From Falsiroseomonas frigidaquae (GTDB taxonomy: Bacteria > Pseudomonadota > Alphaproteobacteria > Acetobacterales > Acetobacteraceae), in NCBI RefSeq assembly GCF_012163145.1, contig NZ_JAAVTX010000006.1:372001-436000 (forward strand): DNA of 64,000 bases, given 5' to 3'. The notes beneath the pieces were generated by a model. That model saw only the letters and a list, made by a program, of their open reading frames with translations. It was not told the origin of the DNA and ran no database searches. Positions 1 through 64,000 of this stretch are shown here, one piece after another. A program made the position numbers and the translations under genes. Every line of letters begins with the position of its first letter. Within the stretch, counting starts at the first letter, position 1.

Positions 1-1276
1 GGTGCAACGCGCCGCGCACGGCGCCTTCCGGCGTCGGGAACACGGCGAGGCCGGCGGCGGCCAGGGCTCCACGCTGCGGCCCGGCGGTCGCCTGCCCGGC
101 CCAGCAGACCAGGATCGGCGCGGCGCGGGTCGCCTTCGCGGCGGCGGATAGCGCGGCCGCCATGGTGGCCGCATCCTCCCCGGCCACCGGGGCGTGCAGC
201 GCCACCACCGCATCCACCTGGCGCAGCCCGGCCAGCATCGCCGCCGCCTCGCCCAGCGCGGTGGCGGAACCCGGGCCGAGGATCAGCGGATTGGCGCCAT
301 GCCAGCCGGGACGCAGGCCGATATCCAGCGCCGCCAGCGCCTCGGGCGGCAATTCGGCCAGCCGCGCGCCGCCGGCCAGCACCCGGTCCGCCGCGAGCAG
401 GCCGAGGCCCGTCGCATTGGCGACCAGCGCGATGCCGCCGCCGCTGCCGGTACCCGGCACCAGCTTCACCCGCGCCAGCGTCTCCGCCGCCGATAGCAGG
501 TCGTCCAGCCCCTCCACCCGCAGCACGCCGGCGCGGCGCAGCGCCGCATCCATCACGGCATCCGAGGTGCCGGAGGGGTCGGCCAGCCGGCCACCGGCAC
601 GGATCGCCACCACCGGGCGCATCCGCGCCGCGGCGCGGGCGGCCGAGATGAACATGCGGCGGTTCTTGATGCGGCGGATTTCCAGCAGGATGGCGCCGGT
701 GCCGGGGTCGCGGGACAGCCAGTCGAGCGCATGGGCGAAGCCGAGGTCGTCATTCTCGCCGATGCCGATGACATGGCTGAAGCCCACAGCCTCCGCCTCC
801 GCCCAATCCAGCACGGCGCGCGTCAGGGCGGAGGATTGGCCGACCAGCGCCAGCCTTCCGCGGCGCGGCGCCAGATGGGACAGGGATGCGTTCAGCCCGA
901 TGCCCGGCACGCAGATGCCGAAGCTGCCCTGCCCCAGCGCCCGCACCCCGGTGCGCCGGGCGATCTCCGCCAGCCCCGGGGCCGGGCCGGGCACCACCAC
1001 GGCATGGCAGCCGCGCGCCGAAAGCGCCGCCATCGCCGGCTCGATAGCCTGCGGCGGCAGCGACAGCACGGCGAGATCGGGCACCTGCGCCAGCGCCGAA
1101 AGCTCGCTGGCCTCGGTCAGCGTACCGGTGAAGCCGCCTTCCCGCAGGTTGCGCGCAAGCGGTGCGGAGGCGGCCATGGCGGGGTCGGCCAGCAGCAGCA
1201 CATGGCGCGGCCGGTACAGCGCCTGTTCGCGGAAGCGCACCGCGGAATGCTGGGCCAGGCTGGTGGAAAGGCTCAT
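1..1276 (-). CDS. Pat-like acyl-CoA synthetase (NDP-forming) domain protein, C-terminus cut by window
   Basis: The minus frame is open from an ATG at 1276 to the window edge (at least 425 codons). Residues 20-135 resemble a CoA-binding Rossmann domain. Residues 140-270 resemble the succinyl-CoA-ligase-like domain, with GRLALVGQSSALT and later RMRPVVAIRAGG. This is the order seen in ADP-forming acyl-CoA synthetases and in the Pat/PatZ protein acetyltransferases, which add an ATP-grasp and a GNAT domain further on (outside this window). The loop that carries the phosphorylated His in active synthetases (usually an ASHTG-type motif) is replaced by a short RLADPSGTSDA near residues 230-240. Pat proteins lack that His too, so a regulatory lysine acetyltransferase is favoured over a working synthetase. 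It is transcribed away from the esterase at 1383; a GTGCA-G-TGCAC palindrome sits at 1278-1288. Confidence 0.75.
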   Translation of the reverse strand, partial: MSLSTSLAQHSAVRFREQALYRPRHVLLLADPAMAASAPLARNLREGGFTGTLTEASELSALAQVPDLAVLSLPPQAIEPAMAALSARGCHAVVVPGPAPGLAEIARRTGVRALGQGSFGICVPGIGLNASLSHLAPRRGRLALVGQSSALTRAVLDWAEAEAVGFSHVIGIGENDDLGFAHALDWLSRDPGTGAILLEIRRIKNRRMFISAARAAARMRPVVAIRAGGRLADPSGTSDAVMDAALRRAGVLRVEGLDDLLSAAETLARVKLVPGTGSGGGIALVANATGLGLLAADRVLAGGARLAELPPEALAALDIGLRPGWHGANPLILGPGSATALGEAAAMLAGLRQVDAVVALHAPVAGEDAATMAAALSAAAKATRAAPILVCWAGQATAGPQRGALAAAGLAVFPTPEGAVRGALH

Positions 1277-1382
1277 TGTGCAGTGCACCATGGGCTTGGC
1301 GGGAGGCAACGACAAGCCGGGTGGGCTTGCCGCGCGGCGCGTTCGGCCTTCCGATACCCCGAAACTGATGAAGGGAACCACC

Positions 1383-2336
1383 ATGCCCGCCGAAGACCCC
1401 CGCTGGGACCCCGAGATGCGCGCCTTCAACGCGATGATGGAGGCCGAGGGGGCGAAGCTGCCGCCGATCACCCTGACCCTGCCGCTGGACCAGGCGCGGG
1501 CGCAGACCGAGGCGCTGAACGTGCCGCTTTCGGCCGGCGGGCCGCAGATGGCCGAATCCTCCGATCGCTGGCTGCCGGTGCGCGGCCGGCGCATCCAGTG
1601 CCGCTTCCACCGGCCGGAGGCAGGCCCGCTGCCGGTCCTCATCTACATCCATGGCGGCGGCTGGGTCTGGAACAGCATCGACACGCATGACCGGCTGATG
1701 CGCGAATACGCCGCCGGCGGCGGCTGTGCCGTGATCGGCCCGGACTACGCCCTCAGCCCGGAGGCGCCCTTCCCCCAGGCGCTGGAGGAATGCGCCGCCG
1801 TGGTGCGCTGGGTGGCGGCGCAGGGCGCCGAATGGGGGTTGGACCCGTCCCGCATCGTCATCGGCGGCGACAGCGCCGGGGCCAACCTGGCAATGGGCGT
1901 CGCCCTGCTGCTCCGGCGCACGAACCCCGAGCTGAAGCTGCGCGGGTTATTGTTGAATTACGGGGTGTTCGACGCCGACCTTGAGACACCGTCCTACCGG
2001 GAATTCGCCGATGGCTACTTTCTGACGCGGGACAAGATGCGTTTCTACTGGGAGTGCTACGCGCCGCGCCCGGCGGATCGCCAGAACCCGCTGGCCGCGC
2101 CGCTTCTGGCCGATCTCAAGGGCTTGCCGCCCTGTCGTCTGCATGTGGCTGAGCTGGACGTGCTGTGTTCGGAGAACCTCGCCATGGGCGATGCGCTGCG
2201 CGAAGCGGGCGTGCCGGTGCAGCAGGCGCTGTTCCCCGGCACCGCGCATGGCTTCCTGCGGTCGCTGAACCATGTCGCCGCCGCCCGCCGGGCGGCCGCG
2301 GAGGGCGGCGAATGGCTGAAGGGGGTACTCGGCTAG
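1383..2336 (+). CDS. alpha/beta hydrolase, HSL-type esterase
   Basis: A 317-residue serine hydrolase of the hormone-sensitive-lipase/acetyl esterase family. The oxyanion motif HGGGW is at residues 90-94, the nucleophile elbow GDSAG has Ser164, the acid is Asp259 in AELDVL, and the base is His289 in GTAHGF, so the catalytic triad is complete. It probably hydrolyses short acyl esters in the cytoplasm; no signal peptide is seen. The ATG at 1383 follows a GAAGGGA ribosome site. The same frame stays open upstream to 162, but that stretch lies antisense to the Pat-like gene and is not homologous to esterases. Substrate cannot be told from sequence. Confidence 0.88.
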   Translation: MPAEDPRWDPEMRAFNAMMEAEGAKLPPITLTLPLDQARAQTEALNVPLSAGGPQMAESSDRWLPVRGRRIQCRFHRPEAGPLPVLIYIHGGGWVWNSIDTHDRLMREYAAGGGCAVIGPDYALSPEAPFPQALEECAAVVRWVAAQGAEWGLDPSRIVIGGDSAGANLAMGVALLLRRTNPELKLRGLLLNYGVFDADLETPSYREFADGYFLTRDKMRFYWECYAPRPADRQNPLAAPLLADLKGLPPCRLHVAELDVLCSENLAMGDALREAGVPVQQALFPGTAHGFLRSLNHVAAARRAAAEGGEWLKGVLG

Positions 2337-2348
2337 CGTCGCCGGGTC

Positions 2349-2392
2349 GCATTTTCCGACTCGTCAGGCGAAGCCGCCTGACCTGAAAATGC
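2349..2392. terminator. two-tier hairpin between convergent genes
   Basis: An inner stem GTCAGGCG/CGCCTGAC (2363-2370 with 2375-2382, loop AAGC) is enclosed by an outer stem GCATTTTC/GAAAATGC (2349-2356 with 2385-2392). It fills the gap between the esterase stop (2336) and the M20 stop (2393). The T and A runs of the outer arms suit a bidirectional intrinsic terminator. Confidence 0.7.
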
Positions 2393-3541
2393 TCAGCCTC
2401 CCAGCGCCCGCTTCGCCACCTCCGCCAGGAAGCCGCTGGCTACCGGCAGCACGGCGTCGTTGAAGTCGTAATGCGGGTTGTGCAGTTCCCGCCCGCCCTC
2501 GGCGGGGCCGTTGCCGATCCAGACGAAGGCGCCAGGCACCTCCTTCAGGAACCAGGAGAAATCCTCCCCCGTCATCGCCGCCGGCAGGTCGCGGCGCAGC
2601 GGGGCCACGGCGGCGGCGGCGGTGGCGGCCAGGTCACGCTCCGCCGGGCTATTGGCAGTCACCTCGACGCCCTGGCGCCAGCCCACGGTGGCACGCACGG
2701 CGCAGGTGGCGGCGATGCCCTCTGCCACTCGGTGCAGGCCTTCCTTGATCGCCTCCCCGGCCGAATCGGCCAGCCAGCGGGCGGTGCCCTTCAGCACGAC
2801 CTGCGCCGGGATCTGGTTCTGCGCCTCGCCGCCATGCACCATGGTCACGCTGACCACACCACCGGCCAGCGGGTCCAGGTTGCGCCCGACGATGCTCTGC
2901 AGCGCCACGATACAATGGCCGGCGGCCACCATCGGGTCGCGCGACAGATGCGGCAGCGCGGCATGCGCGGCATGGCCGTCGAAGGTGATCTCGAAGCGCG
3001 CGCCGGCCGCCATCACGGCCTTGTCATGCACGGCAACGGTGCCAGCAGGGAGTCCGGGCCAATTATGCCATCCGAAGATGCGATCCATCGGGAAACGCTG
3101 GAACAGCCCCTCCGCGATCATGCTGCGGGCACCGCCACCGCCCTCCTCAGCCGGTTGGAACACCAGATGAACCGTCCCGGTCCAACCGCCATCCTCCAGC
3201 AGCAGCTTCGCCGCGCCCAGCAGGGCCGTGGTATGGCCATCATGGCCGCAGGCATGCATCACGCCGGGGACGGTGCTGCGGTGCGGCAGGTCCGCATTGA
3301 CCTCCTGGATCGGCAGCGCATCCATGTCGCCGCGCAGGCCGACACTGCGATTGCCGCCGCCGCGGCGCAGGGTGGCGACTACGCCATGGCCGCCGAAGCC
3401 TTCGGTGATCTCGGTGACGCCGATCTCCCGCAGCTTGGCGACGACGAAGGCGGCCGTGCCCTCCTCATGCAGGGTGAGCCCGGGATGGGCGTGCAGGTGG
3501 CGGCGCCAGCTTGTCAGCGTCTCGGCGAATGCGGTGTCCAT
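2393..3541 (-). CDS. M20 family metallo-amidohydrolase
   Basis: A 382-residue cytoplasmic M20D-type amidohydrolase (hippurate hydrolase/amino-acid amidohydrolase group), expected to cleave N-acyl amino acids or related amides with two metals. Visible motifs are RGDMDALP, the metal motif HACGHDGH around residues 96-103, QPAEEGGGG near 129-137, a dimerisation lid with FDGHAAHAALPH, and a C-terminal GEDFSWF. The ATG at 3541 begins MDTAFAETL, matching the usual N-terminus; an in-frame extension to 3670 has no family counterpart and runs into the tamA promoter region. It is divergent from tamA and convergent with the esterase. The true substrate is unknown. Confidence 0.88.
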   Translation of the reverse strand: MDTAFAETLTSWRRHLHAHPGLTLHEEGTAAFVVAKLREIGVTEITEGFGGHGVVATLRRGGGNRSVGLRGDMDALPIQEVNADLPHRSTVPGVMHACGHDGHTTALLGAAKLLLEDGGWTGTVHLVFQPAEEGGGGARSMIAEGLFQRFPMDRIFGWHNWPGLPAGTVAVHDKAVMAAGARFEITFDGHAAHAALPHLSRDPMVAAGHCIVALQSIVGRNLDPLAGGVVSVTMVHGGEAQNQIPAQVVLKGTARWLADSAGEAIKEGLHRVAEGIAATCAVRATVGWRQGVEVTANSPAERDLAATAAAAVAPLRRDLPAAMTGEDFSWFLKEVPGAFVWIGNGPAEGGRELHNPHYDFNDAVLPVASGFLAEVAKRALGG

Positions 3542-3648
3542 CCTGTAAGGGTAGCTGCTTAAGCCGGCATCCTCCATCCCCGACCAATTCGCGCCGTGAT
3601 CTGCATGGCAGATGCAACCCGCGCCCCCTCCGGGCGCTTCCAGACCAG

Positions 3649-5529
3649 GTGAGACAGCTTCTGAGACCACTCCTCCTCCTTCCCATGCTCGTCCTGGCGG
3701 CCGCTCCGGTCGCCACGCAGTCCATGGGCCAGACCGCGCCGGAGCCTCCGGCAGCCGAGGCCCCGGCCCCCGGCGCCCTGCCCTATGAGACCAGCCTGGT
3801 CCCGACGGGGGTGGAGGCGCTGGACGAGCCGCTGCGCGATGCCTCCCGCCTGATCCGCCTGTCCGACGAAGCGCCGGTCGATGCCTATGGCCTGGTCGCC
3901 CGCGCGCTCGGCGAACCGCCCTTGCTCGATGCGGTGCTGCGCGCGGAAGGCTACTGGGCCGGCCGCATCGAGGTTGAGATCGCCGGCAGCCCGGCCGATG
4001 AGCCGGGGCTGGCGCAGCGTCTCGCTGGCAACCCGGGCCCGGTGCCGGTGCAGGTCCGGATCACCCCCGGCCCCCGCTATACGCTGCGCCGCGTCGCGCT
4101 GCGGTCCCAGGCGCCCGAGGGCGCCGCCGCAGTTGCCGCGCTCGGACAGCCGGAGGGGCTGGAATCCGGCGGACCGGCCCGCACCGGCCCGATCCTGGAC
4201 GCCGAATCCGGCCTGCTCGACCGACTGCGCGTCGCCGGCTACCCGCTCGCCGCCGTGGTGGACCGCGAGGTGCTGGTGAACCATGAGGTCCAGGCGATGG
4301 ACGTCACCTGGGTGCTGTCCCCCGGCCCCGCCGCCCGCTTCGCCCCGCCCGAGATCGCCGGCGGCACCGCCGTCAGCCGCCGCCTGCTGGCACGCATCAC
4401 CAACCGTGTGTCCGGCGAGCCCTATGCTCCCGCGACACTGGAAAGGACGCGCCGCGAACTGCTGGCGCTGGGCGCCTTCGACACGGTGCGGGCCCGCGCC
4501 GGGGATCGGCTGGATGAGTCCGGGCGCCTGCCGGTGACCTTCACCATCACCGACCGCCCGCGCAACGCGGCTGGCGCGACGCTGGCCTATGAGACCAACT
4601 ACGGCCCCTCGGCCACGGTCTACTACGAACGCCGCAACGTCTTCGGCAATGCGGAGCGGCTGCGGCTGGAGGCCTCCGCCTCCCGCCTCGGCAGCGAGGC
4701 GGATGACACCAACTTCCGCATCGGCGCCAATCTTCGCCGCCCGGGGCTGATCGATGGCCGCACCTCCCTGGTGCTGGATGCCGCCGTGCTGCGGGAGAGG
4801 CTAGACGCCTACGACCGCGACGCGATCACCACCTCCGCCCTGCTGGAACGGCCCTTCGGCGCGCGCTGGGTGCTGCAATCCGGCCCGACCTTCGAGACCG
4901 GGCGGATCGGCCGCGATGGCAATATGGAACCCTTCACCCTGGCGGGGCTGGTGATGGGCGCGCGCTATGACAGCACGAATGATCCGCTGGACCCGCGCGG
5001 CGGGCTACGCGCCACCATCAACGTTATCCCCTATGCCGATATCGCGGAAGGCGGCGGCTTCGTGCGGGCCATCGGCACGCTGCGGACCTATTTCGACCTG
5101 ACCGGATCGGGCGGCACCGTTCTGGCGCTGCGCGGCACGCTGGGCAGCCTGGTGGGCGCGGATCGCAGCGTGCCGCTGGACAAGCGCTTCTATGCCGGCG
5201 GCGGCGGGTCGGTGCGCGGCTATGCCTATCAGAGCATCGGGCCGCGCGATTCGCAGGGAAGGCCGGATGGCGGGTCGAGCCTGGTGGAGGGCTCGGTGGA
5301 GCTTCGCCAGCGCATCTCCGGCGCACTCGGCATGGTCGCATTCCTAGATGGCGGCTCGGTGGGGCAGTTGGAGACGCCGAGCTTCGAGGAGGTACGCCTC
5401 GGCGCCGGCGTCGGCGTGCGCTACGCGACGGCAATAGGGCCGCTGCGACTGGACGTTGCCATTCCGCTGAACAAGCAGGAAGGCGATGACGGGTATGGGT
5501 TGTATGTCGGACTCGGTCAGGCCTTCTGA
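3649..5529 (+). CDS. tamA: TamA, Omp85-family outer membrane protein
   Basis: The outer-membrane subunit of the translocation and assembly module. The N-terminus from the GTG at 3649 reads as a signal peptide: RQLLRPLLLLPMLVLAAAP, cut near ATQS. POTRA-like segments follow, then a C-terminal 16-strand barrel domain of the bacterial surface antigen type, with the family motif FYAGGGGSVRGY and a terminal aromatic residue (GLGQAF). At 626 residues the length fits TamA better than BamA, and tamB follows directly, overlapping by 44 bases. The GTG start is chosen for the signal peptide; an ATG at 3685 would truncate it and the longer ATG at 3511 adds unrelated residues. Confidence 0.87.
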   Translation: MRQLLRPLLLLPMLVLAAAPVATQSMGQTAPEPPAAEAPAPGALPYETSLVPTGVEALDEPLRDASRLIRLSDEAPVDAYGLVARALGEPPLLDAVLRAEGYWAGRIEVEIAGSPADEPGLAQRLAGNPGPVPVQVRITPGPRYTLRRVALRSQAPEGAAAVAALGQPEGLESGGPARTGPILDAESGLLDRLRVAGYPLAAVVDREVLVNHEVQAMDVTWVLSPGPAARFAPPEIAGGTAVSRRLLARITNRVSGEPYAPATLERTRRELLALGAFDTVRARAGDRLDESGRLPVTFTITDRPRNAAGATLAYETNYGPSATVYYERRNVFGNAERLRLEASASRLGSEADDTNFRIGANLRRPGLIDGRTSLVLDAAVLRERLDAYDRDAITTSALLERPFGARWVLQSGPTFETGRIGRDGNMEPFTLAGLVMGARYDSTNDPLDPRGGLRATINVIPYADIAEGGGFVRAIGTLRTYFDLTGSGGTVLALRGTLGSLVGADRSVPLDKRFYAGGGGSVRGYAYQSIGPRDSQGRPDGGSSLVEGSVELRQRISGALGMVAFLDGGSVGQLETPSFEEVRLGAGVGVRYATAIGPLRLDVAIPLNKQEGDDGYGLYVGLGQAF

Positions 5530-8500
5530 GGAGCAGCCCAGCCCCGCACCCCGCCGCCGCCGTCGCTGGCTGCGCTGGGGGCTGGGCCTGGTGCTGGCGC
5601 TGCTGCTGCTGCCCGTGCTGCTGGTGGGCGGCGGGCTTCTGTATGCGAACACCGAGGGCGGCCGCGCGCGGCTGGCCGGCCTGGCGGAATCCTTCGTCCC
5701 GGGTCTGACCCTGGAAGGGCTGCAAGGCCCCCTGCCCGGCCGCCTGGCGATCGACCGCATCGCGATGGCGGATGAGCAGGGCGTCTGGCTCGAGATCACC
5801 GATGCCGAGCTGGATTGGGACCCGATGGCGCTGCTCAATCGCCGCGCCCACATCACCCTGCTCTCGGCCGGCCGCCTCGCGCTGCACCGCCTGCCGCCGG
5901 GCGCCCCGGAGGATCCGGATGCGCCGGCCGGTCCGCTGCTGCCGCAATTGCCGCAGCTTCCGGTGGCCCTGCAGCTCGACCGGCTGCAGGTCGCACGGAT
6001 AGAGCTGGCGGAGCCGGTGCTCGGCGAGGCCGCCCTGCTGCGGGCGGAAGGCATGGCGCTGCTGGATGCGGCCGGCTTGACCAGCAGCTTCGATATCAGC
6101 GCCCCGGAAGGCGCGACGACGCTGGCCCTGCAGGCCGCACTGCGCCCCGCCACGGGGCGGCTCGCCGCCAATATCCGGCTGCGCGATGCGGCCGGCGGCC
6201 CGGTCTCCCGCCTGATCGGCCAGCCGGAGCGTCCCGTTGCGCTCGACCTCACCCTGGACGGGCCGGCGGAAGCGGCGGCGCTGACCTTGCAGGCTCAGGC
6301 AGGGCCCGGACTGGCTCTGGATGTCGCCGGCACCGTCCGCGCGCCGGACATGGACAACCTGTCCGCGGAGCTGCGCGGCACCGCCGATGGCAGCGCCTTC
6401 CTCGAAGGTCCGCTCGCCGCACTGGCCGGGCCGCTCGGCCTCGTGCTGGACGCCAGCCGTGGCCCGGACGGCGCAATCGTGTTGCGCGCGCTGCGGGTGG
6501 ATGGCGCCGCCGGGCAGATCGCGGCCAGCGGCCGGATCGCCGGGGACATGATGGACTCTGACCTGCAGGTGCAGGCCGCGCTCGCCGGCTCCACGACCTT
6601 CGCGCCGCTGCTGCCGGAGGGCGTTGTCGGCTGGGAGGGGCTGGACCTGCGCGGCACCGTGCAGGGTCCGCTTTCCGCACCGGCCGTGGATGCGACGCTG
6701 GCGGTGCGCGGCTTCACCTCCGCCCAGCCGCAGCTTGCCGCGCTGCTCGGTGGGTCGCCGCGCGTGGTGTTGCAGGCGACGGCGCCGGACCGCATCGGGC
6801 AGCTCACCATCGAGGGTGCGGCGATCCGTGCCGAGGCGAGCGGGCTGGTGGGCGAACTTCTGGACCTGCGCTTCGGGGTGCAGCTCGCCTCGGTCGAAGG
6901 TGCCGCGCCGGGGGTTTCCGGGGCCTTGGAACTGACCGGGACCGCACAGGGGCCGATCGGCGACCCGACGCTGGTGGTGCAGGCCGCCTCCGACCGGCTG
7001 GAGGTCGCCGGGCAGGTGCTGGAGGCGGCTTCGCTGCAGGCGCGCATCGCCAACCCCGCCTCCGCCCCGGCGGTCAACGCCCAGGCCAGCGGCCGCTTCC
7101 AGGGCCTGCCGCTGGCGCTCGACGTGCGCGGCGGCCCGCAGCCGGATGGCAGGCTGCGGCTTGAGGCGGCGACCGCCAGCCTCGGCCCGGCCGAGCTTGC
7201 GGCGCAGGGCGTGCTGGACCTCGCCACCAGCATCTTCGACGGCACCGCAAGGCTGGCGGTGGCCGATCTGGCACCGCTGTCGCCCGTCGCCGGCATCCCG
7301 CTCGCCGGATCGCTGCGCGCGGAGGCGAAGCTGGCGGCGCAGGAAGGCCAGCAGCGCGCCGAGCTGCGGCTGGAGGTGCCACGCCTGGCGGCCTCAGGCA
7401 CCGAAGTGCGGCGCCTGACGGCGACCGTGGACGGCACCCTCGCCGCCCTGAACTTCGCCCTGGACGGCGTGGTTGCGGAAGCCGAGATCGAGGCGCGCGG
7501 CCGCCTGAGCGATCAGCCGGAGGGCGCGCGGCTGCTGGAACTCGCGGCGCTGCGGGCAACCGCCGAGGGCGAGACCGGCCGCCTTGCCGCCCCTGCCCGC
7601 ATCCTGCTGCGCGCAGATGGGGCGATCGAGGTGGCGGCGCTGTCGCTGACCAGCAGCCGCGGTGGCACCGTGGATATCAGTGGAAGCTGGTCCGCCGCCC
7701 GCGCCGACATCCGCGCCCGCATCGCCATCCCGGATCTGGCGACGCTGGCCGTGCTGCTGCCGGATGTGGCGCCGACCGGGTCGATTGCGAGTGAGCTGCG
7801 CGTCACCGGCCCCGGCACCGCGCCCGAGGTCGCCGGCAATCTGCGGGCGAGCAACCTGCGCTCCACCGCCGCCTGGGCGCGCGGCCTGCCGGCGGTGGAT
7901 ATCCAGGCAGAGGGGCGGCGCGGCGCGGATGGCGCCATTTCCGGCCGCGCCACCGCCAATGCCGGCAACGCCACCCGGTTGACCGCCACGGCCAGTCTGC
8001 CGCGCGGGCCGGAAGGGCCGCTGGAGGGGGCGCTGGATGGGCAGGCCGATATCGGCGCGCTGACCGCGCCGCTGCTGGCGGCGGGTGCTGACCGGGTGAC
8101 GGGCCGGCTGAACCTGGCGCTGCGCGCCGGCGGCACGGTGGCCGCCCCGGTGCTCGGTGGCCAGGCGACGCTTCCCGGCGGGTCCTATCGGAATGCGGAG
8201 CTGGGCGTGGCGCTGACCCAGCTTGCCGGCACGATTTCGGCCGCCGGGCCGCAGCTTCGCGTCGACCTCACCGGCCGCACCGCCGGCCAGGGCCGCATCG
8301 CGCTGACCGGGACGGTGGACCCGCTGACACAGGGCATGCCGGTAGATCTGGCGCTGCGGGCGACGGATGCGCAGCCGGTTTCCTCCGACCTGATCACCGC
8401 GACGATGGGGGCGGAGCTTCGGCTGACCGGGCAGCTCGCGACCGGCGCAAGGCTGGCGGGGGTGCTGCGGTTGCAGCGGGCCGATATCCGCGTGCCGGAC

Positions 8501-9403
8501 CAGCTTCCGAGCTCGGTCCGCAGCCTCGGCCCGGTGACGGAGGTGGGCCGCGTGCCCGGCCGTACCACGCCGCCGCCGCGCCAGACGGCGAATGGCCGGG
8601 GGAATGGCAGCGGCCAGGGGAATGGCCAGGCCGCTGGCGGCGGCTCCGCCCTGCCGATCGCGCTCGACCTGCGGCTGGAGGCACCACGTGGCGTCTTCGT
8701 GCGCGGGCGCGGGCTGGATGCGGAGCTGGGCGGCACGCTGCAGATCGGCGGCACGCTGAGCAATCCGGAAATCTCCGGTGGCCTGGCGCTGGTGCGCGGC
8801 GAAATCCAGGTCCTGGCCCGTCGCCTGACCTTCAGCCGCGGCCGGCTGGACTTCACCGGCGGGCTGATCCCGGACCTGGATTTCGAGGCGACGAGCCAGA
8901 CCGGCGGCACCACGGTACGCGCCAGCGTCACCGGGCCGCCGAGCCAGCCGGTCATCACCTTCTCCTCCACGCCGGAGCTGCCACAGGATGAGGTGCTGGC
9001 GCGGCTGCTGTTCGACCGGCCGGTCAGCGCGCTGTCGCCCTTCGAGATCGCGCAGATCGCCCAGGCCATCGCCGGCGCCACCGGCCTGGCCGGCGGCGGT
9101 GCCTCCGGCGTGCTGGACCGGGTGCGGCAGACGCTGGGGCTGGACCGGCTGGCGGTGGGCGGCGGCGGCGAGACGGCGGCGCGGCGGACGGAGGCGGAGG
9201 AACGCGCCGGCCCGACCCTGGAAGCCGGACGCTACGTCGCCGACGGCGTCTTCGTCGGCGTGCGGCAGGGCACCGAATCCGGCTCCTCCCGCGTCGGCGT
9301 CCGGGTGGATCTGACGCCGCGGATCAAGCTGGAAGCCGAGACCGGCGACCGCGAGGCCGGCGAGCGGGTCGGAGTCAGCATGGAGTGGCAGTGGGGGCGG
9401 TAG
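5486..9403 (+). CDS. tamB: TamB, translocation and assembly module inner-membrane subunit
   Basis: A 1305-residue member of the TamB/DUF490 family. An arginine-rich N-terminus (RRRRRWLRWG) is followed by one transmembrane helix (residues about 30-52) and then a very long beta-helical periplasmic body of repeated short strands. The conserved C-terminal TamB domain ends GVSMEWQWGR. It spans the periplasm and works with TamA in exporting outer-membrane proteins or phospholipids. The ATG at 5486 overlaps tamA and follows AGGAAGG closely; ATGs at 5495 and 5504 are alternatives. A Gly/Asn/Gln-rich linker lies around residues 1030-1055. Its stop lies one base from the stop of the next, convergent gene. 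Confidence 0.9.
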   Translation: MTGMGCMSDSVRPSEEQPSPAPRRRRRWLRWGLGLVLALLLLPVLLVGGGLLYANTEGGRARLAGLAESFVPGLTLEGLQGPLPGRLAIDRIAMADEQGVWLEITDAELDWDPMALLNRRAHITLLSAGRLALHRLPPGAPEDPDAPAGPLLPQLPQLPVALQLDRLQVARIELAEPVLGEAALLRAEGMALLDAAGLTSSFDISAPEGATTLALQAALRPATGRLAANIRLRDAAGGPVSRLIGQPERPVALDLTLDGPAEAAALTLQAQAGPGLALDVAGTVRAPDMDNLSAELRGTADGSAFLEGPLAALAGPLGLVLDASRGPDGAIVLRALRVDGAAGQIAASGRIAGDMMDSDLQVQAALAGSTTFAPLLPEGVVGWEGLDLRGTVQGPLSAPAVDATLAVRGFTSAQPQLAALLGGSPRVVLQATAPDRIGQLTIEGAAIRAEASGLVGELLDLRFGVQLASVEGAAPGVSGALELTGTAQGPIGDPTLVVQAASDRLEVAGQVLEAASLQARIANPASAPAVNAQASGRFQGLPLALDVRGGPQPDGRLRLEAATASLGPAELAAQGVLDLATSIFDGTARLAVADLAPLSPVAGIPLAGSLRAEAKLAAQEGQQRAELRLEVPRLAASGTEVRRLTATVDGTLAALNFALDGVVAEAEIEARGRLSDQPEGARLLELAALRATAEGETGRLAAPARILLRADGAIEVAALSLTSSRGGTVDISGSWSAARADIRARIAIPDLATLAVLLPDVAPTGSIASELRVTGPGTAPEVAGNLRASNLRSTAAWARGLPAVDIQAEGRRGADGAISGRATANAGNATRLTATASLPRGPEGPLEGALDGQADIGALTAPLLAAGADRVTGRLNLALRAGGTVAAPVLGGQATLPGGSYRNAELGVALTQLAGTISAAGPQLRVDLTGRTAGQGRIALTGTVDPLTQGMPVDLALRATDAQPVSSDLITATMGAELRLTGQLATGARLAGVLRLQRADIRVPDQLPSSVRSLGPVTEVGRVPGRTTPPPRQTANGRGNGSGQGNGQAAGGGSALPIALDLRLEAPRGVFVRGRGLDAELGGTLQIGGTLSNPEISGGLALVRGEIQVLARRLTFSRGRLDFTGGLIPDLDFEATSQTGGTTVRASVTGPPSQPVITFSSTPELPQDEVLARLLFDRPVSALSPFEIAQIAQAIAGATGLAGGGASGVLDRVRQTLGLDRLAVGGGGETAARRTEAEERAGPTLEAGRYVADGVFVGVRQGTESGSSRVGVRVDLTPRIKLEAETGDREAGERVGVSMEWQWGR

Positions 9404-9404
9404 C

Positions 9405-11087
9405 TCAACCCAGCGCCGGCACCCGCTTCACCAGCGCCGCATCCAGCGCCGCGCGCCGTGCCCACAGGCCGCGATACCAGTCCAGCCGCGGCGCCAACTG
9501 CCGCGCCAGCAGCCGTTGATCCCGCACCCAGGCCCGCGCTGCCTCGCCCATCGCCAGGGCGCGGGCCGGTTCGGCGAGCAGGGCGCGCAGTTCCCGGCCG
9601 AGGCTCTCGGCATCCGGCACGATCAGCCCGGTCTCGCCATGGCGTAGGCTGCCGGCATAGACCACGGGGCTGGCCAGGCAGCACAGGCGATGGCCGCCGG
9701 CCTCCACCGCCTTCAGGTCGGACTTCATGCGGTTGAAGCGGGTATCGGCCAGCGGCAGGAAGGCCAGCTCGCAGCCCGCCATCAGCTTCCGGTAGCCGGC
9801 ATAGTCGATGGTCGGCGTGAAGCGCTTATGCGGCGTGTCGAGCGCCGCGAAGCTCGCCTGGTCATGCACCACCTCCACCGCCAGCCGGCCGTCGGCCTCG
9901 GCCAGCACCTGGTTCAGCACGGGCAGGAAGGGGGCGATGTCCGCCTGGCGGTTCAGCGCGCCGAAGAACAGGGTCAGCCGGTTCGGGTCGCGGAAATTGG
10001 CGGGCTCAGGCAATTCGGCCAGCGCATTGGGGAAGACCGCGATCTCATCATTGAACTCCGAGAACAGGTCGCGCAGCGGCGCGGTGGAGGTCTGCACCGC
10101 ATGCACGCCGCGGAACGCCAAGTGGTCGTTCCCGGCGATGGAGGGCCAATGCGCCGGGTCGTCGTCGAATTCCTGCACCAGCACGGCGCCGGTAGCCCGC
10201 AGCTGGCGCAGATAGGCGACGCTGTCCGGCCGATCCAGCAGGCGGCGCTGCAGGATCAGGATGCGCGGTACCTCCGGCGGCAGCTGCGGCAGTTCGGCAT
10301 CCTGGCCGGCGCGGGTGGCGACGCCAGGGCGCGTCGCCAGCGCCTCGAAGGGTTGCAGCACGCGCACATCATTCACCCCGCCCACCGGGCGCAGCGTGCG
10401 CGCTGCCAGTACAATCGGCGCCGGCCTCCGGCGCCCGGCGCGCCAGACATATTGCAGGGGCGCGGAGCGGCGCAGCCAATCCTCCTGCGTCGTGCCCAGC
10501 GCGGCCAGCGCCGGCGCCATCGCCTTCGCGAAGGCCTGGGCGCGGGGCAGCTCGAAGATGCGGGGCACCACTTCCAGGGGCACCAGGCCGGCGGCCTCCA
10601 GCGCCTGGCGCATCGCATCGCGCGTGAACCAGCGCAGATGGGTACGGTCGAACAGCCCCGTCTCCTCATAGCGCCAGCGGCCGCCGAGCAGCCGGGCGGC
10701 GAAGGACCAGTGCTCGACATTCGGGACGCAGACCAGCAGCACGCCGTCTTCCGACAGCAGAGCGGCGTCGCGCTTCAGTACCGCCCAGGGGTCGCGCAGA
10801 TGTTCCAGCACATCGCCGAACACCAGCGCGTCCAGGCTGCCGGCCGGCACCGGCGGGGCGGTGGTTTCGATGTCGATGCGGTGCACCGCGTCGTAATGCG
10901 CCTCGGCGCGCGCCGCCAGCGCGGCGTCGGGCTCCACTGCCTCCAGGCGTGCCGCCGGGTTGCGGCGGCGGAAGGCGGCGCCCAGGGCGCCGGCGCCGCA
11001 GCCGACATCGAGCACCCGCCGCGCATCCAGCGGGATGCGCGCCAGCAGATGCGGGTTCGCGGAAGATCCGTAGCTGGGCTCGGTCAC
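9405..11087 (-). CDS. class I methyltransferase fused to a glycosyltransferase-like domain
   Basis: A 560-residue two-domain protein. Residues 1-230 form a SAM-dependent methyltransferase (Methyltransf_23 type): RRVLDVGCGAGALG binds SAM, DALVFGDVLEHLRDPW is motif post-II, and a NVEHW/HLRWFT region follows, as in polysaccharide and O-antigen methyltransferases. Residues about 235-560 look like a GT-B glycosyltransferase half, with FPNALAELPEP, LTLFFGALNRQ and a C-terminal VEAGGHRLCCLASPVVY/GETGLIVPDAESL nucleotide-sugar region. The GTG at 11087 shares GTGA with the stop of the upstream M28 gene, so translation is coupled. An in-frame extension to 12302 only shadows that gene. A role in surface glycan decoration is inferred. 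Confidence 0.8.
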   Translation of the reverse strand: MTEPSYGSSANPHLLARIPLDARRVLDVGCGAGALGAAFRRRNPAARLEAVEPDAALAARAEAHYDAVHRIDIETTAPPVPAGSLDALVFGDVLEHLRDPWAVLKRDAALLSEDGVLLVCVPNVEHWSFAARLLGGRWRYEETGLFDRTHLRWFTRDAMRQALEAAGLVPLEVVPRIFELPRAQAFAKAMAPALAALGTTQEDWLRRSAPLQYVWRAGRRRPAPIVLAARTLRPVGGVNDVRVLQPFEALATRPGVATRAGQDAELPQLPPEVPRILILQRRLLDRPDSVAYLRQLRATGAVLVQEFDDDPAHWPSIAGNDHLAFRGVHAVQTSTAPLRDLFSEFNDEIAVFPNALAELPEPANFRDPNRLTLFFGALNRQADIAPFLPVLNQVLAEADGRLAVEVVHDQASFAALDTPHKRFTPTIDYAGYRKLMAGCELAFLPLADTRFNRMKSDLKAVEAGGHRLCCLASPVVYAGSLRHGETGLIVPDAESLGRELRALLAEPARALAMGEAARAWVRDQRLLARQLAPRLDWYRGLWARRAALDAALVKRVPALG

Positions 11088-12805
11088 TGTGCGGCGACCG
11101 CCTGCGTCGCCGCATCCAGCGCCGCCAGCACATGGTTCATCCCGCGCTGCAACTGCGTGGTGGCGAAGCCGAGGGCGCAGGGCGGATAGCGATCCAGCTC
11201 CGCCGCCACCGCCAGATGCGTGAAGGGCGGCGCCGGCAGGCCGAAGTCGCGCCGCCAGCGCGTGCCGCGGGTGTAGTCCAGCGGCACGAGCTGGCGCAGC
11301 ACCGCAAGCCGCGCCGCGCTGGCCGCTGCGGGCGCCGGCCCGGCGGCCTCGAAGGCGGCAAGGCTGGCTGCCAGCGCCTCCAGCGCCCGCGCCACCGGCT
11401 GCAGGTCGAAGCGATCGGCCGCGGCTGCGGCGTAGCGGGCCAGATGGGATTGCAGGTCGGCCACCAGCGCGCCGGGGTCGAGCGGCAGCGCCGGCAGCGT
11501 CGCCATGCGGAACACCGCCAGCGCATAGAGCCGGATATCGGTCAGCAGCACATCCGGGTCCGCGACCTCGATCTGGTCGCGGTCGGTGTGCCAGGCGGTG
11601 TTGCCGCCATTGCCCATGACGAAATACCAGCCGCGCCGCTCCACCTCCGCCTTCGGAATGCGGGAGGAGGCGGAGAAGCAGCCGGAGATGCCGAGGTTGT
11701 TGAAGGAGAAGTCGCTGGATTGCGTCGGCCGCTTGCCGCCGGCCACCTTGCCGGTGGCGTCGCGCACCGCCTCCGTCACGAAGGCACGGTTCTCCGCCAT
11801 CCAGGGAATCGTCGGGTAGTCCGTGGCGTCGCGGCAGCCGGGGCTGTCGCAGTTCAGATGCGCCACGCAATGCTTCGCGAGGTCCAGCGCATGCTGGTCG
11901 GCATACCAGGTGCTGCCGGCGAATTTCCCGGTGGAATGGCCGGGCCACCAGCAGATGCGGACGCCGCGCCGCAGCTTCGCGCGGCGCGCGTGCAGGGTGC
12001 GGGCAACTTCCAGCAGGCAGGCATCGCCGGTGGCATTGTCGCCGACGCCGACATCCCAGCTGTCGTAGTGGCCATGCAGCAGGACGAAGCCGGGCTCGGT
12101 GCCCTCGATGCGGATTTCCGGCAGCACCTGGTCGAACCAGCCCTCCTCCACCACCGTGGTCAGCGTGGCGGCGGCGCCGCGCGCGGCGGCCTCGATCAGC
12201 CTGGCGCCATCCGGCGCGCTGACAGAGCAGCCGGGGATCGGCGTGCGGCCCGGCAAATCGTCCAGGTCCGGCGTGCCCCAGATGGCGCTGCCGCTGCCCC
12301 AATGCATGTCCGGGCCGGGGTTGATGGCGATGACGCCGGCGGCGCCCAGGGCCGCGAATTGCAGGATGCGCTCGGCCAGGATCATGCCGCGAAACAGCAC
12401 CAGCTTGCCCGTCACATCCGGCACGCCCGGCGCCGGGTCGTAGCCCGGGCCGAATAGCGGGGCCGAATTCGGCGTCCAGCCCATCGGCGGGCCGATCGGG
12501 TTCTCGACGAAGACCAGCGGCGCGGTCAGCCCCTGTGGCGCGGTCTGGGCGAGCTGCGCCGGGCGGGCGGCCAGACGCAGGCCTTCCAGCTCCACATGCG
12601 CCGCCTTCGGCACGGCGAGATACAGGCGCGGGCGATGCACCGTGACCGGCAGGCCGAGTGCTTGCAGGCGGCGGATGATCTCCTCCCCCGCCGCTGCGGC
12701 CTCCGCCGGATCCTGCCGGCGCATGGTGGAAAAGCGCTGCACCAGGGACCAGGCGTCCTCGATGCGGGCGGAGGCCATCAGGGCGGCTTCGTCGGGCGTG
12801 GTCAT
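11084..12805 (-). CDS. M28 family zinc peptidase
   Basis: A 573-residue metallopeptidase of family M28. A PA-type insert (KLVLFRGMILAERILQFAALGAAG) precedes the catalytic domain. The metal-binding motifs are HGHYDSWDVGVGDNATGDA, with the first His and the bridging Asp, HLNCDSPG, and a late NTAWHTDRDQ carrying the last His. No signal peptide is seen, so a cytoplasmic aminopeptidase or carboxypeptidase is likely. The ATG at 12805 lies 5 bases after the Bug gene stop, and its own stop overlaps the next gene by 4 bases. The three genes therefore form one operon, suggesting that the Bug ligand may be a peptide-like compound, but this is only context. Confidence 0.85.
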   Translation of the reverse strand: MTTPDEAALMASARIEDAWSLVQRFSTMRRQDPAEAAAAGEEIIRRLQALGLPVTVHRPRLYLAVPKAAHVELEGLRLAARPAQLAQTAPQGLTAPLVFVENPIGPPMGWTPNSAPLFGPGYDPAPGVPDVTGKLVLFRGMILAERILQFAALGAAGVIAINPGPDMHWGSGSAIWGTPDLDDLPGRTPIPGCSVSAPDGARLIEAAARGAAATLTTVVEEGWFDQVLPEIRIEGTEPGFVLLHGHYDSWDVGVGDNATGDACLLEVARTLHARRAKLRRGVRICWWPGHSTGKFAGSTWYADQHALDLAKHCVAHLNCDSPGCRDATDYPTIPWMAENRAFVTEAVRDATGKVAGGKRPTQSSDFSFNNLGISGCFSASSRIPKAEVERRGWYFVMGNGGNTAWHTDRDQIEVADPDVLLTDIRLYALAVFRMATLPALPLDPGALVADLQSHLARYAAAAADRFDLQPVARALEALAASLAAFEAAGPAPAAASAARLAVLRQLVPLDYTRGTRWRRDFGLPAPPFTHLAVAAELDRYPPCALGFATTQLQRGMNHVLAALDAATQAVAAQ

Positions 12806-12810
12806 CGGTT

Positions 12811-13776
12811 TCAGTCCAGTGTCACGCCGGTGCGGCGCACGACCTCGGCCCAGCGATCCATCTCGGCCAGGACGTAGCGCTGGGTTTCCTCCGGCGGGCT
12901 GCCGCCGGGATCGACGCCGATGGAGGCATAGCGCGTGCGCACCGCATCGCTGGCCAGCGCCCGGCGAAGCTGCGCGTAGAAGGCCTGCACGACGTCGTCC
13001 GGCACCGCCGCCGGGCCCGCCAGGCCGAACCAGTTGGTGGTCACGACATTGGGGAATCCCTGCTCGGCCAGCGTCGGGATATCCGGGAAGGCGGCGCTGC
13101 GGGTGGCGGTGGAGAGGGCCAGCGGCCGCACCGCGCCGCTGCGGATATGCACGGCGGCCGAGGGCAGGCTGTCCCACATCCCCTCGATCCGCCCGCCGAT
13201 CACATCCGCCGTCGCCGCCTGGGCGCCGCGATAGGGGACATGGGCGATGTCGATGCCGGCCGCGGCCTTCAGCAATTCGCCGGTCAGGTGGTGCAGCGTG
13301 CCATTGCCGCCGGAGCCGAAATTCATCGCGCCGGGGCGGGCTTTGGCGGCGGCGATATAGGCGGCGAGATCGGCGAAGGGCTGGTCCTTGCCGACGATCA
13401 GCACCAGCGGCAGCGTGCCGATGATGGTGATGCTGCGGAAGTCGCGGCGGGTGTCATAGGGCAGGTCGCGGCGCAGCGAGGGGAAGATCGCCTGCGGGCC
13501 GACATTCGTCGTCATCCAGGTGTAGCCATCCGGCGCCGATTTCGCGACGTGGTCGGAGGCGACGACACCGCCCGCGCCGGCGCGATTCTCCACCGGAAAG
13601 GGCTGGCCGGTCTGTTCCTGCAGGGCCTGCGCCAGGGTGCGGGTCAGGATGTCGGAGGCGCCGCCCGGCGGGGCGGAGGAAATCATGCGGACCGGGCGGC
13701 TGGGCCAGGGTGCCTGTGCCAGCGCGGGCATGGCGGGGGCCAAGGCGAGGGCGGAAAGCAGCGTGCGGCGGCGCAT
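12811..13776 (-). CDS. Bug family (TctC) periplasmic substrate-binding protein
   Basis: A 321-residue extracytoplasmic binding protein of the Bordetella uptake gene family (tripartite tricarboxylate transporter receptor). The signal peptide is MRRRTLLSALALAPAMPALAQ, with a Tat-like RRR start. Family signatures are WPSRPVRMIS, PPGGASDILTR, VENRAGAGG, APDGYT, MNFGSGGNGT and HVPYRGA. No TctA/TctB membrane subunits are nearby, as is common for expanded Bug sets. It heads an operon with the M28 peptidase and the methyltransferase fusion. The ATG at 13776 follows AAGGACA at about ten bases. The ligand is unknown; members bind carboxylates, amino acids or aromatic acids. Confidence 0.9.
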   Translation of the reverse strand: MRRRTLLSALALAPAMPALAQAPWPSRPVRMISSAPPGGASDILTRTLAQALQEQTGQPFPVENRAGAGGVVASDHVAKSAPDGYTWMTTNVGPQAIFPSLRRDLPYDTRRDFRSITIIGTLPLVLIVGKDQPFADLAAYIAAAKARPGAMNFGSGGNGTLHHLTGELLKAAAGIDIAHVPYRGAQAATADVIGGRIEGMWDSLPSAAVHIRSGAVRPLALSTATRSAAFPDIPTLAEQGFPNVVTTNWFGLAGPAAVPDDVVQAFYAQLRRALASDAVRTRYASIGVDPGGSPPEETQRYVLAEMDRWAEVVRRTGVTLD

Positions 13777-13903
13777 GGGCGAGTGTCCTTGTCCGGAAGG
13801 GTTGCAGCGATGGGACACGCGAAGCGCCGACGCGGCAAGGCGATGCCGACCCGGCAGAAGGGTGATGCTTGACGTGCGACGCCCTGGCACGCAATCCCCC
13901 GCC

Positions 13904-15718
13904 ATGGCCCTGCCCCCCCTGCTGCATCTTCGCGATATCCGCCTGCGCCTCGGTTCCACCCAGTTGCTGGACGGGGCGGAAATTGCCGTCTCGGCGGGGG
14001 ACCGGCTGGCGCTGGTCGGCCGCAATGGCTCCGGCAAATCCACCCTGCTGAAGATCGCCGCCGGCATCATCGAGGCCGATGCCGGCAGCGTCTTCATCCA
14101 GCCGGGTGCGACCATCCGCTACCTGCCGCAGGAGCCGGACCTGGCGGGCTTCGCCACCACCGGCGCCTATGTCGCCGCAGGCCTCGGCCCGGGCGATGAC
14201 CCGCACCGGGCGCGGGTGCTGCTGGAAGGCCTCGGCCTGACCGGGGAGGAAAGCCCGGAAAACCTCTCGGGCGGCGAATCCCGGCGCGCGGCGCTGGCCC
14301 GCGTGCTGGCGCCGGAGCCGGATATCCTGCTGCTGGACGAGCCGACCAACCACCTCGACCTGCCGGCGATCGAATGGCTGGAACAGGAACTCGGCCCGCT
14401 GCGCAGCGCGCTGGTCCTGATCAGCCACGACCGGCGCTTTCTGGAACGACTTTCCAAATCCATGGTCTGGCTGGACCGCGGCACCACCCGCCGGCTCGAC
14501 CAGGGATTTGCGCATTTCGAGGCCTGGCGGGACCAGGTTCTCGAAGAGGAGGAAATGCAGGCGCACAAGTTGGCCCGCAAGATCGTGCGGGAGGAGCATT
14601 GGCTGCGCTACGGCGTGACCGCGCGGCGCAAGCGCAATGTGAAGCGGCTGTCCGGGCTTCAGGATCTCCGCAAGCGGCACCGCGAACGGATCACGGCGCC
14701 GGGCACGGTGCGGATGGCGGCAAGCGAGGGCGATGCCTCCGGCACGCTGGTGGCGGCGCTGGAAGGCGTGACCAAGGCTTTTGGCGATGCGCCGCCCGTG
14801 GTGCGGGATTTCTCGACGCGGATCATGCGCGGCGACCGGGTCGGCATCGTCGGCCCGAACGGCGCGGGCAAGACCACCTTGCTCAACCTGCTGACCGGCG
14901 CACTGAAGCCGGATGAGGGGCGCGTGCGTCTCGGCGCCAGCCTCGAGATGGTGACGATGGACCAGACGCGGGACAGCCTTGACCCGGCGACCTCGCTGCA
15001 ATCGGCGCTGACCGGTGGCTCCGGCGACCAGGTGCGGATCGGCGGCGAGGTGAAGCACGTCATCGGCTACATGAAGGACTTTCTTTTCCTTCCGGAACAG
15101 GCTCGGACGCCGGTTTCGGCGCTGTCGGGCGGCGAGCGGGGGCGGCTGATGCTGGCGCGGTGCCTGGCGACGCCGTCCAACCTTCTGGTGCTGGACGAGC
15201 CGACCAACGACCTGGACCTCGAAACGCTCGACCTGCTGCAGGAATTGCTGGCCGAGTATTCCGGCACCGTCATCGTCGTCAGCCACGACCGCGACTTCCT
15301 CGACCGCGTCGCGACCAATGTGATCGTCAGCGAGGGCAATGGTGCCTGGCAGGATTATGCCGGCGGCTATTCCGACATGGTGGCGCAGCGCGGCCGCGGC
15401 GTGCAGGCCAAGGCACGCGCCGCGGCTGCGGCAGCCGCCGCCGAACGCGGCACGGTGGAGGCGCCGCGCGCGGCGGCGAAGGCGAAAATGTCCTTCAAGG
15501 ACAAGCACGCGCTGGAATCCCTGCCCGCCCGTATCGCGCTGTTGGAAAAGGAGATCGGCCTGCTGCAGAAGGCGCTGGCCGACCCCGCGCTCTATACCAA
15601 CGACCCGCCCGGCTTCGCGGCGCGCAGCAACCTGCTGGCAAAGAAGCAGGCGGAACGCGAGGCGGCCGAGGAAGACTGGCTGCGGCTGGAGATGCTGCGG
15701 GAGGAGATCGAGGGATGA
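13904..15718 (+). CDS. uup: Uup-type ABC-F family ATPase
   Basis: A 604-residue cytoplasmic protein with two ABC ATPase domains and no membrane segment. Domain 1 carries GRNGSGKST, signature LSGGESRRAAL and DEPTNHLDL. The charged ABC-F linker spans roughly residues 205-270. Domain 2 carries GPNGAGKTT, LSGGERGRLM and DEPTNDLDL. A Lys/Glu-rich C-terminal coiled coil (ALESLPARIALLEKEIGLL onward) is the Uup hallmark. Such proteins act on ribosomes or branched DNA intermediates; which applies here is not shown. The start at 13904 (MALPPLLHL) aligns with the family; an upstream ATG at 13865 with a near GAAGGG is possible. The stop overlaps the next gene as ATGA. Confidence 0.87.
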   Translation: MALPPLLHLRDIRLRLGSTQLLDGAEIAVSAGDRLALVGRNGSGKSTLLKIAAGIIEADAGSVFIQPGATIRYLPQEPDLAGFATTGAYVAAGLGPGDDPHRARVLLEGLGLTGEESPENLSGGESRRAALARVLAPEPDILLLDEPTNHLDLPAIEWLEQELGPLRSALVLISHDRRFLERLSKSMVWLDRGTTRRLDQGFAHFEAWRDQVLEEEEMQAHKLARKIVREEHWLRYGVTARRKRNVKRLSGLQDLRKRHRERITAPGTVRMAASEGDASGTLVAALEGVTKAFGDAPPVVRDFSTRIMRGDRVGIVGPNGAGKTTLLNLLTGALKPDEGRVRLGASLEMVTMDQTRDSLDPATSLQSALTGGSGDQVRIGGEVKHVIGYMKDFLFLPEQARTPVSALSGGERGRLMLARCLATPSNLLVLDEPTNDLDLETLDLLQELLAEYSGTVIVVSHDRDFLDRVATNVIVSEGNGAWQDYAGGYSDMVAQRGRGVQAKARAAAAAAAAERGTVEAPRAAAKAKMSFKDKHALESLPARIALLEKEIGLLQKALADPALYTNDPPGFAARSNLLAKKQAEREAAEEDWLRLEMLREEIEG

Positions 15719-16929
15719 CCATCGGCGTCGGCGGATCGGATTTCGCCACGGAACTCGCGGGCCTCCGCAACCAGCGGGATGCGGTGCCGCCGATCGGGGC
15801 GGAGGAACACGCCCGCCGCGTGGACCGCGCCCAGGCCCGCATGGCGGAACTCGGCATCGCGGCGCTGTGGCTGGATGGCACGACCAACCTGGCCTGGATG
15901 ACCGGCCTGAAGCATGGCCAGTCCGAACGCCCGGTCGGCGCCGTGCTGCCGGTGCGCGGCCCCCTCACCTATCTCTGCCCGGAATTCGAGGTGGAGAAGC
16001 TGAAGACCATGCTGGCCCTGCCCGGCGAGGTCCGTGGCTGGGAGGAGGATGAGGACCCCTACGCGCTGTTCTCCGACATCCTGCGGTCCTCCGACGTCTC
16101 CGGCGGCACGGTCGCGCTGGACGAGATGGCGCGGGTCTTCGTGGCGGAGGGGCTGCGCGCGGCGCTGCCGAACCACCATTTCATCGCCAGCGGCCCGGTC
16201 ACCGGCTACCTCCGCCAGCGCAAGACGGAGCAGGAGGTGGCGCTGCTGCGCCAGGCGATGGGCATGACGCTGGAAATCCAGGCCGCCGCCGCCCGAGGCA
16301 TGCGCGAAGGCGTCACCACCACCGAGGTCGGCGAATTCCTCGCCGCCGCGCATCGCAAGGCCGGCTTCGATGGCGGGCCCGCCTTCTCCATCGTTTTGTT
16401 CGGGGAGGCCACGGCCTATCCGCATGGCGTGCCCTATCCGCAGGTGCTGAAGGATGGCGATGTGGTGCTGATCGATGTCGGCGCGCCGCTGCACGGCTAC
16501 GTCTCCGACATCACCCGCAGCTACGTCTTCGGCGAGCCGACCCGGCGCCAGCGGGACATCTGGAACCTGGACCACGCGGCGCAGGCGGCCGGCATCGCGG
16601 TGGCGAAACCCGGCATCACCGGCGGCGCCATCGATGACGCGGTACGTGGTGTGGTGGTCGCCGCCGGCTTCGGCCCGGGGCACAAGACGCCGGGCCTGCC
16701 CCACCGTGCGGGCCATGGCATCGGCATGGATGTGCATGAGGGACCGTATTTCGTGAAGGGCGGCAAGGAGATCCTGGCCCCCGGCGTCACCGGCAGCATC
16801 GAGCCGACCATCACCATCTACGGCGAATTCGGCATCCGGCTGGAGGACCACATCCTCATCACCGAGACCGGCGCCAGCTGGCTGACGCAACCCGCCAGAT
16901 CCGTGGATGATCCCTTCGGAGTGGCGTGA
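15715..16929 (+). CDS. M24 family aminopeptidase (Xaa-Pro dipeptidase type)
   Basis: A 404-residue pita-bread-fold metallopeptidase. The N-terminal creatinase-like domain contains ALWLDGTTNLAWMTGL. The catalytic domain shows the five metal ligands in order: Asp in LIDVGAPLHGYVSD, the second Asp in the same motif, His in HRAGHGIG, Glu in IEPTITI and Glu in GIRLEDHILIT. It should remove N-terminal residues before proline or cleave Xaa-Pro dipeptides in the cytoplasm. The ATG overlaps the uup stop by 4 bases. The C-terminal codons run into a 24-bp repeat, and the stop TGA overlaps a GTG that opens the GST frame. Confidence 0.88.
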   Translation: MTIGVGGSDFATELAGLRNQRDAVPPIGAEEHARRVDRAQARMAELGIAALWLDGTTNLAWMTGLKHGQSERPVGAVLPVRGPLTYLCPEFEVEKLKTMLALPGEVRGWEEDEDPYALFSDILRSSDVSGGTVALDEMARVFVAEGLRAALPNHHFIASGPVTGYLRQRKTEQEVALLRQAMGMTLEIQAAAARGMREGVTTTEVGEFLAAAHRKAGFDGGPAFSIVLFGEATAYPHGVPYPQVLKDGDVVLIDVGAPLHGYVSDITRSYVFGEPTRRQRDIWNLDHAAQAAGIAVAKPGITGGAIDDAVRGVVVAAGFGPGHKTPGLPHRAGHGIGMDVHEGPYFVKGGKEILAPGVTGSIEPTITIYGEFGIRLEDHILITETGASWLTQPARSVDDPFGVA

Positions 16930-16994
16930 ATGCGCCCGGACCAGAGGGCGTGAATACGCCCGGACCAAAGGGCGTGAATACGCCCGGACCAGAG
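16923..16994. repeat. three tandem 24-bp repeats, each with a small hairpin
   Basis: Three head-to-tail copies of a 24-bp unit (GGCGTGAATACGCCCGGACC plus four bases) start at 16923, 16947 and 16971. Units differ at two or three positions. In copies 2 and 3, GGGCGT-GAAT-ACGCCC can form a 6-bp hairpin; copy 1 has one G-T pair. The period is a multiple of three, so the plus frame stays open and reads GVNTPGPKG-like peptides. The array covers the last codons of the M24 gene and the leader of the GST gene. Confidence 0.85.
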
Positions 16995-17033
16995 GGGCGC
17001 GACGATACCTTCTTCAGCATAGGATTGACCGCC

Positions 17034-17690
17034 ATGTTGACGATCTATGGCTGCCTCCGTTCCCGCGCCTCCCGCAATGTGTGGCTGGCGCATGAGGCGG
17101 GGCTGGAATTCCGTCATGTGCCGGTGATGCAGGCCTATCGCCTGGCGGACCCGGATGCGGCGGACGCGCCGCTGCACACGCGCAGCCCGGCCTTCCTGGC
17201 GGTGAACCCGAACGGCCATATTCCCTCCCTGACGGATGGCGCGCTGGTGCTGCACGAAAGCCTCGCCATCAACCTGTACCTGGCCCGCAAATACGGCGGC
17301 GCACTCGGCCCGGCCGATGCGGCGGAGGATGGGCTGATGGGCATGTGGTCGCTCTGGGCGGCAACCGAGTTCGAGCCGCACAGCATCGAGATCCTCACCC
17401 ACCGCCTCGCCAAGCCGCCGGCCGAGCGCGACGCCGCCAAGGCCGAAGCCGCGATCGCCGCATTGCGCCAGCCCGTCGCCGTGCTCGACCGCGCGCTGGC
17501 CGAAACCGGCCATCTGGTCGGCGGCCGCTTCAGCGTGGCGGATATCAACGTGGCGGAGGTGGTGCGCTACGCCCTGCCGGCGCCGGAATTGTTTGCCGAG
17601 GCCCCGCATCTCCAGGCCTGGATCGCCGCCTGCCACGCCCGCCCGGCCTTCCTGCGGATGATGGCGGAGCGCGAGCGGGAAGCCGCCTGA
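17034..17690 (+). CDS. glutathione S-transferase
   Basis: A 218-residue GST with an N-terminal thioredoxin-like domain beginning MLTIYGCLRSRASRNVWLA, a cis-Pro/SNAIL region FLAVNPNGHIPSLTDGALVLHESLAINLYLA, and a helical C-terminal domain with the N-capping motif LVGGRFSVADINVAEV. It conjugates glutathione to electrophiles or has a peroxidase role; the substrate is not known. The ATG at 17034 matches the first GST strand and has AGGA nine bases upstream. The same frame is open back to a GTG at 16926 that shares GTGA with the M24 stop. That start would add 36 residues built from the 24-bp repeats, so the start is not certain. Confidence 0.85.
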   Translation: MLTIYGCLRSRASRNVWLAHEAGLEFRHVPVMQAYRLADPDAADAPLHTRSPAFLAVNPNGHIPSLTDGALVLHESLAINLYLARKYGGALGPADAAEDGLMGMWSLWAATEFEPHSIEILTHRLAKPPAERDAAKAEAAIAALRQPVAVLDRALAETGHLVGGRFSVADINVAEVVRYALPAPELFAEAPHLQAWIAACHARPAFLRMMAEREREAA

Positions 17691-17846
17691 ACGGCGCCCG
17701 AGCACGGGGCTTTGAACAATCGGCTGGCAATCCGATGCCATACTGTCACTTGCCGGTTCACCGGAGCGACCTATTGGCCTATGCAAGGTCGCCTGTCCTG
17801 AACGAGCCAGTGAACAAGGCGCGCGCAATGCATATTTTCAGATTTT

Positions 17847-19814
<1,968 letters not shown>

Positions 19815-19820
19815 CGCCGC

Positions 19821-21083
19821 ATGCCGGGAGTCCTGCTTTCCGCCAGCGCCCTGTTCGGCGGCGTCGCGCTGCTGCTGACCGGGCACGGGCTGCTGACCCT
19901 GCTGCTGCCGCTGCGCGGCGTGGAGGAGGGCTTCGGCCCGATGGCGATCGGGCTGCTCGGCTCGGCCTATTTCGCCGGCTTCGTTGCGGGCTGCCTGCAT
20001 GGGCCGCATCTGGTGGGGCGCGCGGGGCATATCCGCGCCTTCGCGGCGGTGGTCTGCGGCGTCTCCGCCGTGGCCTTCGCCTATCCGCTGCTGGTGGGCG
20101 AAGTGGCCTGGGCGCTGATGCGCTTCGGCTTCGGCTACGGGCTGGCGGTGTTCTATCTGGTCGTCGAATCCTGGCTGAACGACCGCGCCACCAATGCCAC
20201 GCGCGGCCTGCTGCTGGGCACCTACGTCATGATCAACCACGCCGCGATCGCGGCGGGGCAGATGATGGTGCTGGCCTATCCGGTGGCGGGGTTCGAGCTG
20301 TTCGCGGTGGCCGGCATCCTGATCAGCGTTGCCGCCATTCCGGTGGCGCTGACCCGGGCGCCACAGCCCACGCCGGTGACGGATGTGCGCTTCCGGCCGG
20401 GCAAGCTGTGGCGCGCTTCCCCGGTGGGGCTGGTAGGCAGCCTGATGGTCGGGCTGGCGAATGGCGCCTTCTGGGGCCTGGGCGCGGTGGCGGCCACCGG
20501 TTTCGGGCTGGATGAGAATGGCGCCGCCCTGTTCATGACGGCGGCGGTGCTGGCCGGCGCCGTGACGCAGATGCCGATCGGGCGCCTGTCGGACCGCATG
20601 GACCGGCGCTTCGTGCTGGCCGGGCTGCTGCTGGCCTCCATCGCGGTGGGGCTGGCGCTGGGGCTGCTGGCGCCGCAGGGCGCGCTGCTGCTGGCGCTGG
20701 CGGCGGCCTTCGGCGGCGTCGCGCTGCCCTGCTATTCGATCGCCGCCGCGCATGCCTACGACCATGCGGACCCGGCCGACTATGTGGGCACCGCGTCGTC
20801 GCTGCTGCTGGTGAACGGGCTCGGCTCCATCATCGGGCCGATCGGCGCCGCGATCCTGATGCGGTCCTTCCCCGGTGGCGGGCTGTTCCTGTTCATCGCG
20901 CTGACCCAGGCCGGGCTGCTGGGCTTCGTGCTGTGGCGCCTGCGCCAGCGCGCCGCCCCCGCGCCGGAACTGCGCGAGAGCTTCGACATGGCCGCCACAT
21001 CCCCTGCCATGGTCGGCGCCGTCATCACGCCCGGGGCGGATGCCGAGGCGGAAGAGCCCGCGCCGGCAGCGACGCCGGTCTGA
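19821..21083 (+). CDS. MFS transporter (YcaD-like)
   Basis: A 420-residue major facilitator with 12 predicted transmembrane helices in two halves. The loop 2-3 region is GCLHGPHLVGRAGHIRAFA, the sequence FYLVVESWLNDRATNATRG resembles YcaD-type members, and loop 8-9 reads GRLSDRMDRRFVL. A proline/alanine/glutamate-rich cytoplasmic tail closes the protein. It begins six bases after the BCCT stop, so both are probably co-transcribed. The substrate is unknown. Its TGA directly abuts the stop of the convergent Bug gene, forming TGATCA. Confidence 0.85.
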   Translation: MPGVLLSASALFGGVALLLTGHGLLTLLLPLRGVEEGFGPMAIGLLGSAYFAGFVAGCLHGPHLVGRAGHIRAFAAVVCGVSAVAFAYPLLVGEVAWALMRFGFGYGLAVFYLVVESWLNDRATNATRGLLLGTYVMINHAAIAAGQMMVLAYPVAGFELFAVAGILISVAAIPVALTRAPQPTPVTDVRFRPGKLWRASPVGLVGSLMVGLANGAFWGLGAVAATGFGLDENGAALFMTAAVLAGAVTQMPIGRLSDRMDRRFVLAGLLLASIAVGLALGLLAPQGALLLALAAAFGGVALPCYSIAAAHAYDHADPADYVGTASSLLLVNGLGSIIGPIGAAILMRSFPGGGLFLFIALTQAGLLGFVLWRLRQRAAPAPELRESFDMAATSPAMVGAVITPGADAEAEEPAPAATPV

Positions 21084-22070
21084 TCAGCCGAGGCGCGCGC
21101 CCGAGGCCCGCACCGCCGCGCCCCAGCGCGCCCGTTCCGCCTGGATGAAGGCGGCGAAGGCATCCGGGTTCATCGCCGGCGCCGGTTCCGCACCGCGGGC
21201 GCGCAGCGCCGCCACCACGGATTCCTCACGCAGGCCCTCGGTGAAGGCGGCGTTCAGCCGTTCGATCACCGGGGCGGGCGTGCCCGTGGGGGCGAAGATG
21301 CCGTCCCAGGCGCTGACCTGGAAGCCCGGCAGCACGGAGGCCACGGTCGGCAGGTTCGGATGGGTTGCCAGGGTGGTGGCGGAGGTGACGGCCAGCGTCC
21401 GAACCGCGTCGTTCTGCATGGCGGCGAAGGCGGCCGGGATCAGCTCGATCGCCAGGTCGATCCGCCCGGCGGCCAGGTCCGTCATCGCCGCCGCATTGCC
21501 GCGATAGGGCACGTGCAGGATGTCCACGCCGGCCGCCATCCGGAACATCTCCGCTGCGATGTGCCCGGTGGTGCCGTTGCCGGCCGAGCCGTAGCTGGCC
21601 TTGCCCGGATTGGCCTTCAGCCAGGCGATGAGCTGCGGCAGCGTCTCCACCGGCAGGTCGCGCTTGACCAGCACCACCAGCACGATGCGCGACAGCGGCG
21701 CGACCGGGACGAAATCCTCATGCGGGCGGAAGCCGAGCCGCGGGTACAGCGCCTCGTTGATCGCATGGGTGCCGTTGGTGCCGTAGAACAGGGTGTAGCC
21801 ATCCGGCGCCGCGCGGGCCGCGACCTCCGCCCCCACATTGCCGCCGGCGCCGGGGCGGTTCTCCACCACGAAGCTCTGGCCCAGCCGGGCCTGGGCCGGG
21901 CCGGTGGCGAGGCGCGACAGCGTGTCCCCGCCGCCGCCCGCCAGGAAGGGCACCACCAGCCGGATCGGCCGGTCCGGCCAGCCCTGCGCCCGGGCGCCGC
22001 CCGCCGCCAGCAGCAGCCCGGCCGCCAGCGCACCCCGCCGCGTCATGCGCGGCCCGTTCCCCAGACCCAT
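21084..22070 (-). CDS. Bug family (TctC) periplasmic substrate-binding protein
   Basis: A 328-residue periplasmic receptor. The leader, MGLGNGPRMTRRGALAAGLLLAAGGARAQ, has a twin-arginine-like RR. Family motifs are WPDRPIRLVVPF, GGGGDTLSR, VENRPGAGGNVGAE, APDGYTLFYG, SYGSAGNGTTGH and HVPYRGN. The ATG at 22070 has GGGGAGAG six bases upstream; an ATG at 22046 also gives a signal peptide. It lies 31 bases after the M29/NicX-like gene and seems to be the last gene of the liv-type operon, giving that cluster a second binding protein. No space remains for a terminator before the convergent MFS gene. Confidence 0.88.
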   Translation of the reverse strand: MGLGNGPRMTRRGALAAGLLLAAGGARAQGWPDRPIRLVVPFLAGGGGDTLSRLATGPAQARLGQSFVVENRPGAGGNVGAEVAARAAPDGYTLFYGTNGTHAINEALYPRLGFRPHEDFVPVAPLSRIVLVVLVKRDLPVETLPQLIAWLKANPGKASYGSAGNGTTGHIAAEMFRMAAGVDILHVPYRGNAAAMTDLAAGRIDLAIELIPAAFAAMQNDAVRTLAVTSATTLATHPNLPTVASVLPGFQVSAWDGIFAPTGTPAPVIERLNAAFTEGLREESVVAALRARGAEPAPAMNPDAFAAFIQAERARWGAAVRASGARLG

Positions 22071-22101
22071 TGCTTCTCTCCCCATTCTTGTTGTGCGCCG
22101 G

Positions 22102-23289
22102 TCAGACCGGCCAGGCTTCCAGCAGGTCCACCGGGTCGCCATAGGTCTCGGCGAGTGTCCGCACCTTCGGGTCGCGCAGCGACAGCAGGTAGCCATCCTC
22201 CACCAGCGGGCGGTTCCCCGCCGTCACCGTGGCGTCGTAGAGCACCAGGTCCATGTGGATGTGCGGCTCCTCCCAATTCGGCATCACCCGGCGCAGGTAG
22301 TCGGATGGCTTGGGCGCGTTGATGCCGACATGCAGGCTGCCCGGGGAGTTGGGGCCGGCCGGGTAGATGTCGAAGCGCGGCGCCTTCGGGTTGTGGCCGC
22401 AGCCCAGCTCCTCCAGCGTGCCGCCGATCAGGTAGTCGCGCATCACCTCCGCGGCGAAGCCCTCGCCATGGACGGCATGCACCAGGTCGTCCTTGAACTC
22501 GACGCCGACCGGGCTTTCGAAGGGCCTGTCGAAGCCCACCGCCCAATTCGCCCAGACGGTGCCGGTGATGCCGACCTTGTCCTCCGGCTGCAGGCCGACC
22601 ATCGAGTATTCGAACAGGTTCGGCCCATGCGTCGGCAGGTAGTGCACGTAGCAGCCCGGCTCATCGGCGATGTTGTGGCCGCGCCAGCGATTATGCTTCC
22701 GCAGATGCTGCAGCATGGCGTTCGTGTAGGGGATGCGGAGATCCGTGCCGCGGGGGTCGGACAGGCGCAGGGTGAAATCGCCCTGTTCGGGGAACAGCCG
22801 CCCGGTGGCGCGGATGATCTCGCCCAGCAGGTCCAGCGGGAACTGCGCCTGCGGCGTGTGCAGCAGATGCAGGTCGCGGAAGAAGGTGATCTTCACCCAG
22901 CGCTGCCCCTGGTTGCGGCGCAGCCCGATGCAATACGGATCGAGCACCGAGGCGAACCAGGTGGAGACCACGAAGGTGGCGCGCGACAGCAGCGCCTTGG
23001 CTTCCTCCGGCACCGTCACGTAGCGGGTGCTCTCCCCCATATAGCTGGCGAAGGTGGCGCCGCGGCCGCGTGCCAGGCCCTGCACCGCCTGGATCACGCG
23101 GGGGTCCAGCAGCGGGTCGGTCAGCATCACCACATGGTCGCCGGGCCGGATCGCCATCACCCGGCAGAAATTGTCCACGCCCCGCATATACGCGCCGATA
23201 TCGGCGGGCGGGTGCTGCACGGGGCGTGGCAGGCCGCGGCGCGTCGGCGCGGCCAGGATGTCTTCGATGCGCGTCGGGAAGCGCGACAT
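22102..23289 (-). CDS. M29 aminopeptidase / 2,5-dihydroxypyridine 5,6-dioxygenase (NicX)-like protein
   Basis: A 395-residue protein resembling the family that joins M29 aminopeptidases (aminopeptidase T) and the ring-opening dioxygenase NicX. Visible are a nucleotide-free N-terminal half (IRPGDHVVMLTDPLLDPRV), a conserved HGEGFAAEV segment, GSLHVGINAP, and the C-terminal metal site PHIHMDLVLYD. NicX uses an H-x-D pair plus another His to hold iron, and HMD with the upstream His fits. It could therefore open a pyridine-type ring or be a peptidase; sequence alone does not decide. The neighbours are an ABC importer, a GAF protein and a Bug receptor, which supports a catabolic role for an imported compound. 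Confidence 0.65.
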   Translation of the reverse strand: MSRFPTRIEDILAAPTRRGLPRPVQHPPADIGAYMRGVDNFCRVMAIRPGDHVVMLTDPLLDPRVIQAVQGLARGRGATFASYMGESTRYVTVPEEAKALLSRATFVVSTWFASVLDPYCIGLRRNQGQRWVKITFFRDLHLLHTPQAQFPLDLLGEIIRATGRLFPEQGDFTLRLSDPRGTDLRIPYTNAMLQHLRKHNRWRGHNIADEPGCYVHYLPTHGPNLFEYSMVGLQPEDKVGITGTVWANWAVGFDRPFESPVGVEFKDDLVHAVHGEGFAAEVMRDYLIGGTLEELGCGHNPKAPRFDIYPAGPNSPGSLHVGINAPKPSDYLRRVMPNWEEPHIHMDLVLYDATVTAGNRPLVEDGYLLSLRDPKVRTLAETYGDPVDLLEAWPV

Positions 23290-23356
23290 GGGGTTTCCTC
23301 CGCCGGGTCGTTCAGACCCTTACATACCTAAGTATTGCGGAGGCGCGGCGCCGCCG

Positions 23357-23383
23357 TCCAGCCCCCGGATGCAGGGGGCTGGA
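23357..23383. terminator. strong intercistronic hairpin
   Basis: TCCAGCCCCC (23357-23366) pairs perfectly with GGGGGCTGGA (23374-23383) around a 7-base loop. It lies between the GAF gene and the M29/NicX-like gene, which are transcribed leftward. No T run follows on the minus strand, so it may be a partial terminator, an mRNA stabiliser or an attenuator separating expression of the transporter from the downstream enzyme. Confidence 0.6.
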
Positions 23384-23409
23384 TTGCCTCGCCTTCGGGC
23401 GCGGGCCGG

Positions 23410-23904
23410 CTACGCCTCGGAGATCACCTTCAGCACGCCCGGCACGGCCAGCGCCGCGAATTGCTGCGCGGTCGCGATATCGCCCTCATTGTACCAGCCG
23501 GCCTCGTGCAGCAGGTTGATGGTGGCGATGGTGCGGCCGTCCCAGCGCACCGGCACGTTCAGCACGCTCTCGCAGCCCAGGCTGCGGATCAGCTCGTGGT
23601 CGTAGAACACATCGGTGATGTCGGCGTAGGTGTACCCGATATAGGGCACACCTTCGTTCAGCACCTTGGCGAACCAGGGGGTCGGGTTGATCGGCTTGCG
23701 GCCGCCTACCGGGTATTCCTTCGGCATGTTGGAATAGTAGCGCTGGCTTTCGCTCGCGCCCGGATGGATCACCAGGATGGTGAACAGCTTGTGGCCGATC
23801 GCCTGGCCCATGGCGGCATCGAGCGCGGCGAACAGTTCCTCCGGCTGGCCGGGCTGGATCATGGCGCTGACGACGGAGGCAAAATCGGGAACGGGGCGGG
23901 TCAT
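23410..23904 (-). CDS. GAF domain protein
   Basis: A 164-residue soluble protein consisting of one GAF-type small-molecule sensor domain (KLFTILVIHPGASESQRYYS, GCESVLNVPVRWDGRTIATINLLHEAGWY, then a helix with DIATAQQFAALAVPGVL). No output domain is present. The ATG overlaps the livM stop by 4 bases, which places it firmly in the transporter operon. Stand-alone GAF proteins in such clusters might bind the imported ligand or a metal, but the function is unknown. Confidence 0.75.
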   Translation of the reverse strand: MTRPVPDFASVVSAMIQPGQPEELFAALDAAMGQAIGHKLFTILVIHPGASESQRYYSNMPKEYPVGGRKPINPTPWFAKVLNEGVPYIGYTYADITDVFYDHELIRSLGCESVLNVPVRWDGRTIATINLLHEAGWYNEGDIATAQQFAALAVPGVLKVISEA

Positions 23905-24803
23905 GGGAACGCCTTGGTACGGGTTTTCTCGGGGATCAGGCCCTGCGGCCGGAAGCGCAGCAGCAGGATCAGGCTCAGCGCGATCGCACCCTCACGCAGC
24001 GCCGCCTTCTGCACGGGGCTGACGCCGGGGATGATGGCGGAGAGGAAGCGGGTGGATTCCAGCAGCGCGATGACGAACAGCGCGCCGATGATGGCGCCCC
24101 GCATGGCGCCGACGCCGCCGGCGGTCAGCGCCAGCACGATGTAGATGGTCAGCAGCGGGGCGAAGCCGTCCGGCGCGATATAGGCGTTGTAGTGGGCATA
24201 CAGCGCCCCTGCCCCGCCCAGTACCGCGGCGCCGATGGTGAAGGCGCGGACCTTGAACCACAGCACCGGCTTGCCGGCGACGGCGGCGATGTCCTCATCC
24301 TCGCGGATCGCGCGCAGCACCCGGCCGAAGGGCGAATGCGACAGGCGCGCCAGCAGCACGAAGACCACGGCAACCGCCGTCCAGACGATGCCGAGATAGA
24401 TCAGGTTGAAGCCCTGCGGCGAGACATCGCCGCGCCACGGCCCGGGAATGCCGGAGATGCCATCCGTGCCATTGGTCAGCCAGATCTCGTTCGACGCCAC
24501 CAGGCGGATCACCTCGGCGAAGCCCAGCGTGACGATGGCCAGGTAGTCGCCGCGCAGCCGCGCCACGATCAGCGCCATCACGGCGCCCGCGGCGGCGGCC
24601 ATCAGGGCGCCCGCCGCCCAGCCGAGCGGCATCGGCCAGAGCAGCTTGGTGGTCAGCAGGGCGGAGGCATAGGCGCCGACCGCGAAGAAGCCGACCAGGC
24701 CGAGATTGACCATCCCGGCCAGGCCCCAGATCACGTTCAGCCCCAGCGCCATCAGCGCGTAGAAGCCGGCGAAGACCAGCATGGCGACGAGGTAGGCTTC
24801 CAT
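23901..24803 (-). CDS. livM: branched-chain amino acid/amide-type ABC transporter permease LivM
   Basis: A 300-residue inner-membrane permease with about 8-9 helices. The LivM pattern is NLGLVGFFAVGAYASALL, RLRGDYLAIVTLGFAEVIRL and the ATPase-contact loop SPFGRVLRAIREDEDIAAVAGKPV. It pairs with LivH and the LivG/LivF ATPases to import amino acids, amides, urea or aromatic compounds. The ATG at 24803 overlaps the livH stop by one base (TGATG). The protein ends with the short Lys/Arg tail RPQGLIPEKTRTKAFP. Confidence 0.9.
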   Translation of the reverse strand: MEAYLVAMLVFAGFYALMALGLNVIWGLAGMVNLGLVGFFAVGAYASALLTTKLLWPMPLGWAAGALMAAAAGAVMALIVARLRGDYLAIVTLGFAEVIRLVASNEIWLTNGTDGISGIPGPWRGDVSPQGFNLIYLGIVWTAVAVVFVLLARLSHSPFGRVLRAIREDEDIAAVAGKPVLWFKVRAFTIGAAVLGGAGALYAHYNAYIAPDGFAPLLTIYIVLALTAGGVGAMRGAIIGALFVIALLESTRFLSAIIPGVSPVQKAALREGAIALSLILLLRFRPQGLIPEKTRTKAFP

Positions 24804-25675
24804 CAGTTGCGCGCCCCGAGAATGCCCTGCGGCCGGAACATCAGCACCAGCAGGATGGCGAGGAAGGCGGTGACGGTGCGGTAGGCGGGCGACAGAACCA
24901 CGCCGGCCAACTCCTCCCCCACCCCCACCACCATGGCGCCCAGCGCCGCGCCGGGGATCGAGCCCAGCCCGCCCACCACCGCGGCTGCGAAGACGGAGAG
25001 CACGACGCGAAAGCCGGTCAGCGGGTCGATCGAGGTGTCGATGCCGATCAGCATGCCGCCGCACCCCGCCAAGCCGCCGCCGAGGAAGACGGCCACGCGG
25101 GCGATGCGGTTGGGATCGACGCCCTTGATGTCGGCCAGCACGGGATTGTCGGCCACCGCCCGCATGGCGCGCCCCAGTCGCGAGAAGCCCAATAGAAGAA
25201 ACAGCCCGCCCGCCGCGACGATGGCGTAGCCGGTGTTCTGCAATTGCTGCGGATTGACGCGGATGCCGTCGAAGCGCCAGTCGCGCAGGATCGGCAGGTC
25301 ATAGCCGCGCAGGTCATTGCCGAAGCTGAAGCGGATGATGTTCTCCAGCAGGATGGTCATGGCGACGGAGGCGATGGCGACGGTCAGCGGCCCCGCCGGG
25401 CGCAGCGGCCGGAACGCCGCTTCCTCGGCCAGCAGCGACACCAGCCCCGCCACCAGGAAGGCCAGCGGCAGCGCCAGCCCGATCGGCCAGCCATACACCG
25501 CATTCGCCACCCAGCCGGCGAAGGCGCCGGTGGTCGCGAAGCCGGCGATGGCGAAGTTCGGGTAGCGCAGCACGGCGAAGATGCAGTTGAAGCCGATGGC
25601 GGGCAGCATCAGCACGCTGCCCGCCATCACGCCGTTCAGCAGGATCTGAACGATGTCACGCCAATCCTGGATCAT
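24803..25675 (-). CDS. livH: branched-chain amino acid/amide-type ABC transporter permease LivH
   Basis: A 290-residue permease with LivH features: LLNGVMAGSVLMLPAIGFNCIFAVLRYPNF at the start, the coupling loop GRAMRAVADNPVLADIKGVDPNRI, and GGLGSIPGAALGAMVVGVGEEL near the end. Its ATG at 25675 lies only six bases from the 105-bp tandem repeat array. The sequence GAGGG, at the edge of that array, stands six bases before the ATG as the apparent ribosome site. It is separated from its binding-protein gene livK by the array, but all five liv genes run the same way. Confidence 0.9.
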   Translation of the reverse strand: MIQDWRDIVQILLNGVMAGSVLMLPAIGFNCIFAVLRYPNFAIAGFATTGAFAGWVANAVYGWPIGLALPLAFLVAGLVSLLAEEAAFRPLRPAGPLTVAIASVAMTILLENIIRFSFGNDLRGYDLPILRDWRFDGIRVNPQQLQNTGYAIVAAGGLFLLLGFSRLGRAMRAVADNPVLADIKGVDPNRIARVAVFLGGGLAGCGGMLIGIDTSIDPLTGFRVVLSVFAAAVVGGLGSIPGAALGAMVVGVGEELAGVVLSPAYRTVTAFLAILLVLMFRPQGILGARN

Positions 25676-25681
25676 TTCATG

Positions 25682-26101
25682 CCCTCAGACGCCGGGCGCA
25701 CGCTCCGCGTGCTTGGCTGCGCGGCATAAGCCGCGGCGGCCATTCGGCCGCTCGGCCGCCGAAGATCGCCGGCCGCATGGTGCACACCCTCAGACGCCGG
25801 GCGCGCGCTCCGCGTGCTTGGCTGCGCGGCATAGGCCGCGGCGGCCATTCGGCCGCTCGGCCGCTGAAGATCGCCGGCCGCATGGTGCACACCCTCAGAC
25901 GCCGGGCGCACGCTCCGCGTGCTTGGCTGCGCGGCATAAGCCGCGGCGGCCATTCGGCCGCTCGGCCGCCGAAGATCGCCGGCCGCATGGTGCACACCCT
26001 CAGACGCCGGGCGCACGCTCCGCGTGCTTGGCTGCGCGGCATAGGCCGCGGCGGCCATTCGGCCGCTCGGCCGCCGAAGCACGCCGGCCGCAAGGCGCCG
26101 C
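25682..26101. repeat. four tandem 105-bp repeats between livK and livH
   Basis: Four near-identical head-to-tail copies begin at about 25682, 25787, 25892 and 25997, with an exact period of 105 bp; the last copy drifts at its far end. Each unit holds three inverted repeats: GCACGC-TCC-GCGTGC, GCGGC-ATAA-GCCGC (ATAG in copies 2 and 4) and CGGCGGCC with GGCCGCCG. The period is divisible by three, so frames stay open. One minus frame (25677-26111) gives an arginine-rich 144-residue ORF with four 35-residue repeats that ends one base before the livH ATG. It fills almost the whole livK-livH gap. I do not recognise it as a known element, and the ORF is not called as a gene. Confidence 0.9.
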
Positions 26102-26117
26102 AAGGGATCACGCCGCT

Positions 26118-27323
26118 TCAAACGAGTTCGAGCACCCGGTACGCACCACCCTCTGCCACCTCGTAGCGGAACTTCGTGCCGCGGATGTCGCCGCGCTCGT
26201 CGAATTCGCAGGGGCCGGAGGCGCCCTCGAAATTCACCGCGCGGCCGGCGGCGATCAGGCGCAGGCCGTCCGTGACGTTGTCCACCTTCTCGCCATCGCC
26301 CTGGCAGATCTTGCGGACATTGTCGCGGATCACGGTGCCGGTCGCCTCGCCGCCTTGGGCCGCGGCCAGGATCGCCATGGTGGCGTGGTCGTGCACCTGG
26401 GCCGAGTAGGGATCGACCTCGGTGCTGCCGAAGGCGGCCTTCAGGCGGGTAAAGGCGGGGCTGTTGAGGTCCGGGCTGGGCTGGAAGGTGGTCAGCCCAT
26501 TGGTCACCTCATTCGGCAGGGTGCCGAAGACGCTGGCCGGCGCGGCATAGGCGAAGGTGAAACGGCGACCGTCGAAGCCGGCGCGATACAGCTCCCGCAG
26601 CAGGATGGTCACGTCCGGCAGGTAGCCGTTCAGCATCACGGTGTCGGAGCGGCTGCGCATGATCTGGTCCACCTCGGACCGGAAGGCGGTCTTGTCGCGC
26701 TCGTACACGATGTAACCGGACACGGCGCCGCCGCCGGCACCCAGCGTCTGCGTCATCACATCCTGGCTGGATTGCGCGAAGGGCGACTGCGCCGCCATGT
26801 GGAACACCCGCTTGGCGCCCTTGCCCAGCAGCCACTTGCTCGCCGTCTCGATCTGCAGGCGGCTGTTCGGCTGGGTGCGGAAGATGTGGCCCTGATGCGG
26901 CAGCAGGGTGATGCTGTCGGCGCCGGAGACGGTGAACAGCGGCACCCGGTTCTCCCAGCACAGCGGCGCGACGGCGGTGGTGACGGAGGATGCCCAGGTG
27001 CCCATCAGCGCCTGCACGCGGTCCACGTCGATCAGCTTGCGCGCGCCGCGCACGCCGGCATCCGGGTTGGTCTGGTCATCCTCGAAGGCCAGGCGCACCT
27101 GGCGGCCCTTGATGCCACCGGCGGCATTCGCGGCCTCGACCACGCCCTGCATGGCGCGCAGCATCGCCGGTCCGTACGGGCCGCCGGCGCCGGTCAGCGG
27201 CGGCAGCGCACCGAACACCACCGGCTGGGTCTGCGCGAAGGCGCGGCCGCCAATGGCGAAGCTGGAGACCGCGGCGGCGGCCCCGAGCAGGGCGCCGCGG
27301 CGCCCGAGTTTCATCTGCATCAT
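26118..27323 (-). CDS. livK: ABC transporter substrate-binding protein, LivK type
   Basis: A 401-residue periplasmic binding protein of the Peripla_BP_6 (leucine/isoleucine/valine, amide, aromatic-acid) class. The signal peptide MKLGRRGALLGAAAAVSSFAIGGRAFAQ has a Tat-like RR. The mature part opens PVVFGALPPLTGAGGPYGPAM, with AANAAGGIKGRQVRLAFEDDQTNP and a cleft region LMGTWASSVTTAVAPLCWEN. It delivers the ligand to LivH/LivM. The ATG at 27323 follows GAAGGGAAG at seven bases. It sits between livF and the repeat array. The ligand class cannot be fixed; the operon's enzyme hints at a compound other than a simple amino acid. Confidence 0.88.
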   Translation of the reverse strand: MMQMKLGRRGALLGAAAAVSSFAIGGRAFAQTQPVVFGALPPLTGAGGPYGPAMLRAMQGVVEAANAAGGIKGRQVRLAFEDDQTNPDAGVRGARKLIDVDRVQALMGTWASSVTTAVAPLCWENRVPLFTVSGADSITLLPHQGHIFRTQPNSRLQIETASKWLLGKGAKRVFHMAAQSPFAQSSQDVMTQTLGAGGGAVSGYIVYERDKTAFRSEVDQIMRSRSDTVMLNGYLPDVTILLRELYRAGFDGRRFTFAYAAPASVFGTLPNEVTNGLTTFQPSPDLNSPAFTRLKAAFGSTEVDPYSAQVHDHATMAILAAAQGGEATGTVIRDNVRKICQGDGEKVDNVTDGLRLIAAGRAVNFEGASGPCEFDERGDIRGTKFRYEVAEGGAYRVLELV

Positions 27324-27354
27324 CCGTCAGCTTCCCTTCTGTTATTAGTGGCAC

Positions 27355-28104
27355 TCAGCCGCCCAGGAACAGGCGGCGCACTTCGGGGTCGGCAGCCAGC
27401 GAAGCGGCCGGCCCGGTGCGGGCGACGCGGCCATCGACCAGCACGATGCCATCCTCCGCGATCGCCAGCGCCTCCAGCGCATTCTGCTCCACCATCAGGA
27501 TGGCGGTGCCCTCGGCATGGATGGCGGCGATGTCGTCGAACAGGCTCTCGGCGGCCTTGGGGCTGAGACCCGCGGAGGGTTCGTCCAGCAGCAGCAGCTT
27601 CGGCGCCACCATCAGCGCCATGCCCATGGCCAGGATCTGCCGCTGACCGCCGGACAGGGTCCGCGCGGCGCGGCGGCGCTTCTCGGCCAGCATGGGGAAG
27701 CGGGTGAACAATGCCTCCACCCGCTGCGCCACGGTGGCGCGGGGTTCCAGGTAGCCGCCCATCTCCAGGTTTTCCCGCACCGAGAGGCTCGGGAAGATGT
27801 TCGCCTCCTGCGGCACGAAGGCGACGCCGCGGGCGGCGATGCCGCGCGGCGGCAGGCCGGTCAGCAATTCCCCGCCCAGGCGTACGCTGCCCGACTTGGC
27901 ACGCAGCATGCCGGCGATGGCCTTCAGCAGCGTGGATTTGCCGGCGCCGTTCGGGCCGACGATCGCGGCCATGCGGCGCTCCGGCAGCGCGACGGTGATG
28001 CCCTTCAGGATTTCGTCGGCCGCGCCATAGCCGCCGACGAGCGATTCCACTTCGAGAAGCATGCCGCGGTCACGATTCAGACCTCCGGTGCTCGTCGTCA
28101 TCAT
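27355..28104 (-). CDS. livF: ABC transporter ATP-binding protein LivF
   Basis: A 249-residue cytoplasmic ATPase with Walker A GPNGAGKST, Q-loop FVPQEANIFPSLSVRENL, signature LSGGQRQILAMGMALM, Walker B LLLLDEPSAGLSP and H-loop replacement MVEQNAL, typical of LivF. It energises the LivHM permease. The family usually begins at MLLEVESLVGGYG (28062); the reported ATG at 28104 adds 14 residues but has GGAG close by, so the start is not settled. It is followed by livK 31 bases downstream. Confidence 0.9.
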   Translation of the reverse strand: MMTTSTGGLNRDRGMLLEVESLVGGYGAADEILKGITVALPERRMAAIVGPNGAGKSTLLKAIAGMLRAKSGSVRLGGELLTGLPPRGIAARGVAFVPQEANIFPSLSVRENLEMGGYLEPRATVAQRVEALFTRFPMLAEKRRRAARTLSGGQRQILAMGMALMVAPKLLLLDEPSAGLSPKAAESLFDDIAAIHAEGTAILMVEQNALEALAIAEDGIVLVDGRVARTGPAASLAADPEVRRLFLGG

Positions 28105-28153
28105 GCCGCTCCGCGGCCGGATGCCGCCTGCGCCCTGCGGTCATCGTAACCGG

Positions 28154-28942
28154 TCATGCGTGCACCCGGCCGCCCATATAGGCTTCCTGCACCCGCGCAT
28201 CGGCGGCGACATCCGCAAAACTGCCCTCCACCAGGCGGCGCCCCTCCGCCATGACGATGACCGGGTCGCAGAGCGAGGCGACGAAATCCATGTGGTGCTC
28301 GACGATCAGCACGGTCAGCCCCTCATCCCGCAGCGTGCCGATATGGGTCGCGATCTCGGCGGCCAGGCTGGGGTTCACGCCGGCCACGGGTTCATCCAGC
28401 AGCAGCAGGCGCGGCTCGGCCATCAGGGCGCGGCCGATCTCCATCAGCTTCTTCTGGCCACCCGAAAGTGCTGCCGCCTGGTTGTCCAGCACCGCGGTCA
28501 GGTTCAGCCGTGCCGCGACGGCCTTGGCGCGTTCGCGCAGCGCTTCCTCCCGCGCCCGCATCGCGGCCGGTCGCAGGATGGCGGCGGCGACGCCTTCGCC
28601 CGGCTGGGCCGGGCCATAGAGCAACAGGTTCTCCAGCACCGTCAGGCGGGGAATGCCGCGCGCGATCTGGAAGCTGCGCACCAGGCCGGCACCGGTGATG
28701 CGGTCCGGCCGCAGCCCGGTGATGTCCTTTCCGTCGAACAGCACCTGCCCCGCATCCGGCGGGATGACGCCGGAGATGCACTGGAAGGCGGTGGATTTGC
28801 CGGCGCCGTTTGGGCCGATCAGCCCGGTGACCGTGCCGGGGCGCACCTCCAGCTCCAGCCCATCGAGCGCCACCACGCCGCCGAAGCGGCGGGACAGGCC
28901 GTGGACCTGCAACAGGGGCATCGTTGGGGAGGCGTTCGTCAT
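28154..28942 (-). CDS. livG: ABC transporter ATP-binding protein LivG
   Basis: A 262-residue ATPase, the first gene of the liv-type operon. Motifs are GPNGAGKSTAFQCISG, the LivG-specific VRSFQIARGIPRLTVLENLL, signature LSGGQKKLMEIGRALM, LLLLDEPVAGVNP and the EHHMDFV switch. The ATG at 28942 is preceded in frame by a GTG at 28945; MPLLQVHGL at 28921 is another possible start. The promoter must lie in the 50 bases before it or include transcription from the small gene at 29209, which runs the same way. Confidence 0.9.
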   Translation of the reverse strand: MTNASPTMPLLQVHGLSRRFGGVVALDGLELEVRPGTVTGLIGPNGAGKSTAFQCISGVIPPDAGQVLFDGKDITGLRPDRITGAGLVRSFQIARGIPRLTVLENLLLYGPAQPGEGVAAAILRPAAMRAREEALRERAKAVAARLNLTAVLDNQAAALSGGQKKLMEIGRALMAEPRLLLLDEPVAGVNPSLAAEIATHIGTLRDEGLTVLIVEHHMDFVASLCDPVIVMAEGRRLVEGSFADVAADARVQEAYMGGRVHA

Positions 28943-28996
28943 CACGCGAACGCTACACGTGCCCCCGCCGTGCCGGAAGCCCGTTAAGAAAGCCGG

Positions 28997-29209
28997 TCAG
29001 ACGGTGGCGCGGGCGCGCTTCTCGGGCCGGTAGGCGGGCCGGGGCGGCAGGGAAGATGGCGCTGGGCTACGCGCCTGTTGCGCCTGCGCCCGCCGCTGAT
29101 CCTCGGCTTCCTCCCGCATGCGTGCCATCAGCGCCAGCTCCGCCGGCGCCGCCTCCCGCAACAGGCCCGAGGCGAGCATCCGCTCACGACGGAAAGCCTG
29201 GTCGTCCAT
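28997..29209 (-). CDS. small hypothetical protein, 70 residues
   Basis: A 70-residue charged protein with an excellent ribosome site: AGGAGG stands six bases before the ATG at 29209. Residues 1-45 are predicted helical and rich in Arg, Glu and Ala (FRRERMLASGLLREAAPAELALMARMREEAEDQRRAQAQQ). The tail is Pro/Arg-rich. There is no membrane segment, Cys or known motif. An ORF start 105 bases further upstream is unsupported. It sits alone, 54 bases ahead of livG. The function is unknown. Confidence 0.65.
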   Translation of the reverse strand: MDDQAFRRERMLASGLLREAAPAELALMARMREEAEDQRRAQAQQARSPAPSSLPPRPAYRPEKRARATV

Positions 29210-29345
29210 AGAAACCTCCTGAACCCCGGATGGGACTCGGCTGCCCATCCTGGGCCGTTCCCTAGCTGGCGATGGCGTCAGCCATCGGGCAGGGCAATGA
29301 CGAGGAGGTGACACTTTTTCACTTAAAGAGTGCTGAAGGCCAGAC

Positions 29346-29960
29346 TTATTCCACCCAGCCGTGTGGTTTCCCGGCCAGCCAGCTGCGGCCGGCAGCGTAG
29401 AGCGCCTGCACCTTCTCGCCCTTCAGCCCGGGCATGTCGGTCTTCACCTCATAGCCGATGCCGGTCTGCAGATAGGCCAGGTGGCGGTAACCCTCGGGGA
29501 AGCGGGCCAGCAGCGCCGGGTCTAGTTGCAGCTTTGCCGCGGGGTCCACCGGGTCCATGCGGTCCTTTTCATAGATCGGCTGGCGCAGGACGATGCCCCA
29601 TCTGCCGTCACGCTCCTCGATGAAGTCGTGGAAACGGCCGGTGCAGACCACGTCCACCAGCACGCCATGCACCTCCGCCCTCTGGCTGATCGTCATCTTC
29701 GTCTGCGCGATGGCGCGGTGGCCGGCGAGGTCAACCGAACAGCCGCCGAGGAAATGCAGGATGGAGACGCCGCGCGCCCAGCCGGCCTGCGATGCGGCGA
29801 TGAAGTCCGCCGCCGAGGCCTGGCACCAGGTGGCCATCATCCGCCCGTCATCGTGCCAGCAGGTGGCGAAGCGGTCCCAATCCCCCGCATCGCGCCACAC
29901 CGCCCAGTTCTGCACCAGCTCGGCGACCTGGAGGCGGCGGAGGATGTCGGATTCGGCCAT
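29346..29960 (-). CDS. nuclear transport factor 2-like (SnoaL-like) protein
   Basis: A 204-residue cytoplasmic protein of the SnoaL-like/NTF2-fold group. The first helix and strand, ILRRLQVAELVQNWAVWRDAGDWDRFATCWHDDGRMMATW, match the SnoaL_4 pattern. Later strands include VSILHFLGGCSVDLAGHRAIAQTKM and VDVVCTGRFHDFIEERDGRWGIVLRQPIYEKDRM. Members are hydratases, isomerases, dehydrase subunits or non-enzymatic. It is divergent from the Bug gene at 30076 across a 115-base promoter region. The start at 29960 gives the conserved N-terminus. Confidence 0.75.
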   Translation of the reverse strand: MAESDILRRLQVAELVQNWAVWRDAGDWDRFATCWHDDGRMMATWCQASAADFIAASQAGWARGVSILHFLGGCSVDLAGHRAIAQTKMTISQRAEVHGVLVDVVCTGRFHDFIEERDGRWGIVLRQPIYEKDRMDPVDPAAKLQLDPALLARFPEGYRHLAYLQTGIGYEVKTDMPGLKGEKVQALYAAGRSWLAGKPHGWVE

Positions 29961-29991
29961 GGCGGGTTCCTCGTTGGGGTCGGCAAAAGGC

Positions 29992-30019
29992 TTGACGGGT
30001 GGCGACGCTGCCGTAATGG
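29992..30019 (+). promoter_or_regulatory. candidate sigma-70 promoter for the Bug/nitroreductase operon
   Basis: TTGACG (29992-29997) and TAATGG (30014-30019) are 16 bases apart, 56 bases before the Bug start codon. Just downstream, CGATTGCA occurs twice as a direct repeat at 30033-30040 and 30048-30055 (15-base period), a possible regulator site. Confidence 0.45.
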
Positions 30020-30075
30020 GAAGCGCAACAAACGATTGCATCGACCTCGATTGCAACAGCCCGGGGAGAATGTCC

Positions 30076-31065
30076 ATGAGTCGGGAAATCGGCCGCCGCG
30101 CCGCCCTTGCCCTGCCGGCGCTGCTGCTGCCGCTGGCGGCCCGCGCCCCCCAGGCCTTGGCCCAGGCCCCCTGGCCCGACCGGCCGGTGCGCTTCATCCA
30201 GGGCTTCGGGGCCGGTGGCACCACGGATATCGTGGCCCGCCTGCTGGCACCCGCCATGTCCGCCGCCTGGGGCCAGCCGGTGGTGGTGGAGAACCGCCCG
30301 GGCGCCGGCGGCACGCTGGCCGCCAATACGCTGGCCCGCGCCAATGACGGCCACACGCTGATGCTGCTGAACAACGGCTTCGCCGTTTCCGCCGCGCTGT
30401 ACCGCACCCTGCCCTACGACCCGCGCGCGGATATCGACCCGGTGGCGATGGTCGCCTCCACCGGCCTGGTGATCCTGGCCGGGCCGAACGGTCCGAAGGA
30501 CATGGCGGAGCTGGTGGCGCAGGCCAAGGCGCGGCCGGATACGATCAACTTCGCCACCGTCGGCGTCGGCAGCACGCAGCATTTCGTGGCCGAGGCGGTG
30601 CAGAGCGCGGGCGGCTTCCGCATGACCCATGTGCCCTATCGCGGCACGCCCGCCGCCATCATCGCGCTGCGGAACGGAGAGGTGCAGGTGGTGGCGGAAA
30701 CCGCCTCCGCCGTGCTCGGCCAGATCCGGGGTGGCGAGGTGCGGGCGCTGGCCATCACCTCCGGCCAGCGCTCGCCGCTGCTGCCGGAAGTGCCGACGGT
30801 GGCGGAGGCTCTGGGCGTCACGGGCTTCGACATCGTCACCTGGTACGCCATCGGCACGCCCGCCAATGCGCCGGCCGCGGTTGTGCGCCGCATCACGGAC
30901 GTGGCACAGGCGATGCACGGCAATGCGGAGTTGCAGGCGCGGCTGGGTTCGCTGGGCCTGACGCCGCGCGCCCCCGGCACCCCCGCCGAGACGCGCGCCA
31001 CCGTGCATGCCGAGATGGCGCGCTGGGCCGAGGTGGTCCAGCGCACCAACATGGAACGACAGTGA
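30076..31065 (+). CDS. Bug family (TctC) periplasmic substrate-binding protein
   Basis: A 329-residue periplasmic receptor. The leader REIGRRAALALPALLLPLAARAPQALA has a twin-arginine-like RR. Signatures are WPDRPVRFIQGFGAGGTTDIVAR, VENRPGAGGTLAAN, NFATVGVGSTQH and HVPYRGTPAA. GGGGAG lies about seven bases before the ATG at 30076; another ATG at 30070 is too close to it. It is followed 16 bases later by a nitroreductase gene, suggesting that the imported compound may be nitro-aromatic or redox-active, which is only a contextual idea. Confidence 0.9.
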   Translation: MSREIGRRAALALPALLLPLAARAPQALAQAPWPDRPVRFIQGFGAGGTTDIVARLLAPAMSAAWGQPVVVENRPGAGGTLAANTLARANDGHTLMLLNNGFAVSAALYRTLPYDPRADIDPVAMVASTGLVILAGPNGPKDMAELVAQAKARPDTINFATVGVGSTQHFVAEAVQSAGGFRMTHVPYRGTPAAIIALRNGEVQVVAETASAVLGQIRGGEVRALAITSGQRSPLLPEVPTVAEALGVTGFDIVTWYAIGTPANAPAAVVRRITDVAQAMHGNAELQARLGSLGLTPRAPGTPAETRATVHAEMARWAEVVQRTNMERQ

Positions 31066-31081
31066 CAAGGATCTTCGCCGA

Positions 31082-31684
31082 GTGACCGATCGCACCGCCC
31101 CCGTTGCCCACAAGATCAACGCCCTGATGCAGGCCCGCTGGAGCCCGCGCGCCTTCACCGGCGCGCCGGTGACCGCGGCCCAGGAAGCCACGCTGCTGGA
31201 GGCCGCGCGCTGGGCGGCTTCCTGCTTCAACGAGCAGCCCTGGGTGTTCATCACCGCCCGCAAGGCGGATGAGCCGGAGGCCTTCGCCAAGCTGGTCTCG
31301 GTGCTCAGCGTCAACAACCAGTCCTGGGCGCCGCAGGCCGGGCTGCTGATGATCGGCTTCCACCGCACCACCTTCGCCGCCAATGGCGCGGCGAATGCGG
31401 TGGCGATGTACGACCTCGGCCAGGCGGTGGCGCAGATGGCGTTGCAGGCGGTGGAGCTCGGCCTCGGCAGCCACCAGATGCGCGGCTTCGACCTGGAGCG
31501 GGCGCGGAGCGAGCTTGGCGTGCCGGAGAGGCATGAACCCGTGGTGGCGATCGCCTTCGGCACGGTCGGCGCGCCGTCCCTGCTGCCGGAGAAGCTGGCG
31601 GAGCGGGAAGTGGCGCCGCGGGTACGCAAGCCGATCTCCGACTTCGCGCATCTCGGGCAGTACGGGGTGCCCGTGAAGCTCTGA
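31082..31684 (+). CDS. nitroreductase family protein
   Basis: A 200-residue FMN-dependent oxidoreductase of the nitroreductase fold. Flavin-contact features are LMQARWSPRAFTGAPV at the start, ARWAASCFNEQPWVFITA, and MALQAVELGLGSHQMRGFD in the second half. It would reduce nitro groups, quinones or related acceptors with NAD(P)H in the cytoplasm. The GTG at 31082 opens the conserved N-terminus, with AAGGA about ten bases before. It is probably co-transcribed with the Bug gene upstream and ends at a strong hairpin (31693-31716). Confidence 0.85.
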   Translation: MTDRTAPVAHKINALMQARWSPRAFTGAPVTAAQEATLLEAARWAASCFNEQPWVFITARKADEPEAFAKLVSVLSVNNQSWAPQAGLLMIGFHRTTFAANGAANAVAMYDLGQAVAQMALQAVELGLGSHQMRGFDLERARSELGVPERHEPVVAIAFGTVGAPSLLPEKLAEREVAPRVRKPISDFAHLGQYGVPVKL

Positions 31685-31692
31685 GTTCTCTT

Positions 31693-31716
31693 CCTCCCCC
31701 GCTCTGGCGGGGGAGG
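31693..31716. terminator. hairpin after nitroreductase gene
   Basis: CCTCCCCCGC (31693-31702) pairs perfectly with GCGGGGGAGG (31707-31716) around TCTG, nine bases after the stop codon. The following GTCGGGGTGGGGGC run resembles a dispersed extragenic palindrome rather than a textbook terminator, because no T run follows. Confidence 0.6.
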
Positions 31717-32043
31717 GTCGGGGTGGGGGCCCTCGTCGCCCCCCCCAACCAGCAACCGCATCTCCCTACCCACCGCGCGACGCAGTCGCCGCGATCCTGC
31801 AGGCCGAGCAAGGCCGGCTCCTACAGCGCATCCTCCCCGCCCGCACCAAGCCGGTCGGGCTCAGGCCCCGGGGGCCCTCGCACGCCCCTCCCCTTCTTCC
31901 GCACCCCCGCGCCGAGGCCAGCCCAGCAACGGGGAGCCGCCATCCCGAACACCACTTGGATACAAGACGATTGACGGCGATGCCGAACGGGGAAAGACTG
32001 ACGCAACACGATGCCGTGGGGGCATCGCAACGGAGCGTCCTTC
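31717..32043. other. 327-base non-coding stretch
   Basis: No supported gene. It is C-rich, with a run of eight C at about 31739-31746. Close to the LysR gene it has CTTG-GATA-CAAG (31955-31966), an imperfect candidate for a LysR operator. An in-frame ATG at 32011 would extend the LysR protein by 11 unconserved residues. Confidence 0.5.
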
Positions 32044-32940
32044 ATGCTGCCACCCGGCCTGCGCTGCTTCCTCGCCGTCGCCCAGGCCGGCTCGATGCGG
32101 GAAGCCGCGCAGCGGCTGCGCCTGGCACAATCGGCCATCAGCCGTCGCATCCAGCAGCTTGAGGAAGACCTCGGCGTGCAGCTGCTGGAACGCGGCGCCC
32201 GCGGCGTGGCGCTGACCCCGGCCGGGGAGATCCTGCTGCATCACGGGCGGGAAGCGACGCATCTGACGGAGCGGCTGCGCGCCGACCTCGATGCGTTGCG
32301 CGGCGTGCGGCGCGGCCATGTGGTGCTGCGGCTGGTGGAAAGCTTCGCCGCCTGCGGCCTGGCCAGCGCCCTGGCCAGCTTCCGCACCGCCTACCCCGCC
32401 GTCACGCTGGATATCGCCGTGGTCGGGTCCGCCGCGATCCTGGCGGGGCTGCATGAACGCACCTGCCATCTCGGCATCGCCTTCAACCCGCCGGCCGACC
32501 CGGAGGTGGAGGTGCTGGCCTCCGCGGCGGAACCGCTGGCGGTGATGCTCGCCCCGCACCACAAGCTGGCCGGCGCGGCGACGCTGACTCTGGCGGAGCT
32601 GGCCGGCATGCCGCTGGTCGCACCCTCGCATCTCGGCAGTTCGCGGGCGCTGTTCGACACCGCCTGCCGCGCCGCGCGGGTGCCGATCCGCCCGGTGCTG
32701 GAGACCAATTCGGCGCATGTCGCGGCCGGCTTCGTGGCCGATGGCAAGGGCGTCGCGGTGATGGTGCCGCGCGTGCTGGCGCTGCATCTGGAGCAGGGCA
32801 AGGTGAAGGCGGTTCCCCTGGCCGACCCGCTGCTGAATGGCAGCCGCATCGCCCTGCTCGCCCGTCGCGGCCGCCGCCTGCCCGCCGCGGCGGAGGCTCT
32901 CTCGGCCAGCCTGGCGCGGGTGCTGGAACAGGCGGCCTGA
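32044..32940 (+). CDS. LysR family transcriptional regulator
   Basis: A 298-residue regulator. The N-terminal winged helix-turn-helix covers residues 1-62 (LRCFLAVAQAGSMREAAQRLRLAQSAISRRIQQLEEDLG). The effector-binding domain starts near residue 90 with RGHVVLRLVESFAA and is a type 2 periplasmic binding fold. The ATG at 32044 follows GGAGCG. No divergent target is adjacent: the upstream nitroreductase runs in the same direction, and the downstream gene encodes a DksA-like protein. Its regulon is therefore unclear. Confidence 0.88.
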   Translation: MLPPGLRCFLAVAQAGSMREAAQRLRLAQSAISRRIQQLEEDLGVQLLERGARGVALTPAGEILLHHGREATHLTERLRADLDALRGVRRGHVVLRLVESFAACGLASALASFRTAYPAVTLDIAVVGSAAILAGLHERTCHLGIAFNPPADPEVEVLASAAEPLAVMLAPHHKLAGAATLTLAELAGMPLVAPSHLGSSRALFDTACRAARVPIRPVLETNSAHVAAGFVADGKGVAVMVPRVLALHLEQGKVKAVPLADPLLNGSRIALLARRGRRLPAAAEALSASLARVLEQAA

Positions 32941-32946
32941 ACGCGG

Positions 32947-32962
32947 CGCGGGCTGTCCCGCG
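32947..32962 (+). terminator. short hairpin after LysR gene
   Basis: CGCGGG-CTGT-CCCGCG forms a perfect 6-bp stem seven bases after the stop. A short CCAAAACC tract follows but no T run, so termination strength is doubtful. Confidence 0.4.
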
Positions 32963-33018
32963 GCCCTTCCAAAACCGCCTCATCCTGCCCAGGTGAAGGG
33001 ACAAGGACGGAGGGGATC

Positions 33019-33285
33019 ATGGCAAGCGGCTGGGCGCCGGATGGCGCGGTGCAGGATCAGATCGACGACACGGTGCGGGACGGCATTTTGCGCGCCCGCG
33101 CCCGGATGACCAGCGCGGGCCCGGGCGAGATCCATTGCGTGGAATGCGGAGAGGCGATTCCGGAGGCCCGCCGCGCCGCCCTGCCGGGCGTAAGCACCTG
33201 CGTTGCCTGCCAATCCGCCCGAGACAAGCGCCCCGCCGCCTTCGGCATCAATCGCCGCGGCAGCAAGGACAGCCAGCTCAAATAG
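33019..33285 (+). CDS. DksA/TraR family C4 zinc-finger protein
   Basis: An 88-residue protein with the C4 zinc ribbon IHCVECGEAIPEARRAALPGVSTCVACQSARD, the TraR/YbiI type of DksA relatives. A short N-terminal helix replaces the long DksA coiled coil. Small members can bind the RNA polymerase secondary channel; here it is only a family inference. The start at 33019 has GGAGGGG about four to nine bases upstream. Its TAG at 33283-33285 overlaps the 3' end of the convergent glpD gene by 8 bases. Confidence 0.85.
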   Translation: MASGWAPDGAVQDQIDDTVRDGILRARARMTSAGPGEIHCVECGEAIPEARRAALPGVSTCVACQSARDKRPAAFGINRRGSKDSQLK

Positions 33286-34750
33286 CTTTCCCGAACGCCT
33301 CCCGCTGGGCCGGCGTCATGTGCAGGCCGAGGCGGGAGCGGCGCCAGAGGATGTCCTCGGCGGTGCGGGCCCATTCCTCGCGCTGCAGCCAATCGACCTC
33401 GCGCTGCGTAAGGCCGGCGCCGTGATCCTGGCCCAGATCCGCCATTGAGGCAGCCTCGCCCAACAGCGCCGGCACCTCGCTGCCATAGGCGCGCACCAGC
33501 CGGGCGCGTAGCGGCGCCGGCAGCCAGGGGTAGCGGGTGGCGATCTCGGCCTCGTAGCCGGCGAGGTCCCGGCCACCGAATTCGCCGCCGGGCAGCGTCG
33601 CGCCGGCTGTCCAGGCCGGCGCCTCCCGCCCCAGGGCGTGGCCGATCTTCTCCACCGCTTCCTCCGCCAGCCGGCGATAGGTGGTGATCTTGCCGCCATA
33701 GATGCTTAGCAGCGGCGCGCCAGCCTCATCCAGCTTCAGCACATAATCCCGCGTGATGGCGGAGGGATCGTCCGTGCCGTCGTCATACAGCGGCCGCACG
33801 CCGGAATAGGACCAGACGACCTGATCCGGCGTCACCGGCCGCCTGAACTGGCGGCTGACGGCGGCGCAGAGATATTCGGCCTCCTCCGGCGTGCAATGGG
33901 CGGTGGCGGCGTCGCCCTCATGCGGCACGTCGGTGGTGCCGACCAGGGAGAAGCGGCCCTGGTAGGGAATGACGAAGACCACGCGGCGGTCGTCATTCTG
34001 CAGGATATAGGCCTGCTCGCCCTCATACAGCGCCGGCAGCACGATGTGGCTGCCGCGGATCAGGCGGACGTTTCCCGCACGCGCCGCATGGGTCTGGTCC
34101 TGCGCCGCCATCACCCAGGGGCCGGCGGCATTGACCAGCGCCTTGCAGCGCAGGGTTTCCTCCGTCCCATTCTCGGCGCGCAGCCGCACCGTCCAGCCTT
34201 CCGCCTCGCGCGCGGCGTCCACGAAGCTGGTCCGGGTGCGGATGCTTGCGCCGCGGCGGGCGGCGTCCTTGGCGTTCAGCACCACCAGGCGCGAATCCTC
34301 GACCCAGCAGTCCGAATAGGCAAAGCCGTTGGCTATGGCCGGCGAGAGCGGCGCGCCGAAGGGGTGCTTCCGGAAATCCACGCTCTCCGCCCCCGGCAGG
34401 CTGACCCGCCGTGCCAAGTGGTCATAGAGAAAAAGCCCGGCGCGGATCAGCCAGCGCGGCCGCATCTCGGCCCGGTGCGGCAGCACGAAGCGCATCGGCC
34501 AGACGATGTGCGGCGCGATCCGCAGCAGCACCTCGCGCTCGGCCAGCGCCTCCCTCACCAGGCGGAACTCGTAATGCTCCAGGTAGCGCAGCCCGCCATG
34601 CACCAGCTTGGAGGAGTTGGAGGAGGTGCCGCCCGCCAGGTCGCCACGCTCCACCAGGCAGGTGGAAAGGCCACGCCCCACCGCGTCCCGCGCGATGCCG
34701 GCGCCGTTGATACCGCCGCCGATCACCAGCAGGTCGAATGCGTTCATCAT
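33278..34750 (-). CDS. glpD: glycerol-3-phosphate dehydrogenase
   Basis: A 490-residue FAD-dependent, respiratory-chain-linked enzyme that oxidises glycerol-3-phosphate to dihydroxyacetone phosphate at the inner membrane. The FAD-binding start is LLVIGGGINGAGIARDAVGRGL. Family motifs are RGDLAGGTSSNSSKLVHGGLRYLE, YSDCWVEDSRLVVLNA, NAAGPWV, GTTDVPHEGD, SIYGGKITTYR, and a C-terminal DUF-like cap with LGLHMTPAQ. It is downstream of and co-oriented with a GntR regulator (48-base gap), and no glpK or glpF is in the window. ATGs at 34750 and 34747 are both possible starts. Confidence 0.92.
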   Translation of the reverse strand: MMNAFDLLVIGGGINGAGIARDAVGRGLSTCLVERGDLAGGTSSNSSKLVHGGLRYLEHYEFRLVREALAEREVLLRIAPHIVWPMRFVLPHRAEMRPRWLIRAGLFLYDHLARRVSLPGAESVDFRKHPFGAPLSPAIANGFAYSDCWVEDSRLVVLNAKDAARRGASIRTRTSFVDAAREAEGWTVRLRAENGTEETLRCKALVNAAGPWVMAAQDQTHAARAGNVRLIRGSHIVLPALYEGEQAYILQNDDRRVVFVIPYQGRFSLVGTTDVPHEGDAATAHCTPEEAEYLCAAVSRQFRRPVTPDQVVWSYSGVRPLYDDGTDDPSAITRDYVLKLDEAGAPLLSIYGGKITTYRRLAEEAVEKIGHALGREAPAWTAGATLPGGEFGGRDLAGYEAEIATRYPWLPAPLRARLVRAYGSEVPALLGEAASMADLGQDHGAGLTQREVDWLQREEWARTAEDILWRRSRLGLHMTPAQREAFGKAI

Positions 34751-34798
34751 GTCGCTGTCATGTAAGCCGGCAGGGCGGCTGGCAAGGGCCGCGGCGGT

Positions 34799-35548
34799 TC
34801 ACTGGGTATCTGATCCCGAACGGCGCAGCACGGCTTCGAAGGAGACGCTGTCGGCGCGGTAGTGGCCGATCGAGAAATAGGCGATCTCGCCATCCGCGCG
34901 CTTCACCACGCGCCGCATATGCCCGACCGGCACCCCCACCGGCAGGCCGAGCGCCTCCGCCGTCACGATGTCGGCGGCGGCGATGGAAAAGCTCTGGCGC
35001 AGTTCCGGCAGTTCGGCGCCGGCCACTTCCTCCAGCAGCGCCAGCACCATCTCCCGGTCGAAGCGCGCCGGGGCCAGGTCGTAGTAGCGGCGCGCGACAT
35101 GGATGCGGGAATGCGCGTAGGGGCGGCCGGACGGGTCGCTGTGGACGCGCTCCATGTAGCGGTAGGCGGCAGCGGCGTGCCCCTCGCCCGGTCGCAGCTT
35201 CTGCTGCAGCGCGGTGGCATCCCAGGCGACCAGGATGCGGGCGGTGTTGCCGCGGATGCTGGCAGCAAGCTGCGGCCAGCCGGCATCGAGCGCGAGCTGC
35301 GGCGCGGGCGGCGGTGCCTGCGTGACGAAGGTGCCGCTGCCCTGGCGGGCACGCACCAGCCCTTCCTCCGTCAGCAGGCCCAGCGCCTGGCGCACCGTGA
35401 CGGGCGCCACCGCATAGCTGCCGGCCAGGCTGGCGATGGTGGGCAGGCGGGCGCCGGGGCCAAGGCGGCCGCTGGTGATCTCGCCGCGCAGCACCGCCGC
35501 GATGCGGTGATACAGCGGCCGCGAATCGGTCGGGGACGCACGTTCCAT
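34799..35548 (-). CDS. GntR family regulator, HutC/UTRA subfamily
   Basis: A 249-residue repressor. The N-terminal winged helix is LYHRIAAVLRGEITSGRLGPGARLPTIASLAGSYAVAPVTVRQALGLLTEEGLV (residues 12-65). A UTRA effector-binding domain follows, with VPVGHMRRVVKRADGEIAYFSIGHYRADSVSFE at the end. It is divergent from the DUF3604-Bug gene pair, and a perfect 20-bp palindrome with TGGT/ACCA half-sites lies in the shared promoter. This predicts control of that operon and of its own gene, possibly including glpD downstream. Effectors of this subfamily are usually small sugars, acids or phosphates. Confidence 0.88.
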   Translation of the reverse strand: MERASPTDSRPLYHRIAAVLRGEITSGRLGPGARLPTIASLAGSYAVAPVTVRQALGLLTEEGLVRARQGSGTFVTQAPPPAPQLALDAGWPQLAASIRGNTARILVAWDATALQQKLRPGEGHAAAAYRYMERVHSDPSGRPYAHSRIHVARRYYDLAPARFDREMVLALLEEVAGAELPELRQSFSIAAADIVTAEALGLPVGVPVGHMRRVVKRADGEIAYFSIGHYRADSVSFEAVLRRSGSDTQ

Positions 35549-35592
35549 CGGCCGCAGCCTACACGCCGGGTGCCGCTCGCGGTCCGAAAGAT

Positions 35593-35612
35593 TCTGCTGG
35601 TCAACCAGCAGA
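35593..35612. promoter_or_regulatory. perfect 20-bp palindrome, candidate GntR operator
   Basis: TCTGCTGGTCAACCAGCAGA has 9-bp perfect arms and a CA centre. The core TGGT-CA-ACCA resembles sites of HutC-type GntR repressors such as YvoA and DasR (TGGTCTAGACCA). It lies 45 bases before the gntR start and 38 bases before the DUF3604 start. Confidence 0.7.
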
Positions 35613-35650
35613 CTTCGCGCTGTAGTCGTTGCGCCTGCCGGAGAAGCCGC

Positions 35651-37927
35651 GTGCCGCACATCGTCCACCACACCGACTACATGGCCGGCGAGATCGGCAC
35701 CGCGCGCATGGCGGAGACCGGCCAGGCCTTCGTCGCGGGCAGCTACCAGTCCTTCACCCTGACCTTCACGGCGGGGCGCTTCGGCATGGACGACACCGGC
35801 TCCATCCGCCTGGTGCATCGCTTTGCCTCGGACATGCCGGCGGTGCAGTTCACCGATCCCGCCGCGCCGAACTACGTCACCGCCGAGGCTTCCAATGGCG
35901 CGGTGCTGGACCTGAACTACAATCCGCGCCTGAACATGCGCCCCTGGGGCAAGACGCTGACCGTCAGCGTCACCCGCGGCTTCCTCTCGCCGGGCGATAC
36001 CATCACGCTGCGGCTGGGCGACCGGCGCGGCGGCAGCCCGGGCATCCGGCTGCAGACCTTCTGCGAGGACCGCTTCGAGTTCCGCGTGCTGGCCGATGTC
36101 TTCGCCTGCTTCAACTGGGCGCTGCTGCCCGACCAGCCCTGGATCGCCATCGTGCCCGGCGCGCCGGAGACCTGGCGCGCCGTGCTGCCGACGCTGCGCC
36201 GTGAGGCCGAGTCCTTTTGCCTGTCGCTGCGCGCCGATGATCGCTGGGGCAATCCGAGCGGTGAGGTTCAGGGCCGTTTTCGCCTGCGCGCCTCCCGCCC
36301 CGTGCAGGGGCTGCCGGAAGTCTTCGATTGGCCGCAGGGCGCCCGGGCGCATCGCATCGAGGGGCTGCGCGCCGTGGCCGGGGACCTTGCCATCACCCTG
36401 CTCGACGAAGCGGGCGCGACATTGGCGGAAAGCAATCCGCTGCGGCTGGTGCAGGCGGCGGATCTGCTGCCCTTCTACGCCGATATGCACGGCCAGTCGG
36501 ACGAGACGATCGGCACCAATTCCGCCCGCCGCCTCGCCGAATATGCGCGCGACCTCGCCTTCATCGACGCCATGTGCCACCAGGGCAACGACTTCCAGAT
36601 CACCGCCGCCTTCTGGCGCGACCTCAATGCGCTGACCGCGGAGTTCAACCAGGCCGGGCGCTTCGTCTTCTTTCCCGGCTATGAATGGTCCGGCAACACG
36701 GCGCTCGGCGGCGATCGCAACGTGGTGCTGAAGGATGAGGGGCGCATCCTGCACCGGTCCTGCCACGCGCTGGTCGAGGATCTGTCCGACGCGGACCAGG
36801 ATGCGCTGGATGTGCGCGCGCTGCATGCGGCATTGCGGGCGGAGCGCGACGTGCTGTGCCTGCCGCATGTTGGCGGCCGCTACGCCAATCTCGGCTTTGC
36901 CCATGACAAGGCGCTGGAGCGCAGCGTCGAGGTGCATTCGGACTGGGGCACCTTCGACTGGCTGCTGGAGGATGCCTTCGCCGCCGGCGGGCGCGTCGGC
37001 ATCGCCGCCAATTCGGACGGCCACAAGGGCCGCCAGGGCGCGTCGCATCCCGGCGCCTCGCTGTTCGGCGCCTATGGCGGGCTGACCTGCTACTTGGCGC
37101 GCGACCTGTCGCGGGACGCGCTGTGGGACGCGATGCTGTGGCGCCGGCAATACGCCACCACCGGCGCGCTGCGCGCGCATTGCGATGCCTGGCTGAAGCT
37201 GGATGCGCCGGCCGCGCTGCATCAGGACGACCCGGCGCTCGGCGGGGCGCCCTTCGGCACGACGGCGAAGGCGGGGCTTGGCGCGATTCTCTCCGGCGTC
37301 ACCGGCGAGACCGCCGAGTTCGGCTTCGAACTGGCCGCCGCCACGCCGATCGAGCGCATCGAGATCCGCAACCGCACGCGGCTGCTGGAGACCTGGCGCC
37401 CCTATGCGCCCGCCGAACTCGGCCGCCGCATCCGCATCCTGTGGGAAGGCTCCGAATATCGCGGCCGGGGGCGGGAGACGATGTGGCGCGGGGCGCTGCG
37501 GCTGGTGGGCGCCACCTGGCGCGATGTCCGCCCGATCAACCGCTTCAACCTCGACCGCCGCTTCGAGGCCGATGCGAACGGGCTGCGCTTCGAAGGCGTG
37601 ACCACCGGCGGCTTCATGGGCGTGGAGGCGGTGCTGGACGGCGACGGCGGCACGCTGGAGATCGAGACCAACCTGGTCACCGCCACCCTGCCGCTCGACG
37701 AGATCGGCCATGCGGACCGGATCTTCGAGGCCGGCGGCCTCGGCCGGCGGATGCGCGCCTTCCGGCTGCCGGATGTGAACCCGCACCGTGCCATCAGCCA
37801 GTCCCGCCGCCTGCCCCTGCGGCGGGACGAGGACAACGCCTTCTACATCCGGACGACCTTCGAGGACGGCAATGTCCTGTGGTCGAGCCCGATCTACGTG
37901 ACCAACGACCTGAAACCAGGCGACTGA
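35651..37927 (+). CDS. DUF3604 domain protein, PHP-like metal hydrolase
   Basis: A 758-residue protein of the DUF3604 family, whose activity is not established. It resembles PHP/amidohydrolase metal enzymes: LLPFYADMHGQSDETIGTNS and MCHQGNDFQIT with conserved His, FFPGYEWSGNTALGGDRN, SVEVHSDWGTFDWLLEDAF, and GIAANSDGHKGRQGASHPG supply candidate metal ligands. No signal peptide is seen. The GTG at 35651 follows GGAGAAG at a good distance; an ATG at 35681 is the alternative. The gene is first in an operon with a Bug binding protein and is divergent from a GntR repressor, so it probably degrades whatever the Bug protein delivers. Confidence 0.8.
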   Translation: MPHIVHHTDYMAGEIGTARMAETGQAFVAGSYQSFTLTFTAGRFGMDDTGSIRLVHRFASDMPAVQFTDPAAPNYVTAEASNGAVLDLNYNPRLNMRPWGKTLTVSVTRGFLSPGDTITLRLGDRRGGSPGIRLQTFCEDRFEFRVLADVFACFNWALLPDQPWIAIVPGAPETWRAVLPTLRREAESFCLSLRADDRWGNPSGEVQGRFRLRASRPVQGLPEVFDWPQGARAHRIEGLRAVAGDLAITLLDEAGATLAESNPLRLVQAADLLPFYADMHGQSDETIGTNSARRLAEYARDLAFIDAMCHQGNDFQITAAFWRDLNALTAEFNQAGRFVFFPGYEWSGNTALGGDRNVVLKDEGRILHRSCHALVEDLSDADQDALDVRALHAALRAERDVLCLPHVGGRYANLGFAHDKALERSVEVHSDWGTFDWLLEDAFAAGGRVGIAANSDGHKGRQGASHPGASLFGAYGGLTCYLARDLSRDALWDAMLWRRQYATTGALRAHCDAWLKLDAPAALHQDDPALGGAPFGTTAKAGLGAILSGVTGETAEFGFELAAATPIERIEIRNRTRLLETWRPYAPAELGRRIRILWEGSEYRGRGRETMWRGALRLVGATWRDVRPINRFNLDRRFEADANGLRFEGVTTGGFMGVEAVLDGDGGTLEIETNLVTATLPLDEIGHADRIFEAGGLGRRMRAFRLPDVNPHRAISQSRRLPLRRDEDNAFYIRTTFEDGNVLWSSPIYVTNDLKPGD

Positions 37928-37966
37928 CCGGGAGAGCGCCAGTCGTTCCTTAGGAAGGAGACGACG

Positions 37967-38941
37967 ATGCGTCGAAGAGATCTGTTCGCGGCGGCCACAG
38001 CCCTGGCCGCGCCGCATGTCGCGTGGGCGCAGGCGGCCTGGGCGCCTTCGCGCCCGGTCACCATGATCGTCCCGCTCGGGCCGGGCAGCACCGCCGATAT
38101 CCTGGCACGCACGCTGGCCGATATCTGGACCCAGCGCCTCGGCCAGCCGGTGGTGGTGGAGAACCGCCCCTCCGCGGGCGGCATCGTGGCGACGGAGACG
38201 CTGAAGAACGCGCCGCCGGATGGCCACACCATCGGCCTGGCGAGCCAGGGCACGCTGGTGTTCAACCCCTTCCTGCACGCCAACCTCCGCTACGACCCGC
38301 GGCGCGACTTCACCCTGGTGGCGCCCTTCGCCGTGGTGACGAATGCGCTGGTGGTGCCGCGCAACAGCCCGCACCGGACGGTGGCGGATCTGGTGGCGGC
38401 GGCGAAGGCGCAGCCGGGGCAGATCAACTTCTCCTCCGGCGGCAACGGCACCTCGCACCACATCTCGATGGCGCTGTTCGCGCAGGTCAGCGGCACGCAG
38501 CTGGTGCATGTGCCCTACCGCACCGCGCCGGCCGGCATCCTGGCCGTGATCGCCGGGGAGGTGCAGGCGGGCTGCTACAACATCCCGACGGTGCTGACCC
38601 AGATCCGCGCCGGGGAGTTGCGCGCGCTGGCCGTCACCTCCGCCGGGCGCAGCGAGTTCCTGCCGGATGTGCCGAGCCTGCAGGAGGCGGGGCTGGCGGG
38701 CTATGAGCTGACCACCTGGATGGGCCTGGTGCTGCCGGCCGGCGCGGCCCCGCCGGTGGTGGCGCGGCTGGCGGCGGAAACCGACCGGGCACTGGCGGAT
38801 GACGCGGTCTGGGCGCGGCTGCGCCAGCAGGGCTTCGAGCGCATCCCGCGCATGGACCCAGCCGCCTTTGCCCGCTTCCTGGAGGCGGACCTGGCGAAGT
38901 GGAAGCCGATTTTCGACGCGGCAGGCACCCGCGCGGATTGA
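37967..38941 (+). CDS. Bug family (TctC) periplasmic substrate-binding protein
   Basis: A 324-residue periplasmic receptor with leader MRRRDLFAAATALAAPHVAWAQ (RRRDLF, Tat-like). Motifs are SRPVTMIVPLGPGSTADILAR, VENRPSAGGIVATE, PPDGHTIGLA, NFSSGGNGTSHH and HVPYRTAPAG. GGAAGGAG stands six bases before the ATG. It follows the DUF3604 gene by 39 bases and shares its promoter and presumably its ligand pathway. A transposase relic begins about 65 bases after its stop. Confidence 0.9.
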   Translation: MRRRDLFAAATALAAPHVAWAQAAWAPSRPVTMIVPLGPGSTADILARTLADIWTQRLGQPVVVENRPSAGGIVATETLKNAPPDGHTIGLASQGTLVFNPFLHANLRYDPRRDFTLVAPFAVVTNALVVPRNSPHRTVADLVAAAKAQPGQINFSSGGNGTSHHISMALFAQVSGTQLVHVPYRTAPAGILAVIAGEVQAGCYNIPTVLTQIRAGELRALAVTSAGRSEFLPDVPSLQEAGLAGYELTTWMGLVLPAGAAPPVVARLAAETDRALADDAVWARLRQQGFERIPRMDPAAFARFLEADLAKWKPIFDAAGTRAD

Positions 38942-39005
38942 GCGATGCCGCTCTGGCGCCCTGCGCTGGAGCGGGCTTTCCGCGATCGGTCAGGACGTGA
39001 ACCGG

Positions 39006-39120
39006 GGGATCAATGGTCAGGCGGAGAGGATGAACCGCACGGTCAAGGACGCCACGATCAAGGCCTTCCACGACCCGGACCTCGACGCCCTCGGGGCACA
39101 TCTGACCTGGTTGGGTCACT
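39006..39120 (+). pseudogene. IS481-type transposase C-terminal fragment
   Basis: A short reading frame contains GINGQAERMNRTVKDATIKAF and HDPDLDALGAHL, typical of the C-terminal part of an integrase-core transposase (IS481-like). The upstream catalytic domain is absent, and the frame turns into unrelated sequence after HLTWLGH. No terminal inverted repeats could be defined. It marks a past insertion or recombination point directly after the Bug gene and overlaps the end of the next gene by 5 bases. Confidence 0.75.
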
Positions 39121-39763
39121 GTGCCGACGGGCTGCACAGGTCGGGGGACGGAAGTCTCCGGACGACCCATTCACCCACAGCGATGGTCACCAGCCACACG
39201 CCGACAACCGCGATGTCAGTGGTCAGCCCCGTGGGCGGTTCTCCACTGATCAGGTAGACGGGGAACAGGAACAGCGCGACGGTTCCTGATCCCATGCCGA
39301 TGGCATATGCGCGGATCATCCAGGCGCGGTGTCGAACCATGGCCTGCGCCCGCGCCGCCAACACCCCCAGCACGAGCACGGCGATCAGCGCCAGGCCAAA
39401 GACCCCGCGTGCGGCATCAAGAAGCCCGGTTGCCATGCTCTCGACCTGCTGCAGCAGCGCCAGCCCGGACAGCGCCAACACCACTCCCGCAAAGACAAAA
39501 GCCAGCCCGCTCAGGCGGTGGAGACTCCCGAATTGGCGGCGAAGGGCGCGGACAAGCTGCAACGGCCCGAGTAGGCCGAACAGCACGCCCGCCAGCGCGT
39601 GAAGGAAGAATGCGACAGGAACTGAAGCCAGCCGCAGACTGTCCTCGGGCAATGCGCCAAGCGGGATCTGCACCACGCGGACCGCGGCCATCATCACCGG
39701 AATGAAGGTGCAGAAGGCCAGAGCCAGAGCAATCGTAGCTGGCCGGGTGAAAGCGCGGATCAT
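39116..39763 (-). CDS. DUF2306 family membrane protein
   Basis: A 215-residue integral membrane protein with about six or seven predicted helices: residues 8-30, 45-70, 83-105, 115-137, 145-172 and 180-200. The DUF2306 pattern is seen as FFLHALAGVLFGLLGPLQLVRALRRQFGSLHRLSGLAFV, then RHRAWMIRAYAIGMGSGTVALFLFPVY, with conserved His. Function is unknown; relatives resemble heme- or ion-linked membrane proteins. It follows a small lipoprotein gene on the same strand (26-base gap), and its 3' end abuts the IS481 relic, so the C-terminus after WVVRRL may have been altered by the insertion. Confidence 0.75.
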   Translation of the reverse strand: MIRAFTRPATIALALAFCTFIPVMMAAVRVVQIPLGALPEDSLRLASVPVAFFLHALAGVLFGLLGPLQLVRALRRQFGSLHRLSGLAFVFAGVVLALSGLALLQQVESMATGLLDAARGVFGLALIAVLVLGVLAARAQAMVRHRAWMIRAYAIGMGSGTVALFLFPVYLISGEPPTGLTTDIAVVGVWLVTIAVGEWVVRRLPSPDLCSPSAQ

Positions 39764-39789
39764 GGCGACGTCGCTTCAGGGATGATGGA

Positions 39790-40191
39790 TCAGCACCGCC
39801 CTGCTGCCCGCAACAACGCATTGCAGTCGCCGCCGGCGCTCCGGCCACGCTGGCCCGTGGCTGCGGGCCGCTCATTGCCACCTGCTCTCTGGCCACTCGC
39901 CACGGGGGTACAGATGGCATCGGAGTGCGGTGTCTGCCCGAATGTCACGGCATTCTGCAGGCCGGTGGCCCCGTAGAGGTAGCAGCGGTAAGCCGCGCCG
40001 TCGCGCGTGCTGACGGCGTAATTGATGCGGCCTCCGGTCTCCTCGCGGCGATCTGTGATGGCGAACTGGCCGACGGTTCGCCCGATGGCCTGAGCGGTGC
40101 GTTGCTCCAGGCCGTCCTGACTGATGGTGGCCGCACAGGCGGCCAGCAGGACAAGCGTGGCCGCGAGGGATGCGATGGGTCGAATGGACAT
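39790..40191 (-). CDS. small lipoprotein
   Basis: A 133-residue protein with a type II signal peptide: MSIRPIASLAATLVLLAAC, lipobox LAAC with Cys19. The mature part has a compact domain (EQRTAQAIGRTVGQFAITDRREETGGRINYAVSTRDGAAYRCYLY) with a conserved-looking Cys. The last 35 residues are Gly/Arg/Ala-rich and could be readthrough past an ancestral stop. It should be anchored to a membrane facing the periplasm. It is divergent from a LysR gene and upstream of the DUF2306 gene. Confidence 0.7.
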   Translation of the reverse strand: MSIRPIASLAATLVLLAACAATISQDGLEQRTAQAIGRTVGQFAITDRREETGGRINYAVSTRDGAAYRCYLYGATGLQNAVTFGQTPHSDAICTPVASGQRAGGNERPAATGQRGRSAGGDCNALLRAAGRC

Positions 40192-40273
40192 GATTGGCTC
40201 ATCTCCGGCGTTGTGGAGCTGGTCACCTACCCATGCAGCGATACGCGTGGAACTGGCGAAATCCGGTCATTAC

Positions 40274-40291
40274 CCATACAAGGATGTATGG
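40274..40291. promoter_or_regulatory. inverted repeat over LysR start codon
   Basis: CCATAC-AAGGAT-GTATGG is a perfect 6-bp inverted repeat whose loop holds the AAGG ribosome site and whose right arm holds the ATG at 40288. As DNA it could be an autoregulatory operator; as RNA it could mask the start. Confidence 0.5.
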
Positions 40292-41181
40292 ATTGGACCG
40301 CCACACAGCTCGATTGGAATCGCATCCGCGCCTTCCTCGCCACCGCCGAGGCGGGTTCACTCTCCGCCGCGGCGCGAGCCCTCGGCCTCACCCAGCCGAC
40401 GCTCGGCCGCCAGATCGCAGCGCTGGAGCGTGAGCTGGGTGTTGCCCTGTTCGAGCGGGCCGGTCGCGGCCTCGTGCTGACACCCACTGCCGGGGCCTTG
40501 CTGGACCATGTGCGCATGATGGGCGAGGCCGCCGGCCGCTTGGCCCTGGCCGCCACCGGCCAGTCGCAGCGGATCGAAGGCCCAATCCGGATTACCGCCA
40601 CCGAGGCCTGTGCGGCGCAGGTCCTGCCCCCCATCATTGCCAAGCTGCGCGCGGCCCATCCCGGCATCACGGTGGAAATCCGCGCGACCAATCGCACGGT
40701 CGATCTGTTGCGCCGCGAGGCCGACATCGCTGTCCGCAACTTCGACCCGCGTGAGCCGGAACTCATCGCCCGCAAGGTGGGCGAGGACCGGGGCCGCCCC
40801 TACGCGACCGCTGGCTATCTCAGCAAGCTGGGCCAGCCTCGGGGCTGGGATGATCTGACGCGGGCCGAGTTCGTGGCATTTGGCGAAACCTCGGACTTCA
40901 TCGAGGGCATGCGCGCCTTGGGCCTGCACGTGACGGCGCAGAACGTGCCGGTTCAGGTGGACAGCCACTTGGTGCATTGGGAACTGGTGAAGCAGGGCGC
41001 GGGCATCGGTTTCAACGCGGAAGCGGTGGGCGATGCGGAGCCACGGGTATGCCGTGTGCTGCCTGATGCGGCGCCCATCGTCTTCCCCATCTGGCTCGTC
41101 ACACATCGGGAACTACACACCAGCCGGCGCGTGCGGGTGGTCTTTGACCTGCTGGCCGATGCGCTGTCGTCGCAGCGCTGA
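40288..41181 (+). CDS. LysR family transcriptional regulator
   Basis: A 297-residue regulator with the LysR winged helix at residues 8-65 (NRIRAFLATAEAGSLSAAARALGLTQPTLGRQIAALERELG) and a substrate-binding domain from about residue 95 (EGPIRITATEACAAQVLPPII, then IEIRATNRTVDLLRREADIAVRN, close to the CrgA/VV2_1132 subgroup). The ATG at 40288 follows AAGG at four bases. It is divergent from the lipoprotein-DUF2306 pair, its likeliest target. An inverted repeat overlaps its start. Confidence 0.87.
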   Translation: MDWTATQLDWNRIRAFLATAEAGSLSAAARALGLTQPTLGRQIAALERELGVALFERAGRGLVLTPTAGALLDHVRMMGEAAGRLALAATGQSQRIEGPIRITATEACAAQVLPPIIAKLRAAHPGITVEIRATNRTVDLLRREADIAVRNFDPREPELIARKVGEDRGRPYATAGYLSKLGQPRGWDDLTRAEFVAFGETSDFIEGMRALGLHVTAQNVPVQVDSHLVHWELVKQGAGIGFNAEAVGDAEPRVCRVLPDAAPIVFPIWLVTHRELHTSRRVRVVFDLLADALSSQR

Positions 41182-41427
41182 TCCAACTGCCTGGGGTGGT
41201 TTGTATCTGGATCTACCCAGCCGCCAGTTGCCACCTGAATCGCTGGGCGAAGCTGGTTCCGCCTTGGCTCGCGCCGCCCGCTTCAGGCGTCATCGCGGCT
41301 ATGGAAAACCTGCGAGAGACCGCCTTGTACCGGGTCGCACCTCCTCCGCCAGTTTCGCTTCGGTTCGGACCGCAGCGGTGCTTTTAGCTCTGGCTCGCGC
41401 ATCCCCTCGGGACACACGCCGTGCCGG
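41182..41427. other. 246-base stretch without recognised gene
   Basis: It lies between the LysR stop and the anti-sigma stop, which are convergent. Only short frames occur and none has family signals or a ribosome site. No clear terminator hairpin was found. Confidence 0.4.
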
Positions 41428-42246
41428 TCACAACGCCTGGGACAGGGCGACCTGCCGATGCACACTTTCGGCAACACGCTGCAGCGCGAGCCGCTCCAGC
41501 CCCTCAGCCGCGACGGCGAAGCCGAAGCCCCGATCCACCCACCAGAAGGCGGTGATGCCCTGCGCCGGAACCTCGGCAAAACGGAATTCGGGGCCCGCGC
41601 CGCCGGCCCGGTCGGCGCGGAGATAGACCGTCAGGCGCTCGGCGCCGGGGCCTGCATACATGAGCTGGGCGGCCGGGTCGCCCGCAGCACCCGCAAGCAG
41701 CCGCCCGCCCAGCAGGTGATAGCCGAGCTGCGCCAAATCGGGCGCCTCCAGCGGCCGGCCGAGGCGGCTCGACAGCCAGCCCACCAGCTGTGCCTCCTGC
41801 GCCGCCGCGACCTCGACGGGACGCACTGCGTCGGCGGCGAAGACACGATGCGCCGACAGCGCTTCAGCCACCATCGGCCGCGTCGCAGTGACCGCGGCGC
41901 CCTGCGGCACCAGCAGCCCATGCCCAGCCCAGCCCAGCCCACCGCCGATCACCAACCATGCCGCCACGGCGGCGATCCGGCGGACGCCGTGCAGCCGGGC
42001 CTGGCGCCGCGCCGCAAGCAGGTTGGCGACGCGCAGCCGCGCCGGAACCGGCTCCGCCTGCCCTTCGCCCAGTGCGGCACGCAGCGCGTGGCGCTGTGCC
42101 GCCATCGCCCGGAACCGCGCGGCAGTCTCCGGGTTCTCGGCGAACCAGGCTTCCACAAGCGCATTTCGCTGCTGGCCCAGCCGGCCATCGACCCAGCCCT
42201 GCAGGTCATCCTCGCCCACCGGCAGGGGGTCGCCATTCACTGTCAC
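41428..42246 (-). CDS. anti-sigma factor, membrane-bound
   Basis: A 272-residue single-pass inner-membrane protein. The N-terminal cytoplasmic part (residues 1-85) is short and acidic in places (DDLQGWVDGRLGQQRNALVEAWFAENPETAARF), matching anti-sigma domains without a zinc-binding HxxxCxxC. One helix follows near residues 90-113 (VAAWLVIGGGLGWAGHGLLV), then a periplasmic domain of about 150 residues. Its ATG overlaps the ECF sigma stop by 4 bases, the standard sigma/anti-sigma pairing. It should hold the sigma factor inactive until an envelope signal arrives. Confidence 0.83.
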   Translation of the reverse strand: MTVNGDPLPVGEDDLQGWVDGRLGQQRNALVEAWFAENPETAARFRAMAAQRHALRAALGEGQAEPVPARLRVANLLAARRQARLHGVRRIAAVAAWLVIGGGLGWAGHGLLVPQGAAVTATRPMVAEALSAHRVFAADAVRPVEVAAAQEAQLVGWLSSRLGRPLEAPDLAQLGYHLLGGRLLAGAAGDPAAQLMYAGPGAERLTVYLRADRAGGAGPEFRFAEVPAQGITAFWWVDRGFGFAVAAEGLERLALQRVAESVHRQVALSQAL

Positions 42247-42800
42247 TTCACTCTCCGCAACGGGGGTCTGGCGAGATCGACGGTGCTGTCGCCGGCGATC
42301 AGGCGGCGCAATCTTTCGCGCCCGCGTGACAGCCGCGACATCACGGTACCGACTGGCACGCCGGTGAGCTGCGCCGCGGCATCGTAGGAAAAATCCTCGA
42401 CGCCGACCAGCAACAGGACAACACGCTGATCCTCGGGCAGCGCCTCGAGGGCGATCAGCGTATCGCGCCAGATCAGGCGATGCTCGGCCGCTTGATCGGC
42501 GGTGGGATCGGCAACCTGGAGACCCTCGTCGCCTTGCTCGTCCAGCGGCAGCGCATGGCCACGCCGGGAGGCGCTGCGCCGCCCCATCCGAAACAGATTG
42601 TGCAGGATCGCGAACAGCCAGGCTTTCGCATCGGCTTCATGGCGGCGGAAATGCCAGCTGGAAATCGCCCGCTCCAGGCAATCCTGCACCAGGTCATCGG
42701 CAGCCGTGCGGTCGCGCAACAGCGCCCAGGCGAAGCGGCGGAGGGCCGGGATATGCGGCTCGATCAAAGCCGCCATTGCGCGCTCGCCGCCGGCCATCAT
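42243..42800 (-). CDS. ECF subfamily RNA polymerase sigma factor
   Basis: A 185-residue extracytoplasmic-function sigma factor. Region 2 is LIEPHIPALRRFAWALLRDRTAADDLVQDCLERAI with a polymerase-binding DLVQD and the -10-recognising AKAWLFAILHNLFR. Region 4 is LIALEALPEDQRVVLLLVGVEDFSYDAAAQLTGVPVGTVMSRLSRGRERLRRL. It overlaps both neighbours by 4 bases: DUF305 upstream and the anti-sigma factor downstream. Autoregulation through a candidate promoter at 44659-44687 is plausible. Start at 42800; an ATG at 42797 is also present. Confidence 0.9.
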   Translation of the reverse strand: MMAGGERAMAALIEPHIPALRRFAWALLRDRTAADDLVQDCLERAISSWHFRRHEADAKAWLFAILHNLFRMGRRSASRRGHALPLDEQGDEGLQVADPTADQAAEHRLIWRDTLIALEALPEDQRVVLLLVGVEDFSYDAAAQLTGVPVGTVMSRLSRGRERLRRLIAGDSTVDLARPPLRRVK

Positions 42801-43186
42801 CGCGCAGGCGAACTCCCGCGCGTGCCACCCAGGGCCGGGAACTCGTCGGCCGGTCCGCGCAGTGCCGCGAGGCGGGCCTGCATCGCCGCGACTTCGACGG
42901 TCTGCCCTGCCAGGATCTCCTCTGCCAGCTGGCGCGTCAGCGGGTCCCGGCCGTGCAGCAGCAGCAGCCGCGCCATCTCGATCGCGCCTTCATGGTGGGG
43001 CGCCATCATGGCCAGGAAATCCTGATCCGGATCGCCAGTCGGCGGCGCCGCATGCATGTCTACCATCATGCGCTCCATGGCCGCGGACATCGCGCGCGCG
43101 AAAGGGTCGGCAGCATCAGCCCATGACTGAGTACCGCCCTTCGGCCCATGATGATGATGATGATGCGCGGGCGCCATACCGGTCAT
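42797..43186 (-). CDS. DUF305 protein with natural His6 tract
   Basis: A 129-residue DUF305 (CopM-like) protein. The core is FLAMMAPHHEGAIEMARLLLLHGRDPLTRQLAEEILAGQTVEVAAMQARLA, with the paired His and Met residues of the ferritin-like metal-binding fold. The N-terminus reads MTGMAPAHHHHHHGPKGG, six consecutive His codons. Copper binding is suggested by the Met/His pattern. No clear signal peptide is seen, unlike most family members. The ATG at 43186 overlaps the beta-propeller stop and its own stop overlaps the sigma gene, so it is the second gene of a four-gene coupled operon. Confidence 0.83.
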   Translation of the reverse strand: MTGMAPAHHHHHHGPKGGTQSWADAADPFARAMSAAMERMMVDMHAAPPTGDPDQDFLAMMAPHHEGAIEMARLLLLHGRDPLTRQLAEEILAGQTVEVAAMQARLAALRGPADEFPALGGTRGSSPAR

Positions 43187-44607
43187 GCCGTGACGCTCCT
43201 GGCACCGGGCCGGATGAAGACGAGGTTGATGCCCTTCTTGTTCCGCAGCCCGCCCGATGGCAGCGCCAGATCGCCAAGCATCACCCGATCGACGAAGCGC
43301 GGCCGGAAGGGATCCGTCACATCGAGTACCGTGCACAGCGTCTGCCCGGCGCCAGGCGTGCCCGGCAGCTCATCCTGCTCATGCACGACGAAGAGCCGGG
43401 TTCCGGCAGGGTCGAGCCACAGCCCGTGCGCTTCCCGCCCGCCGGTCGCGATCTCGCCCACGACCCGGCGTTGCCCGAGCGGCGCCGAGCGGTCGATGAT
43501 GACGAGTTTGGAAGATGCGCCGCCGCCCGGCCCCGCGCCGTCATCGATCCGACCGAGGCTGGCATAGACCGCGCGACCTTGGGCATTCTCGACGAATTCC
43601 ACATGGTTGGGCCGCGCCAGGGCGCCGAGCGGGATGGTCTCCGCGATGGCCCGGCCATCGGCCGGAAGCACCGAGAGCGAATCCGCCAGCTTGTGGCTGA
43701 TCCAGAATTCGCGCCCATCCGGGCTGAGCTTCAGGAAGGGGCTGAATCCGAAGCGGTCCTGCGCGCTGATATCGAGCCGTGCGCTGCGTCGCGCCGTGCT
43801 GAAGCCCGAGGCATCGTAGGTGACGTCGAGCAGGTCGATCAGGGAGGCTTTCTGGCTGATGACCGCGGCGCGGCTCCCATCGGCCGAGAACCAGGCATGC
43901 GCCGGGCCGGGCATGGTATCGACGAAGCCCCGGATGGCGTGCCCCGGACGGCCGCCGGCACTTTCCTCCCGTGCCTTCTGGACGTCGAGCACCGCGATCC
44001 GATCCTCGCCGCGCACGGTCACCCACAGCTCCCGCCCGTTGCGGGTGAAGGTCGGCTCATGCGGCTCGCGACCCACGAAGACGCCGCTGGTCAGGCGCTC
44101 GGGGTTGGTTTGCGCGGAGGCCTGAGGATTGGGCCGGTTGCCGACAATGCGTCGCGTCGCGGTATCGATGAGGTAGAGGTTGCTGGTGCCGCGCCCGGTG
44201 GTCGCGACCAATGTGGAGTCCGGGTTGGGCACCGCGCCGTGGATCGAGATGGCGCCGTGATAGAGCGGCTTCTGCACCATGGCGCCATGCGTCGGCATGA
44301 CGCCGCCCGTCACGAAGCGGAACGGAGGGCGGCGATCCTCATCGAAGGAGGTGAGATTGACGCTGGTCTGCACCACGAGGCGCACCGGGTCGATGACAAC
44401 GAGCGTGTTGCTGTCCTCGCAGCAGATCCAGACGCCGTCGCCCATGGATGCCGCGGCGGCCGGGGCCTGGCCGGGCCCAGGTTGTGCGACGGGCGCGGGC
44501 TGCGCCTGGGCGGGCGCGGCAGCCATGGTTCCCAAGGCGGCGACCAGGCCCGTGGCCAGTGTCAACGCATCGCGCCGGGACGTGGAGGGGGTGGGGCTCT
44601 GGCTCAC
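43183..44607 (-). CDS. exported YVTN-type beta-propeller protein
   Basis: A 474-residue protein with a twin-arginine leader (TSRRDALTLATGLVAALGTMAAAPAQAQ) and a Pro/Ala/Gln linker. Seven or so beta-propeller blades follow, resembling YncE/YVTN repeats: GVWICCEDSNTLVVIDPVRLVV, GTSNLYLIDTATRRIVG, RELWVTVRGEDRIAVLDV, REFWISHKLADSLSVLPADG and AHGLWLDPAGTRLFVVHEQDEL. It is periplasmic, and its role may be in metal or redox metabolism by context. The GTG at 44607 has AGGAG seven bases before; an ATG at 44649 also exists. It is the first gene of the DUF305/ECF/anti-sigma operon. Confidence 0.82.
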   Translation of the reverse strand: MSQSPTPSTSRRDALTLATGLVAALGTMAAAPAQAQPAPVAQPGPGQAPAAAASMGDGVWICCEDSNTLVVIDPVRLVVQTSVNLTSFDEDRRPPFRFVTGGVMPTHGAMVQKPLYHGAISIHGAVPNPDSTLVATTGRGTSNLYLIDTATRRIVGNRPNPQASAQTNPERLTSGVFVGREPHEPTFTRNGRELWVTVRGEDRIAVLDVQKAREESAGGRPGHAIRGFVDTMPGPAHAWFSADGSRAAVISQKASLIDLLDVTYDASGFSTARRSARLDISAQDRFGFSPFLKLSPDGREFWISHKLADSLSVLPADGRAIAETIPLGALARPNHVEFVENAQGRAVYASLGRIDDGAGPGGGASSKLVIIDRSAPLGQRRVVGEIATGGREAHGLWLDPAGTRLFVVHEQDELPGTPGAGQTLCTVLDVTDPFRPRFVDRVMLGDLALPSGGLRNKKGINLVFIRPGARSVTA

Positions 44608-44658
44608 TCGGGCGCTCCTGTCAGGCGTCGACCCGACCTGGGGCGACACGGCTGAGAG

Positions 44659-44687
44659 TGAGATGCCGGGAAAGCGGGTTTATTCCC
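44659..44687 (-). promoter_or_regulatory. candidate ECF-type promoter
   Basis: On the minus strand GGGAATAAACCC (44687-44676) is followed, 15 bases after GGAATA, by CATCTCA (44665-44659). GGAA-type -35 elements are typical of ECF sigma factors. It lies about 52 bases before the GTG of the beta-propeller gene, whose operon encodes an ECF factor. Confidence 0.45.
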
Positions 44688-44886
44688 AGGCTCTGGAAGA
44701 AAACATCTGGCGGGTGACATGGCGACCAGATGCTGGATCTCGGACCCTGCGATGGCCGCTTCAGCCGCGCTGCCGATGGGGGCGCACTGGCTGGAACGTC
44801 CCACCGCTGCTCCAGCCGGTCCTCAACCTACCATTCTCCGTCCCGAGCCCATTGCACTCCGGCGGCTGACCAGATCGGATGGCGCC

Positions 44887-45411
44887 ATGGCGGTCTTCTT
44901 CACCAGCGACACCCACTTCGGCCATGCCGGGGCACGAGGCCTCTATCGCCGACCCTTCGCATCGGTGGCGGAGATGGATGCCGCCATGCTGGAGCGCTGG
45001 AACGCCACCGTGGGACCCGGGGACGAGGTCTGGCATCTCGGCGATTTCGCGGTCGCTCTGCCAGAGACCGCAGTGGCGGATCTGCTCGGCAGGTTGCACG
45101 GCCGCAAGCACCTCATCACCGGCAACAACGACTCATCGGCGACTACGGGTATGGCCGGTTGGGCCAGCGCCCGGCCCTATGTCGAGATCGAACTGGATGG
45201 TGTTGGCTTGGTTCTCTGCCACTACCCTTTCCGCACTTGGCGCAACATGAGCCGCGGCTGGCGCAATCTGCACGGCCACAGCCACGGCCGCCTGGCGCCG
45301 CTGCCGCGGCAGACGGATGTTGGTGTCGATGCCTGGAACTACAGGCCGGTGACGCTGGCGGAGATCATCGCCGCAAAGCGACCCCGCGCGCGGGCGAAGC
45401 AATCGTCCTGA
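44887..45411 (+). CDS. metallophosphoesterase
   Basis: A 174-residue calcineurin-like phosphoesterase. All five family motifs are visible: DTHFGH near the start, GDEVWHLGDFA, GNND, CHYPFRTW and HGHSHG. Two metal ions would be bound. The small size and ordering resemble YfcE/YvnB-like proteins that act on nucleotides or phosphodiesters. It is divergent from the beta-propeller operon and not obviously linked to other genes. The start follows no strong ribosome site. Confidence 0.85.
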   Translation: MAVFFTSDTHFGHAGARGLYRRPFASVAEMDAAMLERWNATVGPGDEVWHLGDFAVALPETAVADLLGRLHGRKHLITGNNDSSATTGMAGWASARPYVEIELDGVGLVLCHYPFRTWRNMSRGWRNLHGHSHGRLAPLPRQTDVGVDAWNYRPVTLAEIIAAKRPRARAKQSS

Positions 45412-45976
45412 GGCCAGGCCTTGCGGAGGAAGTCTTCCAGGTCAGCCCGCACGCCCTTCGTCTGGCTGGTCTTATCAGGTCCGGTCATGCAGCCTGGACG
45501 GCCGTGACGCCCGCTCATCCTCATGCTCGTGGTCATATCCACCACTCCGACCCCTGAGTTCCCGCAGGTGTGGTCCGCCTATGGCCCGCCGCCATCCCGC
45601 GCAGTGGAGCGTGCAGCAGCCGGAAGGTGACTGCGACTTGGTGATTTCGCATGGTGCGGCAGCGGTCGTCGACGCCATGGAATGAATTGGCCGGCCAGGG
45701 CCTGCCGCGCTGATCGACGTCACGCGCAGCGAAGCGAGACCAGTAATCTGGTGGCTGGTCATCGCCCCGGTTCATCGAGCCTGCGCGCCAGCTCCTCCTC
45801 ACGGCGATGCGCGTTCGCAGCCGGCGTTACGGTGCTAAGGTGGCCACGGCAAAGAGGTTGAATGCTGAAGCCGGCAGGAGCGCTGGCGACGCCCCTTTGG
45901 CGCCCCGGCGGTGATTGCCCTCCTGCTCGATGGCGGGTGGCGACGCCTGCCGCCGCTTTCTCGGGGAGCCGGAACC
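45412..45976. other. 565-base stretch without recognised gene
   Basis: Only short frames in all six directions. None has a recognised motif, and the two longest (minus 45533-45802 and 45759-46073) have no conserved features. No hairpin or repeat stands out. It separates the phosphoesterase from the DUF2189 gene, and decayed sequence is possible. Confidence 0.45.
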
Positions 45977-46774
45977 ATGGCCAACATCTCCGCTTCGAAG
46001 GGCATGCTCGCGGGACATGACGAGCCGGCCATTCACAGGATCGGCTTGTCCGATCTGCGCGACGCGCTGGCACGCGGCTACGACGACTTCATGGCCACGC
46101 CGACGCAGCTCGTCTTCCTCGGCATCATCTATCCGCTGGTCGGGCTGGTGGCGGCGCGGGCTGCCGCGGGCGGCGACCTGCTGCCGCTGTTCTATCCCAT
46201 GGTCGCCGGGCTGTCCCTTATGGGCCCCGTCGCCGCGATTGGCATCTATGAGCTGAGCCGTCGCCGTGAGCAGGGACTTGAGGTGTCCTGGGTCAATGCC
46301 TTCGACATCCTGCGTGCACCCGCACTCGGTTCCATCGTGGCGCTCGGGCTGCTGCTCTGCGTCATCTTTGTCGCCTGGCTGCTCACAGCCAATATGATCT
46401 ACGAGATGACAATGGGGCGGCTGCCCTTCCCGGGCTCGGTCCGTGCGTTCGCCGGCCAGGTGCTTGGGACGCCTGAAGGCAGGAACCTCATCCTGCTTGG
46501 CAATGCGGCCGGATTTTTCTTCGCGGTCCTGGTTCTGACCCTGACCGTGGTCTCCTTCCCCATGCTGCTCGATCGCAACGTCGGCGTCGCCACGGCGGTC
46601 CGCACCTCGATACGTGCCGTCGTGGCAAACCCCGGCACCATGGCGATCTGGGGTCTGATCGTGGCGGCGCTGCTGCTGCTCGGCTGCCTGCCGGTCTTCG
46701 TCGGGCTGGCCGTGGTGATGCCCCTGCTCGGCCATGCGACCTGGCATCTCTATCGAAAGGTCGTGCAGAACTGA
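45977..46774 (+). CDS. DUF2189 family membrane protein
   Basis: A 265-residue integral membrane protein of the DUF2189 family with about five or six helices (around residues 45-62, 68-90, 115-140, 170-200 and 220-260). Typical elements are LRDALARGYDDFMATPTQLVFLGIIYPLVG, YELSRRREQGLEVSW, LLDRNVGVATAVRTSIRAV and a closing PLLGHATWHLYRKVV. Function is unknown; in some species the family sits next to cytochrome oxidase genes, as here, where the cox cluster converges on it from the other strand. Confidence 0.8.
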   Translation: MANISASKGMLAGHDEPAIHRIGLSDLRDALARGYDDFMATPTQLVFLGIIYPLVGLVAARAAAGGDLLPLFYPMVAGLSLMGPVAAIGIYELSRRREQGLEVSWVNAFDILRAPALGSIVALGLLLCVIFVAWLLTANMIYEMTMGRLPFPGSVRAFAGQVLGTPEGRNLILLGNAAGFFFAVLVLTLTVVSFPMLLDRNVGVATAVRTSIRAVVANPGTMAIWGLIVAALLLLGCLPVFVGLAVVMPLLGHATWHLYRKVVQN

Positions 46775-46780
46775 CGGCGC

Positions 46781-46894
46781 TCAGACCGCGCCGAGAAGCC
46801 AGGCCAGGCCGATCGCGACCAGGATGCAGACCGCCAGGCCGAGGCCGATGATGGTCCGGTTGCTGAGCCGTCGACGCGGCGAGGAGGGTGTCAA
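46781..46894 (-). CDS. candidate 37-residue single-helix membrane protein
   Basis: A short TTG-started frame with GGGGAGGAG four bases upstream. It encodes an Arg-rich N-terminus (SSPRRRLSNR) and one transmembrane helix (TIIGLGLAVCILVAIGLAWL), ending GAV. It is the last possible gene of the cox cluster, 42 bases after subunit IV. Small single-helix subunits occur in heme-copper oxidases, so it could be one. It overlaps the end of a 14-codon ATG frame (46935-46891) as TTGA, which could couple translation. The non-ATG start and the size leave real doubt. Confidence 0.5.
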   Translation of the reverse strand: MTPSSPRRRLSNRTIIGLGLAVCILVAIGLAWLLGAV

Positions 46895-46936
46895 TCCACT
46901 CCTCCCCTGGCGTTGCGGGCTGTGCACATCTTCATG

Positions 46937-47308
46937 TCAGTCTCCCACGCCAAGGAAGGTCTGGCGCATCCACAGCGTGTGCTCGGACTCGATGGCCATC
47001 AGCGCAGCAAAAACCAGGACGGCCACTGGCGGGAGCAGGATGGCGAGGGCGAGGGCGAGACGCTCCCACACCATGTGCATGAAGACGGCGACGATCAGCG
47101 CGGCCTTCAGGCCCATGAACAGCAGGATCAGCCCCCACCGCAGCACGCCCTGCAGGTGGAAGTAGTCCACGAGATAGGAGAAGAGGCTGAGGACGAAAAG
47201 CCAGCCCCAGACCACGAGATAAACCCGGACCGGGTGCTGCTGTCCCTCATGCGCCGTCGGCGACGCTGAATGGGACGCTGAATGGGCCGCTGCATGGGCC
47301 GCCGCCAT
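46937..47308 (-). CDS. cytochrome c oxidase subunit IV-type protein
   Basis: A 123-residue protein of the prokaryotic COX4/CyoD family with three helices: YLVVWGWLFVLSLFSYLVDYF, LRWGLILLFMGLKAALIVAVFMHMVW (with the conserved KAxLIxxFMHM pattern) and ALAILLPPVAVLVFAALMAI. An Ala/His/Ser-rich N-terminus of about 25 residues precedes the first helix. It is an accessory subunit assembled with subunits I-III in the inner membrane. It is 9 bases downstream of subunit III. Confidence 0.88.
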   Translation of the reverse strand: MAAAHAAAHSASHSASPTAHEGQQHPVRVYLVVWGWLFVLSLFSYLVDYFHLQGVLRWGLILLFMGLKAALIVAVFMHMVWERLALALAILLPPVAVLVFAALMAIESEHTLWMRQTFLGVGD

Positions 47309-47317
47309 GGTCGCCTC

Positions 47318-48031
47318 CTACCAGAGATAGAACAGCGCGAAGATGAAGACCCACACCAGATCCACGAAGTGCCAGTAGAGCCCGGCGATCTCCACCATTT
47401 CGTAGCGACCCCGGCGGCCGGTCAGGCCGCCTGGCCGCTCCTGGTCCAGGTCGCCGCGCCAGACCTTGCGCGCGACGATGAGCAGCATGATCACGCCGAT
47501 GGTCACATGCGTGCCGTGGAAGCCCGTTATGGTGAAGAACGTCGCGCCGAACTGCGCGGCACCCCAGGGATTCTCCCATGGCCGAACGCCTTCGTGGATC
47601 AGCTTCGACCACTCGAATGCCTGCATGCCGACGAAGGCGGCGCCGAACAGCGCGGTCAGCAGGATCAGCGCCGTGGTTTTCACCCGGTCGCGGCGATAGG
47701 CGTAGTTCACCGCCATCGCCATGGTGCCACTGCTGCTGATCAGCACGAAGGTCATGATGGCGATCAGCAGCAGCGGAAAATTGGTGCCTGCGATTTCGAG
47801 CGCGAAGACTTCGCTGGGGTTCGGCCAGGCGACGGTGGTGGAGGCACGCACCGTCATGTAGGCCAGCAGGAAGCAGCCGAAGATGAAGGTGTCGCTGAGC
47901 AGGAAGATCCACATCATGGTCTTCCCCCAGGACGCGCCCTTGAAGGCGCGCTGATCCGAGGACCAGTCCGCGACGACGCCACGCCAGCCTGGGGGCCGGG
48001 CAGCCTGGGTGTGCAGGAGTGCAGTGTTCAT
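47318..48031 (-). CDS. cytochrome c oxidase subunit III
   Basis: A 237-residue membrane protein with about five to seven helices. Diagnostic residues are WIFLLSDTFIFGCFLLAY, the Glu in AAFVGMQAFEWSKLI, FFTITGFHGTHVTIGVIML and the terminal GLYWHFVDLVWVFIFALFYLW. It is the canonical CoxC/CyoC-type subunit. It is preceded by another subunit III-like gene on the same strand (9-base gap), so the cluster has two. Confidence 0.9.
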   Translation of the reverse strand: MNTALLHTQAARPPGWRGVVADWSSDQRAFKGASWGKTMMWIFLLSDTFIFGCFLLAYMTVRASTTVAWPNPSEVFALEIAGTNFPLLLIAIMTFVLISSSGTMAMAVNYAYRRDRVKTTALILLTALFGAAFVGMQAFEWSKLIHEGVRPWENPWGAAQFGATFFTITGFHGTHVTIGVIMLLIVARKVWRGDLDQERPGGLTGRRGRYEMVEIAGLYWHFVDLVWVFIFALFYLW

Positions 48032-48040
48032 CGGCCGGTC

Positions 48041-48751
48041 CTACCTGAACGGGGCGGTGCAGAGCGCGACGAGCCAGTCGAATGAGGGTGCGAAGGAAAG
48101 TGTGAAGAACAGCACGATCCAGACCAGCAGCAGGAAGTGCCAGTAGGTCGCGCAGAGCTCCAGGCTCAGCCGCAGCCGGTCGTCCGGGACACCCTGCCGC
48201 AGCCTTGCCTCGGTCCTGCCCAGCGCCACCAGCCCACCAAGCAGGTGCAGCCCGTGCACGGCGGTGATGAGGTAGAAGAAGGCATCGGCCGGGTTGTTGG
48301 CCGGCAGGTAGCCCGCCACCGCAAGCTCCCGCCATGCCGCGAGTTGGCCCACGAGGAAGGCCAGGCCCGCGGCGCCGCCCGCGAGCAGACCGGAACGCGC
48401 GCCCTTGCGGTCGCCTTCCTGCGCCGCGCGCAGGGCGCGCTGCAGCGCCAGGCTCGCCAGCACGAGCACCGCCGTGTTCACCCAGAGCAGCCGCGGCTGC
48501 GGCGGCGGGCTCCAGTCCGGCAGCGTCATCCGCATGGCGTAGGCGCTGAGCAGCAGCGCCATGAGCGCGGAGGCGACCCCGATGAAGACGCCGAGCCCGA
48601 GCTTCGCCGCAGGCAGCGCAACGGCGCCGCGCGGCGAGGCCTCCTCCAGCGGACCCGTCTCCAGCCAGGGCCGGCTCACGATCCCCTGCCGCACCAGCCA
48701 CCACCCGCCGAATGCGGCCAGCACGCCGAGCAGCAGGAGCGTCACCGTCAT
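48041..48751 (-). CDS. second cytochrome c oxidase subunit III-like protein
   Basis: A 236-residue membrane protein with about six or seven helices. It resembles subunit III in its second half: YLPANNPADAFFYLITAVHGLHLLGGLVALGRTEARL and the final ATYWHFLLLVWIVLFFTLSF, where the WHFxxxVW pattern is shared. The first half is divergent (LLLLGVLAAFGGWWLVRQG). The ATG overlaps the coxA stop by 4 bases. Tandem subunit III genes are known in some alphaproteobacterial aa3-type clusters. Whether both join the same complex is not shown. Confidence 0.8.
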   Translation of the reverse strand: MTVTLLLLGVLAAFGGWWLVRQGIVSRPWLETGPLEEASPRGAVALPAAKLGLGVFIGVASALMALLLSAYAMRMTLPDWSPPPQPRLLWVNTAVLVLASLALQRALRAAQEGDRKGARSGLLAGGAAGLAFLVGQLAAWRELAVAGYLPANNPADAFFYLITAVHGLHLLGGLVALGRTEARLRQGVPDDRLRLSLELCATYWHFLLLVWIVLFFTLSFAPSFDWLVALCTAPFR

Positions 48752-50529
48752 GTCGCCAGCCCCCTCGCCGCATGCGAGGGTGACGGGTCGGGCTGGTTCT
48801 GCGGCACGAAGTCCTCCTTCGCGCCCGGCACCGAATAATCGTAGGGCCAGCGATGCACCACCGGTAGCTCCGGTCCCCAATTGCCGTGGCCCGGCGGGGT
48901 TTCGGGTGTCTGCCACTCCAGCGTCGTGGCGCGCCAGGGATTGGGCCCGGATGCCCTGCCGTGGCGCAGGCTCCAGGCCAGGTTGAACAGGAACAGCATC
49001 TGTGCCGCGCCCACCACCAGCGCCACCACGCTGATGAAGGCGTTCAGATCCCCCGCCGACGCCGGCACGAAGGCGGTCTCGCCGATCTCGTGGTAGCGTC
49101 GCGGCACGCCGAGCAGCCCGAGATAGTGCATCGGGAAGAAGATCGCATAGGCGCCGAGAAAGGTGATCCAGAAGTGGATCTTCCCCATGGTCTCGTCGAG
49201 CATCCGTCCCGTGATCTTCGGGTACCAGTGATAGATCCCGCCATAGATCACCATCACCGGCGCGACGCCCATCACCATGTGGAAATGCGCCACCACGAAC
49301 ATCGTGTCCGACAGCGGCACGTCCACGACCACGTTGCCCAGGAACAGCCCGGTCAGCCCGCCATTGACGAAGGTGACGATGAATCCGAGCGCGAAGAGCA
49401 TCGGCGTATTGAGATGGATGTTGCCGCGCCACAGCGTCAGAAGCCAGTTGTAGACCTTGATGGCGGTCGGGATGGCGATGATCAGCGTGGTGGTGGCGAA
49501 GAAGAAGCCGAACCAGGGATGCATCCCGCTGACATACATGTGGTGCGCCCAGACGATGAAGCTCAGCGCGCCGATGATGACGATGGCCCAGACCATCATG
49601 CGGTAGCCGAAGATATTGCGCCGCGCATGCGTGCTGATCAGGTCGGAGACGATGCCAAAGGCCGGCAGCGCCACGATGTAGACCTCCGGGTGGCCGAAGA
49701 ACCAGAACAGGTGCTGGAACAGGATCGGGCTGCCGCCGCCGTAGCGGAGCCGTTCACCGAACTCGACCAGCGTCGGCATGAAGAAGCTGGTGCCGATCAG
49801 CCGGTCGAGCAGCATCATCACCGCGCCCACGAACAGCGCCGGGAAGGCCAGCAGCGCCATGACCGTGGCGGTGAAGATTCCCCAGACCGTCAGCGGCATG
49901 CGCATCAGCGTCATGCCGCGCGTGCGCGCCTGCAGCACCGTCACCACGTAGTTCAGCCCGCCCATGGTGAAGCCGGCGATGAACAGGCAGAGCGAAAGCA
50001 GCATCAACACGATGCCCCACTCCCGTCCCGGCGTGCCGGAGAGGATCGCCTGCGGTGGATAGAGCGTCCATCCCGCACCGGTGGGCCCGCCGGGGGCGAA
50101 GAAGCTTGCCACCAGCACCAGCACGGCCAGCAGGTAGACCCAGAAGCTCAGCATGTTGACGAAGGGGAACACCATGTCCCGCGCGCCGAGCATCAACGGG
50201 ATGAGGTAGTTGCCGAAACCGCCGAGAAACAACGCGGTCAGCAGGTACACCACCATGATCATGCCGTGCATGGTGATGAACTGGTAGTAGGCCTGCGGCT
50301 CGATGAAGGTGAAGGTGTTGGGGAAGCCGAGCTGCAGCCGGATCAGCCAGGACAGCACCAGCGCCACCATCCCGATCGCGATGGCGGTCAGCGAGTACTG
50401 GATGCCGATGACCTTGGCGTCCTGGCTGAAGACATAGGTGCTCCACCAGCCATGTGGGTGGGGCAGTTCCATCTCCGGCACTTCTGCCGCCGGGATCAGG
50501 CCGCCGGTGCCATGCGCCAGTTCGCTCAT
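48748..50529 (-). CDS. cytochrome c oxidase subunit I
   Basis: A 593-residue heme-copper oxidase catalytic subunit with 12 core helices. It has YYQFITMHGMIMVVY with a low-spin heme His at residue 88, the CuB/cross-link region FWFFGHPEVYIVALPAFG (A1-type Glu and Tyr), VWAHHMYVSGMHPW with the CuB His pair, and DTMFVVAHFHMVMG with the two heme His. It reduces oxygen to water and pumps protons. The ATG at 50529 has GGAGGTAGG about eight bases upstream. It is 108 bases after coxB and overlaps the next gene as ATGA. Confidence 0.93.
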   Translation of the reverse strand: MSELAHGTGGLIPAAEVPEMELPHPHGWWSTYVFSQDAKVIGIQYSLTAIAIGMVALVLSWLIRLQLGFPNTFTFIEPQAYYQFITMHGMIMVVYLLTALFLGGFGNYLIPLMLGARDMVFPFVNMLSFWVYLLAVLVLVASFFAPGGPTGAGWTLYPPQAILSGTPGREWGIVLMLLSLCLFIAGFTMGGLNYVVTVLQARTRGMTLMRMPLTVWGIFTATVMALLAFPALFVGAVMMLLDRLIGTSFFMPTLVEFGERLRYGGGSPILFQHLFWFFGHPEVYIVALPAFGIVSDLISTHARRNIFGYRMMVWAIVIIGALSFIVWAHHMYVSGMHPWFGFFFATTTLIIAIPTAIKVYNWLLTLWRGNIHLNTPMLFALGFIVTFVNGGLTGLFLGNVVVDVPLSDTMFVVAHFHMVMGVAPVMVIYGGIYHWYPKITGRMLDETMGKIHFWITFLGAYAIFFPMHYLGLLGVPRRYHEIGETAFVPASAGDLNAFISVVALVVGAAQMLFLFNLAWSLRHGRASGPNPWRATTLEWQTPETPPGHGNWGPELPVVHRWPYDYSVPGAKEDFVPQNQPDPSPSHAARGLAT

Positions 50530-50637
50530 CGGTTCGCCTACCTCCCTGCTGGCCGGCGACGCGCGCGCCGCGGGCTCAACAAGCCAGCCGAATGTCACCT
50601 GCGGCGCCATGCCGCGCAGATGTGGAACTCCACCGTT

Positions 50638-51438
50638 TCACCTGGTGTCTCCCGCAGCCTGCGCGAAGCGGCGTTGGCCGCCGAGCCAGGCCTGGTACTC
50701 CTCCGCCGTCTGCACGACGACGCGCCCGCGCATGACGGCGTGACCGGAGCCGCAAAGCTCGGCGCAGAGCACGTCGAAGGTGCCGGTGCGGGTTGGTGTG
50801 AACCAGAAATAGGTCACGGAGCCCGGGATCATGTCCATCTTGGCCCGGAACTCCGGCACGTAGAAATTGTGCAGCACATCCACCGAGCGCAGGAGAACCT
50901 TCACCGGGCGCCCGATCGGCAGGTGGAAGTCATCGGCCTGGATGATGACGTCGTCCCGCCCGGCCGGATCGCCTGGCACCAGCCCAAGCAGGTTGTCCGG
51001 CGAGACCAGGCGCGTATCCACCGCGCCGAGCCGCCCGTCCTCGCCGGGAAGACGGTAGCTCCATTGCCATTGCTGGCCGATGATCTCGATCTCGGTCGCG
51101 TCTGCCGGGGGCGTGACGAACAGGTGCCAGACAAAGAGGCCGGGTGCCAGCATCGCCGCGACGCCAAGCGCCGTCGCGACCGTCAGCCAGACCTCCAGCC
51201 GCTTGTTCTCAGGCTCATGGACGGCGCGCCTGCCTGGCGTACTGCGGAAGCGGAACACGCAGTAGGCCATGAAGCCGACAACGGCGACGAAGACGACGCC
51301 GGTGATCCAGAAGGTGACGGTGATGGTGGCGTCGATGTAGCTCCAGTTGGAGGCGATCGGCGTCCACCACCAGGGGCTGAGCAGGTGGAACGCCACCGAT
51401 CCGACTGCGACCAGGACAAGGATCAGTGCAACGGCCAT
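50638..51438 (-). CDS. cytochrome c oxidase subunit II
   Basis: A 266-residue membrane-anchored subunit with two N-terminal helices (residues about 3-22 and 38-65) and a periplasmic cupredoxin domain. The CuA site is complete: CAELCGSGHAVM, with an upstream HNFYVPEF His. This marks it as a cytochrome c oxidase rather than a quinol oxidase. No C-terminal cytochrome c domain is present. The ATG at 51438 gives the first helix; a GTG at 51507 and a 48-codon overlapping frame upstream make the true start somewhat uncertain. First gene of the cox cluster. Confidence 0.9.
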   Translation of the reverse strand: MAVALILVLVAVGSVAFHLLSPWWWTPIASNWSYIDATITVTFWITGVVFVAVVGFMAYCVFRFRSTPGRRAVHEPENKRLEVWLTVATALGVAAMLAPGLFVWHLFVTPPADATEIEIIGQQWQWSYRLPGEDGRLGAVDTRLVSPDNLLGLVPGDPAGRDDVIIQADDFHLPIGRPVKVLLRSVDVLHNFYVPEFRAKMDMIPGSVTYFWFTPTRTGTFDVLCAELCGSGHAVMRGRVVVQTAEEYQAWLGGQRRFAQAAGDTR

Positions 51439-51718
51439 GGCGGCGCCACCCCGTTGCCGCACAGTCGCGCGGACCCATGTTGCAGCGCAGGGAAGCGCTT
51501 CCCGCACCAGGCGGGCCGGTCACTGGCGCCGGCCGCGGGGCCGGCCGGCTGTTCCGCCTTTGCCATCATCCAACCCTCTGCGATGCACCCGGAAGCACGA
51601 CGCGCAGTAGGCAAGACACCTTGGGATCACGGTGGCGGAGGTTACCGGCGTCGACAAGAAGATTTTCCGGCAGTCAGCGGGACGTGATGCCGGGGCGGAC
51701 CGGAGCTGGAGCGGCGCG
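51439..51718. other. 280-base gap between fdhA and coxB
   Basis: Probably holds the cox promoter, but no convincing -35/-10 pair is seen. A 48-codon minus frame starting at 51569, after AGAGGG, runs into coxB codons (stop at 51423). It might be an upstream leader ORF coupled to coxB; its peptide has no recognisable features. Confidence 0.35.
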
Positions 51719-54460
51719 TCAGACGGCTTCGACGCGCACGGCGCAGTACTTGAACTCCGGAATCTTCCCGAAGGGATCAAGCTGCGGGTTCGTCAGCAGG
51801 TTGGCTGCTGCCTCGCGATAGGCAAAGGGCATGAAGACGAGGCCTTCCGGCAGGTCCGGGTCGGCGCGCGCGGAAAGCTCCACTGCGCCACGGCGCGTGG
51901 ACAGGCGCAGGCGCCCGCCCGGGGCCACGCCAAGCCGCCGCAGCACCTCCGGCGCCAGCGAGGCGGTGGGCCCGGGCTGCAGCGCATCCAGCACGCCCGC
52001 GCGCCGGGTCATGGCGCCGGTGTGCCAATGCTCCAGCTCGCGCCCGGTCGTCAGCACGAAGGGGAAGTCCGCATCCGGCATCTCCGCCGGATCGAGCAGG
52101 TTGGCCGGCACCAGCCGCGCGCGGCCCGTGACGGTCGGGAAGGCGTCGCCGAAGACGATGGCCTGCCCCGGCTGGTCCGGACCAAGGCAGGGATAGGTGA
52201 CGCTGTCCTCCCGCAGCAGGCGGTCCCAGGTGATGTGATCGAGGCTCGGCATGGCCAGCGCCATCTCGGCGAAGACCTCGCGCGGATGCGTGTAGCTCCA
52301 GTCCAGTCCAAGTCGCCGGGCCAGGTCCACGATGATGTCGAGGTCCTGGCGCGCCTGGCCGGGCAGCGGCAGCGCGGCACGGCCCATCTGCACCTGGCGG
52401 TTGGTGTTGGTCGCGGTGCCGTCCTTTTCCGGCCAGGCGGAGGCCGGCAGCACCACATCGGCCAAAGCCGCCGTTTCCGTCAGGAACAGGTCCTGCACAA
52501 CCAGGTGGTCGAGCTTCGCCAGCGCCGCGCGGGCGTGCACGAGGTCGGGGTCCGACATCGCCGGGTTCTCGCCCATCACGTACATCCCGGCGATCTCGCC
52601 TCGCTCCATGGCGCCCATGATCTCGACCACGGTGAGGCCCGGCCGCGGATCGAGCCGCGCACCCCACAGCGCTTCCAGCCGCGCGCGGGCCGCGTCCTCG
52701 CCGGTGGGGTGGTAGTCCGGGAAGGCCATCGGGATCAGCCCGGCATCGGACGCGCCCTGGACGTTGTTCTGCCCGCGCAGCGGGTGCAGCCCGGTGCCGG
52801 GCCGCCCGACATGGCCGCAGAGCAGCGCGAGCGCGATCAGGCAGCGGGTATTGTCCGTGCCGTGGGTGGACTGGCTGATCCCCATGCCCCAGAGGATCAT
52901 GGCGCGGTCGGCACGGGCGAACAGGCGCGCGACGCGGCGGATCTGCTCGGCGGGCACGTCGCAGATCGGCGCCATGGCCTCCGGCGTCAGCGCCGCGACA
53001 TGGCTGCGGAGCTGCTCGAAATCCTCCAGATGCGCCGCCACATATTGCCGGTCGTGCAACCCCTCCATGATGATGACGTGCAGCATGGCATTCAGCAGCG
53101 GCACGTCGCGGCCCGGCGCGAAGCGCACCACCTCCGTCGCGTGCCGATCAAGCCCGGTGCCGCGCGGGTCCATGACCACCAGCTTCGCGCCGCGCGCGGC
53201 GGCCTCCTTCAGGAAGGTGGCGGCGACGGGATGATTCTCGGTCGGGCGCGCGCCGATCACCACGATCACCTCCGCCTCCATCGCCGCGGTGAAGGGGGCG
53301 GTGACGGCGCCGCTGCCGATGCCCTCCAGCAGCGCGGCGACCGAGGCCGCGTGGCAGAGCCGCGTGCAATGGTCCACGTTGTTGGTGCCGAAGCCCGTGC
53401 GGACCAGCTTCTGGAACAGGTAGGCCTCCTCGTTGGAGCCCTTGGCCGAGCCGAAGCCGGCCAATGCATCCGGCCCACGCGTGTCGCGGACGCGGCGAAG
53501 CCCCTCCGCCGCACGTGCCATCGCCTCCTCCCAGCTTGCCTCGCGAAACTTTCCGCGGGCCTGGCCGAGATCGACGCAGTCGCCGGGCTCCTTCGCCGCC
53601 CCCTCCCGCCGTACCAGTGGGACCGTCAGCCGCTCGGGGTGGCGCACGTAGTCGAAGCCGAAGCGCCCCTTCACGCAGAGCCGGCCGAGATTTGAGGGCC
53701 CGTCGCGCCCCGTCACCTCGACGATGGCATCGTCACGCACCCTGAAATCCACCTGGCAGCCGACGCCGCAATAGGGGCAGACGCTTGGCACCACGCGCTC
53801 CGCCGCCTGGCTGCGTTGGCCGGCCTGGTCCACCACGGATTTCGGCAGCAGCGCGCCGGTCGGGCAGGCCTGCACGCATTCCCCGCAAGCGACGCAGGTG
53901 CTCTGGCCCATCGGCGTCGCCGTATCGAACACCACCTGCACGCCGATCCCGCGATGGGCGAGACCGATGACATCGTTATGCTGCACCTCGCGGCAGGCAC
54001 GCTCGCAAAGCCCGCACTGGATGCAGGCGTCGAGCTGGACGAGCATGGCCGGGTGGCTCGCATCCACGCGCGGCACATGCTGCTCCGCAGCGAAGCGGCT
54101 TTCCGTGACGCCGACATGCCGCGCCCAGCGCGCGAAGACGCCGGAGGGATCGCGCGCGTCCACGCCGGGCTGGTCCGCCAGCAGCAGCTCGAACACCATC
54201 CGGCGCGCATGCTGCACGCGAGGTGTCGCGGTCCGCACCACCATGGCCTCGCTCGGCTTGCGGATGCAGGACGCGGCCAGCACGCGCTCCCCGGTCACCT
54301 CGACCAGGCAGGCACGGCAGTTGCCGTCGGGACGGTAGCCCGGGCGATCGAGGTGGCAGAGATGCGGCACCTCCACGCCGAGGCGCGTCGCGACCTGCCA
54401 GATCGTCTCGCCGGGCGCGGCCTCCACGTCCCGGCCATCGAGCGAGAAGCGGATCGTCAT
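51719..54460 (-). CDS. NAD-type formate dehydrogenase, catalytic (alpha) subunit
   Basis: A 913-residue molybdopterin oxidoreductase. Residues 1-75 form a [2Fe-2S] ferredoxin domain (Cys35, 48, 51, 65). Residues 140-205 hold two [4Fe-4S] motifs, CIQCGLCERAC and CVACGECVQAC. The catalytic domain starts with CPYCGVGC (Cys228-235, with Cys262) and has the molybdenum ligand Cys369 in RLCHAASV, where selenocysteine occurs in other enzymes. The C-terminal molydop-binding domain begins near FPFVLTTGRELEHWH. It oxidises formate to CO2 and passes electrons to the NADH-forming subunit. The ATG overlaps the upstream beta-gamma fusion as ATGA. Confidence 0.9.
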   Translation of the reverse strand: MTIRFSLDGRDVEAAPGETIWQVATRLGVEVPHLCHLDRPGYRPDGNCRACLVEVTGERVLAASCIRKPSEAMVVRTATPRVQHARRMVFELLLADQPGVDARDPSGVFARWARHVGVTESRFAAEQHVPRVDASHPAMLVQLDACIQCGLCERACREVQHNDVIGLAHRGIGVQVVFDTATPMGQSTCVACGECVQACPTGALLPKSVVDQAGQRSQAAERVVPSVCPYCGVGCQVDFRVRDDAIVEVTGRDGPSNLGRLCVKGRFGFDYVRHPERLTVPLVRREGAAKEPGDCVDLGQARGKFREASWEEAMARAAEGLRRVRDTRGPDALAGFGSAKGSNEEAYLFQKLVRTGFGTNNVDHCTRLCHAASVAALLEGIGSGAVTAPFTAAMEAEVIVVIGARPTENHPVAATFLKEAAARGAKLVVMDPRGTGLDRHATEVVRFAPGRDVPLLNAMLHVIIMEGLHDRQYVAAHLEDFEQLRSHVAALTPEAMAPICDVPAEQIRRVARLFARADRAMILWGMGISQSTHGTDNTRCLIALALLCGHVGRPGTGLHPLRGQNNVQGASDAGLIPMAFPDYHPTGEDAARARLEALWGARLDPRPGLTVVEIMGAMERGEIAGMYVMGENPAMSDPDLVHARAALAKLDHLVVQDLFLTETAALADVVLPASAWPEKDGTATNTNRQVQMGRAALPLPGQARQDLDIIVDLARRLGLDWSYTHPREVFAEMALAMPSLDHITWDRLLREDSVTYPCLGPDQPGQAIVFGDAFPTVTGRARLVPANLLDPAEMPDADFPFVLTTGRELEHWHTGAMTRRAGVLDALQPGPTASLAPEVLRRLGVAPGGRLRLSTRRGAVELSARADPDLPEGLVFMPFAYREAAANLLTNPQLDPFGKIPEFKYCAVRVEAV

Positions 54461-56160
54461 GGCACCATGTCTTCGGGAAAGTGGCGCAGCAGGGTCAGCA
54501 CCGGGTTCATCGCCGCCTGGCCAAGCCCGCAGATCGAGCCATCGGCCATGCCCTGCGCCAGGTCCTTCAGCAGCGCGCGGTCCCATACCGGCGCCTGCAG
54601 CAGATGCGTGGCCTTGGCGGTGCCGACCCGGCACGGGGTGCATTGGCCGCAGCTTTCATCCCGGAAGAAGCGCAGCAGGTTGCGCACCGCCTCTGGCAGG
54701 TCGTCCTGGTCCGACAGCACCACCACGGCGCCGGAGCCCACGAAGCAGCCCTGCGCATCCAGCGTGCCGAAATCCAGCGGCAGGTCGCCGAGATGCTCCG
54801 GCAGGATGCCGCCGGAGGCTCCGCCGGGCAGATAGGCCGCAAAGCGATGTCCCGGTGCCATGCCGCCGGAGAATTCCTCGATTAACTCGCGCACGGTGAC
54901 CCCGGCGGGCGCCAGCTTTTCTCCGGGATCGCGCACGCGGCCGGACACCGAGAAGAAGCGCAGGCCGGTGCGCCCGCGCCGCCCCTGCGCCGCATATTCG
55001 GCAGGACCTTCCGGCCTGCCCAGGATCTGCGGCAGGAACCACAGGGTCTCCACGTTGTGGATCAGCGTCGGCTGCCCGAACAGTCCCGCTTCGCCGGGAA
55101 AGGGCGGCTTGTGCCGGGGATAGCCGCGGCGTCCCTCCAGGCTTTCCAGCAGCGCCGTCTCCTCGCCACAGATGTAGGCGCCGGCGCCGCGGCGCAGATG
55201 GATCGGCACCCCGGCCAGGCCGGCATAGGCCAGTGCGGCAATCTCGCGTTCCAGGGCGCGGCGCAGATGCGGGTATTCGTCACGCAGGTAGATCCAGCAG
55301 GCATCTGCCTGCACGGCATGCGCGGCGAGCAGCATGCCTTCCAGCACGCGGTGCGGCTCGGTCTCCAGGCAATAGCGGTCCTTGAAGGTGCCGGGCTCGC
55401 CTTCGTCGGCATTCACCACGACATGGCGCGGACCGGGATGGGCGCGCACCAGCGCCCACTTCCGGGCCGCAGGGAATCCTGCGCCACCGAGGCCGCGCAG
55501 GCCGGCCTCCTGGATCCGCGTCAGCATGACTTCGCGCGGCAGGTCGCCGGCCAGTGCCGCGGCAAGCACGCGGTAGCCGCCGCGGGCGCGGTAATCCGCA
55601 AGCGCTGGCGGCGCCGGCATCTCCGGCACATGGCCGGCCACGGCGCGGGCGACACGATCCGGCGTCGCCGCCTCGACCAGATCATGGCCGACGGCGCAGG
55701 CTGGCGCATGGTGGCAGGCGCCCATGCAGGGGGCGGTGACGAGCCTTGCACCCGCGATGGGCGCATCGCGCAGTGCCTGCATCAGCCGCGCCGCGCCGGC
55801 CATGGCACAGGGCAGGCTTTCGCAGATCCGCACCGTCATCAGCTCCGGCCCCGGCGCGGCGTCGTCCACCACGTCGAAATGCGCGTAGAAGGTGGCGACC
55901 TCGAAGACCTCGACCGGCGCCAGGCGCAGCATCGCCGCCAGGGCCAGCAGGTGGCCTTCCCGCAGGCAGCCGTAGCGGTCCTGCAGCGCGTGCAGGTGTT
56001 CGATCAGCAGATCCCGCCGCAGTTCCATCCCCGCAAGTGCGGTGACGACAGCCTCGCGCATTTCTGCTGAGAAGCTGCCGCCGCGCGGGCCGGAGCGTGG
56101 TGCGCGTCGTGGCATCGCTGGGGCCATGACCGAAGGAAAAGCGGCGGGTGGGGTCACCAT
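54457..56160 (-). CDS. formate dehydrogenase beta/gamma fusion (NuoE-NuoF type)
   Basis: A 567-residue fusion. Residues 1-170 form a NuoE-like thioredoxin-fold [2Fe-2S] domain (CESLPC and CMGACHHAPAC). Residues 200-567 form a NuoF-like diaphorase with the NADH/FMN site GLRGLGGAGFPAARKW, GAGAYICGEETALLESLEG and the [4Fe-4S] motif SCGQCTPCRVG. It takes electrons from FdhA and reduces NAD. In many species these are two genes (fdhG and fdhB), so fusion is notable but not unique. Start chosen at 56160 after AAGGTAGAG; ATGs at 56127 and 56115 are also possible. No fdhD or fdhC is seen nearby. Confidence 0.87.
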   Translation of the reverse strand: MVTPPAAFPSVMAPAMPRRAPRSGPRGGSFSAEMREAVVTALAGMELRRDLLIEHLHALQDRYGCLREGHLLALAAMLRLAPVEVFEVATFYAHFDVVDDAAPGPELMTVRICESLPCAMAGAARLMQALRDAPIAGARLVTAPCMGACHHAPACAVGHDLVEAATPDRVARAVAGHVPEMPAPPALADYRARGGYRVLAAALAGDLPREVMLTRIQEAGLRGLGGAGFPAARKWALVRAHPGPRHVVVNADEGEPGTFKDRYCLETEPHRVLEGMLLAAHAVQADACWIYLRDEYPHLRRALEREIAALAYAGLAGVPIHLRRGAGAYICGEETALLESLEGRRGYPRHKPPFPGEAGLFGQPTLIHNVETLWFLPQILGRPEGPAEYAAQGRRGRTGLRFFSVSGRVRDPGEKLAPAGVTVRELIEEFSGGMAPGHRFAAYLPGGASGGILPEHLGDLPLDFGTLDAQGCFVGSGAVVVLSDQDDLPEAVRNLLRFFRDESCGQCTPCRVGTAKATHLLQAPVWDRALLKDLAQGMADGSICGLGQAAMNPVLTLLRHFPEDMVP

Positions 56161-56429
56161 GCAGTCGTGCTCTACCTTTCCCGGACATCCAGATGACGGG
56201 CGCGCTTGATCGGCCGCCCGAAAATGTCCTGCCCCAGCAACCACCCGTCAGAAGACTTGACCGTGCTCTGGCATAACGGCCTGATCGGGTCGCGGCAAAG
56301 CCTAGGCGGGGCCGGATGGGCGGCGCAAGACTGCGTCCAGCCCATACTCCCGCATCAAATGCCGGACCTTTTTCGGGGATGTTGAGCGCACGGCGTTTCA
56401 GCGGCACCGGCAGCATTGCGATGTTGTTC

Positions 56430-56861
56430 GGGAAGGAGACGTGTTCCGGCCACTTCTGGAGCGCGTGGACCATTGCCGCGTCATCAGCGGCACCGTGCAG
56501 GTGCTTCGCTCGGGTTGCCGCTGGAAGGACGGCCCGGCGATCGACAACCAATGGAACCCTCGGAGCGGGCGCGGGCTTCGGATGCGCATCTTCTATGCGC
56601 TGGCGGATGCGTCCTGCCGACGTGGCGATGATCGACAGCTCCGCCGTGAAGGCACAACGCGCCTCTGCGGCCCAGGCCATCGGCCGCCCGCGCCGCGGCC
56701 GCGCGACAAAGATCCACGCCATAGCCGATGGGCGGGGACGGCCTCGCGCCTTCCTGCTCAGCCCCGGCCGCATCGCCGACATCACCGTGGCACCCGACCT
56801 GCTGCGCATGGCGCCGCGCTGCCGCGTGTTCCTGGGGGACCAGGGCTGCCACGCTGATTGA
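56430..56861 (+). pseudogene. IS5-type transposase remnant, frameshifted
   Basis: Two adjacent frames together resemble an IS5/IS1031-group transposase. The first (from about 56441) reads LLERVDHCRVISGTVQVLRS and GCRWKDGPA, then RMRIFYALAD. The second (from about 56607) continues VAMIDSSAVKAQR, AIGRPRRGRATKIHAI and RPRAFLLSPGRIADIT, ending LGDQGCHAD at a stop. The normal order is kept across the shift, but the middle (about 56530-56580) is degraded and the C-terminal third is missing. The catalytic Asp of the DSSAVKA motif remains. It is inactive. No inverted ends were recognised. It lies about 130 bases from tRNA-Ser. Confidence 0.75.
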
Positions 56862-56988
56862 GTCGCGGCCCTGATGCGACAGCACCCGCCTGTACGGCAC
56901 CGACGGTCCGTCCCGAGCCTGGGTCGGCACAATGCCCAAAGAACCGTCGTGCGACGGGCTATGGAAAATGCTCGTAAGCCATTGAAAC

Positions 56989-57080
56989 TGGAGGAGGGGA
57001 AGGGATTCGAACCCTCGATAGGGTTTTACCCCTATAACGGTTTAGCAAACCGTCGCCTTCAGCCACTCGGCCACCCCTCC
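56989..57080 (-). tRNA. tRNA-Ser (anticodon GCT)
   Basis: The minus strand folds as a class II tRNA: acceptor GGAGGGG with CCCCTCC, D-arm GGCCGAGTGGCTGAAGGC, anticodon arm ACGGT-TTGCTAA-ACCGT (anticodon GCT, reading AGC/AGU), a long variable arm, and T-arm with GGTTCGAATCC. CCA appears encoded, preceded by T at position 73 where Ser tRNAs usually have G. The total is 92 bases including CCA. Confidence 0.95.
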
Positions 57081-57115
57081 TCAGGGTGTGAAGTTGCACG
57101 ACGTATGCAGCGCGC

Positions 57116-57144
57116 TCTTTAGCCGGGCGGGGCCGGGGGGGCAA
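57116..57144 (-). promoter_or_regulatory. candidate promoter of tRNA-Ser
   Basis: On the minus strand TTGCCC (57144-57139) and TAAAGA (57121-57116) are separated by 17 bases, about 35 bases before the tRNA 5' end. The -10 match is weak, so this is tentative. Confidence 0.35.
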
Positions 57145-57236
57145 GCGCCTCCCGACAGGGTCTTGCGCGGCGAGCCGTGCGGGCCGAAGATTCGCCGCAA
57201 GAATGAAAGCGGCCTGGGCCGCGGGGGAAACGACAC

Positions 57237-59189
57237 ATGCGATTCAGCGCCTTGGCCCTGATCGGCCTGTTCGGCTCGGCGGCACCCGCCGCCGCCGAAG
57301 TCACCCGCTTCGAGATCACCGGCACGCCGGAGCCCGCCTTCAACGGGCAATCCTTCGGCACCGCCGGCGCCTATGAGCGGATTGCCGCGCGCGCGACCCT
57401 GGCGCTGGACCCCGCGGACCCGCGCAACGCGGTGATCGTGGATCTGGACCGCGCACCCCGTAACGCCCAGGGCCGGGTCGAGGCGGTGACGGAGGTGGTG
57501 ATCCTGCGGCCCGCGGAACCGCTGCGCGGCAACGGCACCATGATCGTGGAGGTGCCGAATCGCGGGCGGGAGCTGATGGGCCAGCTCTACAACGACGGCG
57601 TGGCCAATGCGCTGCTGCTGAACCGCGCCCCCGGCAACGGCTTCCTGATGCAGCAGGGCTACACCATGGTCTGGGTCGGCTGGCAGGCCGATATCCCGCC
57701 GGGCGAAGGCCGCGGCGCCGGGCTGCGGCTGGAGGCGCCGGTGCTGCAGGGCGTCACCGGGCCGTCGCGGGAGGAGTTCCTGTTCGACAACACGACCAGC
57801 CCGGTCACCGTCCGGCTGACCTATCCGGCCGCCAGCGAGGCGGGCGCGACCCTCACGGCGCGGGTGCAGGCCGGGGATGCGCGGCAGACCCCGCCCGGGC
57901 TGGCCTTCCGCTTCCTCGACCCGCAGCGCATCGAGATCACGCGGCCGCCCGGCCTGGATGCCGGGGCGCTGTACGAATTCATCTACACGGCGAAGGACCC
58001 CTCCGTGCAGGGCATCGCCTTCGCCGCGATGCGGGATGTGGCCAGCTTCCTGCGGCGCGACCGTAGCGCCGCGAATCCGCTGGCGGTGGCCGGGCGCGTC
58101 GCGGTGGACCGGGCGGTGCTGCACGGCATCTCCCAATCCGGGCGGATGGTGCGGGACTACCTGTATCTCGGCTTCAACGAGGATGAGCGCGGCCGCCAAG
58201 TCTATGAGGCGATGCTGCCGCATATCCCCGGCACGCGCCGCACCTACACCAATGCGCGCTTCGCCCAGCCCGGCCGCAACCCGACCCCGCATGCCGATCG
58301 CCACTACCCGGCCGACCAGTTCCCCTTCACCTATGCGGTGACGGAGGACCACCTGACCGGGCGGCGGGACGGGCTGATGCTGCGCTGCCGCATCAGCGCC
58401 ACCTGCCCCCGCATCATGCAGACCGACAGCGAATATGAGTTCTGGGGCGCGCGGGCTTCCCTGCTGGTGACGGATACGCGGGGCCAGCATCTGGACCTGC
58501 CGCCGGAGGTGCGCGCCTATACCCTGACCGGTCATCCGCATTTCGCCGTCGCCACCGCGGTGGCCAACCGCATCAACCGCTGCGCCCTGCCGGTGAACCC
58601 GCTGCAGGCCGGCGCGCCGATGCGGGCGCTGCTGGTGGCGATGGAGCAATGGATGCGCGAGGGCGTGGAACCGCCGGCCAGCCGCTTCCCGATGCGTGCG
58701 CATGGCACGCTGGTGCCGGTGGAGGGCGCCTACCCGGCCATTCCGGCACTTGGCTACCGCGGCACGGTGGGGCCGGCGCAGCTGGTGGACAATGATGTGA
58801 TGCCCCCGGTGGTGCGCGGCGAATATGCCGTGCTGGTGCCGCGGGTGGATGCGGATGGCAATGCGGTAGGCGGGCTGCGCAGCCCGGTGATCGAGGTGCC
58901 GAAGGCGACCTACACCGGCTGGAACCCGCGCGCGGCCGGCTTCGCGGAAGGGGCGCTCTGCTACAACACCGGCGCCGTGGTGCCCTTCGCCGCGACGCGG
59001 GCGGAGCGGGAGGCGGCAGGCGACCCGCGGCCTTCGCTGGCCGAACGCTACGCGACCCCTCCGGCCTATGTGGCCGCGGTGAAGGCGGCGGCGGAGCGGC
59101 TGGCGGCGGAGCGGCTGCTGCTGCCGGCCGATGTGGCCGCCATCACCGCCGCGGCGGAGGCCGATACCTTGTCACGCCTGCGGCGATAG
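57237..59189 (+). CDS. exported alpha/beta hydrolase domain protein
   Basis: A 650-residue protein with a clean signal peptide (MRFSALALIGLFGSAAPAAA). It belongs to the large alpha/beta-hydrolase-domain family seen in many proteobacteria. The nucleophile elbow is VLHGISQSGRMVRDYL, with a long N-terminal beta-rich part that includes VEVPNRGRELMGQL. The catalytic acid and His are probably in the later TDSEYEFWG and LTGHPHFAVA segments. The substrate is unknown; a periplasmic esterase or lactonase is likely. It is flanked by tRNA-Ser on one side and a convergent GST on the other. Confidence 0.8.
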   Translation: MRFSALALIGLFGSAAPAAAEVTRFEITGTPEPAFNGQSFGTAGAYERIAARATLALDPADPRNAVIVDLDRAPRNAQGRVEAVTEVVILRPAEPLRGNGTMIVEVPNRGRELMGQLYNDGVANALLLNRAPGNGFLMQQGYTMVWVGWQADIPPGEGRGAGLRLEAPVLQGVTGPSREEFLFDNTTSPVTVRLTYPAASEAGATLTARVQAGDARQTPPGLAFRFLDPQRIEITRPPGLDAGALYEFIYTAKDPSVQGIAFAAMRDVASFLRRDRSAANPLAVAGRVAVDRAVLHGISQSGRMVRDYLYLGFNEDERGRQVYEAMLPHIPGTRRTYTNARFAQPGRNPTPHADRHYPADQFPFTYAVTEDHLTGRRDGLMLRCRISATCPRIMQTDSEYEFWGARASLLVTDTRGQHLDLPPEVRAYTLTGHPHFAVATAVANRINRCALPVNPLQAGAPMRALLVAMEQWMREGVEPPASRFPMRAHGTLVPVEGAYPAIPALGYRGTVGPAQLVDNDVMPPVVRGEYAVLVPRVDADGNAVGGLRSPVIEVPKATYTGWNPRAAGFAEGALCYNTGAVVPFAATRAEREAAGDPRPSLAERYATPPAYVAAVKAAAERLAAERLLLPADVAAITAAAEADTLSRLRR

Positions 59190-59222
59190 GGGCGCGCCTG
59201 CGGCGATAAGATCCTGCGGAGG

Positions 59223-59249
59223 CCCCTCCCCGCCGCCGGCGGAGAGGGG
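59223..59249. terminator. GC-rich hairpin between convergent genes
   Basis: CCCCTC (59223-59228) pairs with GAGGGG (59244-59249), with an inner CCGCC-GCC-GGCGG stem. It sits between the hydrolase stop (59189) and the GST stop (59258). No T run follows on either strand. Confidence 0.55.
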
Positions 59250-59257
59250 TGCAGCAG

Positions 59258-59887
59258 TCAGGAAAGGGCCACTTCGAAGCCGCGCTGCGTCGCCGGGCGG
59301 GCCATCATGCGGGCGTACCAGGCCGCCACGTTCGGCAGGTCGTCGAACGGCACCTCATGCCGCTCATGCCGCCAGGCCCAGCCGAGAATGGCGAAGTCGG
59401 CGATGCTGGGCTCGCCTTCCGTCGCCACGAAGTCCCGGCCGGCCAGGCGGCGGTCCAGCACGCCATACAGGCGCTTCGTCTCGGTGTGGTAGCGCTTGAA
59501 GCCATAGTCCCGCGCCGGGCCCTCGGGCTGCATCAGGAAGTGGTGCACCTGGCCGGGCATCGGGCCGAAGCCGCCCATCTGCCACATCAGCCATTCCAGC
59601 ACCGCGACCTTGCCGCGCGGGTCCTTCGGCATGAACTTTCCGGTCTTCTCCGCCAGGTACAGCAGGATGGCGCCGGATTCGAAGACGCTGATCGGCTGCC
59701 CGTCGGGACCATCCGGATCGGTGATCGCCGGAATCCGGTTGTTCGGCGAAATCTTGAGGAAGGCTGGCTCGAACTGCTCGTTCTTCGAGATGTTCACCGT
59801 GTGAACGGTGTAGGGCAGCCCCATTTCCTCCAGGGCAACCGAGATCTTGCGGCCGTTCGGCGTGTTCCAGGTGTAGAGGTCGATCAT
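59258..59887 (-). CDS. glutathione S-transferase (YfcG/YghU-like)
   Basis: A 209-residue GST. The thioredoxin-like half begins MIDLYTWNTPNGRKISVALEEMGLPY, where the TPNGRK Asn is typical of the Nu-class YfcG group. It includes KISPNNRIPAITD and FESGAILLYLAEKTGKF. The helical half has WLMWQMGGFGPMPGQVHHF and VATEGEPSIADFAILGWAWR. It probably has disulfide-bond reductase activity with glutathione. The ATG at 59887 has AAGGAG eight bases upstream. Confidence 0.9.
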   Translation of the reverse strand: MIDLYTWNTPNGRKISVALEEMGLPYTVHTVNISKNEQFEPAFLKISPNNRIPAITDPDGPDGQPISVFESGAILLYLAEKTGKFMPKDPRGKVAVLEWLMWQMGGFGPMPGQVHHFLMQPEGPARDYGFKRYHTETKRLYGVLDRRLAGRDFVATEGEPSIADFAILGWAWRHERHEVPFDDLPNVAAWYARMMARPATQRGFEVALS

Positions 59888-60005
59888 CCGAATGCATCTC
59901 CTTACCGGAATGTCTGATCCCACGAAGCGCCGGCGGCGCAAAGGGCGGGACGATGACGCACCCGATGCTTGACCCGGCAGCGGCGGGTTTGCGACCCTGA
60001 GGGCC

Positions 60006-60305
60006 GTGCAGCATCTTACTCCTCTCGGCGTCGCCTCCTCGGGGGGCCGGGACGACGACACGCTCTGGGCCGTGATCGCCACGGCAGGGCGCCTTTCGCG
60101 CGTCGCCAATGTCTACCGCAACCGCATGGCAGCGCTGGAAGACCGGGCCTGGAGGGCGCAGCAGGTCTCGGCTTATGAGGATTTCCTGCGGCGCTCGAAA
60201 CAGCCGGTACCGCATTATTCCGTCGCACCGATCCGCCGCGCCGATCTGCCCAAGGCCTGGAGCCCCCTGCCCGCTCTGGGCTTCCTGCGCGGGCAGTTCA
60301 TTTAG
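60006..60305 (+). CDS. hypothetical protein, 99 residues
   Basis: A GTG-started soluble protein with a helical middle (LWAVIATAGRLSRVANVYRNRMAALEDRAWRAQQVSAYEDFLRRSK) and a Pro-rich end. No family is recognised. It is divergent from the GST and is followed by a perfect 10-bp hairpin at 60330-60356, which supports a real transcription unit. The start is weakly supported; later in-frame starts exist. Confidence 0.5.
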   Translation: MQHLTPLGVASSGGRDDDTLWAVIATAGRLSRVANVYRNRMAALEDRAWRAQQVSAYEDFLRRSKQPVPHYSVAPIRRADLPKAWSPLPALGFLRGQFI

Positions 60306-60329
60306 GGCCGGCCCGGCCTGCCCCCTGGG

Positions 60330-60356
60330 CGTGACCCTGCCGGTTCCAGGGTCACG
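60330..60356 (+). terminator. strong hairpin after the 99-residue gene
   Basis: CGTGACCCTG (60330-60339) pairs perfectly with CAGGGTCACG (60347-60356) around a 7-base loop, 25 bases after the stop codon. It is a likely terminator, though no long T run follows. Confidence 0.6.
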
Positions 60357-60426
60357 AGGCGTTCACCGGGGGCAACACCCATGCCATTGACCGGTTGAGT
60401 CTCCCGTATTTCACGGGAGCACTGTC

Positions 60427-61449
60427 ATGACGCACCGCCTCAAGCCGCTGGCCGACCAGGTCATCGTCATCACCGGCGCCACCTCCGGCATCGGCCTCAC
60501 CACCGCCTGCAAGGCCGCCGCGCGTGGCGCCGCCGTCGTGCTGGCCGCGCGGAACGAGGAAGCCCTGGCCGAGATCTGCGCCGGCATCCGTGGAAGTGGC
60601 GGCCGCTGCGCCACCGTGGTCGCCGATGTCGGGGTGCGGGAGGATGTGGACCGCATCGCGGAGGTCGCGCGGGCCGAATTCGGCGGCTTCGACACCTGGG
60701 TGAACAATGCCGGCATCGGCGTCTATGCGACGCTCGAGGAGATGACGCCCGAGGATCATGAACGGATCTTCCAGACCAACTACTGGGGCGTCGTGCATGG
60801 CTCGCTGGTGGCGCTGAAGGAGCTGAAGCGGAACGGCGGCGCGCTGATCAACATGGGCTCGATCTCCTCCGACATGCCCTCCCCGCTGCTCGGCGCCTAT
60901 ACGGCGACGAAGCATGCGGTGAAGGGGTTCACCGACAGCCTGCGGATGGAGATGCTGCATGAGGGGGCGCCGGTTTCGATCACGCTGATCCAGCCCTCCG
61001 GCATCGACACGCCCTTCGGCGAGCATGCGAAGAACTACATGGACGAGGCGAGCCAGGTGCCACCGCCGGTCTATGCGCCGGAGGTGGTGGCGAATGCCGT
61101 CCTGCATGCGGCCGAACACCCGACCCGCAACCGCATCGTCGGCGGCTGGGGCCGCGGCATGGTGGCCGCCGCGCGGGTAGTGCCGAGCCTGACGGACCGC
61201 GTCTTCACCTACGCCTACTACAAGACCGCGAAGCAGGCCGGCCGTCCGCCGCGGGAGACGCCGGACAACCTGCACAGCGCCGGCGAGGACGGGGACCGCT
61301 ACGGGGACCAGGGCCACCTGTTCAGCCACAGCCTGTACAACAAGGCGCTGCGGAACCCGGGCACGACGCTGGGCGTGCTGGCCGCTGCCGGCATCGCCGC
61401 CATGGGGATGATGGCGCGACCGCGGCACCATCGCTTCCATCGTGGCTGA
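60427..61449 (+). CDS. short-chain dehydrogenase/reductase with C-terminal membrane segment
   Basis: A 340-residue classical SDR. The NAD(P)-binding motif is VIVITGATSGIGLTTAC, followed by NNAGIGVYA, the catalytic Ser in INMGSISSD, and YTATKHAVK (YxxxK). The extra 90 residues after the SDR core include RVFTYAYYKTAKQAGR and end with a helix GTTLGVLAAAGIAAMGMM, so the enzyme is probably membrane-attached. The longer form resembles SDR family proteins of Acetobacteraceae and rhizobia with unknown substrates. Its end overlaps a 51-codon gene by 8 bases. Confidence 0.85.
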   Translation: MTHRLKPLADQVIVITGATSGIGLTTACKAAARGAAVVLAARNEEALAEICAGIRGSGGRCATVVADVGVREDVDRIAEVARAEFGGFDTWVNNAGIGVYATLEEMTPEDHERIFQTNYWGVVHGSLVALKELKRNGGALINMGSISSDMPSPLLGAYTATKHAVKGFTDSLRMEMLHEGAPVSITLIQPSGIDTPFGEHAKNYMDEASQVPPPVYAPEVVANAVLHAAEHPTRNRIVGGWGRGMVAAARVVPSLTDRVFTYAYYKTAKQAGRPPRETPDNLHSAGEDGDRYGDQGHLFSHSLYNKALRNPGTTLGVLAAAGIAAMGMMARPRHHRFHRG

Positions 61450-61597
61450 GCCACAGAAGCCCCGCCCGGCGACGGCGGAGGAGGCCCGGCAGGGCCAGGT
61501 CATCCTCCGTACGCCGACGCGCAAGCTGGTGTTCTTCGGCGGGCTTGCGGCGGTGGTGGTACTACCGCTGCTGCTGCGCTTCTGCGCCGCCGGCTGA
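61442..61597 (+). CDS. candidate 51-residue single-helix membrane protein
   Basis: A GTG-started frame overlapping the SDR stop by 8 bases. Residues 1-30 are charged (AEPQKPRPATAEEARQGQVILRTPTRK). Residues 30-46 form one hydrophobic helix (LVFFGGLAAVVVLPLLL), followed by RFCAAG. Its placement suggests translational coupling to the SDR. It overlaps the 3' end of the convergent deacetylase gene by 36 bases, which is unusual, so either this gene or that C-terminus may be mis-ended. Similar short tail proteins with an N-terminal charged half are common in this bacterial group. Confidence 0.55.
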   Translation: MAEPQKPRPATAEEARQGQVILRTPTRKLVFFGGLAAVVVLPLLLRFCAAG

Positions 61598-62479
61598 AGC
61601 AATCGCGGCACGCGCCTGGATCGCCAGCGCCCCGACGGTGGCGATGTGCAGGTCGGTGCGGCGGGCGAGGTCAGCCAGTGCCTCGCCCAGGTAGCGGATG
61701 CGATGCGGCGCGCCGAGCAGCCATGGGTGGATGCCCAGGGCCAGCACGCGCCCGCCGCGGGGTTCCGCCAGCAGGCGGTCCAAGGCCTCCGCCACCAGGG
61801 CCGGCCAGGACGGGGCTGGGACGCGGCGCAGCCAGAGGGTCTGCACATCATCCCACTCGCCGGGCGGCGGCAGGGCGAGCAGGCCGGAGGCGTGCAGATA
61901 GGGCTCCTCGTCATTGGCCCAGTCCAGGCCGTAGTCGAAGCCGGCCTCCGCCAGCAGCCGCGTAGTATGCGGCGTGGCACCGTGGTCCTGGCCGAGCCAG
62001 CCGGTGGCACCCGGCCAGAGTTTCGCCAGTTCATCCCGCACCCGCGCGATCTGCGCGGCCTCCTCCGCCTCCGTCATCCGGCCGGTTGTCATGCGGCTGG
62101 CCGCCAGGCCATGCGCAACGGGCTCATACCCCCGGTCCCGGTAGGCCGCGACCAGCTCCGGGTGGCGCTGCGCGGCCATCAGGTTGACGGCGACGCTGGC
62201 CGGCAGGTGCAGGCGGTCCAGCAGTTCCAGGATACGCCAGGCGCCGATGCGGTTGCCGTAGTCGCGCTGGGTATAGGTGGTCCAGTCCGGATTGCCGCTG
62301 AAGAAGGCACCGCGAAAGCGCGGGTCGCGGTGCGTGCCCTCCGGCGGCTGGAGCTCCGTGTGCTCCAGATGCAGCAGCAGATAGACCGCGACGCGACGCC
62401 CGCCGGGCCAGCGGAAATCGGGCCGCGTCGGCTGCGCGGAAAAGCCGTGGATGGCGTGGTCCATGCCGCGGCGGATCAT
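61562..62479 (-). CDS. polysaccharide deacetylase family protein (PuuE-like), paralogue 1
   Basis: A 305-residue NodB-like (beta/alpha)7 protein. Typical of the PuuE/allantoinase branch are the early DFRWPGGRRVAVYLLLHLEHTEL, YGNRIGAWRILELLDR, PVAHGLAASRM, GWLGQDHGATPHTTRLLAEAGFDYGLDW and HPWLLGAPHRIRYL. The classic NodB metal motif is not obvious, as in PuuE-type amide hydrolases. Its ATG overlaps the stop of its paralogue by 4 bases. The likely substrate is an amide or carbamoyl compound rather than a polysaccharide. Confidence 0.82.
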   Translation of the reverse strand: MIRRGMDHAIHGFSAQPTRPDFRWPGGRRVAVYLLLHLEHTELQPPEGTHRDPRFRGAFFSGNPDWTTYTQRDYGNRIGAWRILELLDRLHLPASVAVNLMAAQRHPELVAAYRDRGYEPVAHGLAASRMTTGRMTEAEEAAQIARVRDELAKLWPGATGWLGQDHGATPHTTRLLAEAGFDYGLDWANDEEPYLHASGLLALPPPGEWDDVQTLWLRRVPAPSWPALVAEALDRLLAEPRGGRVLALGIHPWLLGAPHRIRYLGEALADLARRTDLHIATVGALAIQARAAIASAGGAEAQQQR

Positions 62480-63372
62480 GCGCCCATCGCCGCGTCGTAG
62501 TGGTTGGCAAGATACCAGTCGGCCATCTCGGCGCCGGTCGCGAACCACACCCCCTCATGCCGCCGGATATGCCCGAGCAGCTCGTCGAGGAAGCGGATGC
62601 GGTGCGGCCGGCCCATGATGTAGGGGTGCAGCGCGATGCACATGACCCGCGGCTGCGTCGCACCTTCGGCATACAGCGTCTCGAACATGTCGAGCCCGGC
62701 GCGCAGGAAATCCGCGCCCTCCGCCGCGCCGGCGCCGATCATCACCGCGTCGTTGAGGTCCATCGTATAGGGGATGGAGACCAGGCGGCCGCTGCGCACC
62801 CGGATCGGCGTCGGCTGGTCGTCATGGTAGAAGTCACACAGGTAGGAGATGCCGGCCTCCGCCACCAGGTCGGGCGTGCGCAGCGTGTTCGACGCGGCCG
62901 GCGAGAACCAGCCGCGCAGCTGTCGCCCCGTCAGGCGCCTCCAGGCGGCGACGCTGGCCTCGATCTCGGCCCGCTCGGCGTCCTCGGGCAGGTTCCAGTG
63001 GTAGCGGGTGTTGTAAAGGCCGTGGCTGAACACGTCCCAGTCGCGCTTCATCATCCCGTCCAGGATCTCGGGGAACATGTCGCCCACGCTCATGGAGAAG
63101 GAGACGCTGCCGCGGATGCCGTGGGTGTCGAGGCATTCCATCATCCGCCAGACGCCCGCGCGGTTGCCGTAGTCCTTCAGCGAATAGGACAGCACATCCG
63201 GATGCGGCGTGCGCGGCCAGGGGTCGCGCGGGCTGCCCTGCTGGGCGGGCAGGAATTCGTAATGCTCAATATTCGGACAGACCCAGACCGCCAGCCGCGC
63301 GCCCCCCGGCCAGGTGAGCTGCGGCCGGAAAGGCAGCGGGGCGTGCGGGATGCGGTCCTCGGGGTGGATCAC
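62476..63372 (-). CDS. polysaccharide deacetylase family protein (PuuE-like), paralogue 2
   Basis: A 298-residue relative of the gene that follows it. Matching blocks are RPQLTWPGGARLAVWVCPNIEHYEF, YGNRAGVWRMMECLD, DVFSHGLYNTRYHWNLP, GWFSPAASNTLRTPDLVAEAGISYLCDF and HPYIMGRPHRIRFLDELL. The ATG overlaps the amidohydrolase stop by 4 bases. The pair might act as two subunits or on successive substrates. The direction and coupling place both downstream of the amidohydrolase. Confidence 0.84.
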   Translation of the reverse strand: MIHPEDRIPHAPLPFRPQLTWPGGARLAVWVCPNIEHYEFLPAQQGSPRDPWPRTPHPDVLSYSLKDYGNRAGVWRMMECLDTHGIRGSVSFSMSVGDMFPEILDGMMKRDWDVFSHGLYNTRYHWNLPEDAERAEIEASVAAWRRLTGRQLRGWFSPAASNTLRTPDLVAEAGISYLCDFYHDDQPTPIRVRSGRLVSIPYTMDLNDAVMIGAGAAEGADFLRAGLDMFETLYAEGATQPRVMCIALHPYIMGRPHRIRFLDELLGHIRRHEGVWFATGAEMADWYLANHYDAAMGA

Positions 63373-64000
63373 GCCGCCAGCTGGTCCTTGATGAAGCGCC
63401 CGCCCTGCATGATCGCCGACAGGTGCTTCCCCTGCCCGGTCAGCAGCGACAGATCCTTCAGCGGATCGCCCTCCACCACCACCAGGTCGCCATAAGCGCC
63501 CGGTTCGATGGTGCCGATCTGGCCTTCCATCCGCAGCAGTTTCGCCGCATGGACCGTCGTGGAGCGGATCACCTCCATCGCCGGCAGCACGCGGCCACGG
63601 ATGACGAATTCATCCGACTGGTGGCGATGCATCTCGGCCAGCAGATCGCTGCCATAGGCCATGGTCAGGCCGGCGCGCTGCATCTTCTCCAGGCTCGCCA
63701 GGCCGGCCAGGCGGACCGTGTCGATCTTCGCCACGCTTTCCGGGCCGAGGCCGTAGCTCGCGCCCTCATTCTTCAGCGCCTCATAGGTCACCAGCGTCGG
63801 GCAGGCGATGGCGCCGGCCTTCGCCGCCTTGCGGGCGGTGGCTTCCTCGATGAGGTTGCAATGCTCCAGGCTGCGCACGCCGGCATCCACCGCGCGGCTG
63901 ATCGCCTCGTCGGTGTAGAGGTGGGCGGCGACATAGGTCTGCGCCATCTGCGCCTCCTCCACCGCCGCGCGCATCTCGTCCATGGAATAGCCGAGGAAAG
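63369..64000 (-). CDS. amidohydrolase family protein, N-terminus cut by window
   Basis: At least 209 C-terminal residues of an imidazolonepropionase/prolidase-like amidohydrolase. Metal-site motifs are YVAAHLYTDEAISRAVDAGVRSLEHCN (His) and TMAYGSDLLAEMHRHQSDEF (the Asp that binds metal). The barrel closes with VIRSTTVHAAKLLRMEGQIGTIEPGAYGDLVVVEGDPLKDLSLL. The frame is open through the window end (63984-64000 reads FLGYS), so the gene continues. Its stop overlaps the deacetylase start as ATGA, making a three-gene operon that probably degrades a cyclic amide or peptide-like compound. Confidence 0.85.
   Translation of the reverse strand, partial: FLGYSMDEMRAAVEEAQMAQTYVAAHLYTDEAISRAVDAGVRSLEHCNLIEEATARKAAKAGAIACPTLVTYEALKNEGASYGLGPESVAKIDTVRLAGLASLEKMQRAGLTMAYGSDLLAEMHRHQSDEFVIRGRVLPAMEVIRSTTVHAAKLLRMEGQIGTIEPGAYGDLVVVEGDPLKDLSLLTGQGKHLSAIMQGGRFIKDQLAA

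Follow-up and report, generated by a model that had tools for sequence, protein, structure and literature searches.

A tandem array of a dispersed MITE-like element lies between livK and livH in Falsiroseomonas frigidaquae and probably provides the livH Shine–Dalgarno sequence

We analyzed a stretch of 64,000 nt from the Falsiroseomonas frigidaquae genome (hereafter, the window) in which two neighboring minus-strand genes, presumably livK and livH (names assigned by gene family), are separated by a tandem array. The features of the junction are as follows.

24803..25675, minus strand: livH, permease gene downstream of the array
25672..25674, minus strand: TGA within the livH ATGA start, presumed right target triplet
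25682..25686, minus strand: GAGGG, probable livH Shine–Dalgarno sequence, judged from its position; same place in five one-copy relatives
25682..26101, minus strand: tandem array of four 105-bp registers (TRF, register comparison)
25682..25779, minus strand: core copy 1, livH-proximal, four hairpins plus CTGAGGG (R1 101.8 bits; independent BLAST matches to dispersed copies)
25787..25884, minus strand: core copy 2 (R1 95.4 bits)
25892..25989, minus strand: core copy 3, its register identical to register 1 (R1 101.8 bits)
25997..26094, minus strand: core copy 4, livK-proximal, left arm diverged (R1 97.4 bits)
26118..26120, minus strand: livK stop TGA, presumed left target triplet, the element ends having decayed
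26118..27323, minus strand: livK, substrate-binding protein gene upstream of the array (homologs at 14 of 14 livH loci)

Model R1 describes the four hairpins; of the 31 copies used to build it, two belong to the livK–livH array. The array copies are themselves among its rows, which bears on the bit scores above. TRF placed the array at 25682–26092 (period 105, 3.9 copies, 97% matches, 0% indels) with a score of 780, the highest among the 11 TRF rows of the window, and the best R1 match in the rest of the window had an E-value of 0.027. Another tandem repeat, at 16923–16996 (24 bp × 3.1 copies, 94% matches), sits at the end of a predicted gene, and the 5′ part of livH contains a perfect inverted repeat of 13 bp around an 8-nt loop (25595–25628). 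The registers begin at 25682, 25787, 25892, and 25997 and together fill 25682–26101. On the minus strand, six bases separate the array edge at 25682 from the livH ATG at 25675; the inner unit edges read GAGGG TGTGCACC ATG, and the outermost edge reads GAGGG CATGAA ATG. TRF and the sequence thereby bear out the preliminary description, which had reported an exact 105-bp array ending 6 nt from the livH ATG and unit edges of GAGGG followed by ATG, with the outermost GAGGG 6 nt before livH. Registers 1 and 3 are identical, and register 1 differs from register 2 at three positions and from register 4 at eight, seven of which fall in the last 22 nt. Registers 2 and 4 also have one variant in common against registers 1 and 3, a pattern suggesting growth by doubling, from one unit to two to four.

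Each unit contains a core of ∼98 nt consisting of four hairpins, not the three inverted repeats first described, plus CTGAGGG. Stem cells changed on both sides numbered 71 in the first alignment, compared with 22.9 (SD 3.5) after shuffling, and 376 compared with 133 (SD 6.8) in 85 model-aligned copies, the latter count carrying the lean of such copies toward the modeled structure; pairing was lost when partners were slid. Several unpaired stretches (AAGCCAA, GGA, GCCCGGCG, and TGAGGG) are nearly invariant. G-T/T-G cells (15) and A-C/C-A cells (nine) were similar in number, and equal at eight each when three outlying pairs were removed, so the palindromes may be maintained as DNA and not as sense RNA; selection on the sense RNA strand is unsupported by these counts. 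A single unit was no more stable than its own shuffles (z of −0.3 to −1.2), and the whole array with its flanks was somewhat more stable than shuffles (z of −2.35). None of 4227 Rfam models matched positions 25400–26400 at E ≤ 1. We looked in the array for a promoter, an intrinsic terminator, or a terminator-like site and found none, leaving the earlier idea that the array terminates part of the transcripts unsupported.

A 144-residue ORF does run through the array, with its stop 1 nt before the livH ATG, as first noted. Its openness is nevertheless compositional: Four of the six frames of the periodic unit are open, against an average of 4.1 in dinucleotide shuffles, which makes the ORF uninformative. 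Arrays elsewhere have spacings of 101, 104, 105, 106, 110, 146, and 195 nt, mostly not multiples of three. We rejected the reading of the unit as 35 codons on both grounds.

The unit belongs to a dispersed family. A BLAST search of one unit against its own genome gave 46 matches at E ≤ 1, the four array copies included, and a second four-copy array with 104-nt spacing was found on contig C13. The preliminary description had proposed searching Acetobacteraceae genomes; doing so revealed matches in all 15 congeneric genomes and in six of 20 genomes from other genera of the family, and with three of 24 other genomes of the class, the unit was matched in 25 of 60 genomes overall (own genome counted). 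At E ≤ 1e-5, R1 identified 50 copies in the own genome and 14–100 in each of the 15 congeners. In a sample drawn from the whole class, at least 11 of 191 genomes had a match at E ≤ 1e-6 (own genome included; 10 of 190 others), these counts being lower bounds because few candidates were scored per genome; with the same few candidates scored, two further genomes of the own family in this sample had no match at E ≤ 1e-6. Among the genomes drawn, the core is present in other alphaproteobacterial families. Five matches read from such families (L321–L325) keep the 3′ half (AAGCCAAG, stem, GGA, stem, CGCCCGGCG, TGAGGG), and their first hairpin and outer core parts are not recognizably the same. Searches of open-licence PMC papers brought up none on the element family that we recognized, and term look-ups in PMC10969869 and PMC12306157 yielded nothing about it.

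For the analysis of genomic context, we took 184 of 196 model matches and removed three further duplicates, yielding 181 copies. Of the 12 matches left out, seven duplicated copies that were in the set (four from L075, and one each from L051, L053, and L056) and five were the weakest (three of L224, and one each of L065 and L221). Copies outside the own genome are the best-scoring among the matches listed and not a random sample, orthologous junctions of different species were counted separately, gene contexts came from our own gene finder, and for loci L231–L275 position alone was used. Among the matches listed, 65 copies lay in convergent gaps, 60 in sense and 49 in antisense orientation between co-directional genes, four in divergent regions, and three otherwise. 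The element avoids divergent regions (four of 181 among the matches listed) and has little strand preference. The preliminary description had set against its own reading the case of a randomly dispersed element with no consistent position or orientation near genes; the copies are indeed dispersed and occur in both orientations, but their position relative to genes is not random. Close tandem copies occurred at seven loci. In one relative, the gene cluster that includes livK has a core copy (L036, 936–1025) upstream of that gene; an ATGACC start follows it, and its neighbors are probably livG and livF.

Full-length copies resemble MITEs and are bounded by TACCA...TGGTA. By a fixed test, 22 of the 181 copies among the matches listed had terminal inverted repeats starting with TACCA or nearly so; the other 159, including those at livK–livH, failed it. 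Identical 3-bp flanks, all of the form TNA (six TGA, six TCA, two TTA), surrounded 14 of these 22 full-length copies among the matches listed. Random pairing of left and right flanks gave a mean of 5.9 identical pairs and reached 14 in two of 20,000 shuffles. An exact empty site was found for L105, which reads ...GCC TGA–MITE–TGA CTCAG..., in the orthologous L293 of F. tokyonensis, which reads ...GCC TGA CTCAG.... A second comparison, L084 with L277, was only roughly consistent, L277 reading TGATCA with small indels. The duplicated triplet was the stop codon of a flanking gene in 13 of 14 cases; since 10.7 were expected from the TNA sites of the gaps (P = 0.037), the stop-codon habit is mostly a consequence of the TNA target in such gaps, and any further preference for stop codons is at most slight. 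These duplications mostly involved convergent genes, with one clear ATGA overlap (L215). The element is also short (core ∼98 nt) and noncoding, with open frames as composition predicts, and is best filed as a MITE-like family. The earlier suggestion of an expanding mobile repeat has thus held up, given the dispersed family, terminal inverted repeats, target duplications, and exact empty site.

No transposase-bearing partner was present among exact terminal-inverted-repeat pattern matches in two genomes, and no IS5-like partner at 18 PF13340 loci in five genomes. TNA duplications are linked with IS5-type transposases. Two copies in the own genome, L083 (C12:465375–465468) and L084 (C16:499001–499094), have the same sequence in the compared stretches and sit at unrelated places, suggesting recent transposition in F. 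frigidaquae. Around another copy (L082, 1501–1601; C16:289659–289759) there is a 17-bp direct repeat comprising the start of the downstream gene, which a 3-bp duplication does not explain.

The livK–livH junction takes several forms among relatives. In seven of 14, F. algicola among them, the livK stop overlaps the livH start (five TGATG, two TTGA), and in two more the genes are separated by a short gap with no copy of the element, so that nine lack it; the remaining five have one copy each, all oriented as in the window, and F. frigidaquae has four. On a LivK+LivH tree, the no-element state needs at least three changes on well-supported branches, so the element was gained or lost at this junction on more than one occasion. 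All six element-bearing species have a TGA flanking the insert on either side. Yet the TACC ends are unrecognizable there, and the window abounds in TGA stops (41 of 51 gene ends) and in NTGA starts (24 of 51), so that insertion at the livK–livH TGA is something we infer. NTGA starts beside short-armed sense copies (16 of 23 as called, compared with the 24 of 51 window genes) were likewise weak as proof of duplication, and we did not rely on them.

The preliminary description had also held that the array supplies the livH ribosome site, and for this junction the claim is plausible: GAGG (GAGAG in one species) stands 6–10 nt before livH in all six element-bearing species, and the tail GAGGG followed by ATG probably serves as the livH Shine–Dalgarno sequence, as judged from motif and spacing. 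Among the matches listed, 23 sense copies had a called gene start ≤15 nt away, and for 18 of these 23 it lay 6–10 nt past the end of the core, compared with 12 of 37 gene ends at comparable distances in other contexts (P = 0.0012); L033, whose start was mis-called inside the element, was left out, and L082 and L152 were taken as called, which works against the claim. The claim does not extend to the family, as GAGG is kept just as well where no gene start is near; among the matches listed, sense copies have it in 54 of 60 cases, antisense copies in 44 of 49, and convergent copies in 58 of 65. Short right arms were found in 23 of 60, 19 of 49, and 18 of 65 of these copies, respectively. With orientation nearly even (60 vs. 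49) and GAGG kept in all contexts, we rejected family-wide selection of GAGGG as a Shine–Dalgarno sequence, and no family-wide ribosome-site function is apparent; GAGG is a signature of the element, usable where it happens to fit, which points to co-option and not design.

Taken as a whole, we consider it likely that the core of a nonautonomous MITE-like element, inserted at a stop codon, was amplified fourfold in tandem to form the array, and that the element parted two genes and gave livH a new Shine–Dalgarno sequence, uncoupling its translation and adding a hairpin barrier. Insertion would have occurred at the TGA of a livK/livH overlap. Because the TNA target in tight GC-rich junctions almost always coincides with a stop codon, insertion duplicates the stop and leaves the genes intact. 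Loss or original absence of the right arm would have placed the CTGAGGG tail 6 nt upstream of the livH ATG, in a position to act as the Shine–Dalgarno sequence, and successive doublings would then have produced the four units. An overlapping and probably coupled livH start would in this way have been replaced by an independent one. The approximately sixteen GC-rich hairpins behind livK might shield its message from 3′ exonucleases, favoring the binding protein over the permease. The likely effect is that livH would be uncoupled from livK, with a hairpin barrier added like the one at malE–malF. The tuning of the ratio between binding protein and permease raised in the preliminary description is conjectural and draws on the same malE–malF analogy. 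In Escherichia coli, the malE–malF intercistronic structure stabilizes malE, the binding-protein gene, and differential decay in four other ABC transport operons likewise leaves the binding-protein gene as the stable one (PMC5927463). We extend this only tentatively, and with more doubt than belief, to an undescribed alphaproteobacterial mini-transposon family that is targeted through TNA to stop codons and turns coupled, overlapping genes into separately translated ones, with copy number setting the size of the barrier. TACC...GGTA ends beside TGA would leave the upstream stop intact and could complete a downstream ATG, and the structured core would bring a hairpin barrier and a Shine–Dalgarno sequence with neither gene broken.

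The strongest competitor, to which we give perhaps a one-in-three place in our thinking, is a neutral parasite: an element that inserts and grows in tandem without any regulatory role, the GAGGG–ATG spacing reflecting only the loss of insertions that harmed livH translation. Both orientations and the abundance of convergent sites speak for it, as do the equal retention of GAGG everywhere, short right arms that are equally common in all contexts among the matches listed, and the nine of 14 relatives whose livK–livH junction lacks the element. It fits less well with the finding that six species, distributed over more than one branch, have copies in the same orientation at livK–livH, and a block of hairpins in a transcript would seem unlikely to be without effect. 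Far less credible is an RNA regulatory element that evolved to serve the liv operon as an attenuator or structured leader; the hairpins, their location before livH, and the Shine–Dalgarno-like tail suit such an element, but it is largely refuted by 50 copies in the genome at varied genes, and the empty Rfam search, the lack of a terminator-like site, substitutions without strand preference, and its absence from nine of 14 relatives all argue the same way. We give marginally less credence still to a translated repeat, a MIRU-like leader ORF that couples translation into livH. The ORF that stops 1 nt short of the livH ATG and the GAGGG–8 nt–ATG form of the inner units speak for it, and MIRUs are reported to insert at start codons and to carry a coupled ORF (PMC12548453). 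Against it stand the compositional openness of the frames, a unit-start ATG that is missing from array copy 4, L031, and L033, and spacings in other arrays that mostly would not keep frame.

If amplification of a stop-targeted element is the right account of the junction, it would show concretely how a mobile element can rewire operons at gene junctions without damage, since the triplet it needs occurs in tight GC-rich junctions almost only at stop codons. It also bears on the long-standing question of whether palindromic repeats that separate a binding-protein gene from a permease gene determine the ratio of the two products. Because related species show this one junction with overlapping genes, with a single copy, and with four copies, that question becomes directly testable. 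The core itself reaches other alphaproteobacterial families (at least 10 of 190 other genomes drawn), with no matching Rfam model at the livK–livH array.

Among known repeats, the element resembles bacterial MITEs (PMC2229807) in being under 200 bp, noncoding, and mainly intergenic, with terminal inverted repeats and a target duplication; it differs from them in its asymmetric, GC-rich core of four hairpins, whose stems covary and which occurs under different outer arms, in its TNA duplication on stop codons, and in its tandem arrays. The CIR repeats found in Caulobacter and further alphaproteobacteria are similar in length (∼110 bp), intergenic position, hairpin arms with a linker, and spread over the class, but they are defined by a conserved GANTC (PMC2229807), which occurs in one of 181 cores, or 27 of 181 with arms, among the matches listed. 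We rejected CIR identity on GANTC, although a distant relation to CIR1–CIR4 may exist.

REP/BIME repeats, including the one at malE–malF, work like the element as palindromic repeats between binding-protein and permease genes and also occupy co-directional and convergent gaps, whereas their palindromes are 20–40 bp long and the element has a four-hairpin core of ∼98 nt. A GTAG/CGTC-tagged REP palindrome was not recovered, as CGTC in GGCGTCTGAGGG varies (GGCGCC, GGCGTT); CGTC repeats are reported as missing in Acetobacteraceae (PMC3733652). A search for the RAYT transposase (Y1_Tnp, PF01797) had no match in the own genome and was positive in five of 14 genomes, and without a RAYT in its own genome, we rejected REP/RAYT identity. 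The target of mycobacterial MIRUs is DTGA. The MIRU (PMC12548453) works like the element in being a short repeat at stop/start junctions that does little harm and grows in tandem; it carries an ORF coupled to the next gene, whereas the element has hairpins, a Shine–Dalgarno-like tail, no meaningful ORF, and copies in both orientations.
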